Shown here one piece after another: positions 1-58,757 of a DNA stretch of 58,757 nucleotides. The stretch spans positions 1 through 58,757 of the forward strand of contig QIGL01000099.1 in NCBI GenBank assembly GCA_003228915.1, written 5' to 3'. The notes beneath the pieces were generated by a model. That model saw nothing but the letters and a program-made list of their open reading frames with translations. It had not been told where the DNA came from and did no database searches. The stretch's first letter is position 1, and each line of letters starts with the position of its first letter. Source of the stretch: Acidiferrobacteraceae bacterium (lineage in GTDB: Bacteria > Pseudomonadota > Gammaproteobacteria > Acidiferrobacterales > SZUA-150). The position numbers were made by a program, and so were the translations under genes.

Positions 1-25
1 AGTAGTGTGGTCCACTTGTCTGACT

Positions 26-574
26 CTAAAACCAGAACCTTGGGTAATGCCGCTTCGGGTTACCAGACAAGTTATTTACCACTAGCGCAACAATTAACAT
101 AATAAAAACTCCCGAGGCTATTGGCGTAACTACAAACAGGTAACCGGTATTATGCACTTCAGCACTGCCTATCACGGCTATCAGGGCGGTCGCCCCGCCT
201 GGCGGGTGTATCGTGCGGGTGAAATGCATTGCCACAACTGATAGGGAAACTGCTAGCGCACCCATTAATGCCACATCGAGCGCTAAAAACTGGTACACCG
301 TTACACCAATCGCAGCAGAAATAATATGCCCGCCAATCAAATTACGTGGTTGCGCATACTCAACCTGTGGCGCACCGTATATCAGAACTGCCGAGGCCCC
401 AAACGATCCCACCAAAAATAAACTATCCAGTAAATTAGTGTTTGTTATTCTGCTCATTGTGGAGACGAGATAAATGCCAATAAACGCACCCAGCCAGGAC
501 CACGCGATTTTACTCAGTGGTTTTCGCGGCGGGCAAACCTCGCTACCATTCATTTTTCTCAAAAAACGTCGCAT
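26..574 (-). CDS. HPP family integral membrane protein
   Basis: A 182-residue protein with about four or five hydrophobic segments and the family signature HPPGGATAL at residues 123-131. A second family-like stretch, QPRNLIGGH, lies at residues 75-83. HPP proteins are short inner-membrane proteins; plant and cyanobacterial members have been linked to nitrite transport, but most bacterial ones have no assigned substrate. The gene is co-directional with sulP but separated from it by about 270 bp, so co-transcription is uncertain. The ATG at 574 is a plausible start, followed by a charged cytoplasmic N-terminus. The family is clear; the substrate is not. Confidence 0.88.
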   Translation of the reverse strand: MRRFLRKMNGSEVCPPRKPLSKIAWSWLGAFIGIYLVSTMSRITNTNLLDSLFLVGSFGASAVLIYGAPQVEYAQPRNLIGGHIISAAIGVTVYQFLALDVALMGALAVSLSVVAMHFTRTIHPPGGATALIAVIGSAEVHNTGYLFVVTPIASGVFIMLIVALVVNNLSGNPKRHYPRFWF

Positions 575-844
575 CGTGTTCCAGTCTATAATTTACATAA
601 TCGATAAAAATTAATGTGCCGGGCAAAACATAAGCAGCCGACTCACCCTATATTATAGTCTCAACTTAAAGCCTTCGTCGGTTTTTTTCTAATTTTTATG
701 ACAAAAATCTATTAAATTCTCATAACAACCCCGGGCAACGAGATGTTTCAATATAATTAACCGTTGTTCTAATAAAAACGGCCTGACATTTGCAGTAAAT
801 ATTGGATGGCTGGTGATTACGGGAAAGTAATGCCGGCATTCCTG

Positions 845-2572
845 TTAACATTCTTTAAATATTTGTGCGTTACAGGTTTTGCATACATCCTTGTCTAATT
901 TCCTGTATATAGACGCAATCGCATGTGTTTTTGAATCAAAGAAGTGATCGTTGCCTATTTGTTTTATAAAACAGGATTTGGCAGCAAACTCATATACAGA
1001 CGCCTTTAATCCGACAAAATACAAACCGCCATTTAGTTTCTTGAGACGATTATTTTCTGACACCAGGCCCTCGGCACCGGCAAGATCTATAAAATTTATC
1101 CCACTGCCTACAATCAATATATGATTTATTCTTTCATTATCTGTTATTTTTGCGATCCGATTTTGGATATGATTAATTGATCCAAAATAGATAGACATAT
1201 CTATCCTGATGATTTTTAGTTGCGGACACTGCTTTAACGGTTTTTTGTTTATATTTATAAACTTTCTTGATTTGCCATCTGGAGAGGTATCCAGTGAAAG
1301 CGTAGGGATGGCTGGCGTTGATGTTTTTGCCAAAAATAAAACGAGTGACAGAATCACACCCAGGTAAATAGCAAACTCCAGTTCAAGAAACAGGGTGGCA
1401 AAAAATGTTGTCAGTAAAATTGCAGATTCGGATTTACTGAATCTTATAACCTGGGCAATATGACGGGAGTCAATTAAATTATAGGCAACTAAAAGAATCA
1501 CGCCGCCCATTGAAGCAATAGGAAGATAAGCGGTTAATGGTGCAATCAGCAATACGATACCCATCAAGATAATGGCTGCAAAAATAGCTGACAACGGTGT
1601 TTTGGCCCCCGCTGCATAATTTATCCCGGAACGTGTGAAAGAACCGGAGCCCGCATAACTGGAAAAAAAACTGCCAAAAATATTAGACATGCCTTGTCCG
1701 ATAAACTCCTGGTTCGAGTTTATTCTCTGGCTGGATTTAGATGCCACGGCACGGCTAATTGATACGGCCTCAATCAAGCCCAGCAAGGCGACAGCAAAAG
1801 CTTCGGATGCCAGTGACTTGATCGTGGTAACTGAAAAATCAGGCATTGAGAGTGGTGGTAAATGGGCAGGTATCTCGCCTACCAGAGTTATGTCTGTGGT
1901 AAAGGTTTTTAAATAAATAGCGATAACACTGCCAGCAATCATGCCAATCAGGAGATTGGGTGCTTTTGGAATATATTTTTTTGACAAAAGTGCAGTCACA
2001 AGGGTGACTAACGCAATAATAATCAGGTAAATATTTAAATCATTTATTCGCGAATATAAATCAATCCACGTATGCAGGAATGACTCTCCTTTTGGTACAA
2101 AAATGCCAGTGATATGTTTGAGCTGACTGGTGGCAATCAGGATCGCGGCGCCAGCAGTAAACCCGATCACCACCGTGTGCGAAACGAAATTAACCAGTGC
2201 GCCCAGGCGCGCAAGACCAAAAGCAAGTTGGTACACCCCGGCCAAAAAAGTAAGCGTCAGTGCCATGGAGACAAATTCCGGTGTACCCGTATCAGCGTGA
2301 TGACTCACTGCCGCAAAGACAACAATTGAGATAGCCGTGGTTGGGCCAGACACCAGGTGATTTGAAGAACCAAATAACGCAGCAATAATCGGTGTCACCA
2401 TGGCCGTATACAGGCCATATTCCGGTGGCAAGCCGGCTATGGTTGCAAAAGCAACGCCCTGGGGCAGCACGATCACCGCGCCCGTTAATCCTGCCAGTAA
2501 ATCAGCTTTTAAACTTTCCCTGGTAATCAGTTTGGACCAGGCGAGGAAAGGGAATATCGATACTAGTTTCAT
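845..2572 (-). CDS. SulP family anion transporter with STAS domain
   Basis: A 575-residue protein of usual SulP length. The N-terminal half carries the SulP motif region (VLPQGVAFATIAGLPPEYGL, about residues 36-55) and ten or more membrane segments. The C-terminus from about residue 440 is a cytoplasmic STAS domain. SulP proteins move sulfate, bicarbonate or other anions, often coupled to Na+ or H+. It begins 3 bp after the lysR stop, so the two are almost certainly one transcript. The neighbouring SLC13 permease and NhaD antiporter suggest a sodium-linked anion system. Whether the substrate is sulfate or bicarbonate cannot be read from the sequence. The tail is Cys-rich (CKTC, final C). Confidence 0.93.
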   Translation of the reverse strand: MKLVSIFPFLAWSKLITRESLKADLLAGLTGAVIVLPQGVAFATIAGLPPEYGLYTAMVTPIIAALFGSSNHLVSGPTTAISIVVFAAVSHHADTGTPEFVSMALTLTFLAGVYQLAFGLARLGALVNFVSHTVVIGFTAGAAILIATSQLKHITGIFVPKGESFLHTWIDLYSRINDLNIYLIIIALVTLVTALLSKKYIPKAPNLLIGMIAGSVIAIYLKTFTTDITLVGEIPAHLPPLSMPDFSVTTIKSLASEAFAVALLGLIEAVSISRAVASKSSQRINSNQEFIGQGMSNIFGSFFSSYAGSGSFTRSGINYAAGAKTPLSAIFAAIILMGIVLLIAPLTAYLPIASMGGVILLVAYNLIDSRHIAQVIRFSKSESAILLTTFFATLFLELEFAIYLGVILSLVLFLAKTSTPAIPTLSLDTSPDGKSRKFININKKPLKQCPQLKIIRIDMSIYFGSINHIQNRIAKITDNERINHILIVGSGINFIDLAGAEGLVSENNRLKKLNGGLYFVGLKASVYEFAAKSCFIKQIGNDHFFDSKTHAIASIYRKLDKDVCKTCNAQIFKEC

Positions 2573-2575
2573 GTG

Positions 2576-3538
2576 TTACCTGTAACTTTCGTTAGTGACT
2601 TTAATAGAATGGGTCGTAACCATGCCCGAACTTTTAGCATGGGCGGTCTCACGCAATAGCTGGATAAAAGCCTCGGCTACCGGGTTATTCAGGTTCAGGC
2701 GGCTAAGGGCAATCCATAGTGTTCGCTTGATGCGCAACCCCTGAATTTTGATATGAAAAAGTGTGCCATTGGCCAACGCTTCGGCCACGGCAAAGTGGGG
2801 CAGGAAACTAACATGTTTGCCGCGCTCAAGCATCTCAACAATGGTATCGGTACTGCCCACTTCCATGGCAATGGGGATTTGATTAATGCCAATGTCTGTC
2901 AGGGCCTTACCCAGCGTAGTGCGCATAGAGGCTTTTGCCTCGCGCAGCACATACTTGAGGTTGGTTAGCTCGGTAACCGGTAACAAGTCGCTGCCCCAAA
3001 GCGGATGCCCGGGCCCACAAACCAGCACCAGTTCATCATCCAGCCATTTTTGCACCAGGATATCCGGGTGATCAGGCTCTTGCTCAAGTAATGCCAGGTC
3101 AGACAGGCCCGTGGCCAGGCGGGTCTGGATACGGCGAGAATAACCCATACGGCTTTGTATCTGGTATTCGGGCCAGGCCTCGGCAAAACGAAGCAACTGG
3201 TCTGGTAATAAATGTTCGCCAATGGCAAAGGTTACTTCCAGGCGCAGCCGATTTTGCCCAGCTCGTAACTGCTGCAAGTCGTCCACCAGGGAAGTTTGAT
3301 GATCCAGCACTAACCTGGCATATTCGTAAACCCGCTTGCCTGCTGGAGTCAGCTCCAGGCGTCGGCCTTCTCTTCGCATTAATATCACGCCATAACAACC
3401 GTCCAACCCCCGCAAGCGTTTGGTGATAGCTGGCTGCCCAATATGCAAAGCACGGCCAGCCTCTTCCACCCCGCCCAGCTCTACCACGGCTTTAAGTGCA
3501 GAAAGCCCCTTCAAATCCGGTAAGTGTCTATATTCCAT
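2576..3538 (-). CDS. LysR family transcriptional regulator
   Basis: A 320-residue regulator. Residues about 8-67 form the winged helix-turn-helix (GGVEEAGRALHIGQPAITKRL), followed by a LysR substrate-binding domain. It lies upstream of sulP on the same strand with a 3-bp gap, and is divergent from the SLC13-nhaD pair. This is the standard LysR layout for control of both flanking transcripts. A TTCCA-N3-TGGAA palindrome overlaps its own ATG, which suggests autoregulation, and a second copy lies upstream of the divergent permease. The effector is unknown; a link to anion or inorganic carbon supply is only inferred from its neighbours. Confidence 0.92.
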   Translation of the reverse strand: MEYRHLPDLKGLSALKAVVELGGVEEAGRALHIGQPAITKRLRGLDGCYGVILMRREGRRLELTPAGKRVYEYARLVLDHQTSLVDDLQQLRAGQNRLRLEVTFAIGEHLLPDQLLRFAEAWPEYQIQSRMGYSRRIQTRLATGLSDLALLEQEPDHPDILVQKWLDDELVLVCGPGHPLWGSDLLPVTELTNLKYVLREAKASMRTTLGKALTDIGINQIPIAMEVGSTDTIVEMLERGKHVSFLPHFAVAEALANGTLFHIKIQGLRIKRTLWIALSRLNLNNPVAEAFIQLLRETAHAKSSGMVTTHSIKVTNESYR

Positions 3539-3546
3539 ATTGGAAT
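3532..3546. promoter_or_regulatory. Candidate LysR operator overlapping the lysR start
   Basis: Perfect palindrome ATTCCATATTGGAAT covering the lysR start codon (CAT at 3536-3538). The same TTCCA-N3-TGGAA core followed by TATT recurs at 3661-3677. The position fits repression of lysR by its own product. The assignment to LysR is inferred. Confidence 0.5.
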
Positions 3547-3660
3547 ATTATAATGTTTCAATTCATTTGAAAAGCCCTTCTCAAACTGGTACTTTGCCGC
3601 TACTTTGGGGCACAATTGTGTTCCATTTATTTTTTCACGTTAGTGCCCAGCCAATATTAT

Positions 3661-3677
3661 TTCCAATTTGGAATATT
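3661..3677. promoter_or_regulatory. Candidate LysR operator upstream of the SLC13 permease
   Basis: TTCCAATTTGGAATATT, the second TTCCA-N3-TGGAA palindrome of the lysR/SLC13 intergenic region, about 100 bp before the permease start. A lone TTCCA half-site lies near 3621. Two spaced sites in a divergent promoter are typical of LysR control. Confidence 0.5.
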
Positions 3678-3772
3678 CTAGCTGATAACACAGCCAGCAC
3701 CGAGCTGACTGCTATTCTCGTGCTGACACATTTAAAAAAATTTTTGTTAATTTAATTTCGGGAGATTCCAAA

Positions 3773-5761
3773 GTGATTGCATTGGCTGACGAAGAACAAA
3801 CCCATTCGCAGTTTAAAAAACCGTCATTTGTCCAATATATCGGATTCGGGTTTTTTGCCTTGCTTGCCGCTTATGTCGCCTCTGTGGTGCCCACCCCGGA
3901 AATCGCCTGGGTTAGTGCCATCCTGATATTAACCATTTATTTGTTTGCATTCGAAGTAGTGGGTGTCGATGTGGCCGCCGTCTCTATTATGGTGTTGTTG
4001 GGCCTGACCTCATTACTGGCCCCGGTGATGGGCCTCGAGCAAGGCCTGGTGGACACTAATCACTTGTTTGATGGTTTTGGCTCCAATGCGGTCATGTCCA
4101 TTATCGCGGTGATGATTATTGGCACGGGGCTGGATAAAACCGGCCTCATGAGCAAAGTCGCCGCCTTTATACTGAAAGTAGGTGGCACCACCGAACGCCG
4201 AATAATCCCGATTATTTCCGCCACTGTTGGCATCATTTCTTCCTTTATGCAAAACGTAGGCGCGGCTGCGCTGTTCCTGCCGGTGGTATCACGTATTTCT
4301 GCACGCTCGGGCCTGCCCATGTCGCGCTTGCTAATGCCCATGGGTTTTACGGCCATTCTTGGTGGCACCATGACCATGGTTGGCTCGAGCCCGTTAATCC
4401 TGCTGAATGATTTAATCCTGACTTCAAATATGGCATTACCAGATGACCAGCAAATGGAGACCTGGAGTTTATTTTCAGTCACTCCCGTTGGCCTGGCGTT
4501 GATTACCACAGGCATTATTTATTTTGTCATCGCCGGTCGCTTCGTACTGCCAACCACCAAGAGTGAGAGCAGCACCAGTGGTACTGATCCCATGAAATAT
4601 TTTCATGATGTCTATGGTGCTGATTTTGCCATGCATGAACTGGTGGTAACCGACAACAGTGAATTAATTGGCAAACAGTTTGACGATGTAGAATCCATGT
4701 TTCGTGTTCGCGTCATTGCAACAAAATTACCCGGTGAAGGAAACAGGGTGGGGCCCGGCATGCTGGCGCGGGACGTTGATATCAGGGCTGGCATGGTCAT
4801 GGGCGTAGTAGCGGATCCCAAAAGTCTCGAAAAGTTTGTCGACGTGTTCAGCCTGAAAAAACGCGACATCATTCGAACTTTTGTTGATGATCTTTCAGCC
4901 ACCAAGGCAGGTATTGCCGAGGTGTTGATACCACCTGGCTCAAAACTCATTGGTCAAAGTGCCCGCGATATCTGGATGCGCAAGACTTATGGTCTGGCCA
5001 TGATCGGCCTGCACAGGAATGGCGAGACAATGCGCGAAGGCGACGATATCCGTAACATGCCCTTGCAGGCAGGCGATACCCTGGTAGTACACACCCCATG
5101 GAATGTGCTCGAACGTATTGAAAAAGATCGTAATTTTGTCGTGATCACCACTGAGTACCCCAAGGAAGAACAACTCAGACCGGAAAAACTGAACTGGGCA
5201 GGGCTGTTCTTTGCTATCGCACTGGGATTGGTGCTTTTTACAGATTTACGTTTGTCCGTTTCCCTGCTCACCGGTGCCGTGGGTATGGTTTTATCCAGGG
5301 TGCTCACTATCGAAGAAGCCTATGATGCCGTTAGCTGGAAAACCGTGTTCCTGCTGGCTTCACTCATCCCGCTGGGAATGGCGGTTGAATCAACGGGCAC
5401 AGCCAAATGGATCGCCGAACAAGTATTGTCTGTGCTTGGTGACTCACCAATCTGGGTGATCCAGGCAGCGGTGGCGGTATTGGCTACTTTTTTCACCCTG
5501 GTGATGTCTAACGTAGGCGCGACGGTATTACTGGTACCACTGGCAGTTAATATTGCTTTGGGCGTGGGTGCCAGCCCGGCGGTGTTTGCCCTGACTGTGG
5601 CCCTGGCAACTTCCAACTCTTTCCTGATCCCGACTCACCAGGTCAACGCCCTGATCATGGGGCCAGGTGGTTATCGCGTACCTGATTTTATTCGTGCCGG
5701 TGGTATTATGACTATCCTGTTCCTGGTGGTCATGATGGTGATGATGAACCTGATCTTTTAA
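3773..5761 (+). CDS. SLC13 family permease with two RCK_C (TrkA-C) domains
   Basis: A 662-residue permease starting at GTG, with a GGGAGA ribosome-binding sequence about 8 bases upstream. Architecture: N-terminal membrane block (residues 1-265), two cytoplasmic TrkA-C-type regulatory domains (about 280-365 and 378-460; each has a GxxLIGxx-like core), then a C-terminal membrane block. This is the bacterial SLC13/DASS-like arrangement, seen in Na+-coupled sulfate, dicarboxylate and related anion transporters. It is divergent from lysR-sulP and 22 bp upstream of nhaD, so probably in an operon with the Na+/H+ antiporter. The substrate is unproven. Confidence 0.9.
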   Translation: MIALADEEQTHSQFKKPSFVQYIGFGFFALLAAYVASVVPTPEIAWVSAILILTIYLFAFEVVGVDVAAVSIMVLLGLTSLLAPVMGLEQGLVDTNHLFDGFGSNAVMSIIAVMIIGTGLDKTGLMSKVAAFILKVGGTTERRIIPIISATVGIISSFMQNVGAAALFLPVVSRISARSGLPMSRLLMPMGFTAILGGTMTMVGSSPLILLNDLILTSNMALPDDQQMETWSLFSVTPVGLALITTGIIYFVIAGRFVLPTTKSESSTSGTDPMKYFHDVYGADFAMHELVVTDNSELIGKQFDDVESMFRVRVIATKLPGEGNRVGPGMLARDVDIRAGMVMGVVADPKSLEKFVDVFSLKKRDIIRTFVDDLSATKAGIAEVLIPPGSKLIGQSARDIWMRKTYGLAMIGLHRNGETMREGDDIRNMPLQAGDTLVVHTPWNVLERIEKDRNFVVITTEYPKEEQLRPEKLNWAGLFFAIALGLVLFTDLRLSVSLLTGAVGMVLSRVLTIEEAYDAVSWKTVFLLASLIPLGMAVESTGTAKWIAEQVLSVLGDSPIWVIQAAVAVLATFFTLVMSNVGATVLLVPLAVNIALGVGASPAVFALTVALATSNSFLIPTHQVNALIMGPGGYRVPDFIRAGGIMTILFLVVMMVMMNLIF

Positions 5762-5783
5762 AACGCCTTTAATAAAATAATAA

Positions 5784-7226
5784 ATGATGAACATTTTTAC
5801 TATAGCGTTAGCTAGTGCGTTAACGATATCCGGCCTTTTTATTCCGGAGCTGGCGTTTGCTAGCGAGTCTGGCAGTAAAACCCTGGACCTGACACAACAC
5901 GCTGTCGGTTACTGGGCCATTGCCATATTCGTGCTGGCCTATGTGCTCGTGATGGCTGAAGAGTTCACACATTTACGAAAATCCAAGCCGGTGATTATTG
6001 CCGCCGGTTTGATCTGGGGCATGATTGGTTATGTATATTCTGCAAATGGCCTGACCCATGAGGCGGAAAATGCAGTCCGCCATAATTTACTGGAATACGC
6101 CGAGTTGATGTTATTCCTGCTCGTGGCCATGACTTACATCAATGCCATGCAGGAACGACGCGTGTTTGATGCCTTACGCGCCTGGCTGATTCGTAAAGGT
6201 TTTGGTTTTCGCCAGCTCTTCTGGTTAACAGGAATTTTGGCATTCTTTATTTCACCGGTTGCTGACAACCTGACGACTGCGCTTTTGATGAGTGCCGTTG
6301 TCCTGGCCGTGGGCGGTGATAATAAAAAATTTATTGGTCTGGCCAGTATTAATATCGTCGTTGCTGCCAATGCCGGCGGTGCCTTTAGTCCTTTTGGCGA
6401 CATTACAACCCTGATGGTCTGGCAAAAAGGTATTGTTGATTTCTGGGCCTTTTTTGCCTTGTTTGTTCCGTCATTGGTTAACTTTCTCGTGCCTGCTGCA
6501 ATTATGCATTTTGCAGTGCCTGATGAACACCCGCAGGCAGGAAACGAAATAATTGAACTGCGCCCTGGTGCGATTGGTATCATAATTTTATTTTTACTGA
6601 CAATCATTACAGCCGTTTCTTTTCACAACTTCCTGCACTTGCCGCCCGTGATCGGCATGTTAACCGGCCTGGGATATTTACAATTTTTTGGTTTTTATCT
6701 CAAGAAAAAAGCGGAACGTGTACTGCACGAGCATGACAAACATTCGGAAGCCGCCGAACGTGCTGGTAAATTGGGTGACGTTGTGCCCTTCGATATTTTT
6801 AACAAAATAGCCCGCGCCGAATGGGATACATTGTTATTCTTTTATGGTGTCGTGTTATCTGTGGGCGGTCTCGGATTTATTGGTTACCTGGCACTGTCAT
6901 CAGAAATAATGTATGCCCAATGGGGTGCAACCTATGCCAATGTAGTGATCGGCTTGTTGTCGGCCGTAATCGATAATATCCCGGTGATGTTTGCAGTACT
7001 GACCATGAACCCGGACATGTCTACCGGTCAATGGTTACTGGTAACACTCACCGCGGGCGTTGGCGGCAGCTTGTTATCTATTGGTTCTGCGGCAGGCGTG
7101 GCCTTAATGGGACAGGCCCGGGGCATGTATACTTTTTTCGGTCACCTGAAATGGACACCGGTTATTGCTCTGGGGTATGCCGCCAGTATTCTTGTCCACT
7201 TCTGGATCAATGCAAGTTATTTTTAG
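5784..7226 (+). CDS. nhaD: Na+/H+ antiporter NhaD
   Basis: A 480-residue NhaD-type antiporter. An N-terminal signal-like hydrophobic segment is followed by about twelve membrane segments. The family core SPVADNLTTALLMS (about residues 157-170) and the NAGGAFSPFGDITTLMVW region are intact, as is a second SAVIDNIPVMFA motif. NhaD expels Na+ in exchange for protons, mainly at alkaline pH and in marine or halophilic bacteria. It lies 22 bp after the SLC13 permease, so it may maintain the sodium gradient that drives the neighbouring anion carriers. Two successive ATG codons (5784, 5787) are possible starts. Confidence 0.93.
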   Translation: MMNIFTIALASALTISGLFIPELAFASESGSKTLDLTQHAVGYWAIAIFVLAYVLVMAEEFTHLRKSKPVIIAAGLIWGMIGYVYSANGLTHEAENAVRHNLLEYAELMLFLLVAMTYINAMQERRVFDALRAWLIRKGFGFRQLFWLTGILAFFISPVADNLTTALLMSAVVLAVGGDNKKFIGLASINIVVAANAGGAFSPFGDITTLMVWQKGIVDFWAFFALFVPSLVNFLVPAAIMHFAVPDEHPQAGNEIIELRPGAIGIIILFLLTIITAVSFHNFLHLPPVIGMLTGLGYLQFFGFYLKKKAERVLHEHDKHSEAAERAGKLGDVVPFDIFNKIARAEWDTLLFFYGVVLSVGGLGFIGYLALSSEIMYAQWGATYANVVIGLLSAVIDNIPVMFAVLTMNPDMSTGQWLLVTLTAGVGGSLLSIGSAAGVALMGQARGMYTFFGHLKWTPVIALGYAASILVHFWINASYF

Positions 7227-7589
7227 GTAGCTATATTTTATATACCTCAGGGAAATATCTGGACAAACAAGTGATTAATGTAATAAAGAATATTTTTCTC
7301 ACCATGGCCAATATCCTATCTTCTACTCATGAGGCCGAATTACTGTTGAAACAAAAAAAGACTGATGCTTTGTACGGTTTTTACCACAACCCTATGCGAT
7401 CAATTCCCCTGATACAGGCTTCTCATAAATAACCTCAAGATTCATATAAGTAATTTCTGGTTTCTATAAATACCCGGATAACACAGACTTGTATATCTCT
7501 TTAGTTCTAAAAAAATTTTCATGAATATAAGATGTGCTCTATAATCCCTTGTCCTGTTTATTTTCTATAATCTGAAATGGAGTTAGTTT
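7227..7589. other. Intergenic region between nhaD and the membrane sulfatase
   Basis: About 360 bp, AT-rich, with no convincing gene. An open frame running through part of it is out of frame with nhaD and matches no family I recognise. No clear terminator hairpin is visible after nhaD. Confidence 0.5.
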
Positions 7590-9545
7590 TTGCAAGTTTT
7601 TAACCATAAACAACAATCCAGAGTACTAAATCATTATTTCCTGGGCTCCTGGTTTGTCATGTTGTTTTTGATTTCAGGTTACCTGGCAGAAATAAACTGG
7701 GACAGCGGCTGGGCAATTACATTCTCCCTGGCAGTTTATTTTAGTTATGCCGCTATATATCTTTTACCAGCATATTTTCTCACGACCCTCTTCCATCGGC
7801 TACTGGTAAAGTTTCAATCATCAAGCCTGTCCCGAACCCAGACAATCCTGGTAAATAGTGTTGCGATTATCCTGGTAGTTTTTACGAATGTCCTCATTTA
7901 TGCCGATGGCACAGTATTTACAATTTTTGGTTTTCATTTGAATGGTTTTGTCTGGAACCTGGTAACAACGCCCGGCGGAATTGATTCAATGGGTGGCGGA
8001 GGTGCTTCCTATATATCTGTCGCGCTTATTTTAACTGGTATATTATTAACCCAGCTAGGATGGATGCTGGTATTAAATATCGGTTACGGTAAACGATTGG
8101 CTCACAGACATCATACCCCCCTGAAAATATATCGTTATCTAATGGTCGTATTTTTCATCCTGACATTAAGTGAACGGGCAAGTTATGTAATGGGCGATAT
8201 TTATGCTTATGGTCCAGTTTACACAACTGCCAGTGCTTTTCCATTTTATAAACAAACGAAATTCCGGACACTGGCGGACTGGTTAGACATAGAAGTCAAA
8301 AAACGCAATGAATTAAAGGCCTCGGTAGAAAGTGGTGTATTAAAGTATCCATTGCAACCGTTAAAAATTGAAGCCCCTGCAAAACCATTGAACATTATCT
8401 GGCTGGTTGCCGAGTCATTACGCTGGGATATGCTGGATAAATCTATAATGCCTGCATCCTGGTCATTCTCTAAAAAAGCACACCGTTTTACACGCCAATA
8501 CAGCGGCGGCATTGGCACGCGTATGGGCATGTTTTCGATGTTTTATGGGTTATATGGCCCCTACTGGAACCAGTTCCTGGCTGAGCGCCGCAGTCCAGTA
8601 TTGATAGACGTATTGAGAGAGCAGGATTACCAACTGGAAATGTTCACCAGTGCAAAATTTTCTTACCCGGAGTTTGATAAAACAATTTTCAGCCATATAC
8701 CGGAAAAGCACTTGCATCAGGATGCCCGGGGAGAACCACCGGAAAGAGACAGGATTAATATTGATCGCATGATATCTTTTATGGAGAATCGTGATAAGAA
8801 AAGACCATTTATGACGTTTATGTTTTTTGAGTCTACCCATGCACGTTACTACTACCCTGAGAAAAATAATATACGGGACGTAACACTTGATGAAATTAAT
8901 TACTTAACTATGTCACGGGAATCTCTCGCGAAAGATATCGATCAAATTAAAAATCGCTACATTAATGCATCACATTATGTAGATATTCAGATAGGACGAT
9001 TGTTGAATTATTTGAAAAAGAAAAAACTAATAGAGAATACAATTGTTATTATTACTGGTGATCACGGTGAAGAGTTTATGGAGAAAGGTCGCTGGGGACA
9101 TAATTCTGATTTTGTTGAGGAACAAATCCGGGCACCGCTTGTACTGTGGATACCTGGTAGCGGCTCAAGCGTAGTAGAAAGTATTTCCAGCCACATGGAT
9201 ATTATCCCGACCATCTTGCCCTGGCTGGGCGTCAAAAATGATGCATCTGATTATTCACAAGGCTATAACCTATTAGGTCAGGATAAACGACCTTATGCCG
9301 TTGTCAGTGACTGGGACAGGATCGCTTATATTGGACCAGAATATAAATATAGTATCCCCTATAAACGCGGCGCGCTTTATCACGAAAAAGTAAAGGACAA
9401 GAATGATAAAATCATAAGTGATGATGCGTTTTTCTTTGCGAAACACCAGCAGGATTTATTGAAAATTATTACGGGAATGAAGACCTTTCGTGCTGGTAAT
9501 TCCAAAAAAACATATACTAATAAAAATATATCGAATACAAAATGA
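7590..9545 (+). CDS. YejM/PbgA-like inner-membrane sulfatase-fold protein
   Basis: A 651-residue protein with an apparent TTG start; a TGGAG sequence lies about 8 bases upstream. Residues 1-220 hold five or six membrane segments with a DUF3413-like pattern, including FHLNGFVWNLV. From about residue 267 there is an alkaline phosphatase/sulfatase-fold domain (NIIWLVAESLRWDM, then GDHGEEF near 490). The YejM (PbgA/LapC) family has this architecture and governs LPS synthesis and outer-membrane lipid balance; related lipoteichoic acid synthase-type proteins transfer phosphoglycerol. Single gene with a strong hairpin terminator downstream. The family is clear; a regulatory rather than enzymatic role is inferred. 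Confidence 0.82.
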   Translation: MQVFNHKQQSRVLNHYFLGSWFVMLFLISGYLAEINWDSGWAITFSLAVYFSYAAIYLLPAYFLTTLFHRLLVKFQSSSLSRTQTILVNSVAIILVVFTNVLIYADGTVFTIFGFHLNGFVWNLVTTPGGIDSMGGGGASYISVALILTGILLTQLGWMLVLNIGYGKRLAHRHHTPLKIYRYLMVVFFILTLSERASYVMGDIYAYGPVYTTASAFPFYKQTKFRTLADWLDIEVKKRNELKASVESGVLKYPLQPLKIEAPAKPLNIIWLVAESLRWDMLDKSIMPASWSFSKKAHRFTRQYSGGIGTRMGMFSMFYGLYGPYWNQFLAERRSPVLIDVLREQDYQLEMFTSAKFSYPEFDKTIFSHIPEKHLHQDARGEPPERDRINIDRMISFMENRDKKRPFMTFMFFESTHARYYYPEKNNIRDVTLDEINYLTMSRESLAKDIDQIKNRYINASHYVDIQIGRLLNYLKKKKLIENTIVIITGDHGEEFMEKGRWGHNSDFVEEQIRAPLVLWIPGSGSSVVESISSHMDIIPTILPWLGVKNDASDYSQGYNLLGQDKRPYAVVSDWDRIAYIGPEYKYSIPYKRGALYHEKVKDKNDKIISDDAFFFAKHQQDLLKIITGMKTFRAGNSKKTYTNKNISNTK

Positions 9546-9645
9546 TATGCTAACAATTATGCAATCCTTTACCAGTCATTTTTCAGAACTGCTTATACAA
9601 ATTCTTGGCTACTAAAATAGTATTTCTGGCATTCATAGCGCTGGA

Positions 9646-9679
9646 AACAACAATGGGAGGCTAGCCTCCCATTGTTGTT
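9646..9679. terminator. Bidirectional hairpin terminator
   Basis: A 15-bp perfect inverted repeat (arms 9646-9660 and 9665-9679) around a CTAG loop, between the convergent sulfatase and RCC1-protein genes. A run of T follows on the plus strand (CTAACTTTTT). Confidence 0.8.
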
Positions 9680-9708
9680 GCTAACTTTTTAAAGATTGCT
9701 TATTCAGA

Positions 9709-12270
9709 CTAGTTGGTCACCTCAACCAGCGAACCAATTGAAACCCAGGCATCTCCGGAACCATGCTGGCCTTCTCGATTCCAGCCCCAGCAATACAATT
9801 CGTTGCTGGTAACCCCGCAAGTGTGATAATCACTGGGGGCAGTCTTCCAATTACGCCCCGAATCAACAACTGTGAACCGCCATCTATCAACAAAATCACC
9901 AACTCCTAACTGGCCGTACTGATTGTTCCCGGTGCAATATAGAGAATTAGAAAACCCCGCACAACTTGTATTGCTGGAAGCAGATGGTGCGTACCAGAAA
10001 TCGCGAGATCTGCCAATATTGGTAAAATTATTGGCCACATAGAGATCGCCATTAATGTCTACCAAGCCAAGTTGTCCTGAAGTATTGGTACCTATTCCTT
10101 TAAATATGCTGTCATTGTCGTAACCAATAATATGCGTACCAACAGCAAAACTGCTGAATGTACCTGACCAAACTTGTCCCGGAGTCGTTCTACCAAAACC
10201 ATTCGGCGCATAAGTAGTATTACTGCCCCAACAATACAATCCACCGTTACGTGCACAAGTCGCCCATGTTCCAGCCGTAACCTTGTCAAAAAGGGTCGTG
10301 CCGCCCACTCTTACTGGTGTTAATACATTAGGGGCAGCAAAACCTGAGCCCCCGTTGCCTACCTGGGCAAATAAATTACTGCCCCAACAATACAAGGCGC
10401 CACCACTACGAATAGCGCAGGTATGGCTATTCCCGGCAGTAACTTCTGTCCAGTTGGTAAAACCATTGGCTTCCTGAGTTGGCGCGTTAGCATTGGTTGT
10501 ACTGTTAATCCCAAGTGCCCCGGAAATATTGTCACCCCAACAATACAATGCACCACTACGAATGGCACAAGTATGGTTCCGACCAACGGCAATATCAGCC
10601 CAATCTGTGTTGGCGGTGACTTGTTTGAAATCCTGGCTGTGATTGTTATTACCGGTACCGAGCTGGCCATAACTATTATTGCCAGCACACCATAAGGTGC
10701 CATCGGTTTTGGTTGCGCAGGTATGGAATATGCCGGTCTCTACCTTGCGCCAGTCATTGGCAATGCCAACCCGGGTGGGGACATTCTTGATTGGCGTATT
10801 GGTACCGTTACCAATTTGGCCAACATCATTTCGGCCCCAACAATAAACTTTTTTATCAGTTTTGGTAACACAGGTATGATTTACACCCATGGCAATCAGG
10901 TTGCCCCAGTCGGTTTGACCAACCCCGCCAATCAACGTGGGAATAGCAACATCACCGGTCACACCTTCGCCAAGCTGGCTGTTGGAATTAAAGCCCCAAC
11001 AAAATAATTCACCCGTAGTTTTACTGGCGCAGGTATGTTTGTACCCGGCTATCACAGTGGCCCAGTCACTGCCGCTACCAACCGGTATGGGTGTGCCTTC
11101 GCCAGTTGTAATCATTGCATTGCCTACCTGGCCATGCTCATTCCAGCCCCAACAAGACAAGCTTGAGCCAGTACCAGCACCACGCAACCCACACACATGG
11201 CTGTAACCCATGGTCACCCGGGTCCAGTCGCTGGCACCGGTAATTTCTTGTGTGGGCAGAGCAATAGATCCGCCAATGACGCCATTGCCCAACTGGCCTT
11301 TACCGTTGCCACCCCAACAAAATATCTGCGACAAGTCATTAAGTGCGCAAAAACTGTCACCGCCTGCTGTCACTTCAGCCCAGTTGGATAATGCCCCCTG
11401 GACAACGGGCGTGGCGCCTTCATTGCCACCCCAGCAGAAAATAAAACCGCTGGATTTAATTCCACAAGTACGGTTGACGCCAGCTGACACATCAATCCAG
11501 TCGGCAGCAGCATCAACTTGTGTAGGTGTAACGACATAACCCTGGGGATTGGCAGTGCTGATTGTTGCCGGATCAACTTTAGTTGGATCGCTTGAATCGG
11601 CAGCTGCATTACGCCAGTTATTACCCCAACAATACAGGGTGCCGCCGGTTCGGCGCGCACAGGCATGACTGGCGAGGACAGATATATCAACCCAATCTGT
11701 GAACTGGTTAACTTCCTGTACTGGGCTATAACGATCGGTAGTGCTGCCATCGCCTAATTGGCCAGAGCTGTTTGCGCCCCAACACCAGATAGTCCCGTTG
11801 CCACGCAAGGCACAGGTAAAATCAGTGCCACCCACCAGCATCACAGCCTGGGGGAAAGGATTGGCCACAAACTGGTTTGAGACATTACTTTCCTGACCGC
11901 CAATAGTGACGGTAACCACATAGTTATAGGTAGTCGTGTTATTCAGACCCTGATCCACATAAGACACCATGGCTGCGCCCGGGGCCGGGAATCCTGAAAC
12001 CAGGGTCGAGCTTTTACTAGCTGGACCACTGGTAGAAACATAAACTTTATAATCCTCTGCGTCCGTCAAATTTGACCAGGACAGGACGGCGCTACTGTCA
12101 GCTGATGTACCACTCAAGACTGGCCCATCTGGTAAGGGGTCAGGAGGTGCTGCTGGCAAACCACCACCGCTACTACTCCCGCCACATCCCGACAGGGTTG
12201 CTGCAGTAAGAGCGATTAATAGAAAAAATTTTACAGTCAAGACAGGCGTTAAAAAAATACGTCGGATCAT
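9709..12270 (-). CDS. RCC1-repeat surface lipoprotein with fibronectin type III domain
   Basis: An 853-residue protein. A signal peptide ends in the lipobox LSGC (Cys29), followed by a Gly/Ser/Pro tether. Residues about 47-138 form a fibronectin type III domain. The rest consists of RCC1/BLIP-II type repeats of about 50 residues, each with a CxxxxxGxxxCWGxN-like core, giving a predicted beta-propeller or solenoid. The regular Cys pairs suggest disulfides in an exported protein. Such proteins are common in marine gammaproteobacteria and are usually uncharacterised. It is probably anchored to the outer membrane. Monocistronic; binding partner unknown. Confidence 0.85.
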   Translation of the reverse strand: MIRRIFLTPVLTVKFFLLIALTAATLSGCGGSSSGGGLPAAPPDPLPDGPVLSGTSADSSAVLSWSNLTDAEDYKVYVSTSGPASKSSTLVSGFPAPGAAMVSYVDQGLNNTTTYNYVVTVTIGGQESNVSNQFVANPFPQAVMLVGGTDFTCALRGNGTIWCWGANSSGQLGDGSTTDRYSPVQEVNQFTDWVDISVLASHACARRTGGTLYCWGNNWRNAAADSSDPTKVDPATISTANPQGYVVTPTQVDAAADWIDVSAGVNRTCGIKSSGFIFCWGGNEGATPVVQGALSNWAEVTAGGDSFCALNDLSQIFCWGGNGKGQLGNGVIGGSIALPTQEITGASDWTRVTMGYSHVCGLRGAGTGSSLSCWGWNEHGQVGNAMITTGEGTPIPVGSGSDWATVIAGYKHTCASKTTGELFCWGFNSNSQLGEGVTGDVAIPTLIGGVGQTDWGNLIAMGVNHTCVTKTDKKVYCWGRNDVGQIGNGTNTPIKNVPTRVGIANDWRKVETGIFHTCATKTDGTLWCAGNNSYGQLGTGNNNHSQDFKQVTANTDWADIAVGRNHTCAIRSGALYCWGDNISGALGINSTTNANAPTQEANGFTNWTEVTAGNSHTCAIRSGGALYCWGSNLFAQVGNGGSGFAAPNVLTPVRVGGTTLFDKVTAGTWATCARNGGLYCWGSNTTYAPNGFGRTTPGQVWSGTFSSFAVGTHIIGYDNDSIFKGIGTNTSGQLGLVDINGDLYVANNFTNIGRSRDFWYAPSASSNTSCAGFSNSLYCTGNNQYGQLGVGDFVDRWRFTVVDSGRNWKTAPSDYHTCGVTSNELYCWGWNREGQHGSGDAWVSIGSLVEVTN

Positions 12271-12739
12271 CAGTTACAGCTCCTTATTTATTCTTAAATA
12301 TATTTCTTGTTCGTTGCAATCATGGTGTCCTGATGCAGAACCAGGGCTTTATTCCGGGGCGGGATAATATAGTGGTTGGCCAAATGAGGCCAGCAAGAAT
12401 GACAAAACGCATTAAATTAGGAACAACCCGGGCTGTCTGATTGTATTGAAATAATAGGGTTTTGTGGGGCAAATACTTGAATCAACGTTCGTCGGATTAT
12501 AACTACCGTTCCTCTGTATAAAACCCTGATTAAATAAAAATAGTTTTATATCAAAGTGCTGCCTGTTTTTTCTTATGCATTTCCTTAACCCGTGGAAATT
12601 GGCAACGCCTTAACCAGCCTTCACTACCTGGCCATCCTTATCTTGCTCAAGCGTGGGATCTATTACAGCAATATGCGGGAGACGAACTTGCAGAACCAGA
12701 ATCGTTTTCATCCTGGTCCTGCGGTTGCCAATAATATGA
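12271..12739. other. Intergenic region containing a decayed gatB tail
   Basis: About 470 bp without an intact gene. The only recognisable content is the gatB-like remnant listed separately (12561-12634). The segment upstream of the RCC1 gene presumably holds its promoter, but no clear -35/-10 pair is visible. Confidence 0.5.
12561..12634 (-). pseudogene. Decayed fragment resembling the 3' end of gatB
   Basis: Two blocks align with the 3' end of the intact gatB, at the same spacing to within one base: a 29-base block starting GCCTGTTTTTTCTTATGC (3 mismatches to the gatB copy from about 14532) and the 19-base AGCCTTCACTACCTGGCCA (2 mismatches). Read on the minus strand, a frame gives KEMHKKKQAAL, against [11 protein letters not shown] in GatB. 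A stop codon and an indel break the frame. Either a short duplication that has decayed, or the remains of a second gatB. Confidence 0.55.
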
Positions 12740-13312
12740 CTATTTCATATTCATACCTTTCATGTCGCCCTTACCGCCCATACTTCCCATGCCATTCATG
12801 CTGCCCATGCTTTGCATGTTTTTTGTCATGGCATTGAGTTTTTTCTTCTGCTCGGCACTAAGTGACCTAAAGAATTTTTTACCCGTTTTTGCTGTCGCAC
12901 TTATTTTTTTAGCATGTTGTTGCATAAAATTCATGCGCTCCTCGAAACTCATTTTGGACATCACACCCATCATGCCCATATTACCGCCCATGCCTTGCTG
13001 ACCCTGCATGCCCTTTTTACCCTGCATATTATTCATCTGTCCACCGTGCATGTCTTTTGTGCCACTCATATTTTTCATTCCGGCCTGTTTTTGATTCATC
13101 ATGTCCTGCATTAGTATTTTTTTTCGTTTGGCAAATGCATTGAATGCCTTTTCCTGTTTGGCATTAAGCTTTAAATCAGTCTTCATGGTTTGCATGCGTT
13201 TTTCCATCATTTGCGACTGATCACCTTTCATGTCCATGGTATCTTTCGCCTGAATCATGCCGCTAATTAGTAAACTTGCCGCTATAAAACTAACTGGTAT
13301 AATTTTTATCAT
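12740..13312 (-). CDS. Methionine-rich Spy/CpxP-like periplasmic protein
   Basis: A 190-residue protein with a signal peptide cleaved near residue 22 (ISGMIQA-KD). Two LTxxQ-type motifs are visible: LNAKQ early in the mature part and LSAEQ near residue 152. These mark the Spy/CpxP/CnrX-type helical periplasmic family. Between and after them lie Met/Gly/Lys-rich stretches (GMQGQQGMGGNMGMMG; MGSMNGMGSMGG) with more than thirty methionines, resembling periplasmic copper- or silver-binding proteins. Single gene, with no metal exporter nearby. A metal-stress chaperone role is inferred from composition only. Confidence 0.7.
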   Translation of the reverse strand: MIKIIPVSFIAASLLISGMIQAKDTMDMKGDQSQMMEKRMQTMKTDLKLNAKQEKAFNAFAKRKKILMQDMMNQKQAGMKNMSGTKDMHGGQMNNMQGKKGMQGQQGMGGNMGMMGVMSKMSFEERMNFMQQHAKKISATAKTGKKFFRSLSAEQKKKLNAMTKNMQSMGSMNGMGSMGGKGDMKGMNMK

Positions 13313-13467
13313 TTTCGTTTCCTTTCGTTGGTTATTAAATTTTAATACATGAATAAACCTGGTTTAGTTTTTCCGGGTAGTGCCCACTTAATACATTATG
13401 AAAGCATAAGATCGTAATTATTATCTTAATCGATTCGAAACGCTTAAAACATCAAAAACGTTTCAAA

Positions 13468-14403
13468 CTAGCTGGCCTGGGCAATGACAAGAGGATATTG
13501 CCCTTTACTAAAAGATTCAATGCGCACAATTCTGTGTGAAATCTTTTTCCCGCCAAGAATTAGAAAACTTTTAACTAAAGAACGAAGGTACCCTGGATAG
13601 CGACCTAGAGTTTTATTCAAGCGCTGCCATCCATCAACAACTTCGTAAAAATCGTGATAACCGTAACTATTCAAAAGATTGATAACATCCGCATCACTGT
13701 TTTCTGTGGCAGTGTTGTGCTCAAAAATAATGATAGGCTTATTGTCCTTTATTACTTTTTCTGCACCCTTTAACGCAAACCACTCGTGCCCTTCAACATC
13801 TATCTTCATAAGCCCAATATTTTCTTCATTATTGATTATATCATCAAGTTTATCTAACTGAATATCATTACTGCTATCCACCTCCATATTCCTGTCGCCT
13901 GACAATGAAGACCCACCAACATTTCTGAAACTTGTATATAATTGTGCTGTACTTTTTTTATCAGAAAGCCCCAAATTCATCGGGATTATATTATCTACGA
14001 GCCTGGAATTTATCTCCAACACTGAGAACGTACGCGGGTTTGGTTCAAAACTTATACATTTTGAGAAAAAGCTGGCAAAAAAAAGACTATGATTGCCGAT
14101 ATTCGCACCAACATCCAGCACTGTACTGTTGAAAACATTTTTTTTACTCTTCAGCCAATCAAAAATCAGCTCGAGTTGCTTTTTTTCATATAAACCGTGG
14201 GACAGTATTCTATTGCTGACATAATCATCTGCAAAAATTACCATTTGTTTTCTTTCGGAAAAATCGTTAAACAATTTTCTCTTGTTTCTAAAGAATTTCC
14301 TGCCAACTGATGATTGATACTGAAACTTTAACTCCTCGATTAATCCAACTGTCTCTGTTTTTTCAAAAATCACTTGTTCTTTATTTTTCATGTGCACGTT
14401 CAC
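13468..14403 (-). CDS. FkbM family SAM-dependent methyltransferase
   Basis: A 311-residue protein with the SAM-binding motif VLDVGANIGNHSLFF near residues 93-107, the FkbM-type LMKIDVEGHEWFALKGA motif, and a following IIFEHN strand. FkbM enzymes O-methylate sugars or small molecules, often in polysaccharide or glycolipid biosynthesis. No glycan cluster is adjacent, so the substrate is unknown. The start is ambiguous between GTG at 14403 (GGGG upstream) and ATG at 14391. The gene is AT-rich and Lys/Asn-rich compared with gatB next door, which may indicate transfer. Confidence 0.85.
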   Translation of the reverse strand: MNVHMKNKEQVIFEKTETVGLIEELKFQYQSSVGRKFFRNKRKLFNDFSERKQMVIFADDYVSNRILSHGLYEKKQLELIFDWLKSKKNVFNSTVLDVGANIGNHSLFFASFFSKCISFEPNPRTFSVLEINSRLVDNIIPMNLGLSDKKSTAQLYTSFRNVGGSSLSGDRNMEVDSSNDIQLDKLDDIINNEENIGLMKIDVEGHEWFALKGAEKVIKDNKPIIIFEHNTATENSDADVINLLNSYGYHDFYEVVDGWQRLNKTLGRYPGYLRSLVKSFLILGGKKISHRIVRIESFSKGQYPLVIAQAS

Positions 14404-14522
14404 CGCTACCCCATTATAAGATGTGATAGCTCTTTTGTTGTATCACAATAAAATCGCGAGCAGTCATTTTATGAATATAAGAAAATCAGAGTATATGTCG
14501 TAATAAATAATAATTAGCCAGG

Positions 14523-15959
14523 CTAAGCAGAAGCCAGTTTTTTCTTAAGCATTTCGTTAACTTGCCCGGGGTTGGCCTTGCCCTTGCTGGCCTTCATTAC
14601 CTGGCCAACAAAAAACCCGAATACTTTTTCCTGGCCATTTTTGTATTGTTCAACCTGGACGTTATTGGCAGCCAGTACGTCATCGATTATTTTTTCAATG
14701 GCACCAGAATCAGTAATTTGTTTCAGACCTTTTTTATCAATTATCTCGTCCACTGATCCTTCACTGGCCCACATGGCCTCGAATACATCCTTGGCGATTT
14801 TCCCGGAAATGGTTTGGTCCTCGATACGATTCAGCAAGCTTGCCAGTTGCCCGGCACTAACAGGTGACTCGGTAATGTCTTTTGATTCTTTATTGAGAAA
14901 AGCGGACAACTCACCACTAACCCAGTTGGCAGCCAGCTTGGCATTGTCTTTGACATGGCTGCAAACAGATTCGTAATAGTCAGCCAGCGCCCGGGTGCTG
15001 GTGAGGACACCGGCATCATAATTGGTCAGGCCGTATTCCTTAATAAAGCGTGTTCGTTTGGCATCGGGTAATTCCGGTAAGGTCTTGCGCACGGCTTCAA
15101 TGGTTTCATCATCCAGCACCATGGGTGGCAGGTCAGGATCGGGAAAGTACCGATAATCGTTGGCTTCTTCCTTGCTGCGCATTGACCGGGTGGTATCTTT
15201 GACCGAGTCATACAAGCGGGTCTCTTGTACCACTTTACCGCCACTCTCGATTACGTCAATCTGACGTTCAATTTCAATTTCAATTGCCTTTTCGACAAAT
15301 CGAAATGAATTAATATTTTTTAACTCGGCGCGGGTGCCAAACTCTTTCTGACCTTTTGGTCGCACGGAAACATTAGCATCGCAACGAAACGAACCTTCCT
15401 GCATGTTACCGTCACAAATTTCCAGGTAACGTACCAGTTCGTGTACTTTTTTCAGGTAGGCCACGGCTTCTTTTGATGAGCGCATGTCCGGTTCCGACAC
15501 AATTTCCAGTAACGGGGTACCGGCCCGGTTTAAATCAACACCGGTCATGCCCTGGAAATCCTCGTGCAATGATTTACCGGCATCTTCTTCAAGGTGGGCA
15601 CGGGTAATACCAACTACTTTTTCCTTACCATCAATATTGATGACCATCTTGCCCAAACCGACAATAGGTAATTCAAACTGGCTGATTTGGTAACCTTTGG
15701 GTAAATCAGGATAAAAATAATTCTTGCGGGCAAACACGGATCGTTTATTAACTTTGGCGCCAATGGCCAGGCCAAATTTAACCGCCATGCGTGCCGCTTC
15801 CTGGTTCATTACCGGCAACACCCCGGGCAGGGCCAGGTCTACGTTACAGGCCTGGGTATTGGGCTCGGCCCCATAGGCCGTAGAGGCAGAGGAGAATATT
15901 TTACTTTTTGTCTGTAGCTGGGCATGCACTTCCAGGCCAATGACTGTTTCCCATTCCAT
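14523..15959 (-). CDS. gatB: Asp-tRNA(Asn)/Glu-tRNA(Gln) amidotransferase subunit B
   Basis: Full-length GatB, 478 residues. It opens with [20 protein letters not shown] and includes the kinase-like catalytic core ([12 protein letters not shown]-type region [17 protein letters not shown]). The C-terminal GatB/YqeY tail domain ends [11 protein letters not shown]. It phosphorylates the mischarged Glu or Asp on the tRNA, and ammonia from GatA then completes the amidation. gatC and gatA lie immediately upstream on the same strand, but a 223-bp spacer with a long palindromic repeat separates gatA from gatB. Confidence 0.97.
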
Positions 15960-16028
15960 TAATTCAGGTTCCTAAGTTAATATTTAAATCGCCAAGCGTT
16001 CATTTATTCTTAAAAAAACAAAACACTT

Positions 16029-16122
16029 TAGACAGGATTAACAAGATTTACTGGATTAAACCTTCTAGCTGAATCCAGTCTGTAAAGTTAAACAATCCTG
16101 TTAATCCCGTAAATCCCGTCTA
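16029..16122. repeat. Palindromic intergenic repeat between gatA and gatB
   Basis: Two 29-base imperfect inverted arms (16029-16057, starting TAGACAGGATTAACAAG, and 16094-16122, ending AAATCCCGTCTA) around a 36-base centre. The arms belong to the widespread GACAGGATTAACAGGATTTACAGGATT type of bacterial intergenic repeat. T-rich tracts flank both sides, so it may act as an attenuator or terminator between gatA and gatB. Confidence 0.75.
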
Positions 16123-16182
16123 TTTTTTATTACTTGATTACTATTTACCAAGAAAAACCTGATCCTCATCACTCGTCTCTGG

Positions 16183-17643
16183 TTACTCAAATCCCGGCGG
16201 AATTTTCTGATGCCAGTCCGTTACCTGTTGGTACTGGTGGGCCACGTTTAATATCCTGGCCTCATCAAAATACTGGCCAATACAATGCAGGCCGACTGGC
16301 ATGCCGGCCTTGTCAAACCCGGCGGGAATAGACATGCCAGGCAAACCCGCCAGGTTAACCGGGATGGTATAAATATCATTTAAATACATGGCCACCGGGT
16401 CATCGGTTTTATCCCCCATCCTGAATGCGGTGGTGGGGGTAACCGGTCCCATGATGACATCACATTTTTTAAATGCCTCGGTGAAATCATTGGCAATCAA
16501 GCGTCGGAGCTGTTGCGCCTTTAAATAATAGGCATCGTAATAGCCGGCCGACAAGGCATAAGCACCAATCATGATGCGACGCTTGACCTCGGCACCAAAT
16601 CCCTCGGCCCGGGTTTTTTCATACATGTCATCGAGGTTCGTATATTCTTTGGCCCGGTGACCATAACGCACACCATCAAAGCGGGACAGGTTTGACGATG
16701 CCTCAGCCGGTGCCAACACGTAATAACAGGGCACGGCTAAATTACTATTAGGTAAACTAATGGGTACTGTTTCGGCACCAAGTTTTTTATATTCTGCCAG
16801 GGCAACTTCAATAACACTGGCCACTTCATCATCTAACCCCTCACCGAAATATTCTTCCGGTAACCCTATTTTCAGGCCCTTGAGGCTGTCGTTCAAAGTT
16901 GCAACGTAATCTGGTACAGCCTGATCAACAGAGGTGGAGTCACGCTCGTCAAAGCCCGCCATTTCGCCAAGCAACAAGGCCGCATCCTCGGCAGTTTGAG
17001 TCATGATGCCACCCTGGTCGAGGCTGGAAGCAAACGCAATCATGCCGTAACGGGACACGCGACCATAACTGGGCTTGATCCCGGTGATACCGGTTAATGC
17101 GGCGGGTTGGCGAATTGAGCCACCAGTATCAGTACCGGTCGCGGCCGGTGCCAGCCTGGCCGCCACGGCAACGGCCGAACCACCGGAACTGCCACCAGGC
17201 ACCTTATCCTGGTCCCACGGATTTTTAACGACACCATAATAAGAAGTTTCATTACTGGAGCCCATGGCAAATTCATCCATATTGGTTTTGCCCAGAGTGA
17301 CAGATCCTGCGTCTTTAAATTTTTTAATCACAGTGGCATCGTAAGGGGCCACGAAGTTAGCAAGCATATGGGAACCACAGGTGGTCAACAGGCCGTCGGT
17401 GCAAAAAATATCTTTATGGGCAATAGGACAACCCGTGAGCGCACTATTCTTGCCCTTTTTGATTTGAGCGTCAGCCGTTTTTGCCTGGTCCAGTGCAAAC
17501 ACCGAATCAACCGTGATAAACGCGTTTAAATCTTTGAATTTCTCTAAACGATCAAGGTAGGCCTGGGTCAGTTCAACACTGGAAACCTTGCCCGCCTGCA
17601 AGTCTGCGCCCAACTCAGTAATGGTTTTATGGTAATGACTCAC
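16183..17643 (-). CDS. gatA: Asp-tRNA(Asn)/Glu-tRNA(Gln) amidotransferase subunit A
   Basis: Full-length GatA, 486 residues, an amidase-signature enzyme that releases ammonia from glutamine. The catalytic Lys is in CPIAHKDIF (about residue 78); the two serines lie in GGSSGGSA and [12 protein letters not shown]. It starts at GTG (17643), overlapping the gatC stop as GTGA, so the two are translationally coupled. The order gatC-gatA-gatB is the normal one. Confidence 0.97.
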
Positions 17644-17927
17644 TCGAGTACTCTCGGGACCAGGTAAAGCCCGGCTTCGGTAGCAGGTGCCACTGCCTGA
17701 AACTGGTCGCGCTGATTTTCCTCTTTGACGACATCTTCCCGTAATCGCAAAGCGGCCTCACTGGGATGGGCCATGGGCTCGACGCCGGCCGTATCAACCG
17801 CGTTCATTTGCTCAATGAGCCCGAGTATCCGGGATAAACTGCCGGCAAAGTCTTTTGACTCTTGCTCTGTTAACGCCAATCGCGCAAGATGCGCTATCTT
17901 TTTTACATCGTCGTTATTTATTAACAT
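17640..17927 (-). CDS. gatC: Asp-tRNA(Asn)/Glu-tRNA(Gln) amidotransferase subunit C
   Basis: A 95-residue GatC, the small subunit that wraps around GatA and holds it to GatB. Visible motifs are [16 protein letters not shown] at the start and LREDVV in the middle, followed by the conserved [21 protein letters not shown]-like tail. The ATG at 17927 is preferred because it matches the usual GatC N-terminus; an upstream TTG at 17951 would add eight residues. Divergent from mreB, with which it shares a promoter region of about 140 bp. Confidence 0.95.
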
Positions 17928-18067
17928 GGTGATATCGGGCCTATCTGACAATCGGAGTAACTGTTTCGTATTGGACGGCGCACGTTACCATAATCACACC
18001 AATGGTTGAACCCGCTGACGGGGGTTGCTAGAGTTTGTATTTTCAAGGTTATTATAAGGATAATTAA

Positions 18068-19114
18068 GTGATATTTAGAAGATTTCGTGGCATGTTCTCC
18101 AGCGATCTGGCTATTGATCTGGGCACTGCCAATACCCTGATTTGGGCCCGTGATAAAGGCATTGTACTCGACGAACCCTCCGTGGTTGCCATTCGACAGG
18201 GCCATGGCTCACGCCAAAGTCGCTCAATCCTGGCGGTAGGCGCGGCTGCCAAGCGTATGCTGGGCCGGACACCTGGCAATATTGAAGCTATTCGACCAAT
18301 GAAAGAAGGCGTTATTGCCGACTTCACTGTCACCGGCGAAATGCTCAAGTATTTTATCCGCCGGGTCCATGAAAATCGCCTGTTCCAGCCAAGCCCACGA
18401 ATCGTAATTTGCGTACCGTGCGGATCAACCCAGGTTGAACGCCGGGCCATTCGTGAGTCGGCCATGGCGGCTGGCGCCCGGGAAGTGTATTTAATCGAAG
18501 AACCCATGGCAGCCGCGGTTGGCGCCGAACTGCCCATTGAAGATCCGACCGGTTCCATGGTACTGGACATTGGTGGTGGTACTACTGAAGTCGGGGTAAT
18601 TTCCCTGGGCGGCATTGTTTATTCGGCTTCGCTACGAGTTGCCGGTGATCGCATGGATGAGGCCATTGTCGGTTACGTGCGTCGTAAATATGGCCTGCTG
18701 ATTGGTGAAGCCACCGCGGAAAAAATTAAAAAGAAAATCGCCACGGCTTCAAAAGACAGCGATATAAAAGAAATGGAAATAAAAGGCCGGCATATTGCAG
18801 ATGGTGTGCCCCGCAGCCTGATGTTAAACAGTAAAGAAATTAACGAAGCCTTGCAGGAATGTTTAACTGCTATTGTAAATGCGATTAAAATGGCGTTGGA
18901 AAAAACACCCCCTGAACTGGGTGCAGATATTGCCGAAAAGGGACTGGTAGTAACCGGTGGTGGCGCCTTGTTGCGCGACCTGGACCGGTTGCTGGCCGAT
19001 CAAACCAGCCTGCCGATCATTACCACGGAAGATCCGCTGACCTGTGTCGTGCGTGGTTGTGGCCGGGCACTGGAAGATGCTGAAAAGATGGGTGATGTCT
19101 TTTTGCATGAATAA
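18068..19114 (+). CDS. mreB: Rod shape-determining actin-like protein MreB
   Basis: A 348-residue MreB starting at GTG with TAAGGA about 9 bases upstream. It has the actin-fold nucleotide motifs [12 protein letters not shown] (phosphate 1), [17 protein letters not shown] (phosphate 2) and [13 protein letters not shown] (adenosine). The N-terminal [10 protein letters not shown] is the membrane-binding amphipathic helix typical of gram-negative MreB. It polymerises under the inner membrane and guides the RodA/PBP2 elongasome. First gene of the mreBCD-mrdAB-mltB-rlpA cluster. Confidence 0.98.
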
Positions 19115-19132
19115 ACGACGGTAGCGCGGACC

Positions 19133-20011
19133 ATGCTGCATACCCTGGACAATGCCCTGCCCGTTCGTAAAACTTCCAGTATTACCAAGCTGGTCGTATT
19201 TTTATTTTTATCCACCGCCCTGATGTTACTTGACCATAATGGTCAATACTTGCAGGTTGTTCGCAATGCCCTCTCCGTTATTGTTTACCCGGTTCAGATG
19301 GCTGCAGAAATTCCCGCTGATGTAGCTGAAAGTGTTTCCGGTTTATTTAAGGGTAATGAAACACAGGCAGCAGCATTGGTAAAACTAAAAGCAGAAAGAC
19401 CCCTGTTGTTGGCAAAATTACAAAAATTACAGGCCCTGGAAAAAGAAAATATCCGGCTGCGAAAAATGCTGGAGTCGTCATCCAAGGTAACCGACCGCGC
19501 TGTTGTTGCCGAACTATTACAGGTGCACCCTGATCCTTTCACCAGGAAAATCGTAATCAACCGCGGCAGCAAACACGGTGTCTATATTGGTCAGCCGGTG
19601 ATCGACTCATTTGGCGTGCTTGGCCAGGTAACACGGGTCAACCTGTTAAACAGCACTGTTACCCTGATTACAGACTCAAGTCATGCGATCCCGGTCATGG
19701 TCAATCGTAACGGCTTGCGTACAATTGTTATGGGTACCGGTGCTCAGGATACGGTCAAGATTCCCTTTCTGTCGAGTTCAGTCAACGTTGAAGAAGGAGA
19801 TTTACTGGTCAGCTCCGGCATGGGCAACACGTTTCCAGAAGGTTACCCGGTTGCAACCATTAGCAAAATTACCAGCGATCCAAATGAAGCGTTCCTGGAC
19901 ATCGAGGCCATCCCCCTGGCAAAACTGAATTATAATAAAGAAGTGCTGCTGATTTGGCCGGGCAAACAGCCAGCACCTGCAATCGAGGAGGACCAGGATG
20001 ACGCTGGATAA
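19133..20011 (+). CDS. mreC: Rod shape-determining protein MreC
   Basis: A 292-residue protein: short cytoplasmic N-terminus, one membrane segment (about 19-42), a coiled coil (about 75-110, ending LEKENIRLRKMLESS), then the periplasmic beta-barrel-type MreC domain with GSKHGVYIGQPVID. MreC bridges MreB to PBP2 and RodA and activates PBP2. The gene overlaps mreD by 14 bases. The C-terminal tail is short and acidic. Confidence 0.96.
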   Translation: MLHTLDNALPVRKTSSITKLVVFLFLSTALMLLDHNGQYLQVVRNALSVIVYPVQMAAEIPADVAESVSGLFKGNETQAAALVKLKAERPLLLAKLQKLQALEKENIRLRKMLESSSKVTDRAVVAELLQVHPDPFTRKIVINRGSKHGVYIGQPVIDSFGVLGQVTRVNLLNSTVTLITDSSHAIPVMVNRNGLRTIVMGTGAQDTVKIPFLSSSVNVEEGDLLVSSGMGNTFPEGYPVATISKITSDPNEAFLDIEAIPLAKLNYNKEVLLIWPGKQPAPAIEEDQDDAG

Positions 20012-20486
20012 TCGTGCCAGGTTTTCTATCGGCCTGACCTTTGTTGTCGCTTTCATTCTTGTCAGCTTGCCCGGGCCAGCCTGGCTTGATCAATTTCGAC
20101 CTGACTGGGTTGCGCTGGTACTGGTGTACTGGTGCCTGGCGACACCAGAGCGTGTGGGTGTCGGTACCGGTTGGTTGGTGGGTTTATTATTGGACGTACT
20201 TTACGGCTCATTACTCGGCCAACAAGCCTTCGCCAAAACTATTATCGCTTTCCTGACTGTTAAGTTGCATTTGCGAATTCGCGCTTACCCGCGCTGGCAA
20301 CAGGCCTCGACCTTGTTGCTGTTGCTGTTTCTTAATCAATTCCTGGTTTACTGGTTAAAGAACATGGTGAGCACCACGCCCTTGCAAGGTGCCTTCTGGA
20401 GTACGGCCATTGTTGGCATGGTCTTGTGGCCCTGGATATTTATGATCTTGCGCAAGGTCAGAAGGGGCATCAACAACAAAATATGA
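19998..20486 (+). CDS. mreD: Rod shape-determining membrane protein MreD
   Basis: A 162-residue integral membrane protein with five or six hydrophobic segments. The family signature RPDWVALVLVYW (about residues 33-44) is followed by a GWLVGLLLDVLYGSLLGQ motif. MreD belongs to the elongasome and interacts with MreC. The start overlaps the mreC end, and the stop overlaps the PBP2 start as ATGA, consistent with coupled translation. Confidence 0.95.
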   Translation: MTLDNRARFSIGLTFVVAFILVSLPGPAWLDQFRPDWVALVLVYWCLATPERVGVGTGWLVGLLLDVLYGSLLGQQAFAKTIIAFLTVKLHLRIRAYPRWQQASTLLLLLFLNQFLVYWLKNMVSTTPLQGAFWSTAIVGMVLWPWIFMILRKVRRGINNKI

Positions 20487-22330
20487 AACTTGATATCCCA
20501 ATTAAAGACAGTTTTAGGGAGTCACGTGTATTCAGTAGCCGTTTAACCATCACGGTCATCGGTATTGCGATTCTTAGCCTGCTATTACTTGCCCGCCTTG
20601 TTTACTTGCAAATTGTCAGTTATGGCCATTACGAAACCCTGTCCCAGAAAAACAGAATTAATAGTCTGCCCTTACCACCAGTAAGGGGTTTGATTCTTGA
20701 TCGCAATGGCGTTGTCCTGGCCCAAAACTTTCCTGTTTACACACTGGAAATCACACCTGAATTAGCAGGAGACATGGAGTCGTTAATCACAGACATCAGT
20801 CGCCTGATTGAAATTAGTGCAGGTGACCTGGAAAGATTTAACAAACAACGCAAAAAAAGACCCAAATTTGAACCACAAGTATTGCGCACCCACTTATCAG
20901 ATGCGGAAGCAGCAAGAATTGCAGTTAAGCGACCCTTTATGCCCGGTGTTGAATTACAAGTCCGGTTGCAACGACATTACCCACTGGGGACACTGGGCAT
21001 CCATACACTGGGTTACGTGGGCCGAATATCAGAAGACGACCAGCGAACAATCGATACCAGTCGTTATCGGGGCACCCAGTATATCGGCAAGTTGGGAATC
21101 GAAAAAAGCTACGAGTCAATCCTGCTGGGTCGTGTAGGCATCGAACGCAATGAAGTGAATGCCTATGGCAGAAAATTACGAGAAGTTAGCCGAATTGCAC
21201 CGGTGGCTGGCAAGAATCTCTACCTTAATATAGACACCCGGTTACAGGCCCTGGCAGAAAACGCCCTCGCTGAGAAACGGGGGGCAGTAGTTGCCATTGA
21301 GCCGTCCACCGGTGCGGTGCTCACCTTTGCCAGCGTACCGACCTACGACCCAAACCAGTTTGTAAACGGGATTGACCAGGCAAGTTACAAGTCATTGCTG
21401 GATAATATCGATAAACCGTTAATCAATCGCGCGCTCAATGGTCAGTATGCGCCCGGCTCAACTATTAAACCTTTTCTCGGCCTGGCCGGTCTGGCGCTGG
21501 GAAAAATTACCACTACTACGGAGGTAAACTGCAAAGGCTGGTATTCATTACCAGGTAGCAGACATCGTTTTCGTGACTGGAAAAAAACCGGCCATGGCAT
21601 AACGAATCTGAAAAAAGCCATCACTGAATCCTGTGATGTCTATTTTTACACACTGGCCACCAAGCTGGGTATTGAACTAATGACCCAGGCTCTGGCACCC
21701 TTTGGTTTCGGTCGCAAGACCGGTATTGATCTGGCCCTGGAATCAAAGGGCCTGTTACCGACACAAGAATGGAAAGATGCACGCAAAGAACCATGGTACG
21801 CCGGCGAGACAGTTATATTCGGCATTGGCCAGGGGCCTATCCTGGTCACGCCGTTACAATTAGCCACTGCTACTGCCATGATTGCGAACAACGGGGTTCG
21901 CATGCAACCGATATTACGTTTTGCTTCAGAAAATCCGGTAACACACAAAATAAATCGCTTTACTCCGAAGGTAAGAAACCGTCTGCCTGATTTTGTCCTG
22001 CCCTATTTACCGGCCATTCAAGAAGCCATGGTTAATGTTGTCCATGGCAAAAAAGGTACCGGTCGACGCATTGGCTGGAACGCAAAGTACAAGATTGCCG
22101 GAAAAACCGGCACCTCCCAGGTGAAAGGCATTAAACAAAATGAAGTTTACAATCGCGACCTCACCCCTGAACGTTTTCGTGACCATGCCCTGTTCATAGC
22201 TTACGCGCCCGCTGACGACCCGAAAATTGCGGTAGCCGTCATTGTTGAGAACGGAGAACATGGCAGTTCGGCCGCGGCACCGATTGCCCGGAAACTAATG
22301 GACGAATACCTGTTGGGTAACGCCTCTTAA
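20483..22330 (+). CDS. mrdA: Peptidoglycan D,D-transpeptidase PBP2
   Basis: A 615-residue class B penicillin-binding protein. An N-terminal membrane anchor (about residues 22-42) precedes the PBP dimerisation/pedestal domain (PVRGLILDRNGVVLAQN). The transpeptidase domain has the active-site motifs GSTIK (SxxK), ESCD (SxN position, Asp as usual in PBP2) and KTGTSQ (KTG). It cross-links new lateral-wall peptidoglycan with RodA. The ATG at 20483 overlapping the mreD stop is chosen over an upstream in-frame GTG at 20426 because it gives the standard N-terminus. Confidence 0.97.
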   Translation: MKLDIPIKDSFRESRVFSSRLTITVIGIAILSLLLLARLVYLQIVSYGHYETLSQKNRINSLPLPPVRGLILDRNGVVLAQNFPVYTLEITPELAGDMESLITDISRLIEISAGDLERFNKQRKKRPKFEPQVLRTHLSDAEAARIAVKRPFMPGVELQVRLQRHYPLGTLGIHTLGYVGRISEDDQRTIDTSRYRGTQYIGKLGIEKSYESILLGRVGIERNEVNAYGRKLREVSRIAPVAGKNLYLNIDTRLQALAENALAEKRGAVVAIEPSTGAVLTFASVPTYDPNQFVNGIDQASYKSLLDNIDKPLINRALNGQYAPGSTIKPFLGLAGLALGKITTTTEVNCKGWYSLPGSRHRFRDWKKTGHGITNLKKAITESCDVYFYTLATKLGIELMTQALAPFGFGRKTGIDLALESKGLLPTQEWKDARKEPWYAGETVIFGIGQGPILVTPLQLATATAMIANNGVRMQPILRFASENPVTHKINRFTPKVRNRLPDFVLPYLPAIQEAMVNVVHGKKGTGRRIGWNAKYKIAGKTGTSQVKGIKQNEVYNRDLTPERFRDHALFIAYAPADDPKIAVAVIVENGEHGSSAAAPIARKLMDEYLLGNAS

Positions 22331-22352
22331 TATAGTTAATATATTTGAAACT

Positions 22353-23450
22353 ATGCCAACATCACTGACCACATTACAAAGATGGAACCTGGATAAACCC
22401 CTGGGCACAGCATTGCTCATGCTTGCCATCATCAGCCTGGGCGTTATTTTCAGCGCCAGTGGACAGGATGTATCAATTACAGTAGCGCAGCTTGTCAGGC
22501 TTGGCATTGGATTTGCTGTTTTATTCCTGGCGGCACAGATTCATCCTGACACGCTGGCGCGCTGGACACCTTATATCTACCTTGGTGGACTGGTTTTGTT
22601 GGTTATCGTGTTATTAACAGGTGTCATAGGCAAAGGTGCACAACGCTGGCTCAACCTGGGTTTATTCTCTATTCAGCCATCTGAAATTATGAAGCTGGCT
22701 GTGCCCATGATGGTGGCCTGGTATTTCTCGCAACAACATTTACCGGCAACCAGTAAACAGGCCATCATAGCCGCCGGCATCATTTTACTACCGGCTGCAC
22801 TGGTTGCAGTGCAACCCGACCTCGGCACTGCCTTGATGATCGCCAGCTCAGGTGCCTTCGTTTTATTTCTTGCTGGCATGGGCTGGACACTGATTGCAGG
22901 CATCCTGATTTTAATAGCTGCATCAGCGCCCCTGGTCTGGAGCTATTTTTTACATGATTACCAGCGCAACCGAATATTGACCTTGTTCGATCCGACCGCA
23001 GATCCATTGGGCACGGGTTACCATACTATTCAATCCATGATTGCCGTGGGCTCGGGCGGTATATTCGGTAAAGGCTGGCTGGAAAGCTCTCAAGCCCGTC
23101 TTGATTTCCTGCCTGAAAGTTCAACCGATTTTATTTTTGCAGTGTTTGCAGAAGAATTCGGCTTATTCGGGATCATTATCCTGTTCTCAATATTTATTTT
23201 TGCGACAGGCCGCGGAATTATAATTGCAACCTATGCACAGGAAACATATACAAGACTACTCGCAGGTAGTCTGGCGCTTACTTTTTTTCTCTATTTTTTC
23301 GTTAACATCGGTATGGTGACTGGCATTCTTCCGGTGGTCGGCGTTCCCTTACCTATTATAAGTTACGGTGGCAGTTCTGTTGTTACATTAATGGCAGGTT
23401 TTGGTATGCTCATGAGCATCCATGCTAACCGAAAAATCGCCCAACCATAA
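22353..23450 (+). CDS. mrdB: Peptidoglycan glycosyltransferase RodA
   Basis: A 365-residue SEDS protein with about ten membrane segments. Conserved motifs include GAQRWLNLGLFSIQPSEIMK, the acidic WLESSQARLDFLPESSTDFIFAV loop containing the catalytic Asp region, and GVPLPIISYGGSS near the C-terminus. RodA polymerises glycan strands from lipid II as the partner of PBP2. It sits 22 bp after mrdA. Its 3' end lies at the mltB start region. Confidence 0.96.
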   Translation: MPTSLTTLQRWNLDKPLGTALLMLAIISLGVIFSASGQDVSITVAQLVRLGIGFAVLFLAAQIHPDTLARWTPYIYLGGLVLLVIVLLTGVIGKGAQRWLNLGLFSIQPSEIMKLAVPMMVAWYFSQQHLPATSKQAIIAAGIILLPAALVAVQPDLGTALMIASSGAFVLFLAGMGWTLIAGILILIAASAPLVWSYFLHDYQRNRILTLFDPTADPLGTGYHTIQSMIAVGSGGIFGKGWLESSQARLDFLPESSTDFIFAVFAEEFGLFGIIILFSIFIFATGRGIIIATYAQETYTRLLAGSLALTFFLYFFVNIGMVTGILPVVGVPLPIISYGGSSVVTLMAGFGMLMSIHANRKIAQP

Positions 23451-23457
23451 TAAATTA

Positions 23458-24489
23458 ATGTATGAACCACGTTCGACGTTTCATAATTTTCGTTATGTAT
23501 CAGTATATTCGTTTTTAATTTTTTTCCTGCTTGCACCTGCCTCGTTAAGCCTGGCACTTGACTGGCGTGAATATCCTGCTGTCAGGGATTTTATCGATTA
23601 TATGGTCGCTAAACATAACTTCTCGGCTGACGAGTTACACTACATATTTCGTCGAGCCGAAATCAGGGAAAAAGTGATCACCGGGATGGACAGTCCACGT
23701 GAAGCAGTGCCCTGGTATCGCTACCGACAACAATTTGTAACCGCGTTTGGCGCTAAACGCGGCGCTAAATTCTGGAAAAAATACGCTCGGTCTGTCGATT
23801 CAGCGGCCAATCAGTATGGTGTCGCACCGGAAATAATCGTGGCTATTATTGGTGTTGAAAGTCAATATGGACATAATGTCGGATACTTTCGTGTCATTGA
23901 TTCCCTGAGCTCCCTGGCTTTTGACTATCCAAGACGAAGCGCGGTATTCAAAAAAGAGCTTGAGGAATTTTTATTACTGGCCCGGGAATTAGGCGTAAGC
24001 CCGCTATCAGTTAAAGGTTCTTATGCCGGGGCCATGGGCTACCCCCAGTTTTTACCCAGCAGTTACAGGGACTATGCCGTTGATTTTGATAAGGACGGTC
24101 ACGTTGATCTTTTGAGTTCTGCCGAGGATGCAATAGGTAGTGTTGGAAACTATTTCAGGGTTCACGGTTGGAAAAAAGATGAACCGGTGGTTGATCTTGT
24201 TTCTACTAGTGGCCCCATTGAGCCCTGGTTGCTGCAACTTGATATCAAGCCAAGATTAACCATTGCAAACCTGGCTTACTATAATATAAAACCAATGAAA
24301 TACGATGCCCCCCATCGCAAAGCAGCAATAATCAAACTGAAAGGCAAAGAGGGAGAGTTGTTGAGGCTGGGTTTCAATAACTTTTACGTTATCACCAGGT
24401 ATAATAAGAGCGTTAATTACGCCATGGCAGTTTTTGAGCTCAGTCAATTGATAAAAAATAAGTACCAAAGGATTAACAAAATAAAATGA
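23458..24489 (+). CDS. mltB: Membrane-bound lytic murein transglycosylase B
   Basis: A 343-residue MltB-type lytic transglycosylase. The N-terminal hydrophobic segment ends at SLALDW and looks like a signal peptide without a lipobox, so the product may be soluble and periplasmic. The catalytic Glu lies in IIGVESQYGHNVGYF; the family motifs GSYAGAMGYPQFLPSSYRDYAVDFD and GSVGNYFRVHGW follow. It cleaves the MurNAc-GlcNAc bond to give 1,6-anhydro ends. The ATG at 23458 is preferred; an in-frame ATG at 23422 would overlap mrdB and lengthen the signal peptide. The stop overlaps the rlpA ATG. Confidence 0.92.
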   Translation: MYEPRSTFHNFRYVSVYSFLIFFLLAPASLSLALDWREYPAVRDFIDYMVAKHNFSADELHYIFRRAEIREKVITGMDSPREAVPWYRYRQQFVTAFGAKRGAKFWKKYARSVDSAANQYGVAPEIIVAIIGVESQYGHNVGYFRVIDSLSSLAFDYPRRSAVFKKELEEFLLLARELGVSPLSVKGSYAGAMGYPQFLPSSYRDYAVDFDKDGHVDLLSSAEDAIGSVGNYFRVHGWKKDEPVVDLVSTSGPIEPWLLQLDIKPRLTIANLAYYNIKPMKYDAPHRKAAIIKLKGKEGELLRLGFNNFYVITRYNKSVNYAMAVFELSQLIKNKYQRINKIK

Positions 24490-25304
24490 AACGTAACGCC
24501 TGCCTGGTGCTCATACTTGCTTTGTCTCTTGGGGCCTGTTCGACAACCCGAAAAGGCGGTTATTACAGTGATGATGGGCCCCACTCCCGCCCCCAGGATG
24601 TATCCCAGGTTAAGGAACCTGTCCCCAGGTCAGAGCCGCTAAGTAAACACGGTAACAAGCCCTATATTGTTTTTGGAAAATCGTATCGGCCACTGAAAAA
24701 AGCAACGGGTTATTCTCGAAAAGGAATCGCATCATGGTATGGGAAAAAATTCCATGGTCGCAGAACGTCAAACGGAGAAAAATATAACATGTACGCCATG
24801 AGTGCGGCCCACAAAACTTTGCCCCTGCCCACGTATGTACGGGTACGAAACCTGGATAATAATCGATCGGTTATTGTCCGGGTCAATGACCGCGGCCCTT
24901 TTTTGCATAACCGGCTCATTGATCTGTCTTATGCCGCTGCTTTTCGGTTGGACATAATCAGGACCGGCACTGGTCGGGTAGAAGTCACAGCCATTACCAG
25001 TGGCCAGCGCAATCCTGATCAGGCGAAGACGAAGGTTATTGTAAACACGGCCGGCGACAATACCAGCGCCAGAATCTATCTCCAGGTGGGCTCGTTCTCC
25101 AACCAGGAGAATGCCAACAATTTATCATCAAGCCTGCAGGACAAACTTGACCAGGCCGTATTTGTCCAGAAAGGACGGGTTGAAAATGGCACCGTCTACC
25201 GAGTTCGCATCGGCCCAATGGCTGATATTGAGGCCGGCCAGGCGCTGGTCGATACCCTGCGAAATTCCCATGACATTGCCAATACTCGCCTGATTATTGA
25301 ATAG
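24486..25304 (+). CDS. rlpA: Septal ring lytic transglycosylase RlpA
   Basis: A 272-residue lipoprotein. Lipobox SLGAC (Cys18), a linker, a double-psi beta-barrel domain (about residues 75-165: GIASWYGKKFHGRRTSNGEKYNM, VRVNDRGPF) and a C-terminal SPOR domain (about 195-270: IYLQVGSFSNQENA). RlpA cleaves glycan strands lacking stem peptides, and its SPOR domain targets denuded glycan at the septum. The stop codon TAG (25302-25304) is formed at the left junction of a MITE-like element, so the original 3' end may have been replaced. Confidence 0.94.
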   Translation: MKRNACLVLILALSLGACSTTRKGGYYSDDGPHSRPQDVSQVKEPVPRSEPLSKHGNKPYIVFGKSYRPLKKATGYSRKGIASWYGKKFHGRRTSNGEKYNMYAMSAAHKTLPLPTYVRVRNLDNNRSVIVRVNDRGPFLHNRLIDLSYAAAFRLDIIRTGTGRVEVTAITSGQRNPDQAKTKVIVNTAGDNTSARIYLQVGSFSNQENANNLSSSLQDKLDQAVFVQKGRVENGTVYRVRIGPMADIEAGQALVDTLRNSHDIANTRLIIE

Positions 25305-25457
25305 AGACCTTTGCACGAAAGTCCTTTCTTCCAATACTGCGTTAAAAATCAGCTCAAAGTGCTCATTTACTTATGTGTAAACTCCGCTTTTTCGCTGATT
25401 GAGCTACTTCGTCTTGATAGCCAATCCATATTATGAGGCAATCCGTGCAAAGGCCTC
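25304..25457. mobile_element. MITE-like non-autonomous element downstream of rlpA
   Basis: A 154-bp element with terminal inverted repeats (left GAGACCTTTGCACG; right, read inward on the minus strand, GAGGCCTTTGCACGG) flanked by TA dinucleotides at 25302-25303 and 25458-25459. The interior has no coding capacity. TIR plus a TA target duplication fits a MITE mobilised by a TA-targeting transposase such as the IS630/Tc1 type; no transposase is in the window. Confidence 0.7.
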
Positions 25458-25594
25458 TAATAGTCACAGTTCTTAAAGTGACATTCGAGGATTTCGGGCG
25501 GGAATTCCGTGTATCGCACACTTTATTATGGGTACGGGGTATACTCTGGACGGTAATTCCTGACTACCCAATCAAAACTCGAACGAAATAATCC

Positions 25595-26479
25595 ATGAAT
25601 AATATCGATCTCGTTTACCTGGATGGCAAATTCTTGCCCGCAAAAGATGCGAAAATATCACCATTTGACCGGGGCTTCATTTTTGGTGATGGCATCTACG
25701 AAGTAATCCCCGTATTTGGTGGTCATGGCTTCAGGCTGGCAGAACACCTGCAACGGTTAACAAACAACCTGGCTGCAATCAGTATTAGTAACCCCCACAC
25801 ACAAGATCAATGGGCCGGGATAATCAATAAGCTCATTGATAACGTGGTAACAAATTTTCCAGATATCATCGATCAAATGGTCTATATACAAATTACCCGT
25901 GGCGTAGCGCCGCGAGACCACGCCTTTCCCGGTAAAATTCCACCCACAGTATTTGCCTATGCCGATACCGCGCCAGTGACAAAATCTGAATACACAGAAC
26001 ATGGCGTCAGTGCTATCACGTGCCCGGATAATCGCTGGCAACGATGCGAGATCAAGGCCACCTCGTTGTTAGCCAATGTCCTGCTCAGGCAACAGGCTGC
26101 CGAGGCAAACGTAACTGAGGCAATTCTGATTCGAGACAATTTCCTGACAGAAGGCGCAGCCAGTAATATTTTTATTGTTAAAGATAAGCTAATCCGGACC
26201 CCACCCAAAAGCGAGCAAATACTACCGGGCATTACCCGGGATCTGCTTGTTGAGCTGATTACGAAAAGTAAATTCACTGGCGAAGAAACCATGATCACAG
26301 AACAAGAATTATCCGATGCTGATGAAATCTGGATGACAAGTTCAGTCAAGGAAATCCTGCCAGTCACCCTGCTCAACGGCAATAAAGTTGGTAACGGCCT
26401 GGCGGGGCCAGTCTATAAAAATATACTTGGAAAATACCGGACCTATAAACAATCCTTACGGGATGGCGCTGTCACGTGA
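25595..26479 (+). CDS. dat: D-amino acid aminotransferase (class IV, PLP-dependent)
   Basis: A 294-residue fold-type IV aminotransferase. Motifs: DRGFIFGDGIYEVIPVFGG near the start, the PLP-binding Lys in RCEIKATSLLANVLLRQ (about residue 152), and LTEGAASNIFIV and ITRDLLVEL for phosphate binding. D-amino acid aminotransferases interconvert D-Ala and D-Glu for peptidoglycan synthesis, which fits the location next to cell-wall genes. A branched-chain or aminodeoxychorismate lyase role is possible from sequence alone but less likely here. The stop overlaps lipB as GTGA. A possible -10 (TATACT near 25546) lies upstream, without a clear -35. Confidence 0.85.
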   Translation: MNNIDLVYLDGKFLPAKDAKISPFDRGFIFGDGIYEVIPVFGGHGFRLAEHLQRLTNNLAAISISNPHTQDQWAGIINKLIDNVVTNFPDIIDQMVYIQITRGVAPRDHAFPGKIPPTVFAYADTAPVTKSEYTEHGVSAITCPDNRWQRCEIKATSLLANVLLRQQAAEANVTEAILIRDNFLTEGAASNIFIVKDKLIRTPPKSEQILPGITRDLLVELITKSKFTGEETMITEQELSDADEIWMTSSVKEILPVTLLNGNKVGNGLAGPVYKNILGKYRTYKQSLRDGAVT

Positions 26480-27192
26480 ATGCACTTGTAAAAAAATATT
26501 CACCAGACGAGCAAAAAAAAACTAATCCCGATCTGCGTATTAAAAACATTGGTCACGTGGATTATCAGACTTGCTGGTCGGCCATGAAAGAATTTACTGA
26601 TAAACGTGGCCCCGATACGCAAGATGAATTATGGCTTGTTGAACATGATCCGGTTTATACAGTTGGCCTGAATATTCGCAAACAACATTATCCTGAATCC
26701 AATTCAAACATCCCCGTGGTTGAAACTGATCGTGGTGGTGACATTACCTACCACGGACCCGGCCAGCTCATAATTTATTTGCTGCTCGACTTACGGCGAC
26801 AAAATATCGGTATCCGCCAACTTGTAAATAGTATTGAGCAATCGATTATTGATTGTCTGGCACAAAATAATATAACAGCGGCCAGAAAAGAAAATGCCCC
26901 GGGTGTTTACGTAGATAACAAAAAGATTGCCGCCCTCGGATTAAGAATTCGCAAGGGCTGTAGTTATCACGGCCTTTCCTTTAACCTGGATATGGATACC
27001 GAACCATTTTCAAGAATCCCGCCCTGCGGGTATCAAAATCTTGAGGTGACACAAGTTTCTGATTATATAAAAGAAGTAAATAAAACCACGGTTACCAATG
27101 ACCTTATCCATCAACTACGATTAAGCTTAGGGTATAATACTCATTATAATAGCCCACTAAATAAGCCATGTGATCCAGCCAATGAGCGATAA
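26476..27192 (+). CDS. lipB: Octanoyltransferase LipB
   Basis: A 238-residue LipB. Substrate-site motif [19 protein letters not shown], the Lys in [11 protein letters not shown], and the catalytic Cys in RIPPCGY. It transfers octanoate from acyl-carrier protein to lipoyl domains of 2-oxo acid dehydrogenases and the glycine cleavage H protein; LipA then inserts sulfur. The GTG start overlaps the dat stop, and the 3' end overlaps lipA by 11 bases, so dat-lipB-lipA is one transcript. Confidence 0.96.
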
Positions 27193-28147
27193 TCCCACTA
27201 ACTCTATAGCCAAGCCTGATCCGCAAAAAGGTAAAAGCAAAACAGCGCGCATACCTGTTAAGGTGGTACCTAGAGCCAATCCCCTGAAAAAACCGAAATG
27301 GATTCGGGCCAGGGCGCCCAATAGCCCAGAGGCGCTTGCACTCAAGGAAATTCTGCGGGCCCATAACCTGAATACAGTTTGCGAAGAAGCTGCCTGCCCT
27401 AACCTGGGTGAATGTTTCACCCATGGCACTGCAACATTCATGATTATGGGTCGACTCTGTACCAGGCGTTGTCCATTTTGCGATGTTGCCCATGGTCGGC
27501 CTGACCCGCTGGACGGGTCTGAACCTGTCGAACTGGCAACCACCATCAGCGCAATGAACCTCCGCTATGTTGTTATTACATCGGTTGATCGGGACGATTT
27601 AAGAGACGGGGGTGCGAGCCACTTTGCCAGCTGCATCCATGAAATTCGAAAACAGGTAAATAATATTTCTATTGAAATCCTGGTGCCAGATTTCCGCGGC
27701 CGCCTGGACACGGCATTAACCAAACTGGGTGATGCATTACCGGATGTGCTGAATCACAACCTTGAAACTATCCCGAGGTTATATAAACAAGCTCGTCCAG
27801 GTTCGGATTACAAACACTCGCTCAAACTTTTGCAAGAATTTAAAAAACGTTACCCCGGTATTCCCACCAAATCCGGCCTCATGGTTGGTCTCGGCGAAAC
27901 AAATAGTGAGATTATCGAGGTCATGGATGACTTGCGCCAACATGATTGTGATATGTTAACCATTGGCCAGTATTTACAACCCAGCGAATATCATTTGCCA
28001 GTAGAGCGTTACGTGCATCCGGACATTTTTGCCGAGCTTGCCGAAAAAGGTCTGGCCATGGGCTTTGCTAATGTCGCCAGTGGACCAATGGTGCGTTCGT
28101 CATATCATGCCGACCAACAAGCGAGCAGCCCATTAAACAAAAAATAA
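27182..28147 (+). CDS. lipA: Lipoyl synthase
   Basis: A 321-residue radical SAM enzyme. The auxiliary cluster motif [12 protein letters not shown] and the radical SAM motif CTRRCPFC are intact, and the conserved C-terminal SSYHA serine ligand region is present. It inserts two sulfurs into protein-bound octanoate. The ATG at 27182 (MSDNPTN) overlapping the lipB end is chosen; a GTG at 27170 is also in frame. Confidence 0.97.
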
Positions 28148-28186
28148 ATGATTTAAAACAATCTAAATTATATTACAAAGATAACC

Positions 28187-29155
28187 ATGGAAATTTGGCC
28201 CAAAGCGATTAGCCTGTTTATGTTGCCGCCAGTAATACTGGTCATTATTGCTGCGATTGGACTCATTGCCAGCCTGCGCTGGCGTTTGTATGGCATGCTA
28301 ACTGTCGCAATCAGCTTGTTCCTGATTTATCTACTAAGCATTCCACTGACAAGCAAACGCCTCATTGCCGGAGTTGAACTAGTCTATCCTGCCATTAACC
28401 CCGAGTTACTCCCAAACGAAGGCAGGAAACCCAAAGCCATTGTTATACTCGGTGGGGGTCGTTACGATAATGCCCCGGAATACGCATCGGCAACCGTAAG
28501 CAGTGAGACACTGGCAAGATTACGCTTCGGCGCCAGGCTCCAGAAAGCAACGCAACTTCCTATCCTCGTCAGCGGCGGACTTGGCACAGATGATGTTTCG
28601 CCAGAAGCCTATCTCATGCAAAAAACCCTGCAAGATGACTTTGGCGTTTCGGCACAGTGGCTTGAAGATGATGCTCGTAACACAATGGAAAATGCCTTGC
28701 GCACCAGTGAACTGCTGTTACCCAAAGACCTTAACCAGGTTTACCTGATTACCCATGCATCACACATGCCGCGCGCGGTCTGGGCGTTTACACAAACAGG
28801 CATGTTAGTCACACCGGCGCCCACAGAATTTACAACCCTGAGTGCCCACCCGGATCTGAGAACCCTGGAATACATACCTTCGGCTGAAGGATTGGTCATA
28901 TCCAGCCTGGCAATTCGTGAACGTCTTGGGCTGATCTGGTATAAATTTCGCTACTCACCAGTCAAACTGGCTGAAATGTCGCGCTCGCCGAAAAAACAAA
29001 GAGAGATTGCGGCAGAAAAAGCGGCCCATGCCGCGGACTTGCAAAAACAGGCGCCTGTCCAATATGAACAACAAGCGACTCCGACAAGGATCAAGCCAAA
29101 GAAAACCGTTTCACCGCCACCGGAAGCGCCCGCCCCGCCACTCCCCCCAGGTTAA
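28187..29155 (+). CDS. YdcF/ElyC family (DUF218) membrane protein
   Basis: A 322-residue protein. Two N-terminal membrane segments (about 8-30 and 33-53) precede a DUF218 domain: AIVILGGGRY near residue 84, PILVSGG near 125, EDDARNTMENA near 165, and THASHMPRA near 190. ElyC of this family affects peptidoglycan assembly and undecaprenyl phosphate metabolism in E. coli, which fits the cell-wall surroundings. The C-terminus is an unusual Lys/Ala/Pro-rich tail ending APPLPPG. Starts 39 bp after lipA, so possibly in the same transcript. Confidence 0.85.
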   Translation: MEIWPKAISLFMLPPVILVIIAAIGLIASLRWRLYGMLTVAISLFLIYLLSIPLTSKRLIAGVELVYPAINPELLPNEGRKPKAIVILGGGRYDNAPEYASATVSSETLARLRFGARLQKATQLPILVSGGLGTDDVSPEAYLMQKTLQDDFGVSAQWLEDDARNTMENALRTSELLLPKDLNQVYLITHASHMPRAVWAFTQTGMLVTPAPTEFTTLSAHPDLRTLEYIPSAEGLVISSLAIRERLGLIWYKFRYSPVKLAEMSRSPKKQREIAAEKAAHAADLQKQAPVQYEQQATPTRIKPKKTVSPPPEAPAPPLPPG

Positions 29156-29291
29156 TTTTTCAGCTTAATTTTTCAGGCTAATTGTTTAGGTGTCCCAATG
29201 CTAAAAAATGGTCTAGGATTAACGTGTACTATCGATAAAACAGCTCGACTAAACCCAACATGTTCCACCTGGTCACCGGACTCCCGTTGTT

Positions 29292-31106
29292 ATGGCACAA
29301 GTTCAAAATAAACCGAATCGATTACAGCACACGGGTACGGAACCGGATCGGAAGCTTGAAATTCGTGATTTGCTTGAACAATTACACAGTGACAAGCTTA
29401 TCACCACTGAAGACGCTAACCGCCTGCGTAAAAGTAACGCCAAATCACATGCAGTAGACCTGCACCCACTGGTGGTCCTGGCCAGCGAAAAACTTACCTG
29501 TGCCCAGCCACCGAACAAAGTCCTGGACATGGAAAAGCTCACAGAATGGCTGGCAGGCAAGGTCGGCCTGCCCTATTTTCACATTGATCCACTGAAAACC
29601 AATGTCGCGTCCATCGCCAGTGTCATGAAATTTGCCTACGCCACGCGCAACAAAATCCTGCCTGTAGACGTCAGCGATCAGGACGTCACCATTGCCACCT
29701 CTGAACCTTTTGTCCTGAACTGGGAAAAAGAATTAAGCCAGATCCTGCGTAAACCCATTAAGCGGGTACTGGCAAACCCCACCGACATTAATCGTTATAC
29801 CGTTGAATTTTATACCCTGGCAAAATCTGTCAGCACGGCTAAAGACCAGGTTCAGGAGTCTACGTTTGGCTCAGTCAGCAACCTGGAACAAATGGTTGAG
29901 CTTAGTCGCGCGGGCAAACTTGATGCCAATGACCAGCAGGTTATCACCATTGTTGACTGGTTATTACAATATGCATTTGAACAACGGGCCAGTGATATTC
30001 ACCTGGAACCCAGAAAAGATCAGGGCAATATGCGGTTTCGTATTGATGGCGTGCTGCACCTTGTTTATCAATTGCCGCCACCGGTCATGGCAGCCGTCAC
30101 ATCGAGGTTAAAGATTCTGGGGCGCATGGACGTGGCAGAAAAACGCCGCCCACAAGATGGTCGTATTAAAACCAAAACACCGGAAGACAAGGAAATTGAA
30201 TTACGACTTTCCACCATGCCCACGGCTTTTGGTGAAAAGCTGGTCATGAGAATTTTTGACCCTGAGGTTTTACAGCGCAACTTTCGTGAAATGGGGCTTG
30301 CCGACGAAGACCTGATTCGGTGGCATGGCATGGTCAAACAACCCAATGGCATTATCCTGGTAACAGGCCCGACCGGCTCAGGCAAGACCACTACCCTGTA
30401 CTCAACACTCAAACAACTGGCCAAAACCGAGGTCAACGTTTGCACTATTGAAGACCCGATTGAAATGGTTGAAGACAGCTTTAACCAGATGCAAGTACAA
30501 CAAAACATCGGGATTGATTTTGCCGCTGGCGTTAAAAATCTTTTACGTCAAGATCCCGATATTATTATGGTGGGTGAAATCAGGGATAAGGACACGGCTG
30601 ATATGGCCGTACAGGCATCGCTCACCGGCCACCTTGTATTATCAACTTTACACACGAACGATGCCGCCTCTGCCATTACCCGGCTACTGGATATCGGCAT
30701 ACCGCCTTATTTGATGAATGCTTCGCTTCTGGGTATTGTTGCCCAACGACTGGTGCGAACGCTTTGCCCGCATTGCAAAGAAAAAGACGAGGTCAGTGAA
30801 GACCGCTGGAAAGCATTGGTCGCACCCTGGAAAATTAAAATACCCACGAGCATTTACAAACCCGCGGGCTGCCTTGAATGCCGCAACACCGGTTTTATGG
30901 GTCGCATCGGTATTTACGAAGTGTTGATAATGTCACCTGCCATCAAAATTGCGATAAAAAATAATGAGGACGTGAGCGTCATCCGACGGGCGGCCTTAAA
31001 AGAAGGCATGCGAACCTTGAGAATCAGTGGCGCCCAAAAAATCAAGGCCGGCCAGACAACACTTGAAGAAGTGTTTCGCGTGGCCCCGTCTCATGACGAT
31101 ATTTAG
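29292..31106 (+). CDS. GspE/PilB family type II/IV secretion ATPase
   Basis: A 604-residue hexameric ATPase of the GspE/PilB/MshE type. An N-terminal MshEN-like region (about 75-190) is followed by the core ATPase: Walker A GPTGSGKTTT near residue 358, Asp box/Walker B DPDIIMVGEIRD, His box TLHTNDA, and the zinc tetracysteine pair CPHC (about 490) and CLEC. It powers pilus or secretion pseudopilus assembly. No pilC, gspF, pilin or secretin lies nearby, so it is an orphan here. Its stop (31104-31106) overlaps the convergent thioredoxin stop. Confidence 0.9.
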   Translation: MAQVQNKPNRLQHTGTEPDRKLEIRDLLEQLHSDKLITTEDANRLRKSNAKSHAVDLHPLVVLASEKLTCAQPPNKVLDMEKLTEWLAGKVGLPYFHIDPLKTNVASIASVMKFAYATRNKILPVDVSDQDVTIATSEPFVLNWEKELSQILRKPIKRVLANPTDINRYTVEFYTLAKSVSTAKDQVQESTFGSVSNLEQMVELSRAGKLDANDQQVITIVDWLLQYAFEQRASDIHLEPRKDQGNMRFRIDGVLHLVYQLPPPVMAAVTSRLKILGRMDVAEKRRPQDGRIKTKTPEDKEIELRLSTMPTAFGEKLVMRIFDPEVLQRNFREMGLADEDLIRWHGMVKQPNGIILVTGPTGSGKTTTLYSTLKQLAKTEVNVCTIEDPIEMVEDSFNQMQVQQNIGIDFAAGVKNLLRQDPDIIMVGEIRDKDTADMAVQASLTGHLVLSTLHTNDAASAITRLLDIGIPPYLMNASLLGIVAQRLVRTLCPHCKEKDEVSEDRWKALVAPWKIKIPTSIYKPAGCLECRNTGFMGRIGIYEVLIMSPAIKIAIKNNEDVSVIRRAALKEGMRTLRISGAQKIKAGQTTLEEVFRVAPSHDDI

Positions 31107-31480
31107 GTCGCTGTTTTTTTTAATTCCTGCTCTGTAATTTGTTTTCGTACTTCGGTCATATCAAGCGCCTTGACCTTGCCAATAATATCCTCGAGCCCGG
31201 ACTCTGGTAACGCGCCAGGCTGTGAATAAACGACTATTTGCTCACGAAAAATCATCAGTGTCGGGATTGATCTGATCTGGAAATGTCCAGCAAGCCCTTG
31301 TTGTTCTTCGGTATTTACCTTGGCGAATATCGCGCCTTCATGCTTCTCGGAAACAGACTCATATACCGGGGCAAATGACTTGCAGGGACCACACCAGGGT
31401 GCCCAGAAATCAACAATCACCAGATCATTTTCGTTAATCGTTTTTTCAAAATTCTCTTCAGTTAAATCCAGTGTTGCCAT
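31103..31480 (-). CDS. Thioredoxin family protein
   Basis: A 125-residue thioredoxin with the active site WAPWCGPCK and the cis-Pro in IRSIPTLMIF. The ATG at 31480 is chosen because GAGGG lies 7 bases upstream and it gives a standard thioredoxin N-terminus; in-frame upstream sequence to 31621 is probably untranslated. Compared with TrxA it has a C-terminal Lys/Glu-rich helix extension. It serves general cytoplasmic disulfide reduction. Convergent with the ATPase gene; the two stop codons share two bases. Confidence 0.92.
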   Translation of the reverse strand: MATLDLTEENFEKTINENDLVIVDFWAPWCGPCKSFAPVYESVSEKHEGAIFAKVNTEEQQGLAGHFQIRSIPTLMIFREQIVVYSQPGALPESGLEDIIGKVKALDMTEVRKQITEQELKKTAT

Positions 31481-31811
31481 CAAATTACCCTCAAAAATAT
31501 AGCGACTATTACGTCGTGCACTAAAATTGTCATTTTTAACTACTCGGCCTGCCAAGCTTCTCCAGCCTGGTTTTAACCGCCTGGATAACCTGATTATTGC
31601 CAAGCTAACCACAAGATTCACCTTTATGGGGGCTCATTTCTTGTATTTAAAGTACTGGATCGAGTAATTTATTCAGCTACCAGGACAACATTTGGGCGTA
31701 ATTGGGCACTAAGGAACTTAGCTAACAATTTAACGTCTCTACCTAAGCAGCTATTACAATGACCAATATTGTAGACTATGCCTTTAACTAACCTGGCATA
31801 AGGGAATACCA

Positions 31812-32618
31812 ATGGATCAAAACTTTTTTTTGAACAATGAAGCAGTCATTCGCATGTCTGTCTTCCTTGGCATCCTGGCCATTATGGCAACCATTGAATG
31901 GTTATTGCCGAGGCGTGCCTGGATCACCTCGCGGGCACAACACTGGCTCAATAACCTGGGCTTGCTGGTGTTTAACTCGGTCCTGCTTCGCCTGATATTC
32001 CCGCTGGCAGGAATTGGAGCGGCCAAAATTGCTATAGAAAATAACTGGGGCTTACTGAATTTAATCGAGTTACCACTGTTCGCTGAGATTATTCTCGGCT
32101 TCGTGGTGCTTGATTTAGTGATTTACCTGCAGCATATGGTTTTTCACAAAATACCCATACTCTGGCGATTGCATTGCGTGCACCATGCCGATCGTGATAT
32201 TGACGTCACCACCGGCACCCGTTTTCACCCTATCGAAATTATTGCCTCCATGCTGATTAAATTTGCGACCATCTTTTTACTGGGCCCGCCAATCATTACT
32301 GTCCTGCTTTTTGAGATTGTACTTAATGGCGCTGCCTTGTTTAACCACAGTAATGTTAAATTTAATAAAAAACTGGACGGGATATTACGCTTGTTTATTG
32401 TGACACCGGATATGCACCGTGTGCACCACTCGATTATTGCAAAAGAATATAACAGCAACTTTGGCTTCAACTTGCCCTGGTGGGACTGGCTGTTTGGCAC
32501 CTACAAAGCACAGCCAGATGCCGGCCATGAAAAAATGATCATTGGCTTGACAGAATACCAGGACGTCAAAATCAGTAACCGCCTGGATGGCATGCTGATG
32601 ATTCCGTTCAGGAAATGA
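31812..32618 (+). CDS. Sterol desaturase/fatty acid hydroxylase family membrane protein
   Basis: A 268-residue di-iron membrane hydroxylase-family protein with four or so membrane segments. The histidine clusters HxxxH (HMVFH), HCVHH and HRVHH are all present, and FNHSN lies between them. Members hydroxylate or desaturate lipids such as sterols, carotenoids or fatty acids; bacterial substrates are mostly unknown. Followed at 36 bp by a TVP38-type gene, probably co-transcribed. Confidence 0.88.
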   Translation: MDQNFFLNNEAVIRMSVFLGILAIMATIEWLLPRRAWITSRAQHWLNNLGLLVFNSVLLRLIFPLAGIGAAKIAIENNWGLLNLIELPLFAEIILGFVVLDLVIYLQHMVFHKIPILWRLHCVHHADRDIDVTTGTRFHPIEIIASMLIKFATIFLLGPPIITVLLFEIVLNGAALFNHSNVKFNKKLDGILRLFIVTPDMHRVHHSIIAKEYNSNFGFNLPWWDWLFGTYKAQPDAGHEKMIIGLTEYQDVKISNRLDGMLMIPFRK

Positions 32619-32654
32619 GCGTTAAAATTTTTTCACCATGGATAAAAATCCACT

Positions 32655-33311
32655 ATGAGTAAAAAAAATACTATTCGAATTGTGGCAGGCATTGTCCTGT
32701 TAATTATAATTGGTCTTGCCATTGCCAACCGTGAAGCCATTAACCCGGACACCCTGAAAGGCTGGCTGGAAGACCTGGGTCCGGCAGCACCGTTTATTTT
32801 TATGGCCATCTATATTGTTGCCACCGTTATCTGGTTGCCAGGCTCAGTATTCAGTATTACGGGCGGTTTGTTATTCGGGCCGGTGCTGGGGACATTTTAC
32901 AACCTGACCGCAGCCACCATCGGTGCTACCCTGGCATTCCTCATTGCTCGGCACATTGCTGCTGACTGGGTAACAGAAAAAGCAGGCGGGGGGTTGAAAA
33001 AAATGATTGCCGGGGTGGACGAGGAAGGCTGGCGCTTTGTTGCTTTTGTCCGACTGGTGCCATTGTTTCCCTTTAATATTCTCAATTATGCCCTGGGCTT
33101 GACCCGCATCAAACTATCGCACTATATAATAGCGAGCTATATCTGCATGTTGCCGGGCGCTTTCGTTTACACCTACCTGGGTTATGCAGGCGCCCAGAGT
33201 CTGAAAGGTGGCGACAGTTTCCTGCAAACCGCCCTCATTGCAATTGCCTTGTTAGCAGTGATCACCTATTTACCCCGCATTATTAAGAAATTCAGGAAAC
33301 CTGCCAGTTAG
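32655..33311 (+). CDS. TVP38/TMEM64 (VTT/DedA-like) membrane protein
   Basis: A 218-residue protein with five or six membrane segments and the VTT domain signature GSVFSITGGLLFGPVLGTFYN followed by GATLAFLIARHI, and the FNILNYALGLTRI re-entrant motif. VTT/DedA proteins affect lipid carrier and phospholipid scrambling across the inner membrane. It begins 36 bp after the hydroxylase gene. Confidence 0.9.
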   Translation: MSKKNTIRIVAGIVLLIIIGLAIANREAINPDTLKGWLEDLGPAAPFIFMAIYIVATVIWLPGSVFSITGGLLFGPVLGTFYNLTAATIGATLAFLIARHIAADWVTEKAGGGLKKMIAGVDEEGWRFVAFVRLVPLFPFNILNYALGLTRIKLSHYIIASYICMLPGAFVYTYLGYAGAQSLKGGDSFLQTALIAIALLAVITYLPRIIKKFRKPAS

Positions 33312-33735
33312 CTTTATGTCGGTATAGTTACGGTTAACCCACACTGGCCTTGGAAAATCAATCGTTTTTATCTGTTTTTCAGGCAAGTTTTTCTTGCTTG
33401 GCTCTCGGCCGCAATACGCTGTTTCTGGCACTCGTGATAGTCAAATTAAATTTTTAAAAAAAATTTTTGCAGTAAAAAATTTATGACTATTTGTAATAAA
33501 GTTAATTCTGCCCGTTTTATAGAACCATCAATATATTATTATATACTTATGTAGATAAATTGTTAGTAATCACCCTACAATCAGGTTGTATGAAAAACCA
33601 GAAAAGGGTACAAAGTATTGACGATTGAAAGGATCCAGTCTTCATGAGTTTGCGCTAGTTGTAGCGCGCTCATATTTTAATAATAAAATACATAAAATTA
33701 TAAAGTAGATAAAAACCTAGCTAGGAGGAAATTGA
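33312..33735. other. AT-rich leader region of the YeiH-like gene
   Basis: A 424-bp AT-rich intergenic region. It includes a long A/T palindrome near 33448-33468 and, about 65 bp before the coding start, a hairpin (33644-33673: GCGCTA-GTTG-TAGCGC inside ATGAG/CTCAT). No open frame of note. Together with the strong ribosome-binding site it suggests a long, regulated 5' leader. Confidence 0.5.
33644..33673 (+). promoter_or_regulatory. Leader hairpin upstream of the YeiH-like transporter
   Basis: Two stacked stems: ATGAG/CTCAT outside, GCGCTA/TAGCGC inside with a GTTG loop, followed by ATTTTAATAAT. It lies in the probable 5' untranslated leader and could be an attenuator or RNA stabiliser. It is not a known riboswitch that I recognise. 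Confidence 0.4.
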
Positions 33736-35304
33736 ATGGTCTATTCCAAAAAATCGCCTGCCTTGTTCATAATCGGCCTAATCATGTTAGCTATCTGGTA
33801 CCTGGGTGATAGCGGCCTGATGAATGGTTACATTGAGCATTTGGGTGGCAAAAAATATAAATACTTTGGTGAAATAACCTCATTACCACTTTATTTCGGC
33901 TTGATCTCGGCTGCATTTGGTCTCATGCAGTGGTTGGGTCCACAGAAAGAAGGTAACTGGGATTACTTCACTTCAGCCATTGCTGGTGCCATGTTTATTC
34001 TCATTATCGCCATGCTTGTCAGATGGTTTGTTGCTCCGGAAATTGCTGTGTGGAGTAAAGCGATGGGCAAAGTGGGTGATACCGGAAAATATATACACAA
34101 ATTACTGGGCCTGAACTATATCGTCCTGGGCATTGTCGTCGGTATTATTGTTGTCAATGTTTTCAAGGTGCCTGGCTGGGCCGAGAATGGCGTACGTTTG
34201 TCGAGACTCGGTCTAAAAACCGGTGTAATCCTGTTGGGCACACTCTACAGTGCTGCAGAGCTGAAAAACCTGGGTGGTTTATCAATCATCATGATTGGTT
34301 TTTTCGTACTGGGTTCTGTGGGCATGGTGTTGTGGATGGGTGCACGACGCAACATACCTAATTCCATGGGCGGTGTATTATCTGCGGGTATGGGTGTTTG
34401 TGGCGTATCCGCGACAGTGGCGGCGGCGCCGGTCGTACAGGCCAAGTCGGTAGAAATCGCCTATACCATTGGTACCATCTTACTCTGGGGTGTGGGCTGT
34501 ATGTTCTTGTTCCCGATTATTGGTCAATTACTGGGTATGAGCTACGTCCAGTTTGGCGCATGGGCCGGAACCGGTATCCTGAACTCTGCCCAGGTGGCAG
34601 GCGCAGCACTGGCATTCCAGCCTGATGGCATTGAAACCCTGAAGGTAGCTGAAATCTTCAATATTACCCGCGTACTTATATTGCCTATCATCGTAATTTG
34701 GTTGGCGGTCTGGTATGTGAAACGTGAGCAAACTGGTGAGGCAGTCAAAGTTGGTAAGGTGATATTTGAGAAATTTCCGTTATTTGTGCTTGGTTTTATT
34801 CTCTTGTTCGCATTGTCTACCACGGGTATTTTTGCTCCTCCGCTTCACTACAAAGGCAAGTACTTTGACAATACCAAAGTTAAAGCCAGTAAAATGATGA
34901 CGGATGAGCAGATTGCGACACTGACAGCCAATAGCGATAAAATTCAACGTGCAGATCAAAAGGCCGCTTTAAACAGACTGATCGAAGGCCGTAAAATCGC
35001 AAGTATCGAAGACGATGCGACCATACGTGGCCTTGTCAATTCCAGAGTCATGGGTAAAGACTCGGGCAAAATCCTGAAAAAAGCCCATAAGGCAGTCCGG
35101 TGGACGGCGCCCAAGATCAAGGCCTTCCGTAAGTGGATAACCTGGCTCTTCGCGTTTGGTCTGGTAGGTCTGGGTATGCAAATCACGATCGGCTCCATGA
35201 AGCAGGCAGGCGGTCAACCCGCAATTATTGGCGGCATTGTCGGCTTTACCAAGGCAGCGTTATCACTGGTCGTAGTGATGATGTTTGTCAAAGAAACCAT
35301 TTAA
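33736..35304 (+). CDS. YeiH-type putative sulfate exporter (UPF0324 family)
   Basis: A 522-residue protein with about eleven membrane segments, preceded by a strong ribosome-binding site (AGGAGG, 8 bases before the ATG). The UPF0324 core includes GLKTGVILLGTLYS, GVCGVSATVAAAPVVQAK and GILNSAQVAGAALAF. The family is annotated as putative sulfate exporters, without firm biochemical proof. It is longer than YeiH (about 350 residues): extra N-terminal membrane segments and a soluble Lys-rich loop (about residues 375-460) interrupt the C-terminal membrane region. It is followed 12 bp later by a 39-residue membrane protein. Confidence 0.85.
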   Translation: MVYSKKSPALFIIGLIMLAIWYLGDSGLMNGYIEHLGGKKYKYFGEITSLPLYFGLISAAFGLMQWLGPQKEGNWDYFTSAIAGAMFILIIAMLVRWFVAPEIAVWSKAMGKVGDTGKYIHKLLGLNYIVLGIVVGIIVVNVFKVPGWAENGVRLSRLGLKTGVILLGTLYSAAELKNLGGLSIIMIGFFVLGSVGMVLWMGARRNIPNSMGGVLSAGMGVCGVSATVAAAPVVQAKSVEIAYTIGTILLWGVGCMFLFPIIGQLLGMSYVQFGAWAGTGILNSAQVAGAALAFQPDGIETLKVAEIFNITRVLILPIIVIWLAVWYVKREQTGEAVKVGKVIFEKFPLFVLGFILLFALSTTGIFAPPLHYKGKYFDNTKVKASKMMTDEQIATLTANSDKIQRADQKAALNRLIEGRKIASIEDDATIRGLVNSRVMGKDSGKILKKAHKAVRWTAPKIKAFRKWITWLFAFGLVGLGMQITIGSMKQAGGQPAIIGGIVGFTKAALSLVVVMMFVKETI

Positions 35305-35316
35305 AGGAGATTTATT

Positions 35317-35436
35317 ATGGAAGACGAATTTGATCGCGGATCTTCACTATCTATCTTTAGTAGTGACCGTATGGAAGATTTGTTAGCGTTATGTTTTGCG
35401 CTAATTATTGCAACTGTTGTTTATTTTTCTTACTAA
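35317..35436 (+). CDS. Small single-span membrane protein (39 aa) after the YeiH-like gene
   Basis: A 39-residue reading frame with an excellent ribosome-binding site (AAAGGAGA, 6 bases before ATG), 12 bp after the transporter stop. The acidic N-terminal half (MEDEFDRGSS) precedes a C-terminal membrane segment (LALCFALIIATVVYFSY). A rho-independent terminator follows 18 bp after the stop. Size, context and signals suggest an accessory subunit of the transporter. I do not recognise a named family. Confidence 0.75.
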   Translation: MEDEFDRGSSLSIFSSDRMEDLLALCFALIIATVVYFSY

Positions 35437-35454
35437 TAAGTTAAAGTAATCTGG

Positions 35455-35488
35455 CCGATGCCCGCCTTGTGTGGGCATCGGTTTTTTT
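35455..35488 (+). terminator. Rho-independent terminator after the small membrane protein
   Basis: Perfect 9-bp stem CCGATGCCC/GGGCATCGG (35455-35463 and 35473-35481), 9-base loop, followed by seven T residues. It closes the YeiH-like/small protein transcript just before the Usp gene. Confidence 0.9.
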
Positions 35489-35501
35489 ATAAGGTAGTTA
35501 T

Positions 35502-35966
35502 ATGAATTCAAGTCAGAATGTTTTACTGGCGAGTCATGGCACAGATGGCGCCCAGGCTGCCGAACTTGTAGCACTGGAACTTTGCGAACAAGGCGGCCAT
35601 GTCCATCACTTAATTGTTGTCCCGACGCTCTGGAAAGGAATGACTGGTGATGACTGGCTGAATAATGGCAAAACACGCAATACATTTCGCCGTTACCTGG
35701 AAGATCAACTAAGCGCCGAATGTGACGAAAACATCAAGCGAGTCAAGACTGCTGTCGAAGCCCATGATTTGCGTTATACCAGCGAAGTTATTGTTGGCGA
35801 ACCGGACGAATGTCTGGAAAATACCAGTACACGAGAATCTTTTGACTTGATTGTCATGGGCTCGCCGAGACCCAAAGGAAAATCCGGGCTCAGGTCGCGC
35901 ATGCAAACAAAAAAAATCGATAAACTTTCAACGCCCATATATATTGTCCCTTACCCTGATGAATGA
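35502..35966 (+). CDS. Universal stress protein family (UspA-like)
   Basis: A 154-residue single Usp domain: NVLLASHGTDGAQAAELVALELC at the start, a VGEPDECLEN helix region, and a C-terminal DLIVMGSPRPKGKSGL, a diverged form of the ATP-binding GxxG...GS loop. Usp proteins bind ATP or act as stress regulators. It follows the YeiH-like operon after a terminator, and its stop overlaps the next gene by 8 bases. Confidence 0.85.
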   Translation: MNSSQNVLLASHGTDGAQAAELVALELCEQGGHVHHLIVVPTLWKGMTGDDWLNNGKTRNTFRRYLEDQLSAECDENIKRVKTAVEAHDLRYTSEVIVGEPDECLENTSTRESFDLIVMGSPRPKGKSGLRSRMQTKKIDKLSTPIYIVPYPDE

Positions 35967-36576
35967 AGTAACCCCAACAAATGATCCAGGTAAAAGTGAT
36001 TCTGCCTGGGCCAGTATTAATACGCCCTTGTCTGTTGACGAATTAAAAATTTTCTGTCGCGATATCGTACGTCTGTACAGAATCAACCCCATGCTGGAAT
36101 TCAAGAAGACCAAAGTAGTTGGTGAAAATGAATATTCCTTCTCGGGTAAAAATATCAGCCACGAGACAGCCTTTGATTTTGAATTCAACCTCAAGGTCAG
36201 GGAGACTAAAAATGGTTTCGAAGTCATTTACGATCAGGGAATTAAATCGAGCACAAACTTCACCATTGAACCAGCTGAGTCTGGCTCCAAACTAACCATC
36301 ACCGAGCACTATGATCGCCTGTCTGTTGCTGAGCGTAAAACCCATTTAGGTGAAGTCGACAAGAGCCTGACGAACTGGGCCGAATACCTGCAACGTTTCA
36401 TTATTATGTGGAAAAAATGGTCTCGCTTCGGTCCGTGGCGCTGGTACATGCGCACAGTCTGGCAGCCCATGAAGCCCATGGCACGGCGTATTACCTACAT
36501 GATCTTGTGGATCACCGTGGTAGAGGTAGCACTGATAACACTGGGTGTCGGGATTTATTTTTCTGAGTTTTCCTAG
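35959..36576 (+). CDS. Uncharacterised protein with C-terminal membrane anchor
   Basis: A 205-residue protein I do not recognise. The ATG at 35959 overlaps the Usp stop and is preferred over a frame extending upstream inside usp. The first 135 residues look like a soluble alpha/beta domain (LSVDELKIFCRDIVRLYRINPML; FDFEFNLKVRETKNGFEVIYD), loosely SRPBCC-like in pattern. A basic amphipathic stretch (WKKWSRFGPWRWYMRTVWQPM) and a C-terminal membrane segment follow. Overlap with usp implies coupled expression. Confidence 0.6.
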   Translation: MNEVTPTNDPGKSDSAWASINTPLSVDELKIFCRDIVRLYRINPMLEFKKTKVVGENEYSFSGKNISHETAFDFEFNLKVRETKNGFEVIYDQGIKSSTNFTIEPAESGSKLTITEHYDRLSVAERKTHLGEVDKSLTNWAEYLQRFIIMWKKWSRFGPWRWYMRTVWQPMKPMARRITYMILWITVVEVALITLGVGIYFSEFS

Positions 36577-36635
36577 TGTATTTTTCTGGAGCGAGCCGGA
36601 AATGCCGTTTGGATCTATTGAAAAATTTTAAAAAA

Positions 36636-36653
36636 TGGTGGGCCCGGTAGGAC
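36636..36653 (-). pseudogene. Isolated 3' end of a tRNA(CAU) copy
   Basis: TGGTGGGCCCGGTAGGAC is identical to the last 18 bases (with CCA) of the intact tRNA gene at 36852-36869. The rest of the tRNA is missing. Either a degraded tandem copy or an attachment-site-like direct repeat left by recombination. Confidence 0.7.
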
Positions 36654-36658
36654 GAAGC

Positions 36659-36812
36659 GCATGGCAAGGATTGTTCCCGACAATCCTTTTGCATTCCCAC
36701 CATCCCTGGCGGTCAGCTGCGCAAGTGCCGCGGGTGCATGGCAAGGATTGTTCCAGACAATCCTATTGCATTCCCTCCATCCATGGAGGTCAGATGTGCG
36801 AGAGACGCCTCG
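36659..36812. repeat. Two imperfect 77-bp tandem repeats with hairpins
   Basis: Units begin at 36659 and 36736 with GCATGGCAAGGATTGTTCC. Each has a hairpin (GGATTGT/ACAATCC) and a CATCC-TGG-GGTCAG segment. They lie between the tRNA 3'-end fragment and the intact tRNA. Confidence 0.75.
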
Positions 36813-36851
36813 AACAAGAAATGAATGAAGATCCGAAACACTCAGAATAAT

Positions 36852-37198
36852 TGGTGGGCCCGGTAGGACTCGAACCTACGACCAAGGGATTCACTTAACC
36901 CATCTGTTTCCAAAAGGAGTGGACTATCTCATCACCCGCAACACCTATGTTAATATGATGCTGTTTGGGCGCGGGACGCTCTTGCCTGTTATTAAGGACA
37001 TTTCGACTTTTTCAGCCAGTCCCCAGGTAGTCTCTGCACCTTCCGGCGGTATACCACCGGCTTGGCTCAGGATTGCCATCAGCCTACTTTAATAGCTGCT
37101 AAGGTTTCCCTGAATTCATCCCGTTCATTTCATACCTTTCGGTATGAACGCACCTTTCTTGATGAGTCCCCTGCTCTAACCAACTGAGCTACAGGCCC
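36852..37198 (-). tRNA. tRNA(CAU), probably tRNA-Ile2, interrupted by a group I intron
   Basis: Exon 1 is 37162-37198 and exon 2 is 36852-36891. Joined, they give a 77-nt tRNA with all arms paired: acceptor GGGCCTG/CGGGCCC, anticodon stem GGGGA/TCCCT, loop CTCATAA, T arm GTAGG/CCTAC, and encoded CCA. The anticodon is CAU. The body resembles bacterial tRNA-Ile2, where C34 becomes lysidine, more than elongator tRNA-Met, but this is not proven. The intron interrupts the anticodon loop right after U36. Confidence 0.9.
36892..37161 (-). other. Group I self-splicing intron in the tRNA anticodon loop
   Basis: A 270-nt insertion between U36 and A37 of the tRNA. It begins after a U and ends in G, as group I introns require. 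Internal guide GTGCG can pair with the 5' exon end (U36 to G wobble). A GAAA-capped P2-like stem (TTCATACC/GGTATGAA) follows. Core motifs are recognisable: P4 TCAGG/CCTGA, the GAGCCAAGCC segment, and P7 AGAGACTA/GATAGTCC. It closely follows the layout of the Azoarcus tRNA-Ile(CAU) intron (about 205 nt). No open frame or homing endonuclease inside. Confidence 0.88.
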
Positions 37199-37229
37199 GA
37201 TAAAAACTATTTCCTAACCTGTAGCTCAG
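37184..37229. repeat. 12-bp perfect inverted repeat across the tRNA 5' end
   Basis: CTGAGCTACAGG (37184-37195, inside the tRNA) and CCTGTAGCTCAG (37218-37229) are perfect inverted copies separated by 22 bases. The outer arm is an inverted fragment of the tRNA 5' region. Confidence 0.8.
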
Positions 37230-37236
37230 CACAAAA

Positions 37237-37366
37237 CTAACCAACTCATTAGCCATGGAAGGCCAGGTGTCGCGAAGACCACGGATGGTCGAGAGCGGCT
37301 TTGGCTAGGGACGGCCTTATGTCGCGAAGACCACGGATGGTCGAGAGCGACGAGCTACAGGCCCGA
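37237..37366 (-). pseudogene. Second tRNA 5' half split by inserted 52-bp repeats
   Basis: On the minus strand, TCGGGCCTGTAGCTC (37352-37366) matches the tRNA 5' end exactly. About 105 bases later comes AGTTGGTTAG (37237-37246), the next D-loop segment of the same tRNA. The interval is filled by two copies of a 30-bp repeat (37268-37297, 37320-37349; 52-bp period) containing the hairpin GACCA-CGGA-TGGTC. This looks like a tRNA copy disrupted within its D loop. Confidence 0.65.
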
Positions 37367-37523
37367 AGCGCGCATTCTACCAGCATTTCTGGATAATAAA
37401 ATATGTGATTGCTGTCTGTTACAGTATGGTGATGAATACTCATGATGTTATACCTGTAGAGTAGACACTGAGACCGTGAATACTTTCACAGTCTCGCAGC
37501 GCACGCTATTATCTTAAAATAAA

Positions 37524-37545
37524 AAAAGCCGCTACAGCGGCCCTT
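37524..37545 (-). terminator. rpoD terminator
   Basis: Stem GCCGCT/AGCGGC (37528-37533 and 37536-37541) about 30 bp downstream of the rpoD stop. On the minus strand it is followed by a run of seven T residues (A run at 37521-37527 on the plus strand). Confidence 0.8.
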
Positions 37546-37570
37546 TTTACCCGGTAATCAAGCCGAGCAA

Positions 37571-39457
37571 TTAATCTAAAAAACTCTTTAACCGCTCCGA
37601 TCGCGAAGGATGGCGCAGTTTGCGCAAGGCCTTGGCTTCAATCTGACGAATACGCTCACGGGTGACATCGAATTGTTTGCCCACTTCTTCCAGGGTGTGA
37701 TCGGTATTCATTTCAATCCCGAAACGCATTCTCAGCACTTTTGCCTCCCTAAGCGTCAAGGTCTCCAGCACTTCTTCCGTGGCACCTTTCAGGCCAGCAA
37801 AGGTAGCGGCATCAGGTGGTGCAGTGTCGTTTACGTCTTCAACAAAATCACCAAGATGCGAATCCTCGTCATCACCAATAGGGGTTTCCATGGAAATGGG
37901 TTCCTTGGCGATTTTCAGTACTTTGCGAATTTTGTCTTCCGGCATTTCCATGCGTTCGGCCAGCTCTTCCGGCGTCGCCTCACGGCCATACTCCTGCAGC
38001 ATTTGCCGGGAGATACGATTGAGTTTATTGATCGTTTCAATCATGTGTACCGGGATCCGAATAGTGCGGGCCTGGTCGGCAATTGAGCGAGTAATGGCCT
38101 GGCGAATCCACCAGGTAGCATAGGTCGAGAACTTGTAACCACGGCGATATTCAAATTTATCGACGGCCTTCATTAAACCAATATTGCCTTCCTGGATTAA
38201 ATCCAGAAACTGGAGACCGCGATTGGTATATTTCTTGGCAATAGAGATCACCAGGCGCAGGTTGGCCTCAACCATTTCTTTCTTGGCCCGCCGAGCCTTG
38301 GCTTCACCAATGGACATCTTGCGATTCACTTCTTTCAGGTTATGAATCGGTAACCCGGCACGTTCTTCAATATGGCCCAACTTGCCCTGGGCGTTTTGTA
38401 TGACAGCGCCATTGGCCTCAATCACATCCCCATGGCCTTCGCTGGCCTTGATGGCTTTTTTCAACCAACGCTTATTGGTTTCATTACCCGGAAAAATTTT
38501 AATAAAGGTTTTCCTGGGCATGCGTGCCTTGTTGACACAAATGTTCATAATAACGCGTTCTTGCTGACGGACACTGTCGACCATGCCGCGGACACTCTCG
38601 ACCAGGGCCTGAATTTGTTTGGAAACAAATTTGATGTGCAGCAATTCATCAATCAGTTTTTTCTGATTTTTTTCGGCATCAGATGAATCAATGCCTTTTT
38701 TCTCAATCGCCTTGATTAAAGCCTTATAATATTTGCGAATACGGCCAAAACGCTCAATGGCCTCCTCACGATTTGGCCCGGTTTCCTCTTCCTCTTCATC
38801 ATCGTCGTCTTTATCAGTGCCGTCTTTATTTTTTTCAGCCTTCTCAGCCTTGGCCTTCTCAGCCTTGGCCTTCTCTTCTTCAGGCTTCTTGGGCTGCGGC
38901 CTTGGCACCGGGTCATTAATGGCCTTGGGATCAATAAAATCCACCACCAGGTCGGTCAAACGCATTTGCTCGGCCTCGACCATTTCCATCAGGGCAATAA
39001 CCACCCCCATGGTTGAAGGACAGGAAGCAATCGCCATCACGCTTTGACGAATACCATCTTCAATACGTTTGGCCAGGATAATTTCGCCTTCACGGGTGAG
39101 CAGCTCTACTGTGCCCATTTCCCGCATATACATACGGACAGGGTCGGTGGTGCGACCAAATTCGCTCTCGACTGCACGGGCCACGACCTGCTCGGCTTCT
39201 TCGGCCGCATCGACAGATTCGCCTTCAGCGGTAGAACTTTCCGTTTTTAATAACAGGGTATCCGGATCAGGCGGCTGATCGAACACTTCTATGCCCATGT
39301 CATTAATCATATTGACCACGGCCTCGATCTGGTCCGTGTCATGGACCTCTTCAGGCAGGGAGTCATTGATCTCGCGATAAGTCAGGTATCCCTGTTCTTT
39401 ACCGCGAATAATCAGTTTTTTAAGTTCTGAGCGTTGGGCCTCTTGATCCATCACCAT
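37571..39457 (-). CDS. rpoD: RNA polymerase primary sigma factor RpoD
   Basis: A 628-residue sigma-70. Region 1.1 opens with [21 protein letters not shown]; region 1.2 has [24 protein letters not shown] non-conserved region contains a long charged stretch ([13 protein letters not shown], then DDDDEEEEE). Regions 2-4 follow ([53 protein letters not shown]). It directs core polymerase to housekeeping promoters. The ATG at 39457 is favoured because GAGAG lies 10 bases upstream; TTG 39478 and ATG 39451 are alternatives. Last gene of the rpsU-yqeY-dnaG-rpoD block. Confidence 0.96.
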
Positions 39458-39635
39458 TCCATTTTTACTCTCTAACAAATCAACTACCTATAATGAATAT
39501 TAACATTTCATTATAGACCAGGTTTTTAAAAAATCTTTATTAATCTCTTATTATTCAGTAACCCTTTTAACACCGGGCTTATTTCCCGAATTCTTTCATG
39601 TGCCCACAGGGGTGTCTTCTTTCCGGCTTTAGCAA

Positions 39636-41498
39636 TTATTGTCTTAATTTCTTCAATTCCTGTTTTTCTTGTTCAGTCAGCTCATCAAGGCCTTTGCTGG
39701 CTAAAGCCTGCACCCTTGCTTGTACCGCCTGATGCCTCATTTGATCGAAAATACCAGTGAATTCCGCCTCTTTATCGACTGCTTCTGAAAGCGGTTGCCG
39801 ACCTGCTAATTTTTGCAAGTGCGGAAAATACTCGGTTTCGCGATATCGTTCCAGTACTCTCGCCTGATTTAGGTCAGGTTCCTGTGCCACAAGAGCCAGT
39901 AATTCTCCTAACAAGTCGAGCCCGCGCCAATCCAATTCTGATAGTGAGTTAAAATCACCTGCATGAACGGCTAGCTGTGGCTCCTGGAGCAGCATGGTAA
40001 TGGCCTGTCTTACCAAGCTTTGCCGGGAATCCCGGTCAGGCGACCCCTGACCCCGCCTTTGGCGCATATTCGAGCCCATCGTAGATGGGGGCTTTTTATC
40101 CAAATTCAACGACTTGGATAATTTATCTTGGCCCAGACCTGACTGTTTTTCCAGGGTTTCCAGCAACATTTCCCTAAACACCCCTGGCGGTACTTTTTGG
40201 ATTAAGGGTTTAGCCAGTTCTGCCAACCGGGCCCGTCCATCCAAACGGCTTAAATCTACCTTCGCGACCAGTTCATCCATTAAAAATTCGGGCAAAGGCT
40301 TCACATTATTCATTCTTTGCTCAAATGCCGCCTGGCCCTCGGCCCGGATCATACTGTCCGGATCCTCGCCCTCAGGCAGGAACAGGAAGCTGACCTGACG
40401 ACCGCTGCGTAACAGCGGCAGGCTCTGTTCCAGGGCCCGCCAGGCCGCCTGCCGGCCGGCCCGGTCACCATCGAAGCAAAACACCACTTCCGGGGCGTGG
40501 CGAAATAACCGCTCCAGGTGGTCTGGTGTAGTGGCCGTTCCCAGGGTGGCCACCACGTTATTGACGCCATGTTGGGCGAGGGCCACCACATCCATATAAC
40601 CTTCTACTACCAGTACCCGGTTGGCGTGTTTAATCGCCTCCCGGGCCCGGAACAGGCCGTACATTTCCCGGCCCTTGTGAAATACCGGAGTTTCCGGTGA
40701 ATTCAGGTATTTTGCCGCTCCTGTGCGTCCTGCACTCGCGGCACTGGCATTTCCCTGTGCAGCGGCGCCTTCTGATTTCCCCGCTCCAGCGGCATTGGCG
40801 CTTCCTTGACTATCAGGCTTATTCGACGGTAACAAGCGGCCACCAAACCCCACCACCCGGCCGCGATAGTCATGAATCGGAAATATGATCCGGTGGCGAA
40901 ACCGGTCATAAATACCGCCACCGGTCTTGCCTGTAACCATTCCAGACTTTTCGAGCAAGTTGCGGCGCTCGGCAGTGGTGCCCAGGGCGGTTGCCAGGGC
41001 GTCCCAACCATCTGGTGCGAAACCAATGCCAAATTCGGCCGCAATCTCACCTGTCAGGCCACGTCCTTTTAAATAGTCCACCGCTTCCTGGGCGCCCCGA
41101 TGTTCGCGTAATAACTTACGGTAAAACAGGTCGGCCTCGTTGAGTATGGCCAATATGTCCTGGACATCGTCCTGGGCAACTGTCGCGGGGCCATCGCCTG
41201 ACCGCGGTACCTCCACGCCCATGCTGCTTGCCAGCGCCTCCACCGCTTCGGGGAAAGGCAGGTGTTCATATTCCATGAGAAAACCGATGGCCGAACCGTG
41301 GGCACCACAACCAAAGCAGTGATAAAATTGCTTATCCGCGCTTACTGTGAAAGAAGCTGTTTTTTCTTCATGAAACGGGCAACACGCCTTGTAATCTTTG
41401 CCGGCTTTTTTTAAGGGCACACGGCCATCTATGACATCGACGATGTCGGCGCGAACCAGAAGGTCATCAATAAATTGTTCGGGAATCCGGCCTGCCAT
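39636..41498 (-). CDS. dnaG: DNA primase DnaG
   Basis: A 620-residue primase. The zinc-binding domain has Cys40, His43, Cys61 and Cys64 (CCPFHEEKT, HCFGCGAHG). The RNA polymerase/TOPRIM core has VVEGYMDVVALAQHG and CFDGDRAGRQAA with the metal-binding acids. The C-terminal domain binds DnaB helicase. A low-complexity Ala/Gly/Ser insertion of about 35 residues lies between FGGRLLP and AKYLNSPETP inside the polymerase core, where most DnaG proteins have a short link. The reading frame is otherwise normal. Confidence 0.96.
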   Translation of the reverse strand: MAGRIPEQFIDDLLVRADIVDVIDGRVPLKKAGKDYKACCPFHEEKTASFTVSADKQFYHCFGCGAHGSAIGFLMEYEHLPFPEAVEALASSMGVEVPRSGDGPATVAQDDVQDILAILNEADLFYRKLLREHRGAQEAVDYLKGRGLTGEIAAEFGIGFAPDGWDALATALGTTAERRNLLEKSGMVTGKTGGGIYDRFRHRIIFPIHDYRGRVVGFGGRLLPSNKPDSQGSANAAGAGKSEGAAAQGNASAASAGRTGAAKYLNSPETPVFHKGREMYGLFRAREAIKHANRVLVVEGYMDVVALAQHGVNNVVATLGTATTPDHLERLFRHAPEVVFCFDGDRAGRQAAWRALEQSLPLLRSGRQVSFLFLPEGEDPDSMIRAEGQAAFEQRMNNVKPLPEFLMDELVAKVDLSRLDGRARLAELAKPLIQKVPPGVFREMLLETLEKQSGLGQDKLSKSLNLDKKPPSTMGSNMRQRRGQGSPDRDSRQSLVRQAITMLLQEPQLAVHAGDFNSLSELDWRGLDLLGELLALVAQEPDLNQARVLERYRETEYFPHLQKLAGRQPLSEAVDKEAEFTGIFDQMRHQAVQARVQALASKGLDELTEQEKQELKKLRQ

Positions 41499-41792
41499 TA
41501 GCGGAGTAACTTCCCTCTGACTGTGATGACAGGCTTTTAGCCCGTCTTGTTATTAACTGCCAGCTTGGAAATGGCAATCCTCATATGATACTACCCTCTC
41601 CCACCCCGGGACGACTCCAGGGATGGAGGAGTTAGAACGAAGTTTGGAACCAGAGTCGAGAGGGCTGGGTGAGGGAATCAAACAAAGATAACCTGATGAT
41701 TTTAATATCCCCTCAGCACTGCAGAACCCCTTCGTTTCCCAAAGAACCTCTTCGAGGTTCATTATGGGCACCTTCGCCTTCGGCTCCAGGTG
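41499..41792. other. Intergenic spacer between yqeY and dnaG rich in palindromic repeats
   Basis: About 294 bp with no gene. It holds a CCCTCTCCCACC ... GAGAGGGCTGGGTGAGGG inverted pair (41590-41675) of a kind common between bacterial genes, and next to yqeY the GAACCTC hairpin repeat listed separately. Confidence 0.5.
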
Positions 41793-41797
41793 TCAGC
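41738..41797 (+). repeat. Hairpin repeat copy A (yqeY 3' side)
   Basis: Contains the palindrome GAACCTCTTCGAGGTTC (41744-41760) followed by ATTATGGGCACCTTCGCCTT and the GGCTCCAGGTGTC end. Inverted copies of both halves lie about 1 kb away at 42755-42785 and 42836-42866, upstream of tsaD. The last bases overlap the yqeY 3' end. Confidence 0.7.
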
Positions 41798-42239
41798 CCG
41801 ACAATTTGCTTTTGATTTTGGCGCTGACGGCACCCATGTCGGTCTTGCCCTGCAATTTTGGCTTGAGCAGACCCATGACCTTGCCCATTTCTTTCATGCT
41901 CTGGGCGCCTGATTCACTGATCGCATTGGCAATCATGGCATCCACTTCGGCCGCATCAAGTTGTTCGGGTAAATACTGCTGCCAGACTGCGATGTCGGCC
42001 ATTTCTTTTTCAGCAAGCTCGGGGCGATTGCCCGTGGTGAACTGCTCAGCCGCATCCCGGCTTTGTTTAATTATTTTTTCAACAATCGCTAAAACACCAT
42101 TATCGTCGAGGCTAACGCGGTCATCGACCTCACGACGCTGGATTGCGGCCTGCAACATACGAATGGTCGTCAGGCGCACCTTGTCTTTGGCGCGCATGGC
42201 ATCCTTCATATCTGCAGTAATTTTGTCTTTCAGGCCCAC
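41793..42239 (-). CDS. GatB/YqeY domain protein (YqeY family)
   Basis: A 148-residue helical protein of the YqeY family: LKDKITADMKDAMRAKDKVRLTTIRMLQAAIQRREVD at the start and SMKEMGKVMGLLKPKLQGKTDMGAVSAKIKSKL at the end, like the tRNA-binding tail of GatB. Its cellular role is not settled. Its place between rpsU and dnaG is usual in many gammaproteobacteria. It starts 43 bp after rpsU. Confidence 0.93.
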   Translation of the reverse strand: MGLKDKITADMKDAMRAKDKVRLTTIRMLQAAIQRREVDDRVSLDDNGVLAIVEKIIKQSRDAAEQFTTGNRPELAEKEMADIAVWQQYLPEQLDAAEVDAMIANAISESGAQSMKEMGKVMGLLKPKLQGKTDMGAVSAKIKSKLSG

Positions 42240-42282
42240 GCGACTAAAGGAGCCAAAATAGGGGAGTCAAAACTGTGATTGC

Positions 42283-42498
42283 TTAGTAAAGACGCTTGCG
42301 AAAAGCGATGGTGCGGGACAGCTTTTTAAGCTCTCGCTTTTTGGCTGCCGCGGCTTTCCGTTTACGTACTGAAGTCGGCTTTTCGTAGAATTCACGACGG
42401 CGCATTTCGGTGAAAAGACCTGCTTTTTCACATGACCGACGGAAACGGCGTAATGCCACTTCGAATGGTTCGTTATCTCTTAACCTGACTGAAGGCAT
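42283..42498 (-). CDS. rpsU: 30S ribosomal protein S21
   Basis: The 71-residue S21, full length: [24 protein letters not shown] at the start and a strongly basic tail. S21 helps 30S subunits bind mRNA near the anti-Shine-Dalgarno region. A good ribosome-binding site (GAGG, 5 bases before ATG) is present. First gene of the macromolecular-synthesis block and divergent from tsaD. Confidence 0.98.
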
Positions 42499-42906
42499 AA
42501 ATCCTCAAATCCTTATATATTGATTGTTAATACTTACTATGTTGTCTACTGTTGCAATCTACTTACAACCCCGCATACAGCAAGGAACGCGCGATTCTAA
42601 ACGCTGGCGCCATATTTGTATAGATGAAATATGCGTATTTTAGTAGCGAAATGCGCTTTTTTCCCTAGATTGCCGCCATATAAAGGGCTTTTGCATAACT
42701 TTGGCAGTTGCCACCCCGACAACCACTCTGCACAATGCGACCTGAATTGGAAATGACACCTGGAACCGAAGGCGAAGGTTGCCCAGACACTGGAAGTGGG
42801 GGGTACTCACAATGAACCCGATAGGGTTCTGTGAGCCCATAACGAACCTCGAAGAGGTTCTTTGGGGGACAAAGAGATTCCTGGGAAAACTAAAAGAGAT
42901 TCTAAA
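42499..42906. other. rpsU/tsaD divergent region with hairpin repeats
   Basis: About 400 bp without a gene. The rpsU promoter must lie here; no confident -35/-10 pair was picked out. The tsaD-proximal half consists of repeat copy B (42755-42866), with three hairpin-forming segments. Confidence 0.5.
42755..42866 (-). repeat. Hairpin repeat copy B (tsaD leader)
   Basis: Inverted counterpart of copy A: GACACCTGGAACCGAAGGCG (42755 on) and the palindrome GAACCTCGAAGAGGTTC (42844-42860). Between them is an extra hairpin, GAACCC-GATA-GGGTTC extended by CTCACA/TGTGAG (about 42806-42835). It lies just upstream of tsaD and may be transcribed as its leader. Confidence 0.7.
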
Positions 42907-43929
42907 ATGCGTATTTTGGGCCTGGAAACCTCCTGTGATGACACTGGTGTTGCTGTTTATGACAGTGACCCCGTCAGTGGCGGCCTGCTGGCCCACAAGC
43001 TTTATTCCCAGATCGAACTCCATGCTGAATATGGCGGCGTAGTCCCGGAATTGGCCTCAAGAGACCATGTTCGCAAGCTATTACCGCTTATTAAAGCCGT
43101 TTTAACCGAATCCGGTTTGAAAAAAGACCAAATTGACGGTGTTGCCTACACCGCCGGGCCAGGTTTGGCAGGCGCCCTGCTGGTAGGTGCGGCTGTGGGT
43201 CGTAGCCTCGCCTGGGGCTGGCAAGTACCGGCCATCGCAGTCCACCACCTGGAAGGCCATTTACTGTCTCCCATGCTGGAAAATGAGGCACCAGCATTCC
43301 CCTTCCTGGGCCTGCTGGTCTCCGGTGGCCACACCTTGTTGGCCGATATTCGGGGCGTGGGTCAATATCATATTCTAGGCGAATCTATAGATGATGCGGT
43401 GGGTGAGGCCTTTGACAAAACTGCCAAACATTTAGGACTGGGTTATCCCGGCGGGCCGGCCATTGCATCTGCGGCTAAAACAGGCCAGACAGGCAGGTTT
43501 AATTTCCCCCGACCTATGACCAATCGACCCGGTTTGGATTTCAGTTTTAGTGGCCTCAAAACAGCGGTCATTACGGCAGCCGATAAAACCAGTCTGGACC
43601 AGCAAGACATCGCCGATATTGCCGCGGGTTTCCAGGAAGCGGCCATCGATACATTATTGATTAAGACCCAACGGGCACTGGCACAAACGGGCTACAAGAG
43701 CCTGGTGGTGGCTGGCGGGGTTAGTGCCAATGAACTGCTCCGGACCCGGCTCGGGCAAATCGCAAAAAAAGAAGGGCTTCGCCTGTACTTTCCACGACCG
43801 GAATTTTGCACCGATAATGGCGCCATGATTGCCTATGCTGGCGCCCAGCGCCTGGCCGCCGGTCAAAGCGAAGGGCTGGCCTTCGGTGCCTGGCCGCGGT
43901 GGAAACTGGATGACCTAGTTAAAATATAA
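42907..43929 (+). CDS. tsaD: tRNA N6-threonylcarbamoyladenosine transferase TsaD
   Basis: A 340-residue TsaD. It opens [19 protein letters not shown]; the metal-binding His pair is in [10 protein letters not shown], and [19 protein letters not shown] and [13 protein letters not shown] are all present. It transfers threonylcarbamoyl to A37 of ANN-decoding tRNAs with TsaB and TsaE, a class that includes the intron-bearing tRNA(CAU) in this window. The ATG at 42907 matches the family N-terminus; an in-frame start at 42862 lies within the hairpin repeat and is rejected. Confidence 0.97.
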
Positions 43930-44034
43930 CTTGGGAGAAGCACAATCCACCGTAAAAAAAGGTACCACCTGTGATATTACCTCGACGATATTGCACGCAT
44001 TAAATCCTTTTTTTCAAGTACCGATTTTTTAATT

Positions 44035-44065
44035 GTTGGGGTTCGTGCCTCACCCCAACCTACGG
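44035..44065. repeat. GTTGGGG...CCCCAAC intergenic repeat
   Basis: GTTGGGG/CCCCAAC stem (44035-44041 and 44053-44059) followed by CTACGG. It belongs to the CGTAGGTTGGGGTGAG...CCCCAAC type of repeat common between bacterial genes. It lies between convergent tsaD and the pentapeptide gene and may serve as a terminator. Confidence 0.65.
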
Positions 44066-44076
44066 TAAAGCCTACA

Positions 44077-45207
44077 TCAGAATTTGATATTTGACCCGGT
44101 TATGTCAATCACTGCTTTTGGTGTCTGGGTGGTGTTTTTGTTAATGAACTGTTCGACCTGGGCATTTTTAAAGTTCATTTTGCCATCCAGGGTGACATTC
44201 TCGAATTCGAGTTTTTTGGCTTTGAGATTTTCAAATAACCCCGTCTGGATTGTTGAGCCAGAGATGTAAAAACTCTCAGCAGTCGCCTCATCAACATCTA
44301 TCAGGACTTTGGGGGAGTTGAGTATTTTTATTTTTCCAATGGTTGCTTTTATTGCTGCAACTTCGCCTTTGCTGTTAATAATAAGAAGGTCTTTTACGCT
44401 GGAACGGACTATGCCAATGATCTGGTCGGTCATATCAGCATTTTCTATGGTAATACGATCGATCATGCTATCGCCAAAGTTTATACGATCACCTTTATTG
44501 TCTTTTAGTATGACCTCCTTCATTTTAATACTGCCACCGCCGGCGCGATGAGAAATGCTGTCTGTAATCTCCAATTTATCTATAGTAGAACGACTGAAAT
44601 CAACATCCAATTCGCTTTTGGTGAAGGTGAGTGAAGATGGTACATTCAGCGATGTAAAATCCGTATTTATAAATTTAGAACCAGAAAAGGACAAATTGGC
44701 TTGAGACTTATCAAAATCTACACGTTCAAAATCCACATCCTGAAACTCGACTTTGCTCTGACTTAATTTAAAGAAACCAGTAGAGAGAAAATCACAGTTG
44801 ATAAATTTTACGTTGACTAATTTCGATTGACTAAAACTGGATCCAATAAACTTACAGTTTTTAAATACTACATCGGTCATAGTTGAGTTTTTAAAACTAA
44901 CTTCAGTAAATTCACTGTCCTCAAATACACTATTCGTAATATGACTATTAGAGAAATCCACCTTTTCCCACTCGGTGTCTGAGAACGTGGCGCCGGATAA
45001 AATAACACCGATGGTAGATTTATCCTTAATAATGGCATCGTTAAGTTTGACTTTATTGTTACTAGCATAGGTATTGAACTGTTCAACATCATTGAAACGC
45101 TCAAGCCAGTCACCTGTTATTTCAGTTTTAATTCCCATAAAGCCATACACTCCCAAACTCAGGATCAGGACAAAAAATACCCTGATATGATTATTTTTTT
45201 GCGTCAT
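44077..45207 (-). CDS. Pentapeptide-repeat-like membrane-anchored protein
   Basis: A 376-residue protein. One N-terminal hydrophobic segment (about residues 8-26) acts as signal anchor. From about residue 65 to 210 it has pentapeptide-like A(D/N)LxF repeats of the form VDFSNSHITNSVFEDSEF, predicting a right-handed quadrilateral beta-helix. The remainder keeps a looser beta-helical pattern (ISGSTIQTGLFENLKAKKLE). Most of it probably lies in the periplasm. It follows the metallophosphoesterase by 16 bp and is very likely co-transcribed. Function unknown; AT-rich with many Lys and Asn. Confidence 0.7.
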   Translation of the reverse strand: MTQKNNHIRVFFVLILSLGVYGFMGIKTEITGDWLERFNDVEQFNTYASNNKVKLNDAIIKDKSTIGVILSGATFSDTEWEKVDFSNSHITNSVFEDSEFTEVSFKNSTMTDVVFKNCKFIGSSFSQSKLVNVKFINCDFLSTGFFKLSQSKVEFQDVDFERVDFDKSQANLSFSGSKFINTDFTSLNVPSSLTFTKSELDVDFSRSTIDKLEITDSISHRAGGGSIKMKEVILKDNKGDRINFGDSMIDRITIENADMTDQIIGIVRSSVKDLLIINSKGEVAAIKATIGKIKILNSPKVLIDVDEATAESFYISGSTIQTGLFENLKAKKLEFENVTLDGKMNFKNAQVEQFINKNTTQTPKAVIDITGSNIKF

Positions 45208-45223
45208 AAATTTATATTGGATT

Positions 45224-48019
45224 CTATTTTGTTATCTCATCTGTATAACTGCTATATTCTGCAAACCCGTCCCGATACCATTTTAGATTTGGTATTTCGC
45301 CATACCTTTTATGTCGCTTGATATAATACCCTTCGGCTCGGGCCATTTCTTCGTACATTTTTCTCTCTAAAGCAGAAGTATCGTCATCAATACTTGCCAT
45401 CATTTTCTCGTATTTGAGCCGCACAAGTTCGGTTCTAGGTCTGATCTCAACATGGATGTTCCAGGGAGAAGAAAAGTCATATTGCTTGAAGCCGCTTCGT
45501 GAAGAAAGTGCAGTAGTGTTAAATTTTGAAGATATGAAGATCGACATATCCCTGTCGTCCCCTTTAAGGATTTCTTTAAAACTAATTTCATCCTCACTGA
45601 ATTCAACTTTGTAGGCAGATTCTGTCTTGGATAAAAAACTTGTTTTCCCTTTCATATTTTTAACTATGTTTCCCTGCACAATTACAATATCCATCGATTC
45701 AATAAAGGCGATATCGCCGGGTAAATCCTGGTGCAGGGGCACAATAAAAGTAGCCTTTTCATTATTACTACTCTCAAAACTGGTAAACACCCCCTGCTTT
45801 TCCTTGCTCTCAGACTCAAGAATATCAAAATAATCCAGGGCCACACAAAATCGGGGTTTGAATTGTTGGGCCTTATCTTTGGATTGTTTGGCATTCTTTT
45901 CGGTTTTTGGTTTTAGCAGGCCAATTTTATTCTCATTGAGATTAATCCAGGTACCGGAAGGAGAATCCAGGCCATGGCCTTTCATCTCGCCATTGAGGTT
46001 TTGCACGGCAATGGGGCCACCACAGGCGGTGACCACCACTTTGGTGCCGGTAATGCCATGATCATTATTGGTTTCATGGCCCACCGAGGTCACTTTTTCA
46101 CTGCCCAGTAAACTACTGTTGCTGATGGTTTCATAAATGGCGGCCCGATGGGAATGGCCCGATAAGGTGTAATCAAACTTATTCGAAAGTATCCAGTCGT
46201 TATAGACCTGGTTGCGATTGTCTTTACAGGAGCCATGATCGTACTTGGTATAATATTTCTGGAGAAAATTGTTGTTGATATTGATTTCACCCCGGGTGCT
46301 GAGGGGTTCGGTCAGATCATAGTTATAATAGGTAAAATGGCTAAAGAGTATTTTCTGGGTTGAGTCGGTACCCAGGGCATAATCAACCATTTGTAACTGT
46401 TTGTCCGAGACCGACTCACTGGCCCGGGGTAAGACGCCGCCATCATTGTTGATCCACAACCCGCCCCGTAACGTCCGGTTGGTGAGCATGGATTCACTGT
46501 CGCCCCATTCGAGACCGACAAAAGTTTGGTCACCAAATATAAACGAGTAATCGGTCAGGGGCGTGAACAAATTGTAAAACCAGTTGTAATTCTGGTGATC
46601 AAAATTAAAGGGCTCCAGTATTTTTTTAAAATGCGGCCCATACATTAATATGGCTTCGTAAATGGTTAAATTATGATCAGCCGGTATGCCTTCATTGGCG
46701 CGTTTCCAGCCGTCCCGGCCAAACCCGAGGCGCGGTGAGATACCGTAGGGGACATCGTAGGCTTCATGGTTACCGGAGGTGAGGTAGATGGGTTTTTTCC
46801 AGGTATCGTAAAAATATTTAAAGAGACTGTAGATGGTTACATGGTCTACGCCTTTGGGATATTGTTTTTTATCTTTTTTGGCCAGCTCCAGATCCATGGC
46901 AGCCCATAAATCACCGGTACTGTTAATCTCCATACTGGTAGGATCAAAGTTCTGGGTGTAATCAATCAGGTCACCGGTACACACCAGCATATCAATATCC
47001 TTGTCGTTACCAATTTGATCCATTAAATCCTTGAGGGTCTCAAAGCTGACATTGACCAGGTCGCCAATGGGCGGCGAGATATCTTTGGTTTGATCGTTGT
47101 GAATCACCTGGGCCTGGCTTTTTTTGAAGGCATGCTGTCGTGACGACACGTGGACATCGGTTAAATGACCGAGATTGAGTTTGGTTTTACTGCTGTCGGT
47201 AATATAAACCGGGTGGTAGTTCTCAATGGGTAACTCGGCTTGTTCGAAGTTGAAGTCGGTGCCGTTGATTTGATAGGGATAGACCCATTGGCAATCGCTT
47301 AACCTGTTATTGCTTTTCTTGAGGAATATCTGGGTATCGATATCTTCGGCTTCCAGGTAGGGGTTGGCCGGATCCAGCGGGTTGTCTTCGGCATAGATGA
47401 GCCAGGAGAGATCGTATAAGTTATTGGCTGACAGTTTTGTACTTAAGGCATCGGGTTGTAATTCAATGCGAAACACATGGCCCATGTCTTTAGCCAGATA
47501 ATAATCCCGGACCTCGGCCCGGATGGAGCCCTGGAAGTTTTTAGGGTCCGGTTCTATGAACCATTCTTTTTTGTACCTGGATACTTTGCTGTTTGTGTTG
47601 GTCTGTCTGACTTTTTTGGGCCACAGGTCCTTGAGATAGGTGATCTTGATATTGGCCTGTTCATCGCCCTTTTTGTACAGAGTTTTATCGATTAAGGTCT
47701 TTTTTTTGTCCCAGGGATAGAGCTTCAGGAATTTATTAATAGTGGCCTTGACCAGGGGTTTGGTTTCATCCGGATCCTCTGTGTAAAGCTCGTAAAATTC
47801 CTTGTCGGTGAGGATGTAGAGGGTAAGGGGTTGTTTATCCTGGACGATCAGGGGAATACAGAAGGAAGGATGGAGTATCACCACATCATGGGGAATAAAC
47901 TGCAGGTTAATGACGGTTTTACCGTCCTTGCTGGCTTGTTTGTCTTTCTGGCGCAGGCGGATGGTGATGGGTTGGGCAGATCGTTTTATTTTGACTGTTC
48001 TTGGTTTTTTTCTGCCCAT
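45224..48019 (-). CDS. Large calcineurin-like metallophosphoesterase
   Basis: A 931-residue protein with no signal peptide. The metallophosphoesterase core starts near residue 283: LTDVH (D288, H290), TGDLID (D350), SGNHEA (N417, H418), SH at 560-561, and GHSH at 621-624. All metal-ligand motifs are therefore present, with long insertions between them. A 280-residue N-terminal beta-rich region and a 250-residue C-terminal region match no family I know. It probably hydrolyses a phosphodiester or phosphomonoester, with Mn/Fe/Zn as cofactor. Upstream of the pentapeptide gene in the same putative operon. The AT-rich 3' half contrasts with the 5' half. Confidence 0.75.
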   Translation of the reverse strand: MGRKKPRTVKIKRSAQPITIRLRQKDKQASKDGKTVINLQFIPHDVVILHPSFCIPLIVQDKQPLTLYILTDKEFYELYTEDPDETKPLVKATINKFLKLYPWDKKKTLIDKTLYKKGDEQANIKITYLKDLWPKKVRQTNTNSKVSRYKKEWFIEPDPKNFQGSIRAEVRDYYLAKDMGHVFRIELQPDALSTKLSANNLYDLSWLIYAEDNPLDPANPYLEAEDIDTQIFLKKSNNRLSDCQWVYPYQINGTDFNFEQAELPIENYHPVYITDSSKTKLNLGHLTDVHVSSRQHAFKKSQAQVIHNDQTKDISPPIGDLVNVSFETLKDLMDQIGNDKDIDMLVCTGDLIDYTQNFDPTSMEINSTGDLWAAMDLELAKKDKKQYPKGVDHVTIYSLFKYFYDTWKKPIYLTSGNHEAYDVPYGISPRLGFGRDGWKRANEGIPADHNLTIYEAILMYGPHFKKILEPFNFDHQNYNWFYNLFTPLTDYSFIFGDQTFVGLEWGDSESMLTNRTLRGGLWINNDGGVLPRASESVSDKQLQMVDYALGTDSTQKILFSHFTYYNYDLTEPLSTRGEININNNFLQKYYTKYDHGSCKDNRNQVYNDWILSNKFDYTLSGHSHRAAIYETISNSSLLGSEKVTSVGHETNNDHGITGTKVVVTACGGPIAVQNLNGEMKGHGLDSPSGTWINLNENKIGLLKPKTEKNAKQSKDKAQQFKPRFCVALDYFDILESESKEKQGVFTSFESSNNEKATFIVPLHQDLPGDIAFIESMDIVIVQGNIVKNMKGKTSFLSKTESAYKVEFSEDEISFKEILKGDDRDMSIFISSKFNTTALSSRSGFKQYDFSSPWNIHVEIRPRTELVRLKYEKMMASIDDDTSALERKMYEEMARAEGYYIKRHKRYGEIPNLKWYRDGFAEYSSYTDEITK

Positions 48020-48063
48020 GATAGTCGATTGCTTATATTTGGTTTGGTTTTGTAAATCACAAT

Positions 48064-48107
48064 ACGGCGTCTATGAAATAATAAAGAAACTTTATCAAAG
48101 ACGCCGT
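48064..48107. repeat. Nested hairpin between the FG-GAP and metallophosphoesterase genes
   Basis: Outer stem ACGGCGTCT/AGACGCCGT (48064-48072, 48099-48107) encloses an inner stem ATAAAG-AAA-CTTTAT (48081-48095). No T tract on the minus strand, so it is not a standard terminator for the upstream gene; it could be an mRNA processing or stabilising structure. Confidence 0.6.
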
Positions 48108-48158
48108 GTTCATGGTTGTCCTGTTAATTCATGGGATGGCATGATGGTTCTGCATTTA

Positions 48159-51100
48159 TCATGGACTGACAGTGAATATCATGACTTCGCTGGAGACTGT
48201 GGGTATGCCCCCATCACCGGGCTCAAACGCTTCCACGCGCCAGTAATAAGTCCCGGCTGTGAGTCCCGTGACTATGGTGCTCATGGTATCGGGTGCCGGT
48301 GGTGCTGCCGGGGGTAAATCAGAGCCACCACCACTACTGCAGGAGCCCAGGGTAAACCCAATTGCCATGATACCTGCTACAACCAGCCAACGTTTTCGTG
48401 GTCGGGTCGCCACGAATCCAAGTAGTAATAGGCCGCTACCGCCAGTCCCGGCGGTAATCCACAGGGGCATTAAGCTGGCTTGCACGACTGGAACAGCCTG
48501 CTTACATGAGTTGGGAAGCGTTGATTCTGTACAGAGATAAATGTTGAAGGAAACCGGGTCTCCCTGGGGATGGACAACCTTATCCCAGGTCAGTGTGATA
48601 TCACCACCCGTTAGGTCTGCGCCATAACCGGGGGCACGGGCAACGGGGATGCTGAGACCGGTATTAGTGACAGTAATCGCAGGTACATTCGTGTTTTGAC
48701 CGCCGATGGAGACAGCACCTGTTATCCCTATTTGTTGGTCATCTGTGCTGCCAGGGGTATCAGAGATTGGTGTCAACGTGATTTGGTAATTGGCTGTGAC
48801 AGTATCTGCATCACTGTCATCACGCACCCCTCTCACTGTAACTGGTAGTGGGAGATTCCAATTATTTGAATCAAAACTTAGTTCGGTTAGTTCGGTTGGA
48901 AAAACCTGGGCCTCAGCACCATTGTTGCTAGATAATCTCACTGAGACATTACCATCCGGCGGACTGGTAAGTTGTACGGTAAAATAATCGATTTGATCAT
49001 TTTCGGCTGTCGTGACTGCTGTTTTTGTCACTGATAAACCAAGGGCGGGTAATATATTCACTGTTTTAGAGACTGTGTTATTTGTGGTATTGGGATCGTA
49101 GCCACCATTTAACACTGTCGCACCAAGTGAATAGCTGGTTGGTGAAAAGCTAGCAGGATCCTGGATGTCTTTTAGCTTAAGTGTGACGTTGGCAGTTGTG
49201 CCCATAAGTATTTCCGGGAAGGTGCAGCTCGCTCGGCTAGATATTATCGACTGGTTTTGATCAAGAAGGTTTTGTATATCACAACTACCTCCATTGTCCG
49301 CGACCACGCTCAGTATAGGCAATGTATTGGGATAATAGGCAGTATTAAAAACTACCCTGGGCGCAGGATCAGGGCCTGTGGTATTGGCAATGTTGAATAC
49401 TGCATCAAATTCTCGATTAACACCGACCTCATTCGGGGCGCTCACTGTCAGCGCTAAATCAGCCTCGGTATTGGTTCGAATATCGCAACCCTGCACATCG
49501 TGATTTAATACACGCAACCAAGGGCTGGCAACGCCATTTTCTAAAACGCGTGCACGCCAACGATAAGCGGTATTTCGTTGCAAGCCTGAAACTACTTCGG
49601 TTATTGTTGCGCTTCCGCTTGCAGAAGCATTAATAGCAGTGCCGAATGAAGAGTCGCCATCAACAAAAGCCTGGCCATTGGCTTTGACTTCCCATTCCAA
49701 CTGCAGCATCGAACCAGCTCCCGCATTGTTTCTAATCACCTGTAACTTAAAGCTGTAACCATGATCGCTTAAACCACAGGCAGGAATCAGTGTAGTGTTG
49801 TCGGTTCGAGAACTAACTAAACGCTGTGTTATGTTGTAGGAGCCATTTGGGGTGAAGGGCGCCAGAGGTGGCGTAAGATCATAAACCCCTGCTGCACCTT
49901 CATCGGTCTCACCATTATCATAGAGATGTGCCCCGATAATAACATTTCCGTAACCATCGCCATTCACATCACCAGCGCCAGCGACAGATATTCCAAATAA
50001 GGCCATGGCTTGATTGCTCTCGACTAACCAAGCTGCGCTGGAATTTACATTAGTACTGGAACCAAGATAAACAAAGGCTGCGCCTTCACTAGTCTCACTA
50101 TTGCTATAGCCATAAGCTCCAACAATAACATCACTAAGGCCATCGCCATTCACATCACCAGCGCTGGCAACGGAGTAACCAAACCTGCCTGTCTGATTAT
50201 TCTCAGCCCAGTCAGCAACTGGACTCGGCCCACTACCAGAATTAACTAACGATGTTAGACCTGAATTAGATCCTAAATAAACAAAGGCTGCTCCTTCATC
50301 GATCTGGTCATTGTCATACCCATATGCTCCAATAATGACATCACCATAACCATCGCCGTTTACATCGCCAGCGCTAGCGACAGATACACCAAACGATGCG
50401 CTGGTCTGAATGCCCCCGAACGGCACAATACCCTGATTACCTTTAGCGAACCAGTCAGCTAAAGGACTTGGTTCTGCGCCAGAACTAAGTATCGTCGACA
50501 ACCCGGTACTTGATCCCAGATAAACAAAAACTGCGCCTTCACCTTTTTTCGCCACTTTATAATTCAGCGCCCCAATAATAACATCCCCAAAGCCATCGCC
50601 ATTGACATCGCCAGCGCTGGCAACGGAACTACCAAACCAGGAGCCGCCCTGGTTGCTTTCAGCACGCCAATCAACAGTAGGGCTCGGTTCTGCGACGGCA
50701 CTAGTTACAATTTTTAGTCCCGTACTCGACCCCAGATAAACAAAAACCGCGCCCTCATTCATCTCGTCATTGTCATATTTAGAAGCCCCGACAATCACAT
50801 CCCCAAACCCGTCCCCATTAACATCACCGGCACTGGCAACAGAAACACCAAATTGGGCATTGGACTGGTTGCTCTCGGCTGTCCAGTCTGCGACCGGGTT
50901 GGGGCCGGTACCAGTATTAATAGTGCTTGTCAGACCCGTCTCTGATCCCAGGTAAACAAATGCTGCACCTTCAAATCTCTGACCATTGTCATAAGAAGAT
51001 GCTCCAACAATCACATCTCCATAACCATCGCCATTGACATCCCCGGCACTGGCAACAGAGGCGCCAAACCATGCATTGTCCTGGTTACTCTCGGCGGTCC

Positions 51101-52211
51101 AGTCGGCCACCGGGCTTGGATCTGTAACAGCACCGGGAATTGTTGTCAGGCCTGTACTCAAGCCCAGGTAAACAAAGGCTGCGCCTTCATCTGTCTGGCC
51201 ATTGTCATAAAATCGCGCGCCAATAATGACATCCCCATATCCATCACCATTGACATCACCGGCACTGGCGACAGAAAAGCCAAAATTGGCTCCGGCCTGA
51301 TTACTTTCAAGAAAAGGGGTGGCTCCGGATAGTACCGGGTCTATCGTAATGGGATAAACCGCATCACTGGCATCAGTGACCAGGGTCAGTATTTGGGTTT
51401 GTTGATCTAGTTCAAAAAAACTCTTGAGTGTTTTGTTATTGGCATCGATGACTTTTAATTTACCGAAGGTGAAACGCTGTTGTTTGTTTTGATCTTTGAG
51501 TGAAATAGTTTGGTTGTTGTTGGTTAAGCTTGCGGTTAACGAGCCGCCTAGTTGAAAGGCGAGCTTGAGGATATTTTGGTTGTTGGCTATTTGGATTTTT
51601 TGGTTATTATTTTTCTGATGTACTTGATCTTGATCTGAATCATTATTATTAGCGGGTGCCGTAAGCGTAAAACCCTGCTCCAACCCTTGCGCGTTGTTGA
51701 TGTACCATTCTTTGAGTTTGGCTGTATGACTGTATTCAATACGGTTGTCTTTAATCTTAGGTTTAGTAATGGTGTCTGTTAGCTCATCTCCATAGGCGAT
51801 GAGTTTTAATGACCAGAGCCAGTCTTTGGCGCCACTTCTTGGGACGACGGTCAGGCCGTCGTCAGTAAAGTAAGTCCTGAAGTCATGGGCCCGGTTCGGG
51901 GCCTGCCAAGCGCTTTTGTTTTTGGGCAAGTCTGTCTTGTCTTGCCAGGTAATATGGTATTCCCGTTGGGCAATGTCTTTTTGGACCTGGTCGAGCCAGG
52001 ACTTTGGTATATCTTTAGGGATGGGTTGGGCTGGTGACACTGCTTTGGTGGGCAACGAGACTGATGCAGGTACGGTCACAGGTGCCAACTGATTAACCGA
52101 ACTCACCGCGAGAGCGCTTATCTCATTGGCATCATTGGCAGGTGCCGCCAAACCAATTGTTGTCACGAAAACCAGGCACGCCGTGCCTGTCACGACATTC
52201 ACTTTCCCCAT
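48159..52211 (-). CDS. Large FG-GAP repeat surface protein with DUF11-like, Calx-beta-like and fibronectin-like domains
   Basis: About 1350 residues from the ATG at 52211, which gives a clean signal peptide ending near GLAAPA; an in-frame ATG at 52292 adds 27 residues. After a beta-rich N-terminal domain come seven FG-GAP/integrin-alpha-type repeats with the calcium-loop motif DVNGDGYGDVIIGA, predicting a seven-bladed propeller. Then follow a fibronectin-like domain, a DUF11-like domain, a Calx-beta-like domain and a final fibronectin-like domain. The last one is interrupted by a membrane hairpin and a lipobox-like LGSC (Cys1291 of 1350). Probably an exported adhesin or binding protein. Confidence 0.8.
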   Translation of the reverse strand: MGKVNVVTGTACLVFVTTIGLAAPANDANEISALAVSSVNQLAPVTVPASVSLPTKAVSPAQPIPKDIPKSWLDQVQKDIAQREYHITWQDKTDLPKNKSAWQAPNRAHDFRTYFTDDGLTVVPRSGAKDWLWSLKLIAYGDELTDTITKPKIKDNRIEYSHTAKLKEWYINNAQGLEQGFTLTAPANNNDSDQDQVHQKNNNQKIQIANNQNILKLAFQLGGSLTASLTNNNQTISLKDQNKQQRFTFGKLKVIDANNKTLKSFFELDQQTQILTLVTDASDAVYPITIDPVLSGATPFLESNQAGANFGFSVASAGDVNGDGYGDVIIGARFYDNGQTDEGAAFVYLGLSTGLTTIPGAVTDPSPVADWTAESNQDNAWFGASVASAGDVNGDGYGDVIVGASSYDNGQRFEGAAFVYLGSETGLTSTINTGTGPNPVADWTAESNQSNAQFGVSVASAGDVNGDGFGDVIVGASKYDNDEMNEGAVFVYLGSSTGLKIVTSAVAEPSPTVDWRAESNQGGSWFGSSVASAGDVNGDGFGDVIIGALNYKVAKKGEGAVFVYLGSSTGLSTILSSGAEPSPLADWFAKGNQGIVPFGGIQTSASFGVSVASAGDVNGDGYGDVIIGAYGYDNDQIDEGAAFVYLGSNSGLTSLVNSGSGPSPVADWAENNQTGRFGYSVASAGDVNGDGLSDVIVGAYGYSNSETSEGAAFVYLGSSTNVNSSAAWLVESNQAMALFGISVAGAGDVNGDGYGNVIIGAHLYDNGETDEGAAGVYDLTPPLAPFTPNGSYNITQRLVSSRTDNTTLIPACGLSDHGYSFKLQVIRNNAGAGSMLQLEWEVKANGQAFVDGDSSFGTAINASASGSATITEVVSGLQRNTAYRWRARVLENGVASPWLRVLNHDVQGCDIRTNTEADLALTVSAPNEVGVNREFDAVFNIANTTGPDPAPRVVFNTAYYPNTLPILSVVADNGGSCDIQNLLDQNQSIISSRASCTFPEILMGTTANVTLKLKDIQDPASFSPTSYSLGATVLNGGYDPNTTNNTVSKTVNILPALGLSVTKTAVTTAENDQIDYFTVQLTSPPDGNVSVRLSSNNGAEAQVFPTELTELSFDSNNWNLPLPVTVRGVRDDSDADTVTANYQITLTPISDTPGSTDDQQIGITGAVSIGGQNTNVPAITVTNTGLSIPVARAPGYGADLTGGDITLTWDKVVHPQGDPVSFNIYLCTESTLPNSCKQAVPVVQASLMPLWITAGTGGSGLLLLGFVATRPRKRWLVVAGIMAIGFTLGSCSSGGGSDLPPAAPPAPDTMSTIVTGLTAGTYYWRVEAFEPGDGGIPTVSSEVMIFTVSP
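48339..48473 (-). other. Membrane hairpin plus lipobox-like motif inside a fibronectin-like domain
   Basis: Encodes two hydrophobic segments joined by a basic turn (GLLLLGFVATRPRKRWLVVAGIM is the central part), ending in FTLGSC followed by SSGGGSD. It lies between the strands NIYLCTESTLPNSC and IVTGLTAGTYYWRV, which together form an otherwise ordinary fibronectin type III fold. The Cys codon is at 48339-48341. Confidence 0.7.
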
Positions 52212-52292
52212 AGATAACAATCCCACTACACTTCTCCCAAATACTGCGCCATCCAAATGTGTATATTGCTTGCACAGCAAATGCTGCTGCAT

Positions 52293-52722
52293 TGTTTATT
52301 TAACTTTTCAGGAATTTGTCAGTAATTTGAATTAGCGGACATTCTTCCTTGAATCGGGCCAGTTGGATGATTTGGCCTGTGAGGAGAATGATACAAAAAA
52401 TGTCCAAGCTTGAATAGAGATGTAGTCCACAGAAATGCACAACAATCTATGTATTTGTAGTTAAGTGTTTATAAACATTAAAAAAATGACAGTATATCTT
52501 TTTGTGAAAAACCATAATCCTGGAGCCAAATTTCCGGATTATGACCGGATTAGGGTTTTGGGTCTGAAGATCAAGCCCTAGATTCCGAATCGCGCCTCCG
52601 GTTTGATCTGTTACCTATCTGGGTGGTACGACATGTCGGGGTGGTAATGAAAATTGACTAATTTGGTTTAAAATTTAAAACATAGCAAATCCATAATCTG
52701 GCGGAGTTAATACCAGCGACAC
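52293..52722. other. Intergenic region between the FG-GAP gene and plsY
   Basis: About 430 bp without a gene. One hairpin is clear: CATAATCC/GGATTATG (52513-52520, 52536-52543). GGGTGGTA occurs twice near 52620-52645. No tRNA, riboswitch or mobile-element end was recognised. Confidence 0.5.
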
Positions 52723-53334
52723 TTAAGATTTAAACTTAATCCGCGACTCTTCACCCTTCAAAATACGCTTGATATTCGTTTTATGGCGCCAAAATATTAA
52801 CGCGACAATTAACACTGTCGCCAACAATATTGCTTGCGGGTCTCCTTGCCAAACCATAAATACCGGGGCGGCGGCCGTTGCCACCAGGGCAGACAAGGAT
52901 GAGATGCGGGTAATTAAAGCAGTCAGCAACCAGGTGCCAATCAATACCAGGCCCAGGACCGGGTCATAGGTAGTCAAAACACCGAGCGCCGTGGCTACCC
53001 CTTTGCCGCCCTTGAAGTTAAAATACACGGGAAACAAATGGCCAAGAAAAGCCGCCAGCATCACCGCGGCCATTACCAGGGACGAGACGGACAGCATATG
53101 GGCGATTAATACGGGAATCACGCCTTTAGCAATGTCGCCTACCAGTGTCAGGGCAGCAACTTTTTTACCGCCGTAGCGTAAAACATTGGTCGCACCCGGA
53201 TTACCAGAACCGACACTGCGCGGGTCCTGCAGGCCTAATAATCGGGTTAAAATAATGGCACTGGAGACCGAACCCAATAAATAGGCGAAAATGATTAAAA
53301 ATACAGAAACCAGGTCCAGGTGCTCGTGGGTCAT
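52723..53334 (-). CDS. plsY: Glycerol-3-phosphate acyltransferase PlsY
   Basis: A 203-residue PlsY with five membrane segments. Its three active-site motifs are visible: SVGSGNPGATNVLR, FPVYFNFKGGKGVATALG and a C-terminal FWRHKTNIKRILKGEE. It acylates glycerol-3-phosphate from acyl-phosphate, the first step of phospholipid synthesis. The ATG at 53334 is preferred; a TTG at 53352 would add six residues. Divergent from folB, the usual gammaproteobacterial arrangement near tsaD. Confidence 0.96.
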   Translation of the reverse strand: MTHEHLDLVSVFLIIFAYLLGSVSSAIILTRLLGLQDPRSVGSGNPGATNVLRYGGKKVAALTLVGDIAKGVIPVLIAHMLSVSSLVMAAVMLAAFLGHLFPVYFNFKGGKGVATALGVLTTYDPVLGLVLIGTWLLTALITRISSLSALVATAAAPVFMVWQGDPQAILLATVLIVALIFWRHKTNIKRILKGEESRIKFKS

Positions 53335-53450
53335 AATAAACGCTTGTACCAAGAAGTTAGGCTCGAATTAAATCAAGCTTCAAGACAGTATTAGGGTTTT
53401 TCGATATAATCTATTGCAATCATCAAAGCATAACACTCGTAGTATAATTT

Positions 53451-53813
53451 ATGGATATCATTTTTGTTCGTGATCTGAAGATCGACTGTATTATTGGCGT
53501 TTGGGAATGGGAACGAAAAATCCGCCAGACTTTACACATTGATCTGGACCTGGGAACAGATATTTCCAAATCCGCGGCCAGTGACAATCTTGATGACACC
53601 CTCGACTACAAAGCAATCACCAATGGCATCAGGGATTTTGTTTCAGACAGTGAGTTCAAGCTAGTAGAGACCCTGGCCGAAAAAATCGCTGCAATGGTAC
53701 AGGAGAAATTTAATGTGTCGTGGATACGTGTTGTCATCAATAAACGCGGTGCCTTGCGCCATGCCCGTGATGTCGGCGTCATTATCGAGCGCGGCATTAA
53801 TCCAGATAAATAA
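53451..53813 (+). CDS. folB: Dihydroneopterin aldolase
   Basis: A 120-residue FolB: MDIIFVRDLKIDCIIGVWEWERKIRQ with the active-site Glu region, DDTLDYKAI in the middle, and a C-terminal INKRGALRHARDVGVIIER containing the catalytic Lys. It converts dihydroneopterin to 6-hydroxymethyl-dihydropterin in folate synthesis. It is followed 22 bp later by folK, which uses its product. Confidence 0.96.
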   Translation: MDIIFVRDLKIDCIIGVWEWERKIRQTLHIDLDLGTDISKSAASDNLDDTLDYKAITNGIRDFVSDSEFKLVETLAEKIAAMVQEKFNVSWIRVVINKRGALRHARDVGVIIERGINPDK

Positions 53814-53835
53814 ATGGTCATTTTAATTCGTTAAA

Positions 53836-54351
53836 ATGCCCGAGATTTACATCAGTATCGGTAGCAATATAAACCGGCAACGTAATATCCAGCATGCAGT
53901 TAATCTATTAGTTTCAAATTTCTCTAATATCAAGTGTTCAAGTGTTTACGAATCAGAGGCCATGGGTTTTGACGGTGACGCATTTTATAACCTGGTCGTT
54001 ACAACAAACACAAGCGAATCGCTCAAGGCAGTCTTACAAATATTAAAAAAAATAGAACAGGACTGTGGACGCGGATCTGAAACAAACAAGCCTGAAAAAA
54101 AATTTTCCCCCCGTACCATTGACCTGGACTTGCTGTTATTTGGCAATCAAATTTATCATGACGAACACATTGATATACCCCGGATGGATATCACTGAATA
54201 TGCATTTGTTTTATTGCCGCTATCAGAACTGGCGCCAGATTTGCAACATCCGGAATTAAAAATCAGACTGGATGATTTGTGGCAAAGTTTTGACGGGGAC
54301 AAGAAAAAACAGAAACAAGTTTCATTTCTACCGACAGTAAATAACAGTTAA
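53836..54351 (+). CDS. folK: 6-hydroxymethyl-7,8-dihydropterin pyrophosphokinase
   Basis: A 171-residue HPPK. It has the opening ISIGSNINRQRNIQHAV, the middle YNLVVTTNT segment, and the family signature KFSPRTIDLDLLLFG that binds pterin and Mg-ATP. It catalyses the step after FolB in folate synthesis. Confidence 0.96.
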   Translation: MPEIYISIGSNINRQRNIQHAVNLLVSNFSNIKCSSVYESEAMGFDGDAFYNLVVTTNTSESLKAVLQILKKIEQDCGRGSETNKPEKKFSPRTIDLDLLLFGNQIYHDEHIDIPRMDITEYAFVLLPLSELAPDLQHPELKIRLDDLWQSFDGDKKKQKQVSFLPTVNNS

Positions 54352-54377
54352 GCTTTTTTGTGAATTTTTGTCTTACC

Positions 54378-54410
54378 AAAAAAAGGGCTGCGCCTGGTAG
54401 GTCGCAGCCC
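54378..54410 (-). terminator. Terminator of the propeptide-like gene
   Basis: Stem GGGCTGCG/CGCAGCCC (54385-54392 and 54403-54410) followed on the minus strand by seven or so T residues. It lies 30 bp after the stop of the propeptide-like gene and between it and convergent folK. Confidence 0.85.
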
Positions 54411-54440
54411 GGGTTGATTGGTTGTAATGATTGTTTTTTA

Positions 54441-55097
54441 TTACAGTGGTTGTAGCTCCTGCCACCAGTTCGGGCTGGCGCCTTCGACTTCACCAGATTC
54501 GTAAATACTATTGGCCATGTTCAGCGAGGCCATGCCCGGTGCACTATCTAACAAATAAATATTACCGAAGTTCATTTTTTGTTTTATTGTAAGCCCTTTT
54601 GCAGTAACCCACTGCTTAACTTTTTTGTCATTCCAGTCGGAGTTAAAAGTTACCAGGATACCGCCAGGTAGCGCCCTGCGCTGGCCACCACCGGACTTAC
54701 TATTGGTAAATACCGGTGAAAGCGAACCTTTCATGGTTCCACTTAAAGCTGACAGAGATTGCTTTGAGTCACTGGCCGCACTTATATCCCAAAGTTTTAC
54801 CGTAGCAGATGTTTGCTTACCGACCGCCGCAGCAGAAGCCATATTTGCTTTCATTGTACTACCAGCGCCCGGCGTGATTAGCTCGGCTACAATATTATTG
54901 TCCTGGAAAATAGTGCGTTTTCGCTTGCCGTCATACCAGTAATAATTACCGGACAATTTTGTGTCAGACCCACTGGCGGTATCACCGGATTTATCACGTT
55001 TGGGTAAATCGCCCATTGCCCCAACAGTTGTTGATAAAGTAACTGTTAGCAGCACCATTAAAGTTCTAAACCAGTGTGATGTGTTGTTGAGTTTCAT
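54441..55097 (-). CDS. Secreted subtilase propeptide-like protein (stand-alone)
   Basis: A 218-residue protein with a signal peptide ending near TVGA. The C-terminal 80 residues have the pattern of a subtilisin propeptide: GGILVTFNSDWNDKKVKQWVT, a GLTIKQKMNFGNIYLL strand pair, and the ending EVEGASPNWW. This resembles the VEYAEPN-type junction that normally precedes an S8 catalytic domain. It lies 58 bp downstream of a kexin-like protease gene lacking its own propeptide, and a terminator closes the pair. A trans-acting chaperone or inhibitor role is inferred. The N-terminal 130 residues, partly low-complexity Ser/Thr/Ala, are not recognised. Confidence 0.65.
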   Translation of the reverse strand: MKLNNTSHWFRTLMVLLTVTLSTTVGAMGDLPKRDKSGDTASGSDTKLSGNYYWYDGKRKRTIFQDNNIVAELITPGAGSTMKANMASAAAVGKQTSATVKLWDISAASDSKQSLSALSGTMKGSLSPVFTNSKSGGGQRRALPGGILVTFNSDWNDKKVKQWVTAKGLTIKQKMNFGNIYLLDSAPGMASLNMANSIYESGEVEGASPNWWQELQPL

Positions 55098-55155
55098 AAG
55101 AACGTCCTCATACCATTAATTTTTAAAATTTTTAAATCAGTTTCAGCAAAGGTGT

Positions 55156-56793
55156 TTACGTGCCGCTAATCGCCAGAGACCAGCTACCCCCCGCGGTTTC
55201 AGTATCACCCGTATACCCGTCCCGCACTCGCAGGGTCCAGTCACCATTGGCCACTTCACCTAAATGGCGAACACTGGTAAAGGTCCAGCCACCGCTGTAA
55301 CCCGCACCGCAACTTATACTTACACCTCCGATATTCCTGCACCAGTGAGCGTTTGCCAATTTACTAACCGTGCCCGCCGGGCTGACCAATTCTACTTCAA
55401 GATCGCCAAACCAGGTGTGGTCAGATGTGTAGGTAACGGCGACAGTTTCAACTGCAGTCAGTCCACTACCGGCAACAGTAATGGTGTTGGTTAGCTGGGC
55501 GCCAAACACAGGGGTTTGTTCTACTGTACCGCTACCATCTAGAGCCGGCGCGCCAAAGGTTTGCGGGCCAACAGTGAAAGTCGATTGAGTACCAAGATTG
55601 GTATAGCCCACCGTTGCCGTGACAGCCGCCTGGGCATCAATCACACCAAAACCGTATTTATGGTTGATATCGAGTCCGGCACCATTAATGGCCCAGTCGC
55701 CGTCGCTGGTGTCATTTTTTCGTGCGGTCTGGGCCAGGATTTGGCGCACATCCCGCCATCCCAGTGTAGGTTTGGCCTCCAACAACAAGGCCACGACCCC
55801 GCTGACTACCGGGGTGGCCGAGGAGGTGCCATTAAAACACTGGGTATAATTGGTCGCACTCATGTAGTCCTCAACCTCGGCGCCGGTGTTATAACCCAGG
55901 GCACCGGTCCGGTCGGTGGTGGTGGTGGTATTGACGTTGCCAGTAAAATTCGACTGGCACCAGTTACCGGATGGGGCCGCTACCAGGATACTGGCGCCCT
56001 CTTGTGAATACACCGAGCGTACGCCACGATCATCCGCCGCCGCCACGGTAATCACATTCTCATTATTCGAGGTCTCACTGTAATTGGTATCGACCCGGCC
56101 ACCCGGCGGTGTGTTGGCATCATAACCATGAGAGTTGCCGGCAGCAAATACATATACAGCACCAAGACCGCCACGACCGGTACTGACACCGGAACTGATG
56201 GCCGCCGTGATGATTGCATTCAGGGGGGAAAGAAAACCAACACTACCACCAGGACCCCAACTGTTATTGTAAACATCATTATTGGCAATACCACGAGACA
56301 AAGCGTCAGCTACATTGGCGTCTGTGCCATTTTGCAGCATATTGTAACCCACCAGTTCAGCGGCATATGCCACCCCCCGAACGCCGATATCATTTAAACC
56401 AACGGCTGCAGAAACCCCTGACACAGCAGTACCATGTTCGCCAGTAGTGGGGTCTGTAGACATATTCAGGTAGTTATAACTCGCACCGGCCACGACATTT
56501 GCCGCTAAATCTTCGTGGGCAATCTCGAGACCATCATCGACTATAGCGATGCGCACGCCCGCGCCTTCATAAGTGGCCCATACAGTATCTACATTAATGT
56601 CTTGACCAACTGTGCCACCCTGCTGACCTGTGTTATCCAGGTGCCACTGATCTGAAAAAAGCGGATCCATAGTACCGGGAACAACACCACCGCCACCGCC
56701 ACCGCTGCCGCTGCCGCTCGAACTACCGCCACAGGCAATCAGGAACAGGGCGGGCAGAGTGACCAGAACGATTCTTATATTTTTCAATAGCAT
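55156..56793 (-). CDS. Kexin-like S8 serine protease lipoprotein with P domain
   Basis: A 545-residue protein. Signal peptide with lipobox LIAC (Cys21) and a Gly/Ser tether to residue 36. The S8 domain begins right away with DPLFSDQWHLDNTGQ. Catalytic residues: Asp86 in IVDDG, His120 in GEHGTAV, oxyanion Asn220 in AAGNSHG, Ser324 in NGTSSATP. The C-terminal 130 residues are a P/proprotein convertase domain (HTWFGDLEVELVSPAGT; GDWTLRVRDGYTGD). The usual N-terminal propeptide is missing; a propeptide-like gene follows. Predicted to be anchored to the outer membrane and to act on proteins in the periplasm or at the surface. Confidence 0.88.
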   Translation of the reverse strand: MLLKNIRIVLVTLPALFLIACGGSSSGSGSGGGGGGVVPGTMDPLFSDQWHLDNTGQQGGTVGQDINVDTVWATYEGAGVRIAIVDDGLEIAHEDLAANVVAGASYNYLNMSTDPTTGEHGTAVSGVSAAVGLNDIGVRGVAYAAELVGYNMLQNGTDANVADALSRGIANNDVYNNSWGPGGSVGFLSPLNAIITAAISSGVSTGRGGLGAVYVFAAGNSHGYDANTPPGGRVDTNYSETSNNENVITVAAADDRGVRSVYSQEGASILVAAPSGNWCQSNFTGNVNTTTTTDRTGALGYNTGAEVEDYMSATNYTQCFNGTSSATPVVSGVVALLLEAKPTLGWRDVRQILAQTARKNDTSDGDWAINGAGLDINHKYGFGVIDAQAAVTATVGYTNLGTQSTFTVGPQTFGAPALDGSGTVEQTPVFGAQLTNTITVAGSGLTAVETVAVTYTSDHTWFGDLEVELVSPAGTVSKLANAHWCRNIGGVSISCGAGYSGGWTFTSVRHLGEVANGDWTLRVRDGYTGDTETAGGSWSLAISGT

Positions 56794-57018
56794 AGGTAAA
56801 TCTCCGGAATCTATTTATTTCAAAGAGAACAATGAATATTCTGACTATATATTTATAGCAGGTCGTATAAACTTACCTTATTACAACTTACATATGGCTT
56901 ACATTCTACTGTTTTCCATAAAATATTCGTTTGCCTGGAAAAACTGATAAATATGGAAAAAAACACTAACTACTTAAATATTATAATATTTATTAAGCGG
57001 CGCTAACTTAATTCTAGC

Positions 57019-57777
57019 TCAAAACACAATCGACCGACCACCACAGACTGGAATTATCTGACCAGTGGTATAATCGGCGTCCCGAATCAAAAAAAGTATG
57101 GCCTTGGCAATATCATCGGGACTGCCCATTTTTTTAAGTGGTGTGCTGTCAAGAATTTTTGATTTTACTTTTTCATCAATTTCATTCTCCGGCCACAGGA
57201 TGGCGCCGGGGGCGATGCCATTTACCCGTATGTCCGGCCCCAGTTCCCGCGCCAAAGTTTTAGTCATCATAATATTGCCGGCCTTGGCGATATTATATAT
57301 GGCGTGATTTTTCAGGGGGCGCTCACCGTGGATATCCGCCATGTTGATTATGCAGCCTTTACGTTTTTTTAAGTACGGTGCGGCGGCCTGGGCCAGGAAA
57401 AACGGTGCCTTCAGGTTGGTGCCCATTAAATCCTGCCATTGCTCATCAAGTGTATTATGGTCAGAAGCCTGATCGATAGGTGTCGGGTAAAAACTGGAGG
57501 CATTGTTAATCAACACATCAAGGCCATTAAAAAATCCCGCCGCCTGTTCGACTAATGACGGTATCTGATCGGTAACCAGTAAATCACCCTGGATTATGGC
57601 GGCACTATGGGCGCGCTTTTCATTTAGCTCGTTGGCTAATGATTTGGCGTCCTGCTCAGAATTACCATAGTGGATAACCAGGCGCATACCCTGCCCATGT
57701 AAGACACGGGCCACATGAGCGCCCACGCGCCGGGCGGCACCCGTAATTAAAACCGTTTTTTCCTGGGCTGCTGTCAT
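57019..57777 (-). CDS. SDR-family pteridine reductase-like protein
   Basis: A 252-residue short-chain dehydrogenase. The cofactor motif TGAARRVGAHVA with paired arginines is typical of pteridine reductases (PTR1/FolM). It has LINNASSFYPTP, the catalytic YNIAK, a Ser-equivalent Asp-rich INMADIHG segment, and VNGIAPGAILWPE. Such enzymes reduce dihydrobiopterin, dihydromonapterin or dihydrofolate with NADPH, fitting the nearby folB and folK. It is divergent from the MidA-like gene. Confidence 0.85.
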   Translation of the reverse strand: MTAAQEKTVLITGAARRVGAHVARVLHGQGMRLVIHYGNSEQDAKSLANELNEKRAHSAAIIQGDLLVTDQIPSLVEQAAGFFNGLDVLINNASSFYPTPIDQASDHNTLDEQWQDLMGTNLKAPFFLAQAAAPYLKKRKGCIINMADIHGERPLKNHAIYNIAKAGNIMMTKTLARELGPDIRVNGIAPGAILWPENEIDEKVKSKILDSTPLKKMGSPDDIAKAILFLIRDADYTTGQIIPVCGGRSIVF

Positions 57778-57845
57778 CAGTTCCCGAACAAGTTAGAATA
57801 GGTTCCAGTGTAGAATTAACGACAATACCTTATTTAACTGGATTC

Positions 57846-58757
57846 GTGAACGATAACCCAACCATTAATGACCTTAATCATTTCCGTGCCCGTTTTAAAG
57901 CGGCCGTCGCGGCAGGCGCTGCCTTGCCAATACCCAATGAGGAAGAGGCCAAACGCAGTCAGCAATTAGCTGTTTTAATTCGAGAGAGGATAAAAGCAAA
58001 AGGTGGTTTGATATCTTTTGCCGAATTTATGGAAGCCGCCCTCTATGAACCTGGGCTAGGTTATTACATGGCCGAGAATACAATTTTTGGTGCCGAGGGA
58101 GATTTTCTCACGGCACCAGAGATCTCTGATTTATTCGGCATTTGTATCGCCAGGCAATGTGCGCAAGTTTTACAACAAGTAAAAAATGGCAGCATACTGG
58201 AAATCGGGGCTGGCTCCGGCGTGCTGGCTGCAACCATATTAAATGATCTTGCCGAACATGACGTTTTGCCAGACAAGTATTTTATCCTGGAACGGAGTCA
58301 CCATTTACGTGATAAGCAACTTAAAATTATAAAAGATAAGGCCGGGTCGTTCGCAGATCGCGTCCAGTGGCTCGATCATCTACCAGAATCATTTAATGGT
58401 GTGATTATTGGCAATGAAATACTGGATGCCTTGCCGGTTAATCGATTTATTATAAATGAAAACGGGTTTCATGAATTATGCGTGACAACCCAAAACGACG
58501 AATTTACCTGGGCCCAGGGTTCGCCCTTGCCGGTAGCCCAAAAACGCCTTGATAAAAATAATTTTCCGCAAGAATACGTATCAGAAATTAACCCGACAGC
58601 TGAAACATTTACAAAAAGTATCGTCAACTGTCTCGACACGGGGATAACCCTGTTATTTGATTACGGCTATCCGCGCGCGGAATATTATTTGCCTGATCGT
58701 AAAGATGGCACGCTCATGTGTTACTACCGTCATCGCACTCATAATAATCCCTTTATG
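57846..58757 (+). CDS. MidA-like SAM-dependent methyltransferase (partial, runs off window)
   Basis: 304 codons open to the window end; the family is usually near 390 residues. It starts at GTG. Key motifs: FAEFMEAALYEPGLGYY, GDFLTAPEIS, SILEIGAGSGVLAA (SAM site), GVIIGNEILDALPVNRF and LMCYYRHRTHNNPF. The MidA/NDUFAF7 family methylates an arginine of the complex I 49-kDa subunit in mitochondria; the bacterial substrate is not settled. It often lies next to pteridine reductase or folate genes in gammaproteobacteria. Only the 3' end is missing. Confidence 0.92.
   Translation, partial: MNDNPTINDLNHFRARFKAAVAAGAALPIPNEEEAKRSQQLAVLIRERIKAKGGLISFAEFMEAALYEPGLGYYMAENTIFGAEGDFLTAPEISDLFGICIARQCAQVLQQVKNGSILEIGAGSGVLAATILNDLAEHDVLPDKYFILERSHHLRDKQLKIIKDKAGSFADRVQWLDHLPESFNGVIIGNEILDALPVNRFIINENGFHELCVTTQNDEFTWAQGSPLPVAQKRLDKNNFPQEYVSEINPTAETFTKSIVNCLDTGITLLFDYGYPRAEYYLPDRKDGTLMCYYRHRTHNNPFM

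Follow-up and report, generated by a model that had tools for sequence, protein, structure and literature searches.

A group I intron of a phage-associated lineage, predicted to self-splice, in the tRNA-Ile(CAU) gene of a gammaproteobacterium

During our analysis of a 58.8-kb stretch of gammaproteobacterial DNA (hereafter the window), we asked what kind of element separates the anticodon of a tRNA(CAU) gene from the rest of its anticodon loop, where it came from, and how a cell might live with it. The original prediction held that the gene is interrupted by 270 nt directly after U36 and that the insertion is a group I intron in tRNA-Ile(CAU); the coordinates proved exact (Table 1), although the feature lies on the minus strand, which had been left unstated. 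The 5' exon ends in ...GGGGACUCAU, the intron begins with C, ends with G and has no ORF, and the 3' exon opens with AAUCCC. The covariance search proposed as a check, with the Rfam group I model RF00028, gave a match of 83.9 bits (cut-off 50; E-value 6.5e-20; positions 36900-37174, minus strand), the only Rfam gathering match within the window. Joining the exons, the second check, produced an intact 77-nt CAT tRNA with a perfect tRNA body, a complete cloverleaf and an encoded CCA. ARAGORN missed the gene when introns were disallowed; with introns allowed it found the same 270-nt insertion, slid by two bases, and named the gene tRNA-Gln(ctg), an identity (tRNA-Gln(CUG)) that we rejected as a product of the slide. 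Such genes are missed or misnamed by standard tRNA finders. With the Rfam match, the joined exons and the structure of 60 homologues described below, the group I assignment stands, and we are largely confident in the fuller reading from sequence that an ORF-less group I ribozyme of a phage-associated lineage interrupts an apparently single tRNA-Ile(CAU), from which it would splice itself, at the same site as the unrelated (IC3-type) intron of Azoarcus.

Table 1. Features of the intron-bearing tRNA gene and its surroundings, in order of transcription (positions in the window)
Feature	Position	Strand	Evidence
dnaG	39636..41498	minus	TIGR01391, 454 bits
rpoD, upstream neighbour, same strand	37571..39478	minus	NF004208, 877 bits
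Shortened duplicate of tRNA 5' end, about 14 nt	37352..37366	minus	direct repeat
tRNA-Ile(CAU) 5' exon, ends at anticodon CAU	37162..37198	minus	
Group I intron, 270 nt, between U36 and A37	36892..37161	minus	RF00028 and 60-sequence alignment
Guide GUG, pairs exon CAU (P1, U.G at 5' splice site)	37151..37153	minus	invariant, 60/60
P2 hairpin, GAAA loop	37129..37148	minus	double changes in 8/8 pairs
P3 5' strand (partner 36972-36978)	37117..37123	minus	alignment
P4 5' strand UCAGGG (partner 37067-37072)	37108..37113	minus	alignment
P5 hairpin	37076..37104	minus	alignment
P4 3' strand UCCUGA	37067..37072	minus	alignment
P6/P6a hairpin	37038..37066	minus	P6a covaries, 7/7 pairs
P7 5' strand GACUA, guanosine-binding helix	37028..37032	minus	invariant, 60/60
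Extra P7.1-like hairpin in J7/3, 43 nt	36985..37027	minus	covarying
P3 3' strand	36972..36978	minus	alignment
P8 hairpin	36933..36971	minus	alignment
P7 3' strand UAGUC	36922..36926	minus	invariant, 60/60
P9 hairpin, GAAA loop	36900..36917	minus	alignment
P9.0 3' strand AGU (partner 36918-36920), directly before terminal G 36892	36893..36895	minus	
tRNA-Ile(CAU) 3' exon, encoded CCA included	36852..36891	minus	
Shortened duplicate of tRNA's last 18 nt	36636..36653	minus	direct repeat

We assign the tRNA to Ile2 and not to elongator Met on three grounds: it follows rpoD, tilS (lysidine synthetase, 208 bits) is present in the same genome, and it resembles known gammaproteobacterial tRNA-Ile(CAU), to which we take the joined tRNA to be close. 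The C-terminus of RpoD was found just upstream in 71 of 127 related introns examined. The draft genome holds another CAT tRNA (contig C73); the other tRNA matches by blastn that we looked up, as candidates for a second tRNA-Ile(CAU), were tRNA-Lys, Asn, Val, Met and Thr. Blastn and junction-pattern searches found no second or intronless tRNA-Ile(CAU) in the 2.66-Mb draft, in agreement with the single copy that had been predicted, although at 95.9% completeness a further copy could be missing.

The named structure against which we scored an alignment of 60 gammaproteobacterial homologues comprised the anticodon stem, P1-P9, P9.0, the P3/P7 pseudoknot and the hairpin between P7 and P3. All core helices found support in the alignment: standard pairs occupied 98.2% of its cells, pseudoknot included, and both sides had changed in 37 of the 76 pairs. 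The covariation score was 0.366 against 0.142 for shuffled alignments, with none of 500 shuffles as high, and sliding the partners by 1-3 columns lowered pairing to 35-42%. Covariation came from P2, P6a, the J7/3 hairpin, P8 and P9; P7 and, within P1, the GUG:CAU pairs show no variation and therefore count as conserved, not covarying. The hallmarks originally read from the window copy were all recovered, namely the U before the intron and the G ending it, the GUG guide opposite CAU, P4 (UCAGG/CCUGA) and P7 (GACUA/UAGUC), while the single GAAA-capped stem turned out to be two (P2 and P9). All 60 homologues have the U.G at the 5' splice site, and the terminal G is present. P1 of the window copy contains one mismatch, U33 against C, and inspection of the alignment found no convincing pairing of the guide with the 3' exon (P10) in this copy.

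The core helices and splice-site residues required for splicing are thus present, and a route to mature tRNA can be drawn from group I biochemistry. In the pre-tRNA, the guide GUG would pair with the anticodon CAU to form P1, with a U.G pair where cleavage takes place. The P7-bound GTP would attack after U36. The last G of the intron would next occupy P7, and the 3' OH released on U36 would attack behind it, so that the exons are ligated. Modification for AUA reading could follow on the mature CAU tRNA, with lysidine added by TilS and t6A formed at the regained A37; an order of splicing first and both modifications afterwards, as had been predicted, is plausible. Most likely the intron serves no host function and rides along as a neutral passenger, tolerated because it would be spliced out.

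Many group I introns require protein help in vivo, and the gene lies among shortened tRNA ends and dispersed repeats, both of which would suit an intron that needs a host protein for splicing or a gene that is a decayed, non-functional copy. We nonetheless give this a low probability: the catalytic helices P3, P4 and P7 are all intact, joining leaves a perfect tRNA body, which belongs to the only AUA tRNA found, and the intron of a same-genus genome (locus L019, genome G001) departs from the window copy mostly through P2 and through an insert that lies clear of the core helices. Far less probable still is that the insertion is retained or slowly spliced and so acts as a switch regulating AUA decoding, a proposal for which the single-copy position is all that speaks, whereas AUA decoding needs a working tRNA-Ile(CAU) whose U36 and A37 the insertion parts, and the Rfam search of the window recognised no ligand-binding domain beside the ribozyme.

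Some details of these loci are recorded here for their own sake. The L019 intron measures 321 nt owing to a repeat-like insert of ~51 nt between the J7/3 hairpin and P3. Around the window gene, repeats (36654-36851 and 37199-37351) separate the intron-bearing tRNA from the remnants of its ends, and about 40 copies of the downstream one occur genome-wide. The arrangement looks like that of a whole tRNA gene brought into an older copy that is now broken. A 3' remnant of the same kind was seen at loci L015/L059 and L087.

The tRNA-Ile(CAU) group I intron of Azoarcus is already known, and the original prediction took the window intron for a larger copy with the same insertion site and core. The site and the GUG guide against CAU are indeed shared with the Azoarcus sp. 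BH72 intron (IC3), as are the host tRNA, a group I core and the lack of an ORF; the match of the core itself did not survive, as the window intron is only ~35% identical to Azoarcus-type introns, carries the covarying J7/3 hairpin and belongs to another lineage. The introns compared are of two types: a C-start type with the J7/3 hairpin, to which the window copy, most of the gammaproteobacterial introns and some from Burkholderiales belong, and a G-start type like that of Azoarcus, 203-216 nt long, that lacks the hairpin and groups with tRNA-Leu introns. Both types were found in Comamonadaceae. Our first tree gave two apparent lineages and had no outgroups, so we added phage introns. Two core trees then separated Azoarcus-type and tRNA-Leu(UAA) introns from the window type and the phage introns with support of 100/99, and because introns from outside tRNA-Ile fall on both sides, the tRNA-Ile introns do not form one clade under any root of the tree. 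In tests with a local-pair alignment and cleaned rows, forcing all tRNA-Ile introns into one clade gave a p-AU of 0.018, and forcing only the gammaproteobacterial and Azoarcus-type introns together gave 0.035.

These results bear on the simplest alternative, that the window intron is an enlarged descendant of the Azoarcus type (IC3), inherited vertically from a common proteobacterial ancestor and given its J7/3 hairpin later. Such descent would account for the shared tRNA, site and GUG guide opposite CAU, and the deep tree is unrooted, with a single clade not rejected on the rougher alignment (p-AU 0.088, non-significant). We consider it unlikely, though somewhat less so than protein dependence or decay, given the 100/99 bipartition with the tRNA-Leu introns on the Azoarcus side and the phage introns on the window side, the rejections on the cleaner alignment, a J7/3 hairpin shared with phage terminase and psbA introns, and patchy presence within families and even within a genus. 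With a 43-nt covarying J7/3 hairpin and a position across that branch, the window intron falls outside the Azoarcus (IC3) type. It appears instead that two lineages took the same tRNA-Ile(CAU) site; as seen in these trees, two or more ribozyme lineages seem to have colonised it, the guides of both types reading CAU, a natural convergence in target choice.

Known introns elsewhere place the window copy further. Group I introns in tRNA-Leu(UAA) are known from cyanobacteria and a deep-subsurface gammaproteobacterium; they too lie in a tRNA anticodon loop but in another tRNA and at another position, without the J7/3 hairpin and on the other side of the tree. One of these (296 nt) was present in the same genome as the window, scoring 49.0 bits against the Rfam cut-off of 50 (locus L002, 1476-1858, contig C47), and its exons join to an intact TAA tRNA; since it is of the other lineage, both lineages coexist in one cell. 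Introns in the same host tRNA, tRNA-Ile2, have been described in Acidovorax and Burkholderia, in betaproteobacteria only and with no lineage given (PMC8450103), whereas the window copy is gammaproteobacterial. Extra structure in J7/3 is also a feature of phage introns with P7.1/P7.2, such as those of phage Twort (PMC1995217). In subgroup IA2, as described for Pf-WMP3, P7.1 and P7.2 are joined by GUA (PMC3428280), and Staphylococcus phage introns have two J7/3 helices with GTA; the window intron, with a single interrupted P7.1 hairpin, departs from this published form of IA2, and it lies in a tRNA gene.

Sequence kinship links the window intron to introns in terminase genes of Vibrio phages and in psbA genes of cyanophages, which have the same form of J7/3 hairpin. 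A blastn search with the window tRNA and intron against annotated phages, which were thus found by similarity and not by a lineage pattern, matched a terminase gene of a Vibrio phage as well as jumbo phages of Klebsiella. One of the latter, Alcyoneusvirus Muenster, has a 231-nt intron after CAU in a tRNA(CAU) (104 bits to RF00028). Once its exons are joined, this tRNA shows 82.9% identity to E. coli tRNA-Ile; ARAGORN made no call on the joined tRNA, in which the D-loop is long. In a second Klebsiella jumbo phage, OU509535, a 228-nt intron lies in another tRNA(CAU), and here ARAGORN does call the joined tRNA. Muenster, KP13-7, RCIP0023, phiKp_21 and OU509535 all have an intron in tRNA(CAU), with no annotation of it in the annotated records looked at. 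These introns resemble the window copy in tRNA site, lineage and J7/3 hairpin, and differ in their length (231 and 228 nt) and in a P1 (GGUGAC) closer to the burkholderial form. That tRNA genes in complete jumbo phage genomes contain them is at odds with a 2014 review, according to which group I introns of phages had been observed in protein genes alone (PMC3984707).

Among IMG/VR sites with the core pattern, 9 of 122 lie in predicted tRNA genes, and one such intron (L244) is the nearest neighbour of the gammaproteobacterial clade (support 97/88), a closeness that is partly selection, the IMG/VR set having been fetched by a pattern from the window lineage, which also biases which phages join the tree. 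The window intron belongs, as judged from its sequence relatives, to a phage-associated lineage with a P7.1-like J7/3 hairpin, which may have originated in phages and been transferred from them. It is possible, and we propose it tentatively, that one phage-borne lineage moves between phage genes (terminase, psbA and tRNAs) and an essential gene, tRNA-Ile(CAU), in Gammaproteobacteria and Burkholderiales, that intron-bearing phage tRNA(CAU) genes are the vehicle, and that the lineage converged on the site of the unrelated Azoarcus lineage. Phage tRNA introns would offer a concrete, testable route into bacterial tRNA genes.

The intron is far from the rarity implied at the outset. RF00028 matched in 33 of 96 relatives, and most of the matches examined lie in tRNA-Ile(CAU) at the same site. 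A junction pattern (CTCAT followed by a base other than A) found at least 119 stretches in the GTDB collection, and among the matches listed at least 104 were complete introns (203-334 nt) whose 3' exon also matched, in Gammaproteobacteria and Burkholderiales. In a class-wide sample of 369 gammaproteobacterial genomes, 24 had an intron-type junction and 187 an intronless one, both being exact-pattern counts and hence lower bounds, and only one genome (G167) had both. The intron is therefore widespread in Gammaproteobacteria (at least 24 of the 369), and a single AUA-reading tRNA appears to be ribozyme-dependent in a sizeable share of the class. Both forms can be met in a single family, and also in the genus of G167 and G283; hence in places the intron has been gained or lost recently. 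To our knowledge, and within the literature searched, three points are new: how widely the intron is distributed in Gammaproteobacteria, that a separate, phage-associated lineage uses this site, and that phage tRNA genes carry it. A search of a library with few subscription papers found nothing specific on gammaproteobacterial tRNA-Ile introns or phage tRNA introns.

Genome G167 has an intronless tRNA-Ile beside rpoD. Its intron-bearing copy (locus L307, C10:260000-279900, 4943-4603, minus strand) comes straight after the tniQ gene of a Tn7-like element that has TnsA/TnsB-like, TniB and TniQ genes, along with methylase and ResIII genes; in G283, of the same genus, the intron-bearing copy is the one beside rpoD. 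The Tn7-like element is a possible vehicle for the intron-bearing gene. No plasmid relatives were found. Contigs labelled Akkermansia and Halobacteria (L046, L140) carry beta- or gammaproteobacterial introns, and these labels are probably binning contamination.

Other tRNAs are also interrupted. Inserted at the same point of the anticodon loop, a 237-nt intron of the window lineage, with the J7/3 hairpin, interrupts a tRNA-Lys(CUU) (L017, G067:C134). In an initiator tRNA-Met (L036, G026:C131) a group I intron ends just before CATAACCC, which implies insertion between U33 and C34; the total insertion is ~657 nt. In IMG/VR, introns of the window lineage occur in predicted viral tRNA genes at L199, L244, L246, L250, L258, L262, L285, L294 and L207, the hosts apparently including Lys, Asn, Thr and Leu tRNAs besides CAU tRNAs. 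Two further viral tRNA(CAU) genes (L159, L160) have insertions of 449 and 477 nt after CAU, a third type at this site; that of L160 scores 41.5 bits to RF00028 and has a tRNA-like sequence inside (RF00005, 30.8 bits, 1400-1503). A core string of these third-type insertions is common to 14 viral contigs (L164-L175 among the loci). Vibrio phage terminase genes are likewise broken by group I introns, with two Rfam matches at L177 (1526-1805 and 2449-2700), and the intron-split terminases (L177, L300, L301) are annotated as several terminase fragments or hypothetical proteins.

Follow-up and report, generated by a model that had tools for sequence, protein, structure and literature searches.

We report that a kexin-like S8 protease lacking a propeptide and an exported protein of 218 aa, encoded by consecutive genes in a stretch of DNA of 58,757 nucleotides from an Acidiferrobacteraceae bacterium (the window, by which we mean the whole of this stretch), constitute a divergent, lipid-anchored branch of the ASP-ORF2 arrangement, an arrangement that is itself already known. 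The 218-aa protein is a dislocated prosegment, homologous to the prosegments that are fused to other S8 proteases, and the two genes very probably encode a protease and its own prosegment, the latter folding and inhibiting the membrane-held enzyme in trans. The original prediction, made from the sequence, of a separately encoded propeptide is supported by profile and fold matches, while the chaperone or inhibitor function that it proposed is one that we, too, infer. It was essentially right, though it missed the precedent of Aeromonas sobria, in which the protease ASP has no propeptide and requires for its maturation ORF2, encoded just downstream (PMC5638518). The C-terminal Gln-Pro-Lys of ORF2 interacts around the catalytic site of ASP, and asp-orf2 operons have been reported in Vibrio, Shewanella, Chromobacterium and Pseudoalteromonas (PMC5638518); a survey from 2022 treats ASP as the exception among the subtilases in that its propeptide is absent (PMC9549277).

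The window protease was originally described as passing from a lipobox and a short Gly/Ser tether directly into the catalytic domain, with no room for a propeptide, and this description stands: the lipobox cysteine is residue 21, the catalytic domain starts at D43 (DPLFSDQWHL) and the mere 21 residues between them cannot accommodate a propeptide. The catalytic Asp, His, Asn and Ser are all present, both the S8 domain and the P-domain are intact, and a lipobox is carried by most proteases of this branch, the window protease included. Its closest solved matches in a PDB sequence search are kexin, furin and Aeromonas sobria ASP (3HJR, 6e-41). Kexin and furin read the basic P1 residues of their substrates by means of two acids. 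At the equivalents of furin Asp258 and Asp306, which make up the acidic S1 pocket by which the kexin subfamily S8B is recognised, the window protease has glycine and serine, and as both S1 acids are lost we name the enzyme kexin-like solely for its fold and its domains. The two remaining S8 proteases of this genome (L050 on contig C10 and L049 on C29) have N-terminal extensions resembling fused prosegments, the extension of L050 being clear (...VEYAEPDQL ahead of the catalytic domain), which makes the split enzyme exceptional in its genome.

The coordinates of the protease, its partner and their parts are collected in Table 1. The partner gene lies on the same strand, 58 bp downstream of the protease gene, and is closed, as had been proposed, by a terminator, whose transcript folds as GGGCUGCG...CGCAGCCC-UUUUUUU, a hairpin with a U-run (-21.3 kcal/mol, z -3.4); a generic terminator scan overlooked this hairpin, which direct folding of the transcript revealed. 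The pair stands among folate genes, flanked by folB/folK-like genes (53451-54351, +) and a folM-resembling SDR gene (57019-57777, -), and no functional link to these is evident. Elsewhere in the window (48159-52292, -) is a gene for a 1377-aa protein in which FG-GAP-like repeats are numerous (ASAGDVNGDGYGDVIIGA). Some 100 residues from its C-terminus stands a sorting-like motif (GSGLLLLGFVATRPRKR), and after this motif comes a stretch resembling a lipobox, LGSCSSGGGS.

Table 1. Positions, in the window, of the protease and prosegment genes and of their features
Feature	Position	Strand	Basis
Kexin-like S8 protease, 545 aa, without propeptide; has P-domain; predicted lipoprotein	55156..56793	-	ORF and domain matches
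Signal peptide of lipoprotein type, with lipobox LIAC (Cys21, Gly at +2)	56731..56793	-	Sequence
Tether, 21 residues, Gly/Ser-rich, from Cys21 to catalytic domain; prosegment absent	56668..56730	-	Sequence
S8 catalytic domain (Asp86, His120, Asn220, Ser324)	55645..56565	-	PF00082 1e-40; same coordinates in genome search
S1-pocket stretch: Gly183, Ser239 at the kexin/furin specificity Asp positions	56077..56247	-	Alignment, sequence
P-domain	55174..55452	-	PF01483 5.5e-16
Exported 218-aa protein: external (dislocated) prosegment and putative chaperone-inhibitor	54441..55097	-	Pfam, AF2, profile, fold matches
N-terminal prosegment domain, residues 48-131, WYDG motif, predicted beta-alpha-beta-beta-alpha-beta; homologous to first half of fused prosegments	54705..54956	-	Profile, AF2
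C-terminal prosegment domain, residues 142-210, propeptide fold proper	54468..54674	-	PF22148, AF2 (pLDDT about 96), VIA/Foldseek
C-terminal tail SPNWWQELQPL-COOH, predicted in active-site cleft, Leu218 as P1	54444..54476	-	Alignment of 20 relatives; ORF2 analogy (PMC5638518)
Intrinsic terminator 3' of prosegment gene	54370..54420	-	RNA folding

The sole Pfam match of the 218-aa protein is to the fervidolysin-type propeptides (PF22148, Fervidolysin_NPro-like), over residues 137-210 and with a score of 20.6 bits against a gathering cut-off of 21, which is passed by the relatives L004 (23.5 bits), L009 (23.0), L021 (25.0) and L035 (25.9). A comparison by hhalign of the family profile with a profile of the N-terminal prosegments fused to S8 proteases gave an alignment over residues 53-214 (97.0%, E 9e-11; 96.6% with a smaller family profile), from which it follows that nearly the whole of the mature protein is a dislocated prosegment of two parts. 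The original proposal of a propeptide-like C-terminus needs correction in one respect: the homology is not confined to that end. A profile test for an internal repeat found no detectable sequence similarity between the two prosegment domains, and so we claim no origin by duplication. Invariant in the alignment of 20 prosegments are G145, G188, A195, V204, P209 and W212. The likeness noted earlier between the terminal SPNWW and the junction of fused enzymes is also borne out: in fused relatives ...YAEPN is followed by a short linker and then DPLYPRQWHL, and in the split pairs the prosegment ends in ...ASPNWW with 4-6 further residues and the protease begins DPLFSDQWHL.

The window protein has no match to PF18492 (ORF_2_N) at E<=1, and we accordingly keep it outside that family; its relative L009 matches weakly across the propeptide body (14.2 bits, against a gathering score of 29.2). 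A PF18492 search of 369 genomes of the class was without any hit, even for its controls, and so carries no weight as to the absence of the family. By hhalign, the family showed nothing (1.7%) against a single ORF2 sequence from Vibrio campbellii, a record of which carries an ASP-type pair with a partner that matches PF18492 at 1e-25, and neither the 218-aa protein nor its profiles retrieved more than chance hits from the PDB sequences. As the direct hhalign comparison was empty, it is the fold, the context of the genes and the protease tree that link the family to ORF2. In this tree the window protease, its relatives, the ASP-type Vibrio enzyme and, provisionally, one fused enzyme (L011) lie on one side of a branch with support of 99/98, and the other fused enzymes lie on the opposite side.

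Structure prediction of the partner, which had been proposed as a check, matched it to pro-subtilisin, the PC1/3 prodomain and ORF2; the refuting outcome named at the outset, a fold unrelated to subtilase propeptides, thus did not arise. With 11 sequences, AF2 modelled the N-terminal half poorly (pLDDT 60) and the C-terminal domain alone well, the closest solved structures to the latter being the PC1/3 prodomain, subtilisin prosegments and the stand-alone inhibitor POIA1. With 20 relatives the model improved to a pLDDT of 78 and a pTM of 0.67 (about 96 for the pLDDT of the C-terminal domain) and comprised tandem beta-alpha-beta-beta-alpha-beta domains, at about 59-131 and about 147-209. Foldseek returned ORF2 (3WQB_B) with probability 1.00, 25% identity and 2.8 A, and the PC1/3 prodomain with 0.99; the top three in VIA were pro-subtilisin E (Z 7.1), ORF2 (Z 6.8, 91 residues, 2.3 A) and PC1/3 (Z 6.7), and POIA1 (1V5I) scored Z 6.2 with the first model and Z 6.0 with the 20-relative model. 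RRM/ferredoxin-like and ACT domains stand slightly below the propeptide matches in the fold lists and, with VIA Z scores below 8 and RRM-like folds so close behind, the fold by itself is not decisive. These lesser matches would suit an unrelated envelope protein of ferredoxin-like or RRM-like fold whose place beside the protease is incidental; we consider this very improbable, and it is largely refuted by the adjacency of the genes in at least 20 loci, the 97% profile match and the conservation of the terminal SPNWW. Sequence, context and fold are together decisive for the identity of the partner as a prosegment.

At least 20 loci (L003-L010, L020, L021, L023, L034, L035 and L040-L045, plus others) have a homologous prosegment gene next to a homologous protease that lacks a propeptide, a recurrence which argues that the pairing is not due to chance. 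A search with the protease in 369 genomes of the class found matches in 18, the window's own genome included, and in many of these the protease gene is followed by one for an exported protein, about 200 aa long, with a ASPNWWQEMVAR-like motif at its end; further relatives came from related orders and, in genome_contigs, from Thiomicrorhabdus, Wenzhouxiangella and Candidatus Binatota. The prosegment relatives were reached only by way of the protease matches: a single-sequence search with the 218-aa protein, in 96 related genomes and genome_contigs, found no relatives outside its own genome. In a search of the phylum with profile A1, the window alone matched among 398 evenly drawn genomes, so the system is sparse. 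By inspection, the prosegment is itself an apparent lipoprotein in L007, L009, L010, L021, L023 and L047. Draft assemblies commonly contain split genes, and an assembly or annotation artefact, with a frameshift cutting one fused gene in two, might be suspected here; but the order of protease then prosegment is the reverse of that in the fused enzyme, each gene has its own signal sequence and the protease-first order recurs in independent genomes. Gene order and recurrence thus refute this reading, to which we attach a negligible probability.

The arrangement of the pairs varies. In L006/L053 and L045 the order is reversed, the prosegment gene coming immediately before that of the protease, with a GTGA stop/start overlap from prosegment to protease in L053 (2400-3700, -) and the L045 locus at 954-1640 (+); the proteases of these loci group together in the tree (93/85). 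A Thiomicrorhabdus MAG has two protease-prosegment pairs in tandem (L040, 2816-7935). Genome G103 yielded a single prosegment (L047, C1:111195-111713), which has no adjoining protease, and two propeptide-less proteases (L012 and L022) on another contig; this orphan, an apparent lipoprotein ending ATPNWWQPATPK, lies between ygfZ-like and nadE-like genes. Three pairs (L013, L016 and L024) diverge further and come closer to the ASP type; their downstream proteins, of 189-202 aa, end in Lys, Arg and Glu, respectively, and those of L013 and L016 score above the PF22148 cut-off.

The last residue of the prosegment is Arg in 18 of the 20 aligned sequences, the others being Leu in the window and Gln in L045 (Binatota); the Vibrio ORF2 also ends in Gln. 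Both S1 acids are Asp in 16 pairs and, by inspection, in L006 and the unlinked G103 set, and the prosegments of all of these end in Arg or Lys. The acids are lost in the window protease, L045, L003 and L007, with the prosegments of the last two still ending in Arg. Given two such exceptions and a Fisher test (p = 0.026) in which kinship is ignored, we offer the association of tail residue and S1 acids as a suggestion and not as a result. It is conceivable, if on balance doubtful, that P1 and S1 co-vary, Arg/Lys ends accompanying two S1 acids and loss of the acids accompanying a tail in Leu (window) or Gln (Binatota), and that in some genomes one unlinked prosegment serves several proteases in trans. 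For the window enzyme, the C-terminal Leu and the loss of both S1-pocket acids suggest a non-basic cleavage specificity, perhaps with a preference for a hydrophobic P1. If P1 and S1 do co-vary, the terminal residue encoded by a prosegment gene would report where its protease prefers to cleave.

In the mechanism that we propose, both proteins would be exported by Sec, and a lipid on Cys21 would anchor the protease in a membrane, probably, given the Gly at +2, the outer membrane, at its periplasmic face or, as originally suggested, at the cell surface. In the periplasm the 218-aa prosegment would bind the nascent catalytic domain in trans and template its folding through the beta-alpha-beta-beta-alpha-beta body, with the C-terminal tail, QELQPL-COOH, occupying the substrate cleft much as a cleavage product does, as an inhibitor with Leu218 in S1; the complex would then stay inactive until its prosegment comes off or is broken down. 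The partner might instead be a standing inhibitor, an immunity-like guard of the envelope after the manner of POIA1, and the protease fold unaided and be kept silent inside the cell. Some fused subtilase propeptides are mainly inhibitors, POIA1 is among the structural matches of the partner (1V5I) and the prosegment gene of one genome is unlinked from its proteases (L047), all of which would fit such a guard. We nevertheless think it unlikely, since the window protease is without any prosegment, a condition in which ASP cannot mature without ORF2 (PMC5638518), and the co-conservation of the gene pair with the missing prosegment indicates a need in folding; guard and foldase roles are, moreover, not mutually exclusive.

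These loci make of the propeptide-less arrangement a recurrent lineage, present in gammaproteobacteria of marine and sulfur-oxidising kinds as well as in Candidatus Binatota. ORF2 is too diverged for a sequence match here, whereas the window branch is clearly homologous to the fused prosegments and so ties external chaperones to ordinary prosegments by sequence in addition to fold. The matched pairs, in either gene order, as tandem copies or with an unlinked copy, are material for the study of how foldase and client remain matched after splitting, and the same set allows one to ask if the last residue of the foldase predicts the specificity of the protease.

The nearest known system is ASP-ORF2, represented by PDB entries 3HJR, 3WQB and 2MK4. 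Like ASP, the window protease has an S8 domain and a P-domain and no prosegment; like ORF2, its partner is exported, encoded just downstream on the same strand (a layout kept in relatives), predicted to have the subtilase-propeptide fold and terminated by Gln-Pro-X. The window protease is a lipoprotein, whereas ASP is a secreted enzyme, and the partner differs from ORF2 in being larger (218 versus about 150 aa), in its extra N-terminal domain, predicted to be folded, in belonging to a family recognisable as a prosegment by sequence profile while lacking a PF18492 match, and in ending with Leu rather than Lys. VvsA-VvsB of Vibrio was set aside as a further precedent, being described as chymotrypsin-like with its own propeptide. 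With the fused two-domain prosegments of fervidolysin type (PF22148; L014, L015, L018 and L019) the partner shares profile homology over nearly its full mature length and a C-terminal boundary that coincides with the propeptide/catalytic junction, but it is a separate gene, placed after rather than before the protease. POIA1 (PDB 1ITP, 1V5I), a stand-alone subtilase-propeptide inhibitor, resembles the predicted fold of the C-terminal domain; it consists of one domain, whereas the window protein comprises two and is encoded as one of a gene pair with its protease. Kexin and furin (S8B), finally, share with the window enzyme a P-domain and are among the best PDB sequence matches of its catalytic domain, from which both S1-pocket Asp residues are missing and to which, unlike theirs, the prosegment is not fused.
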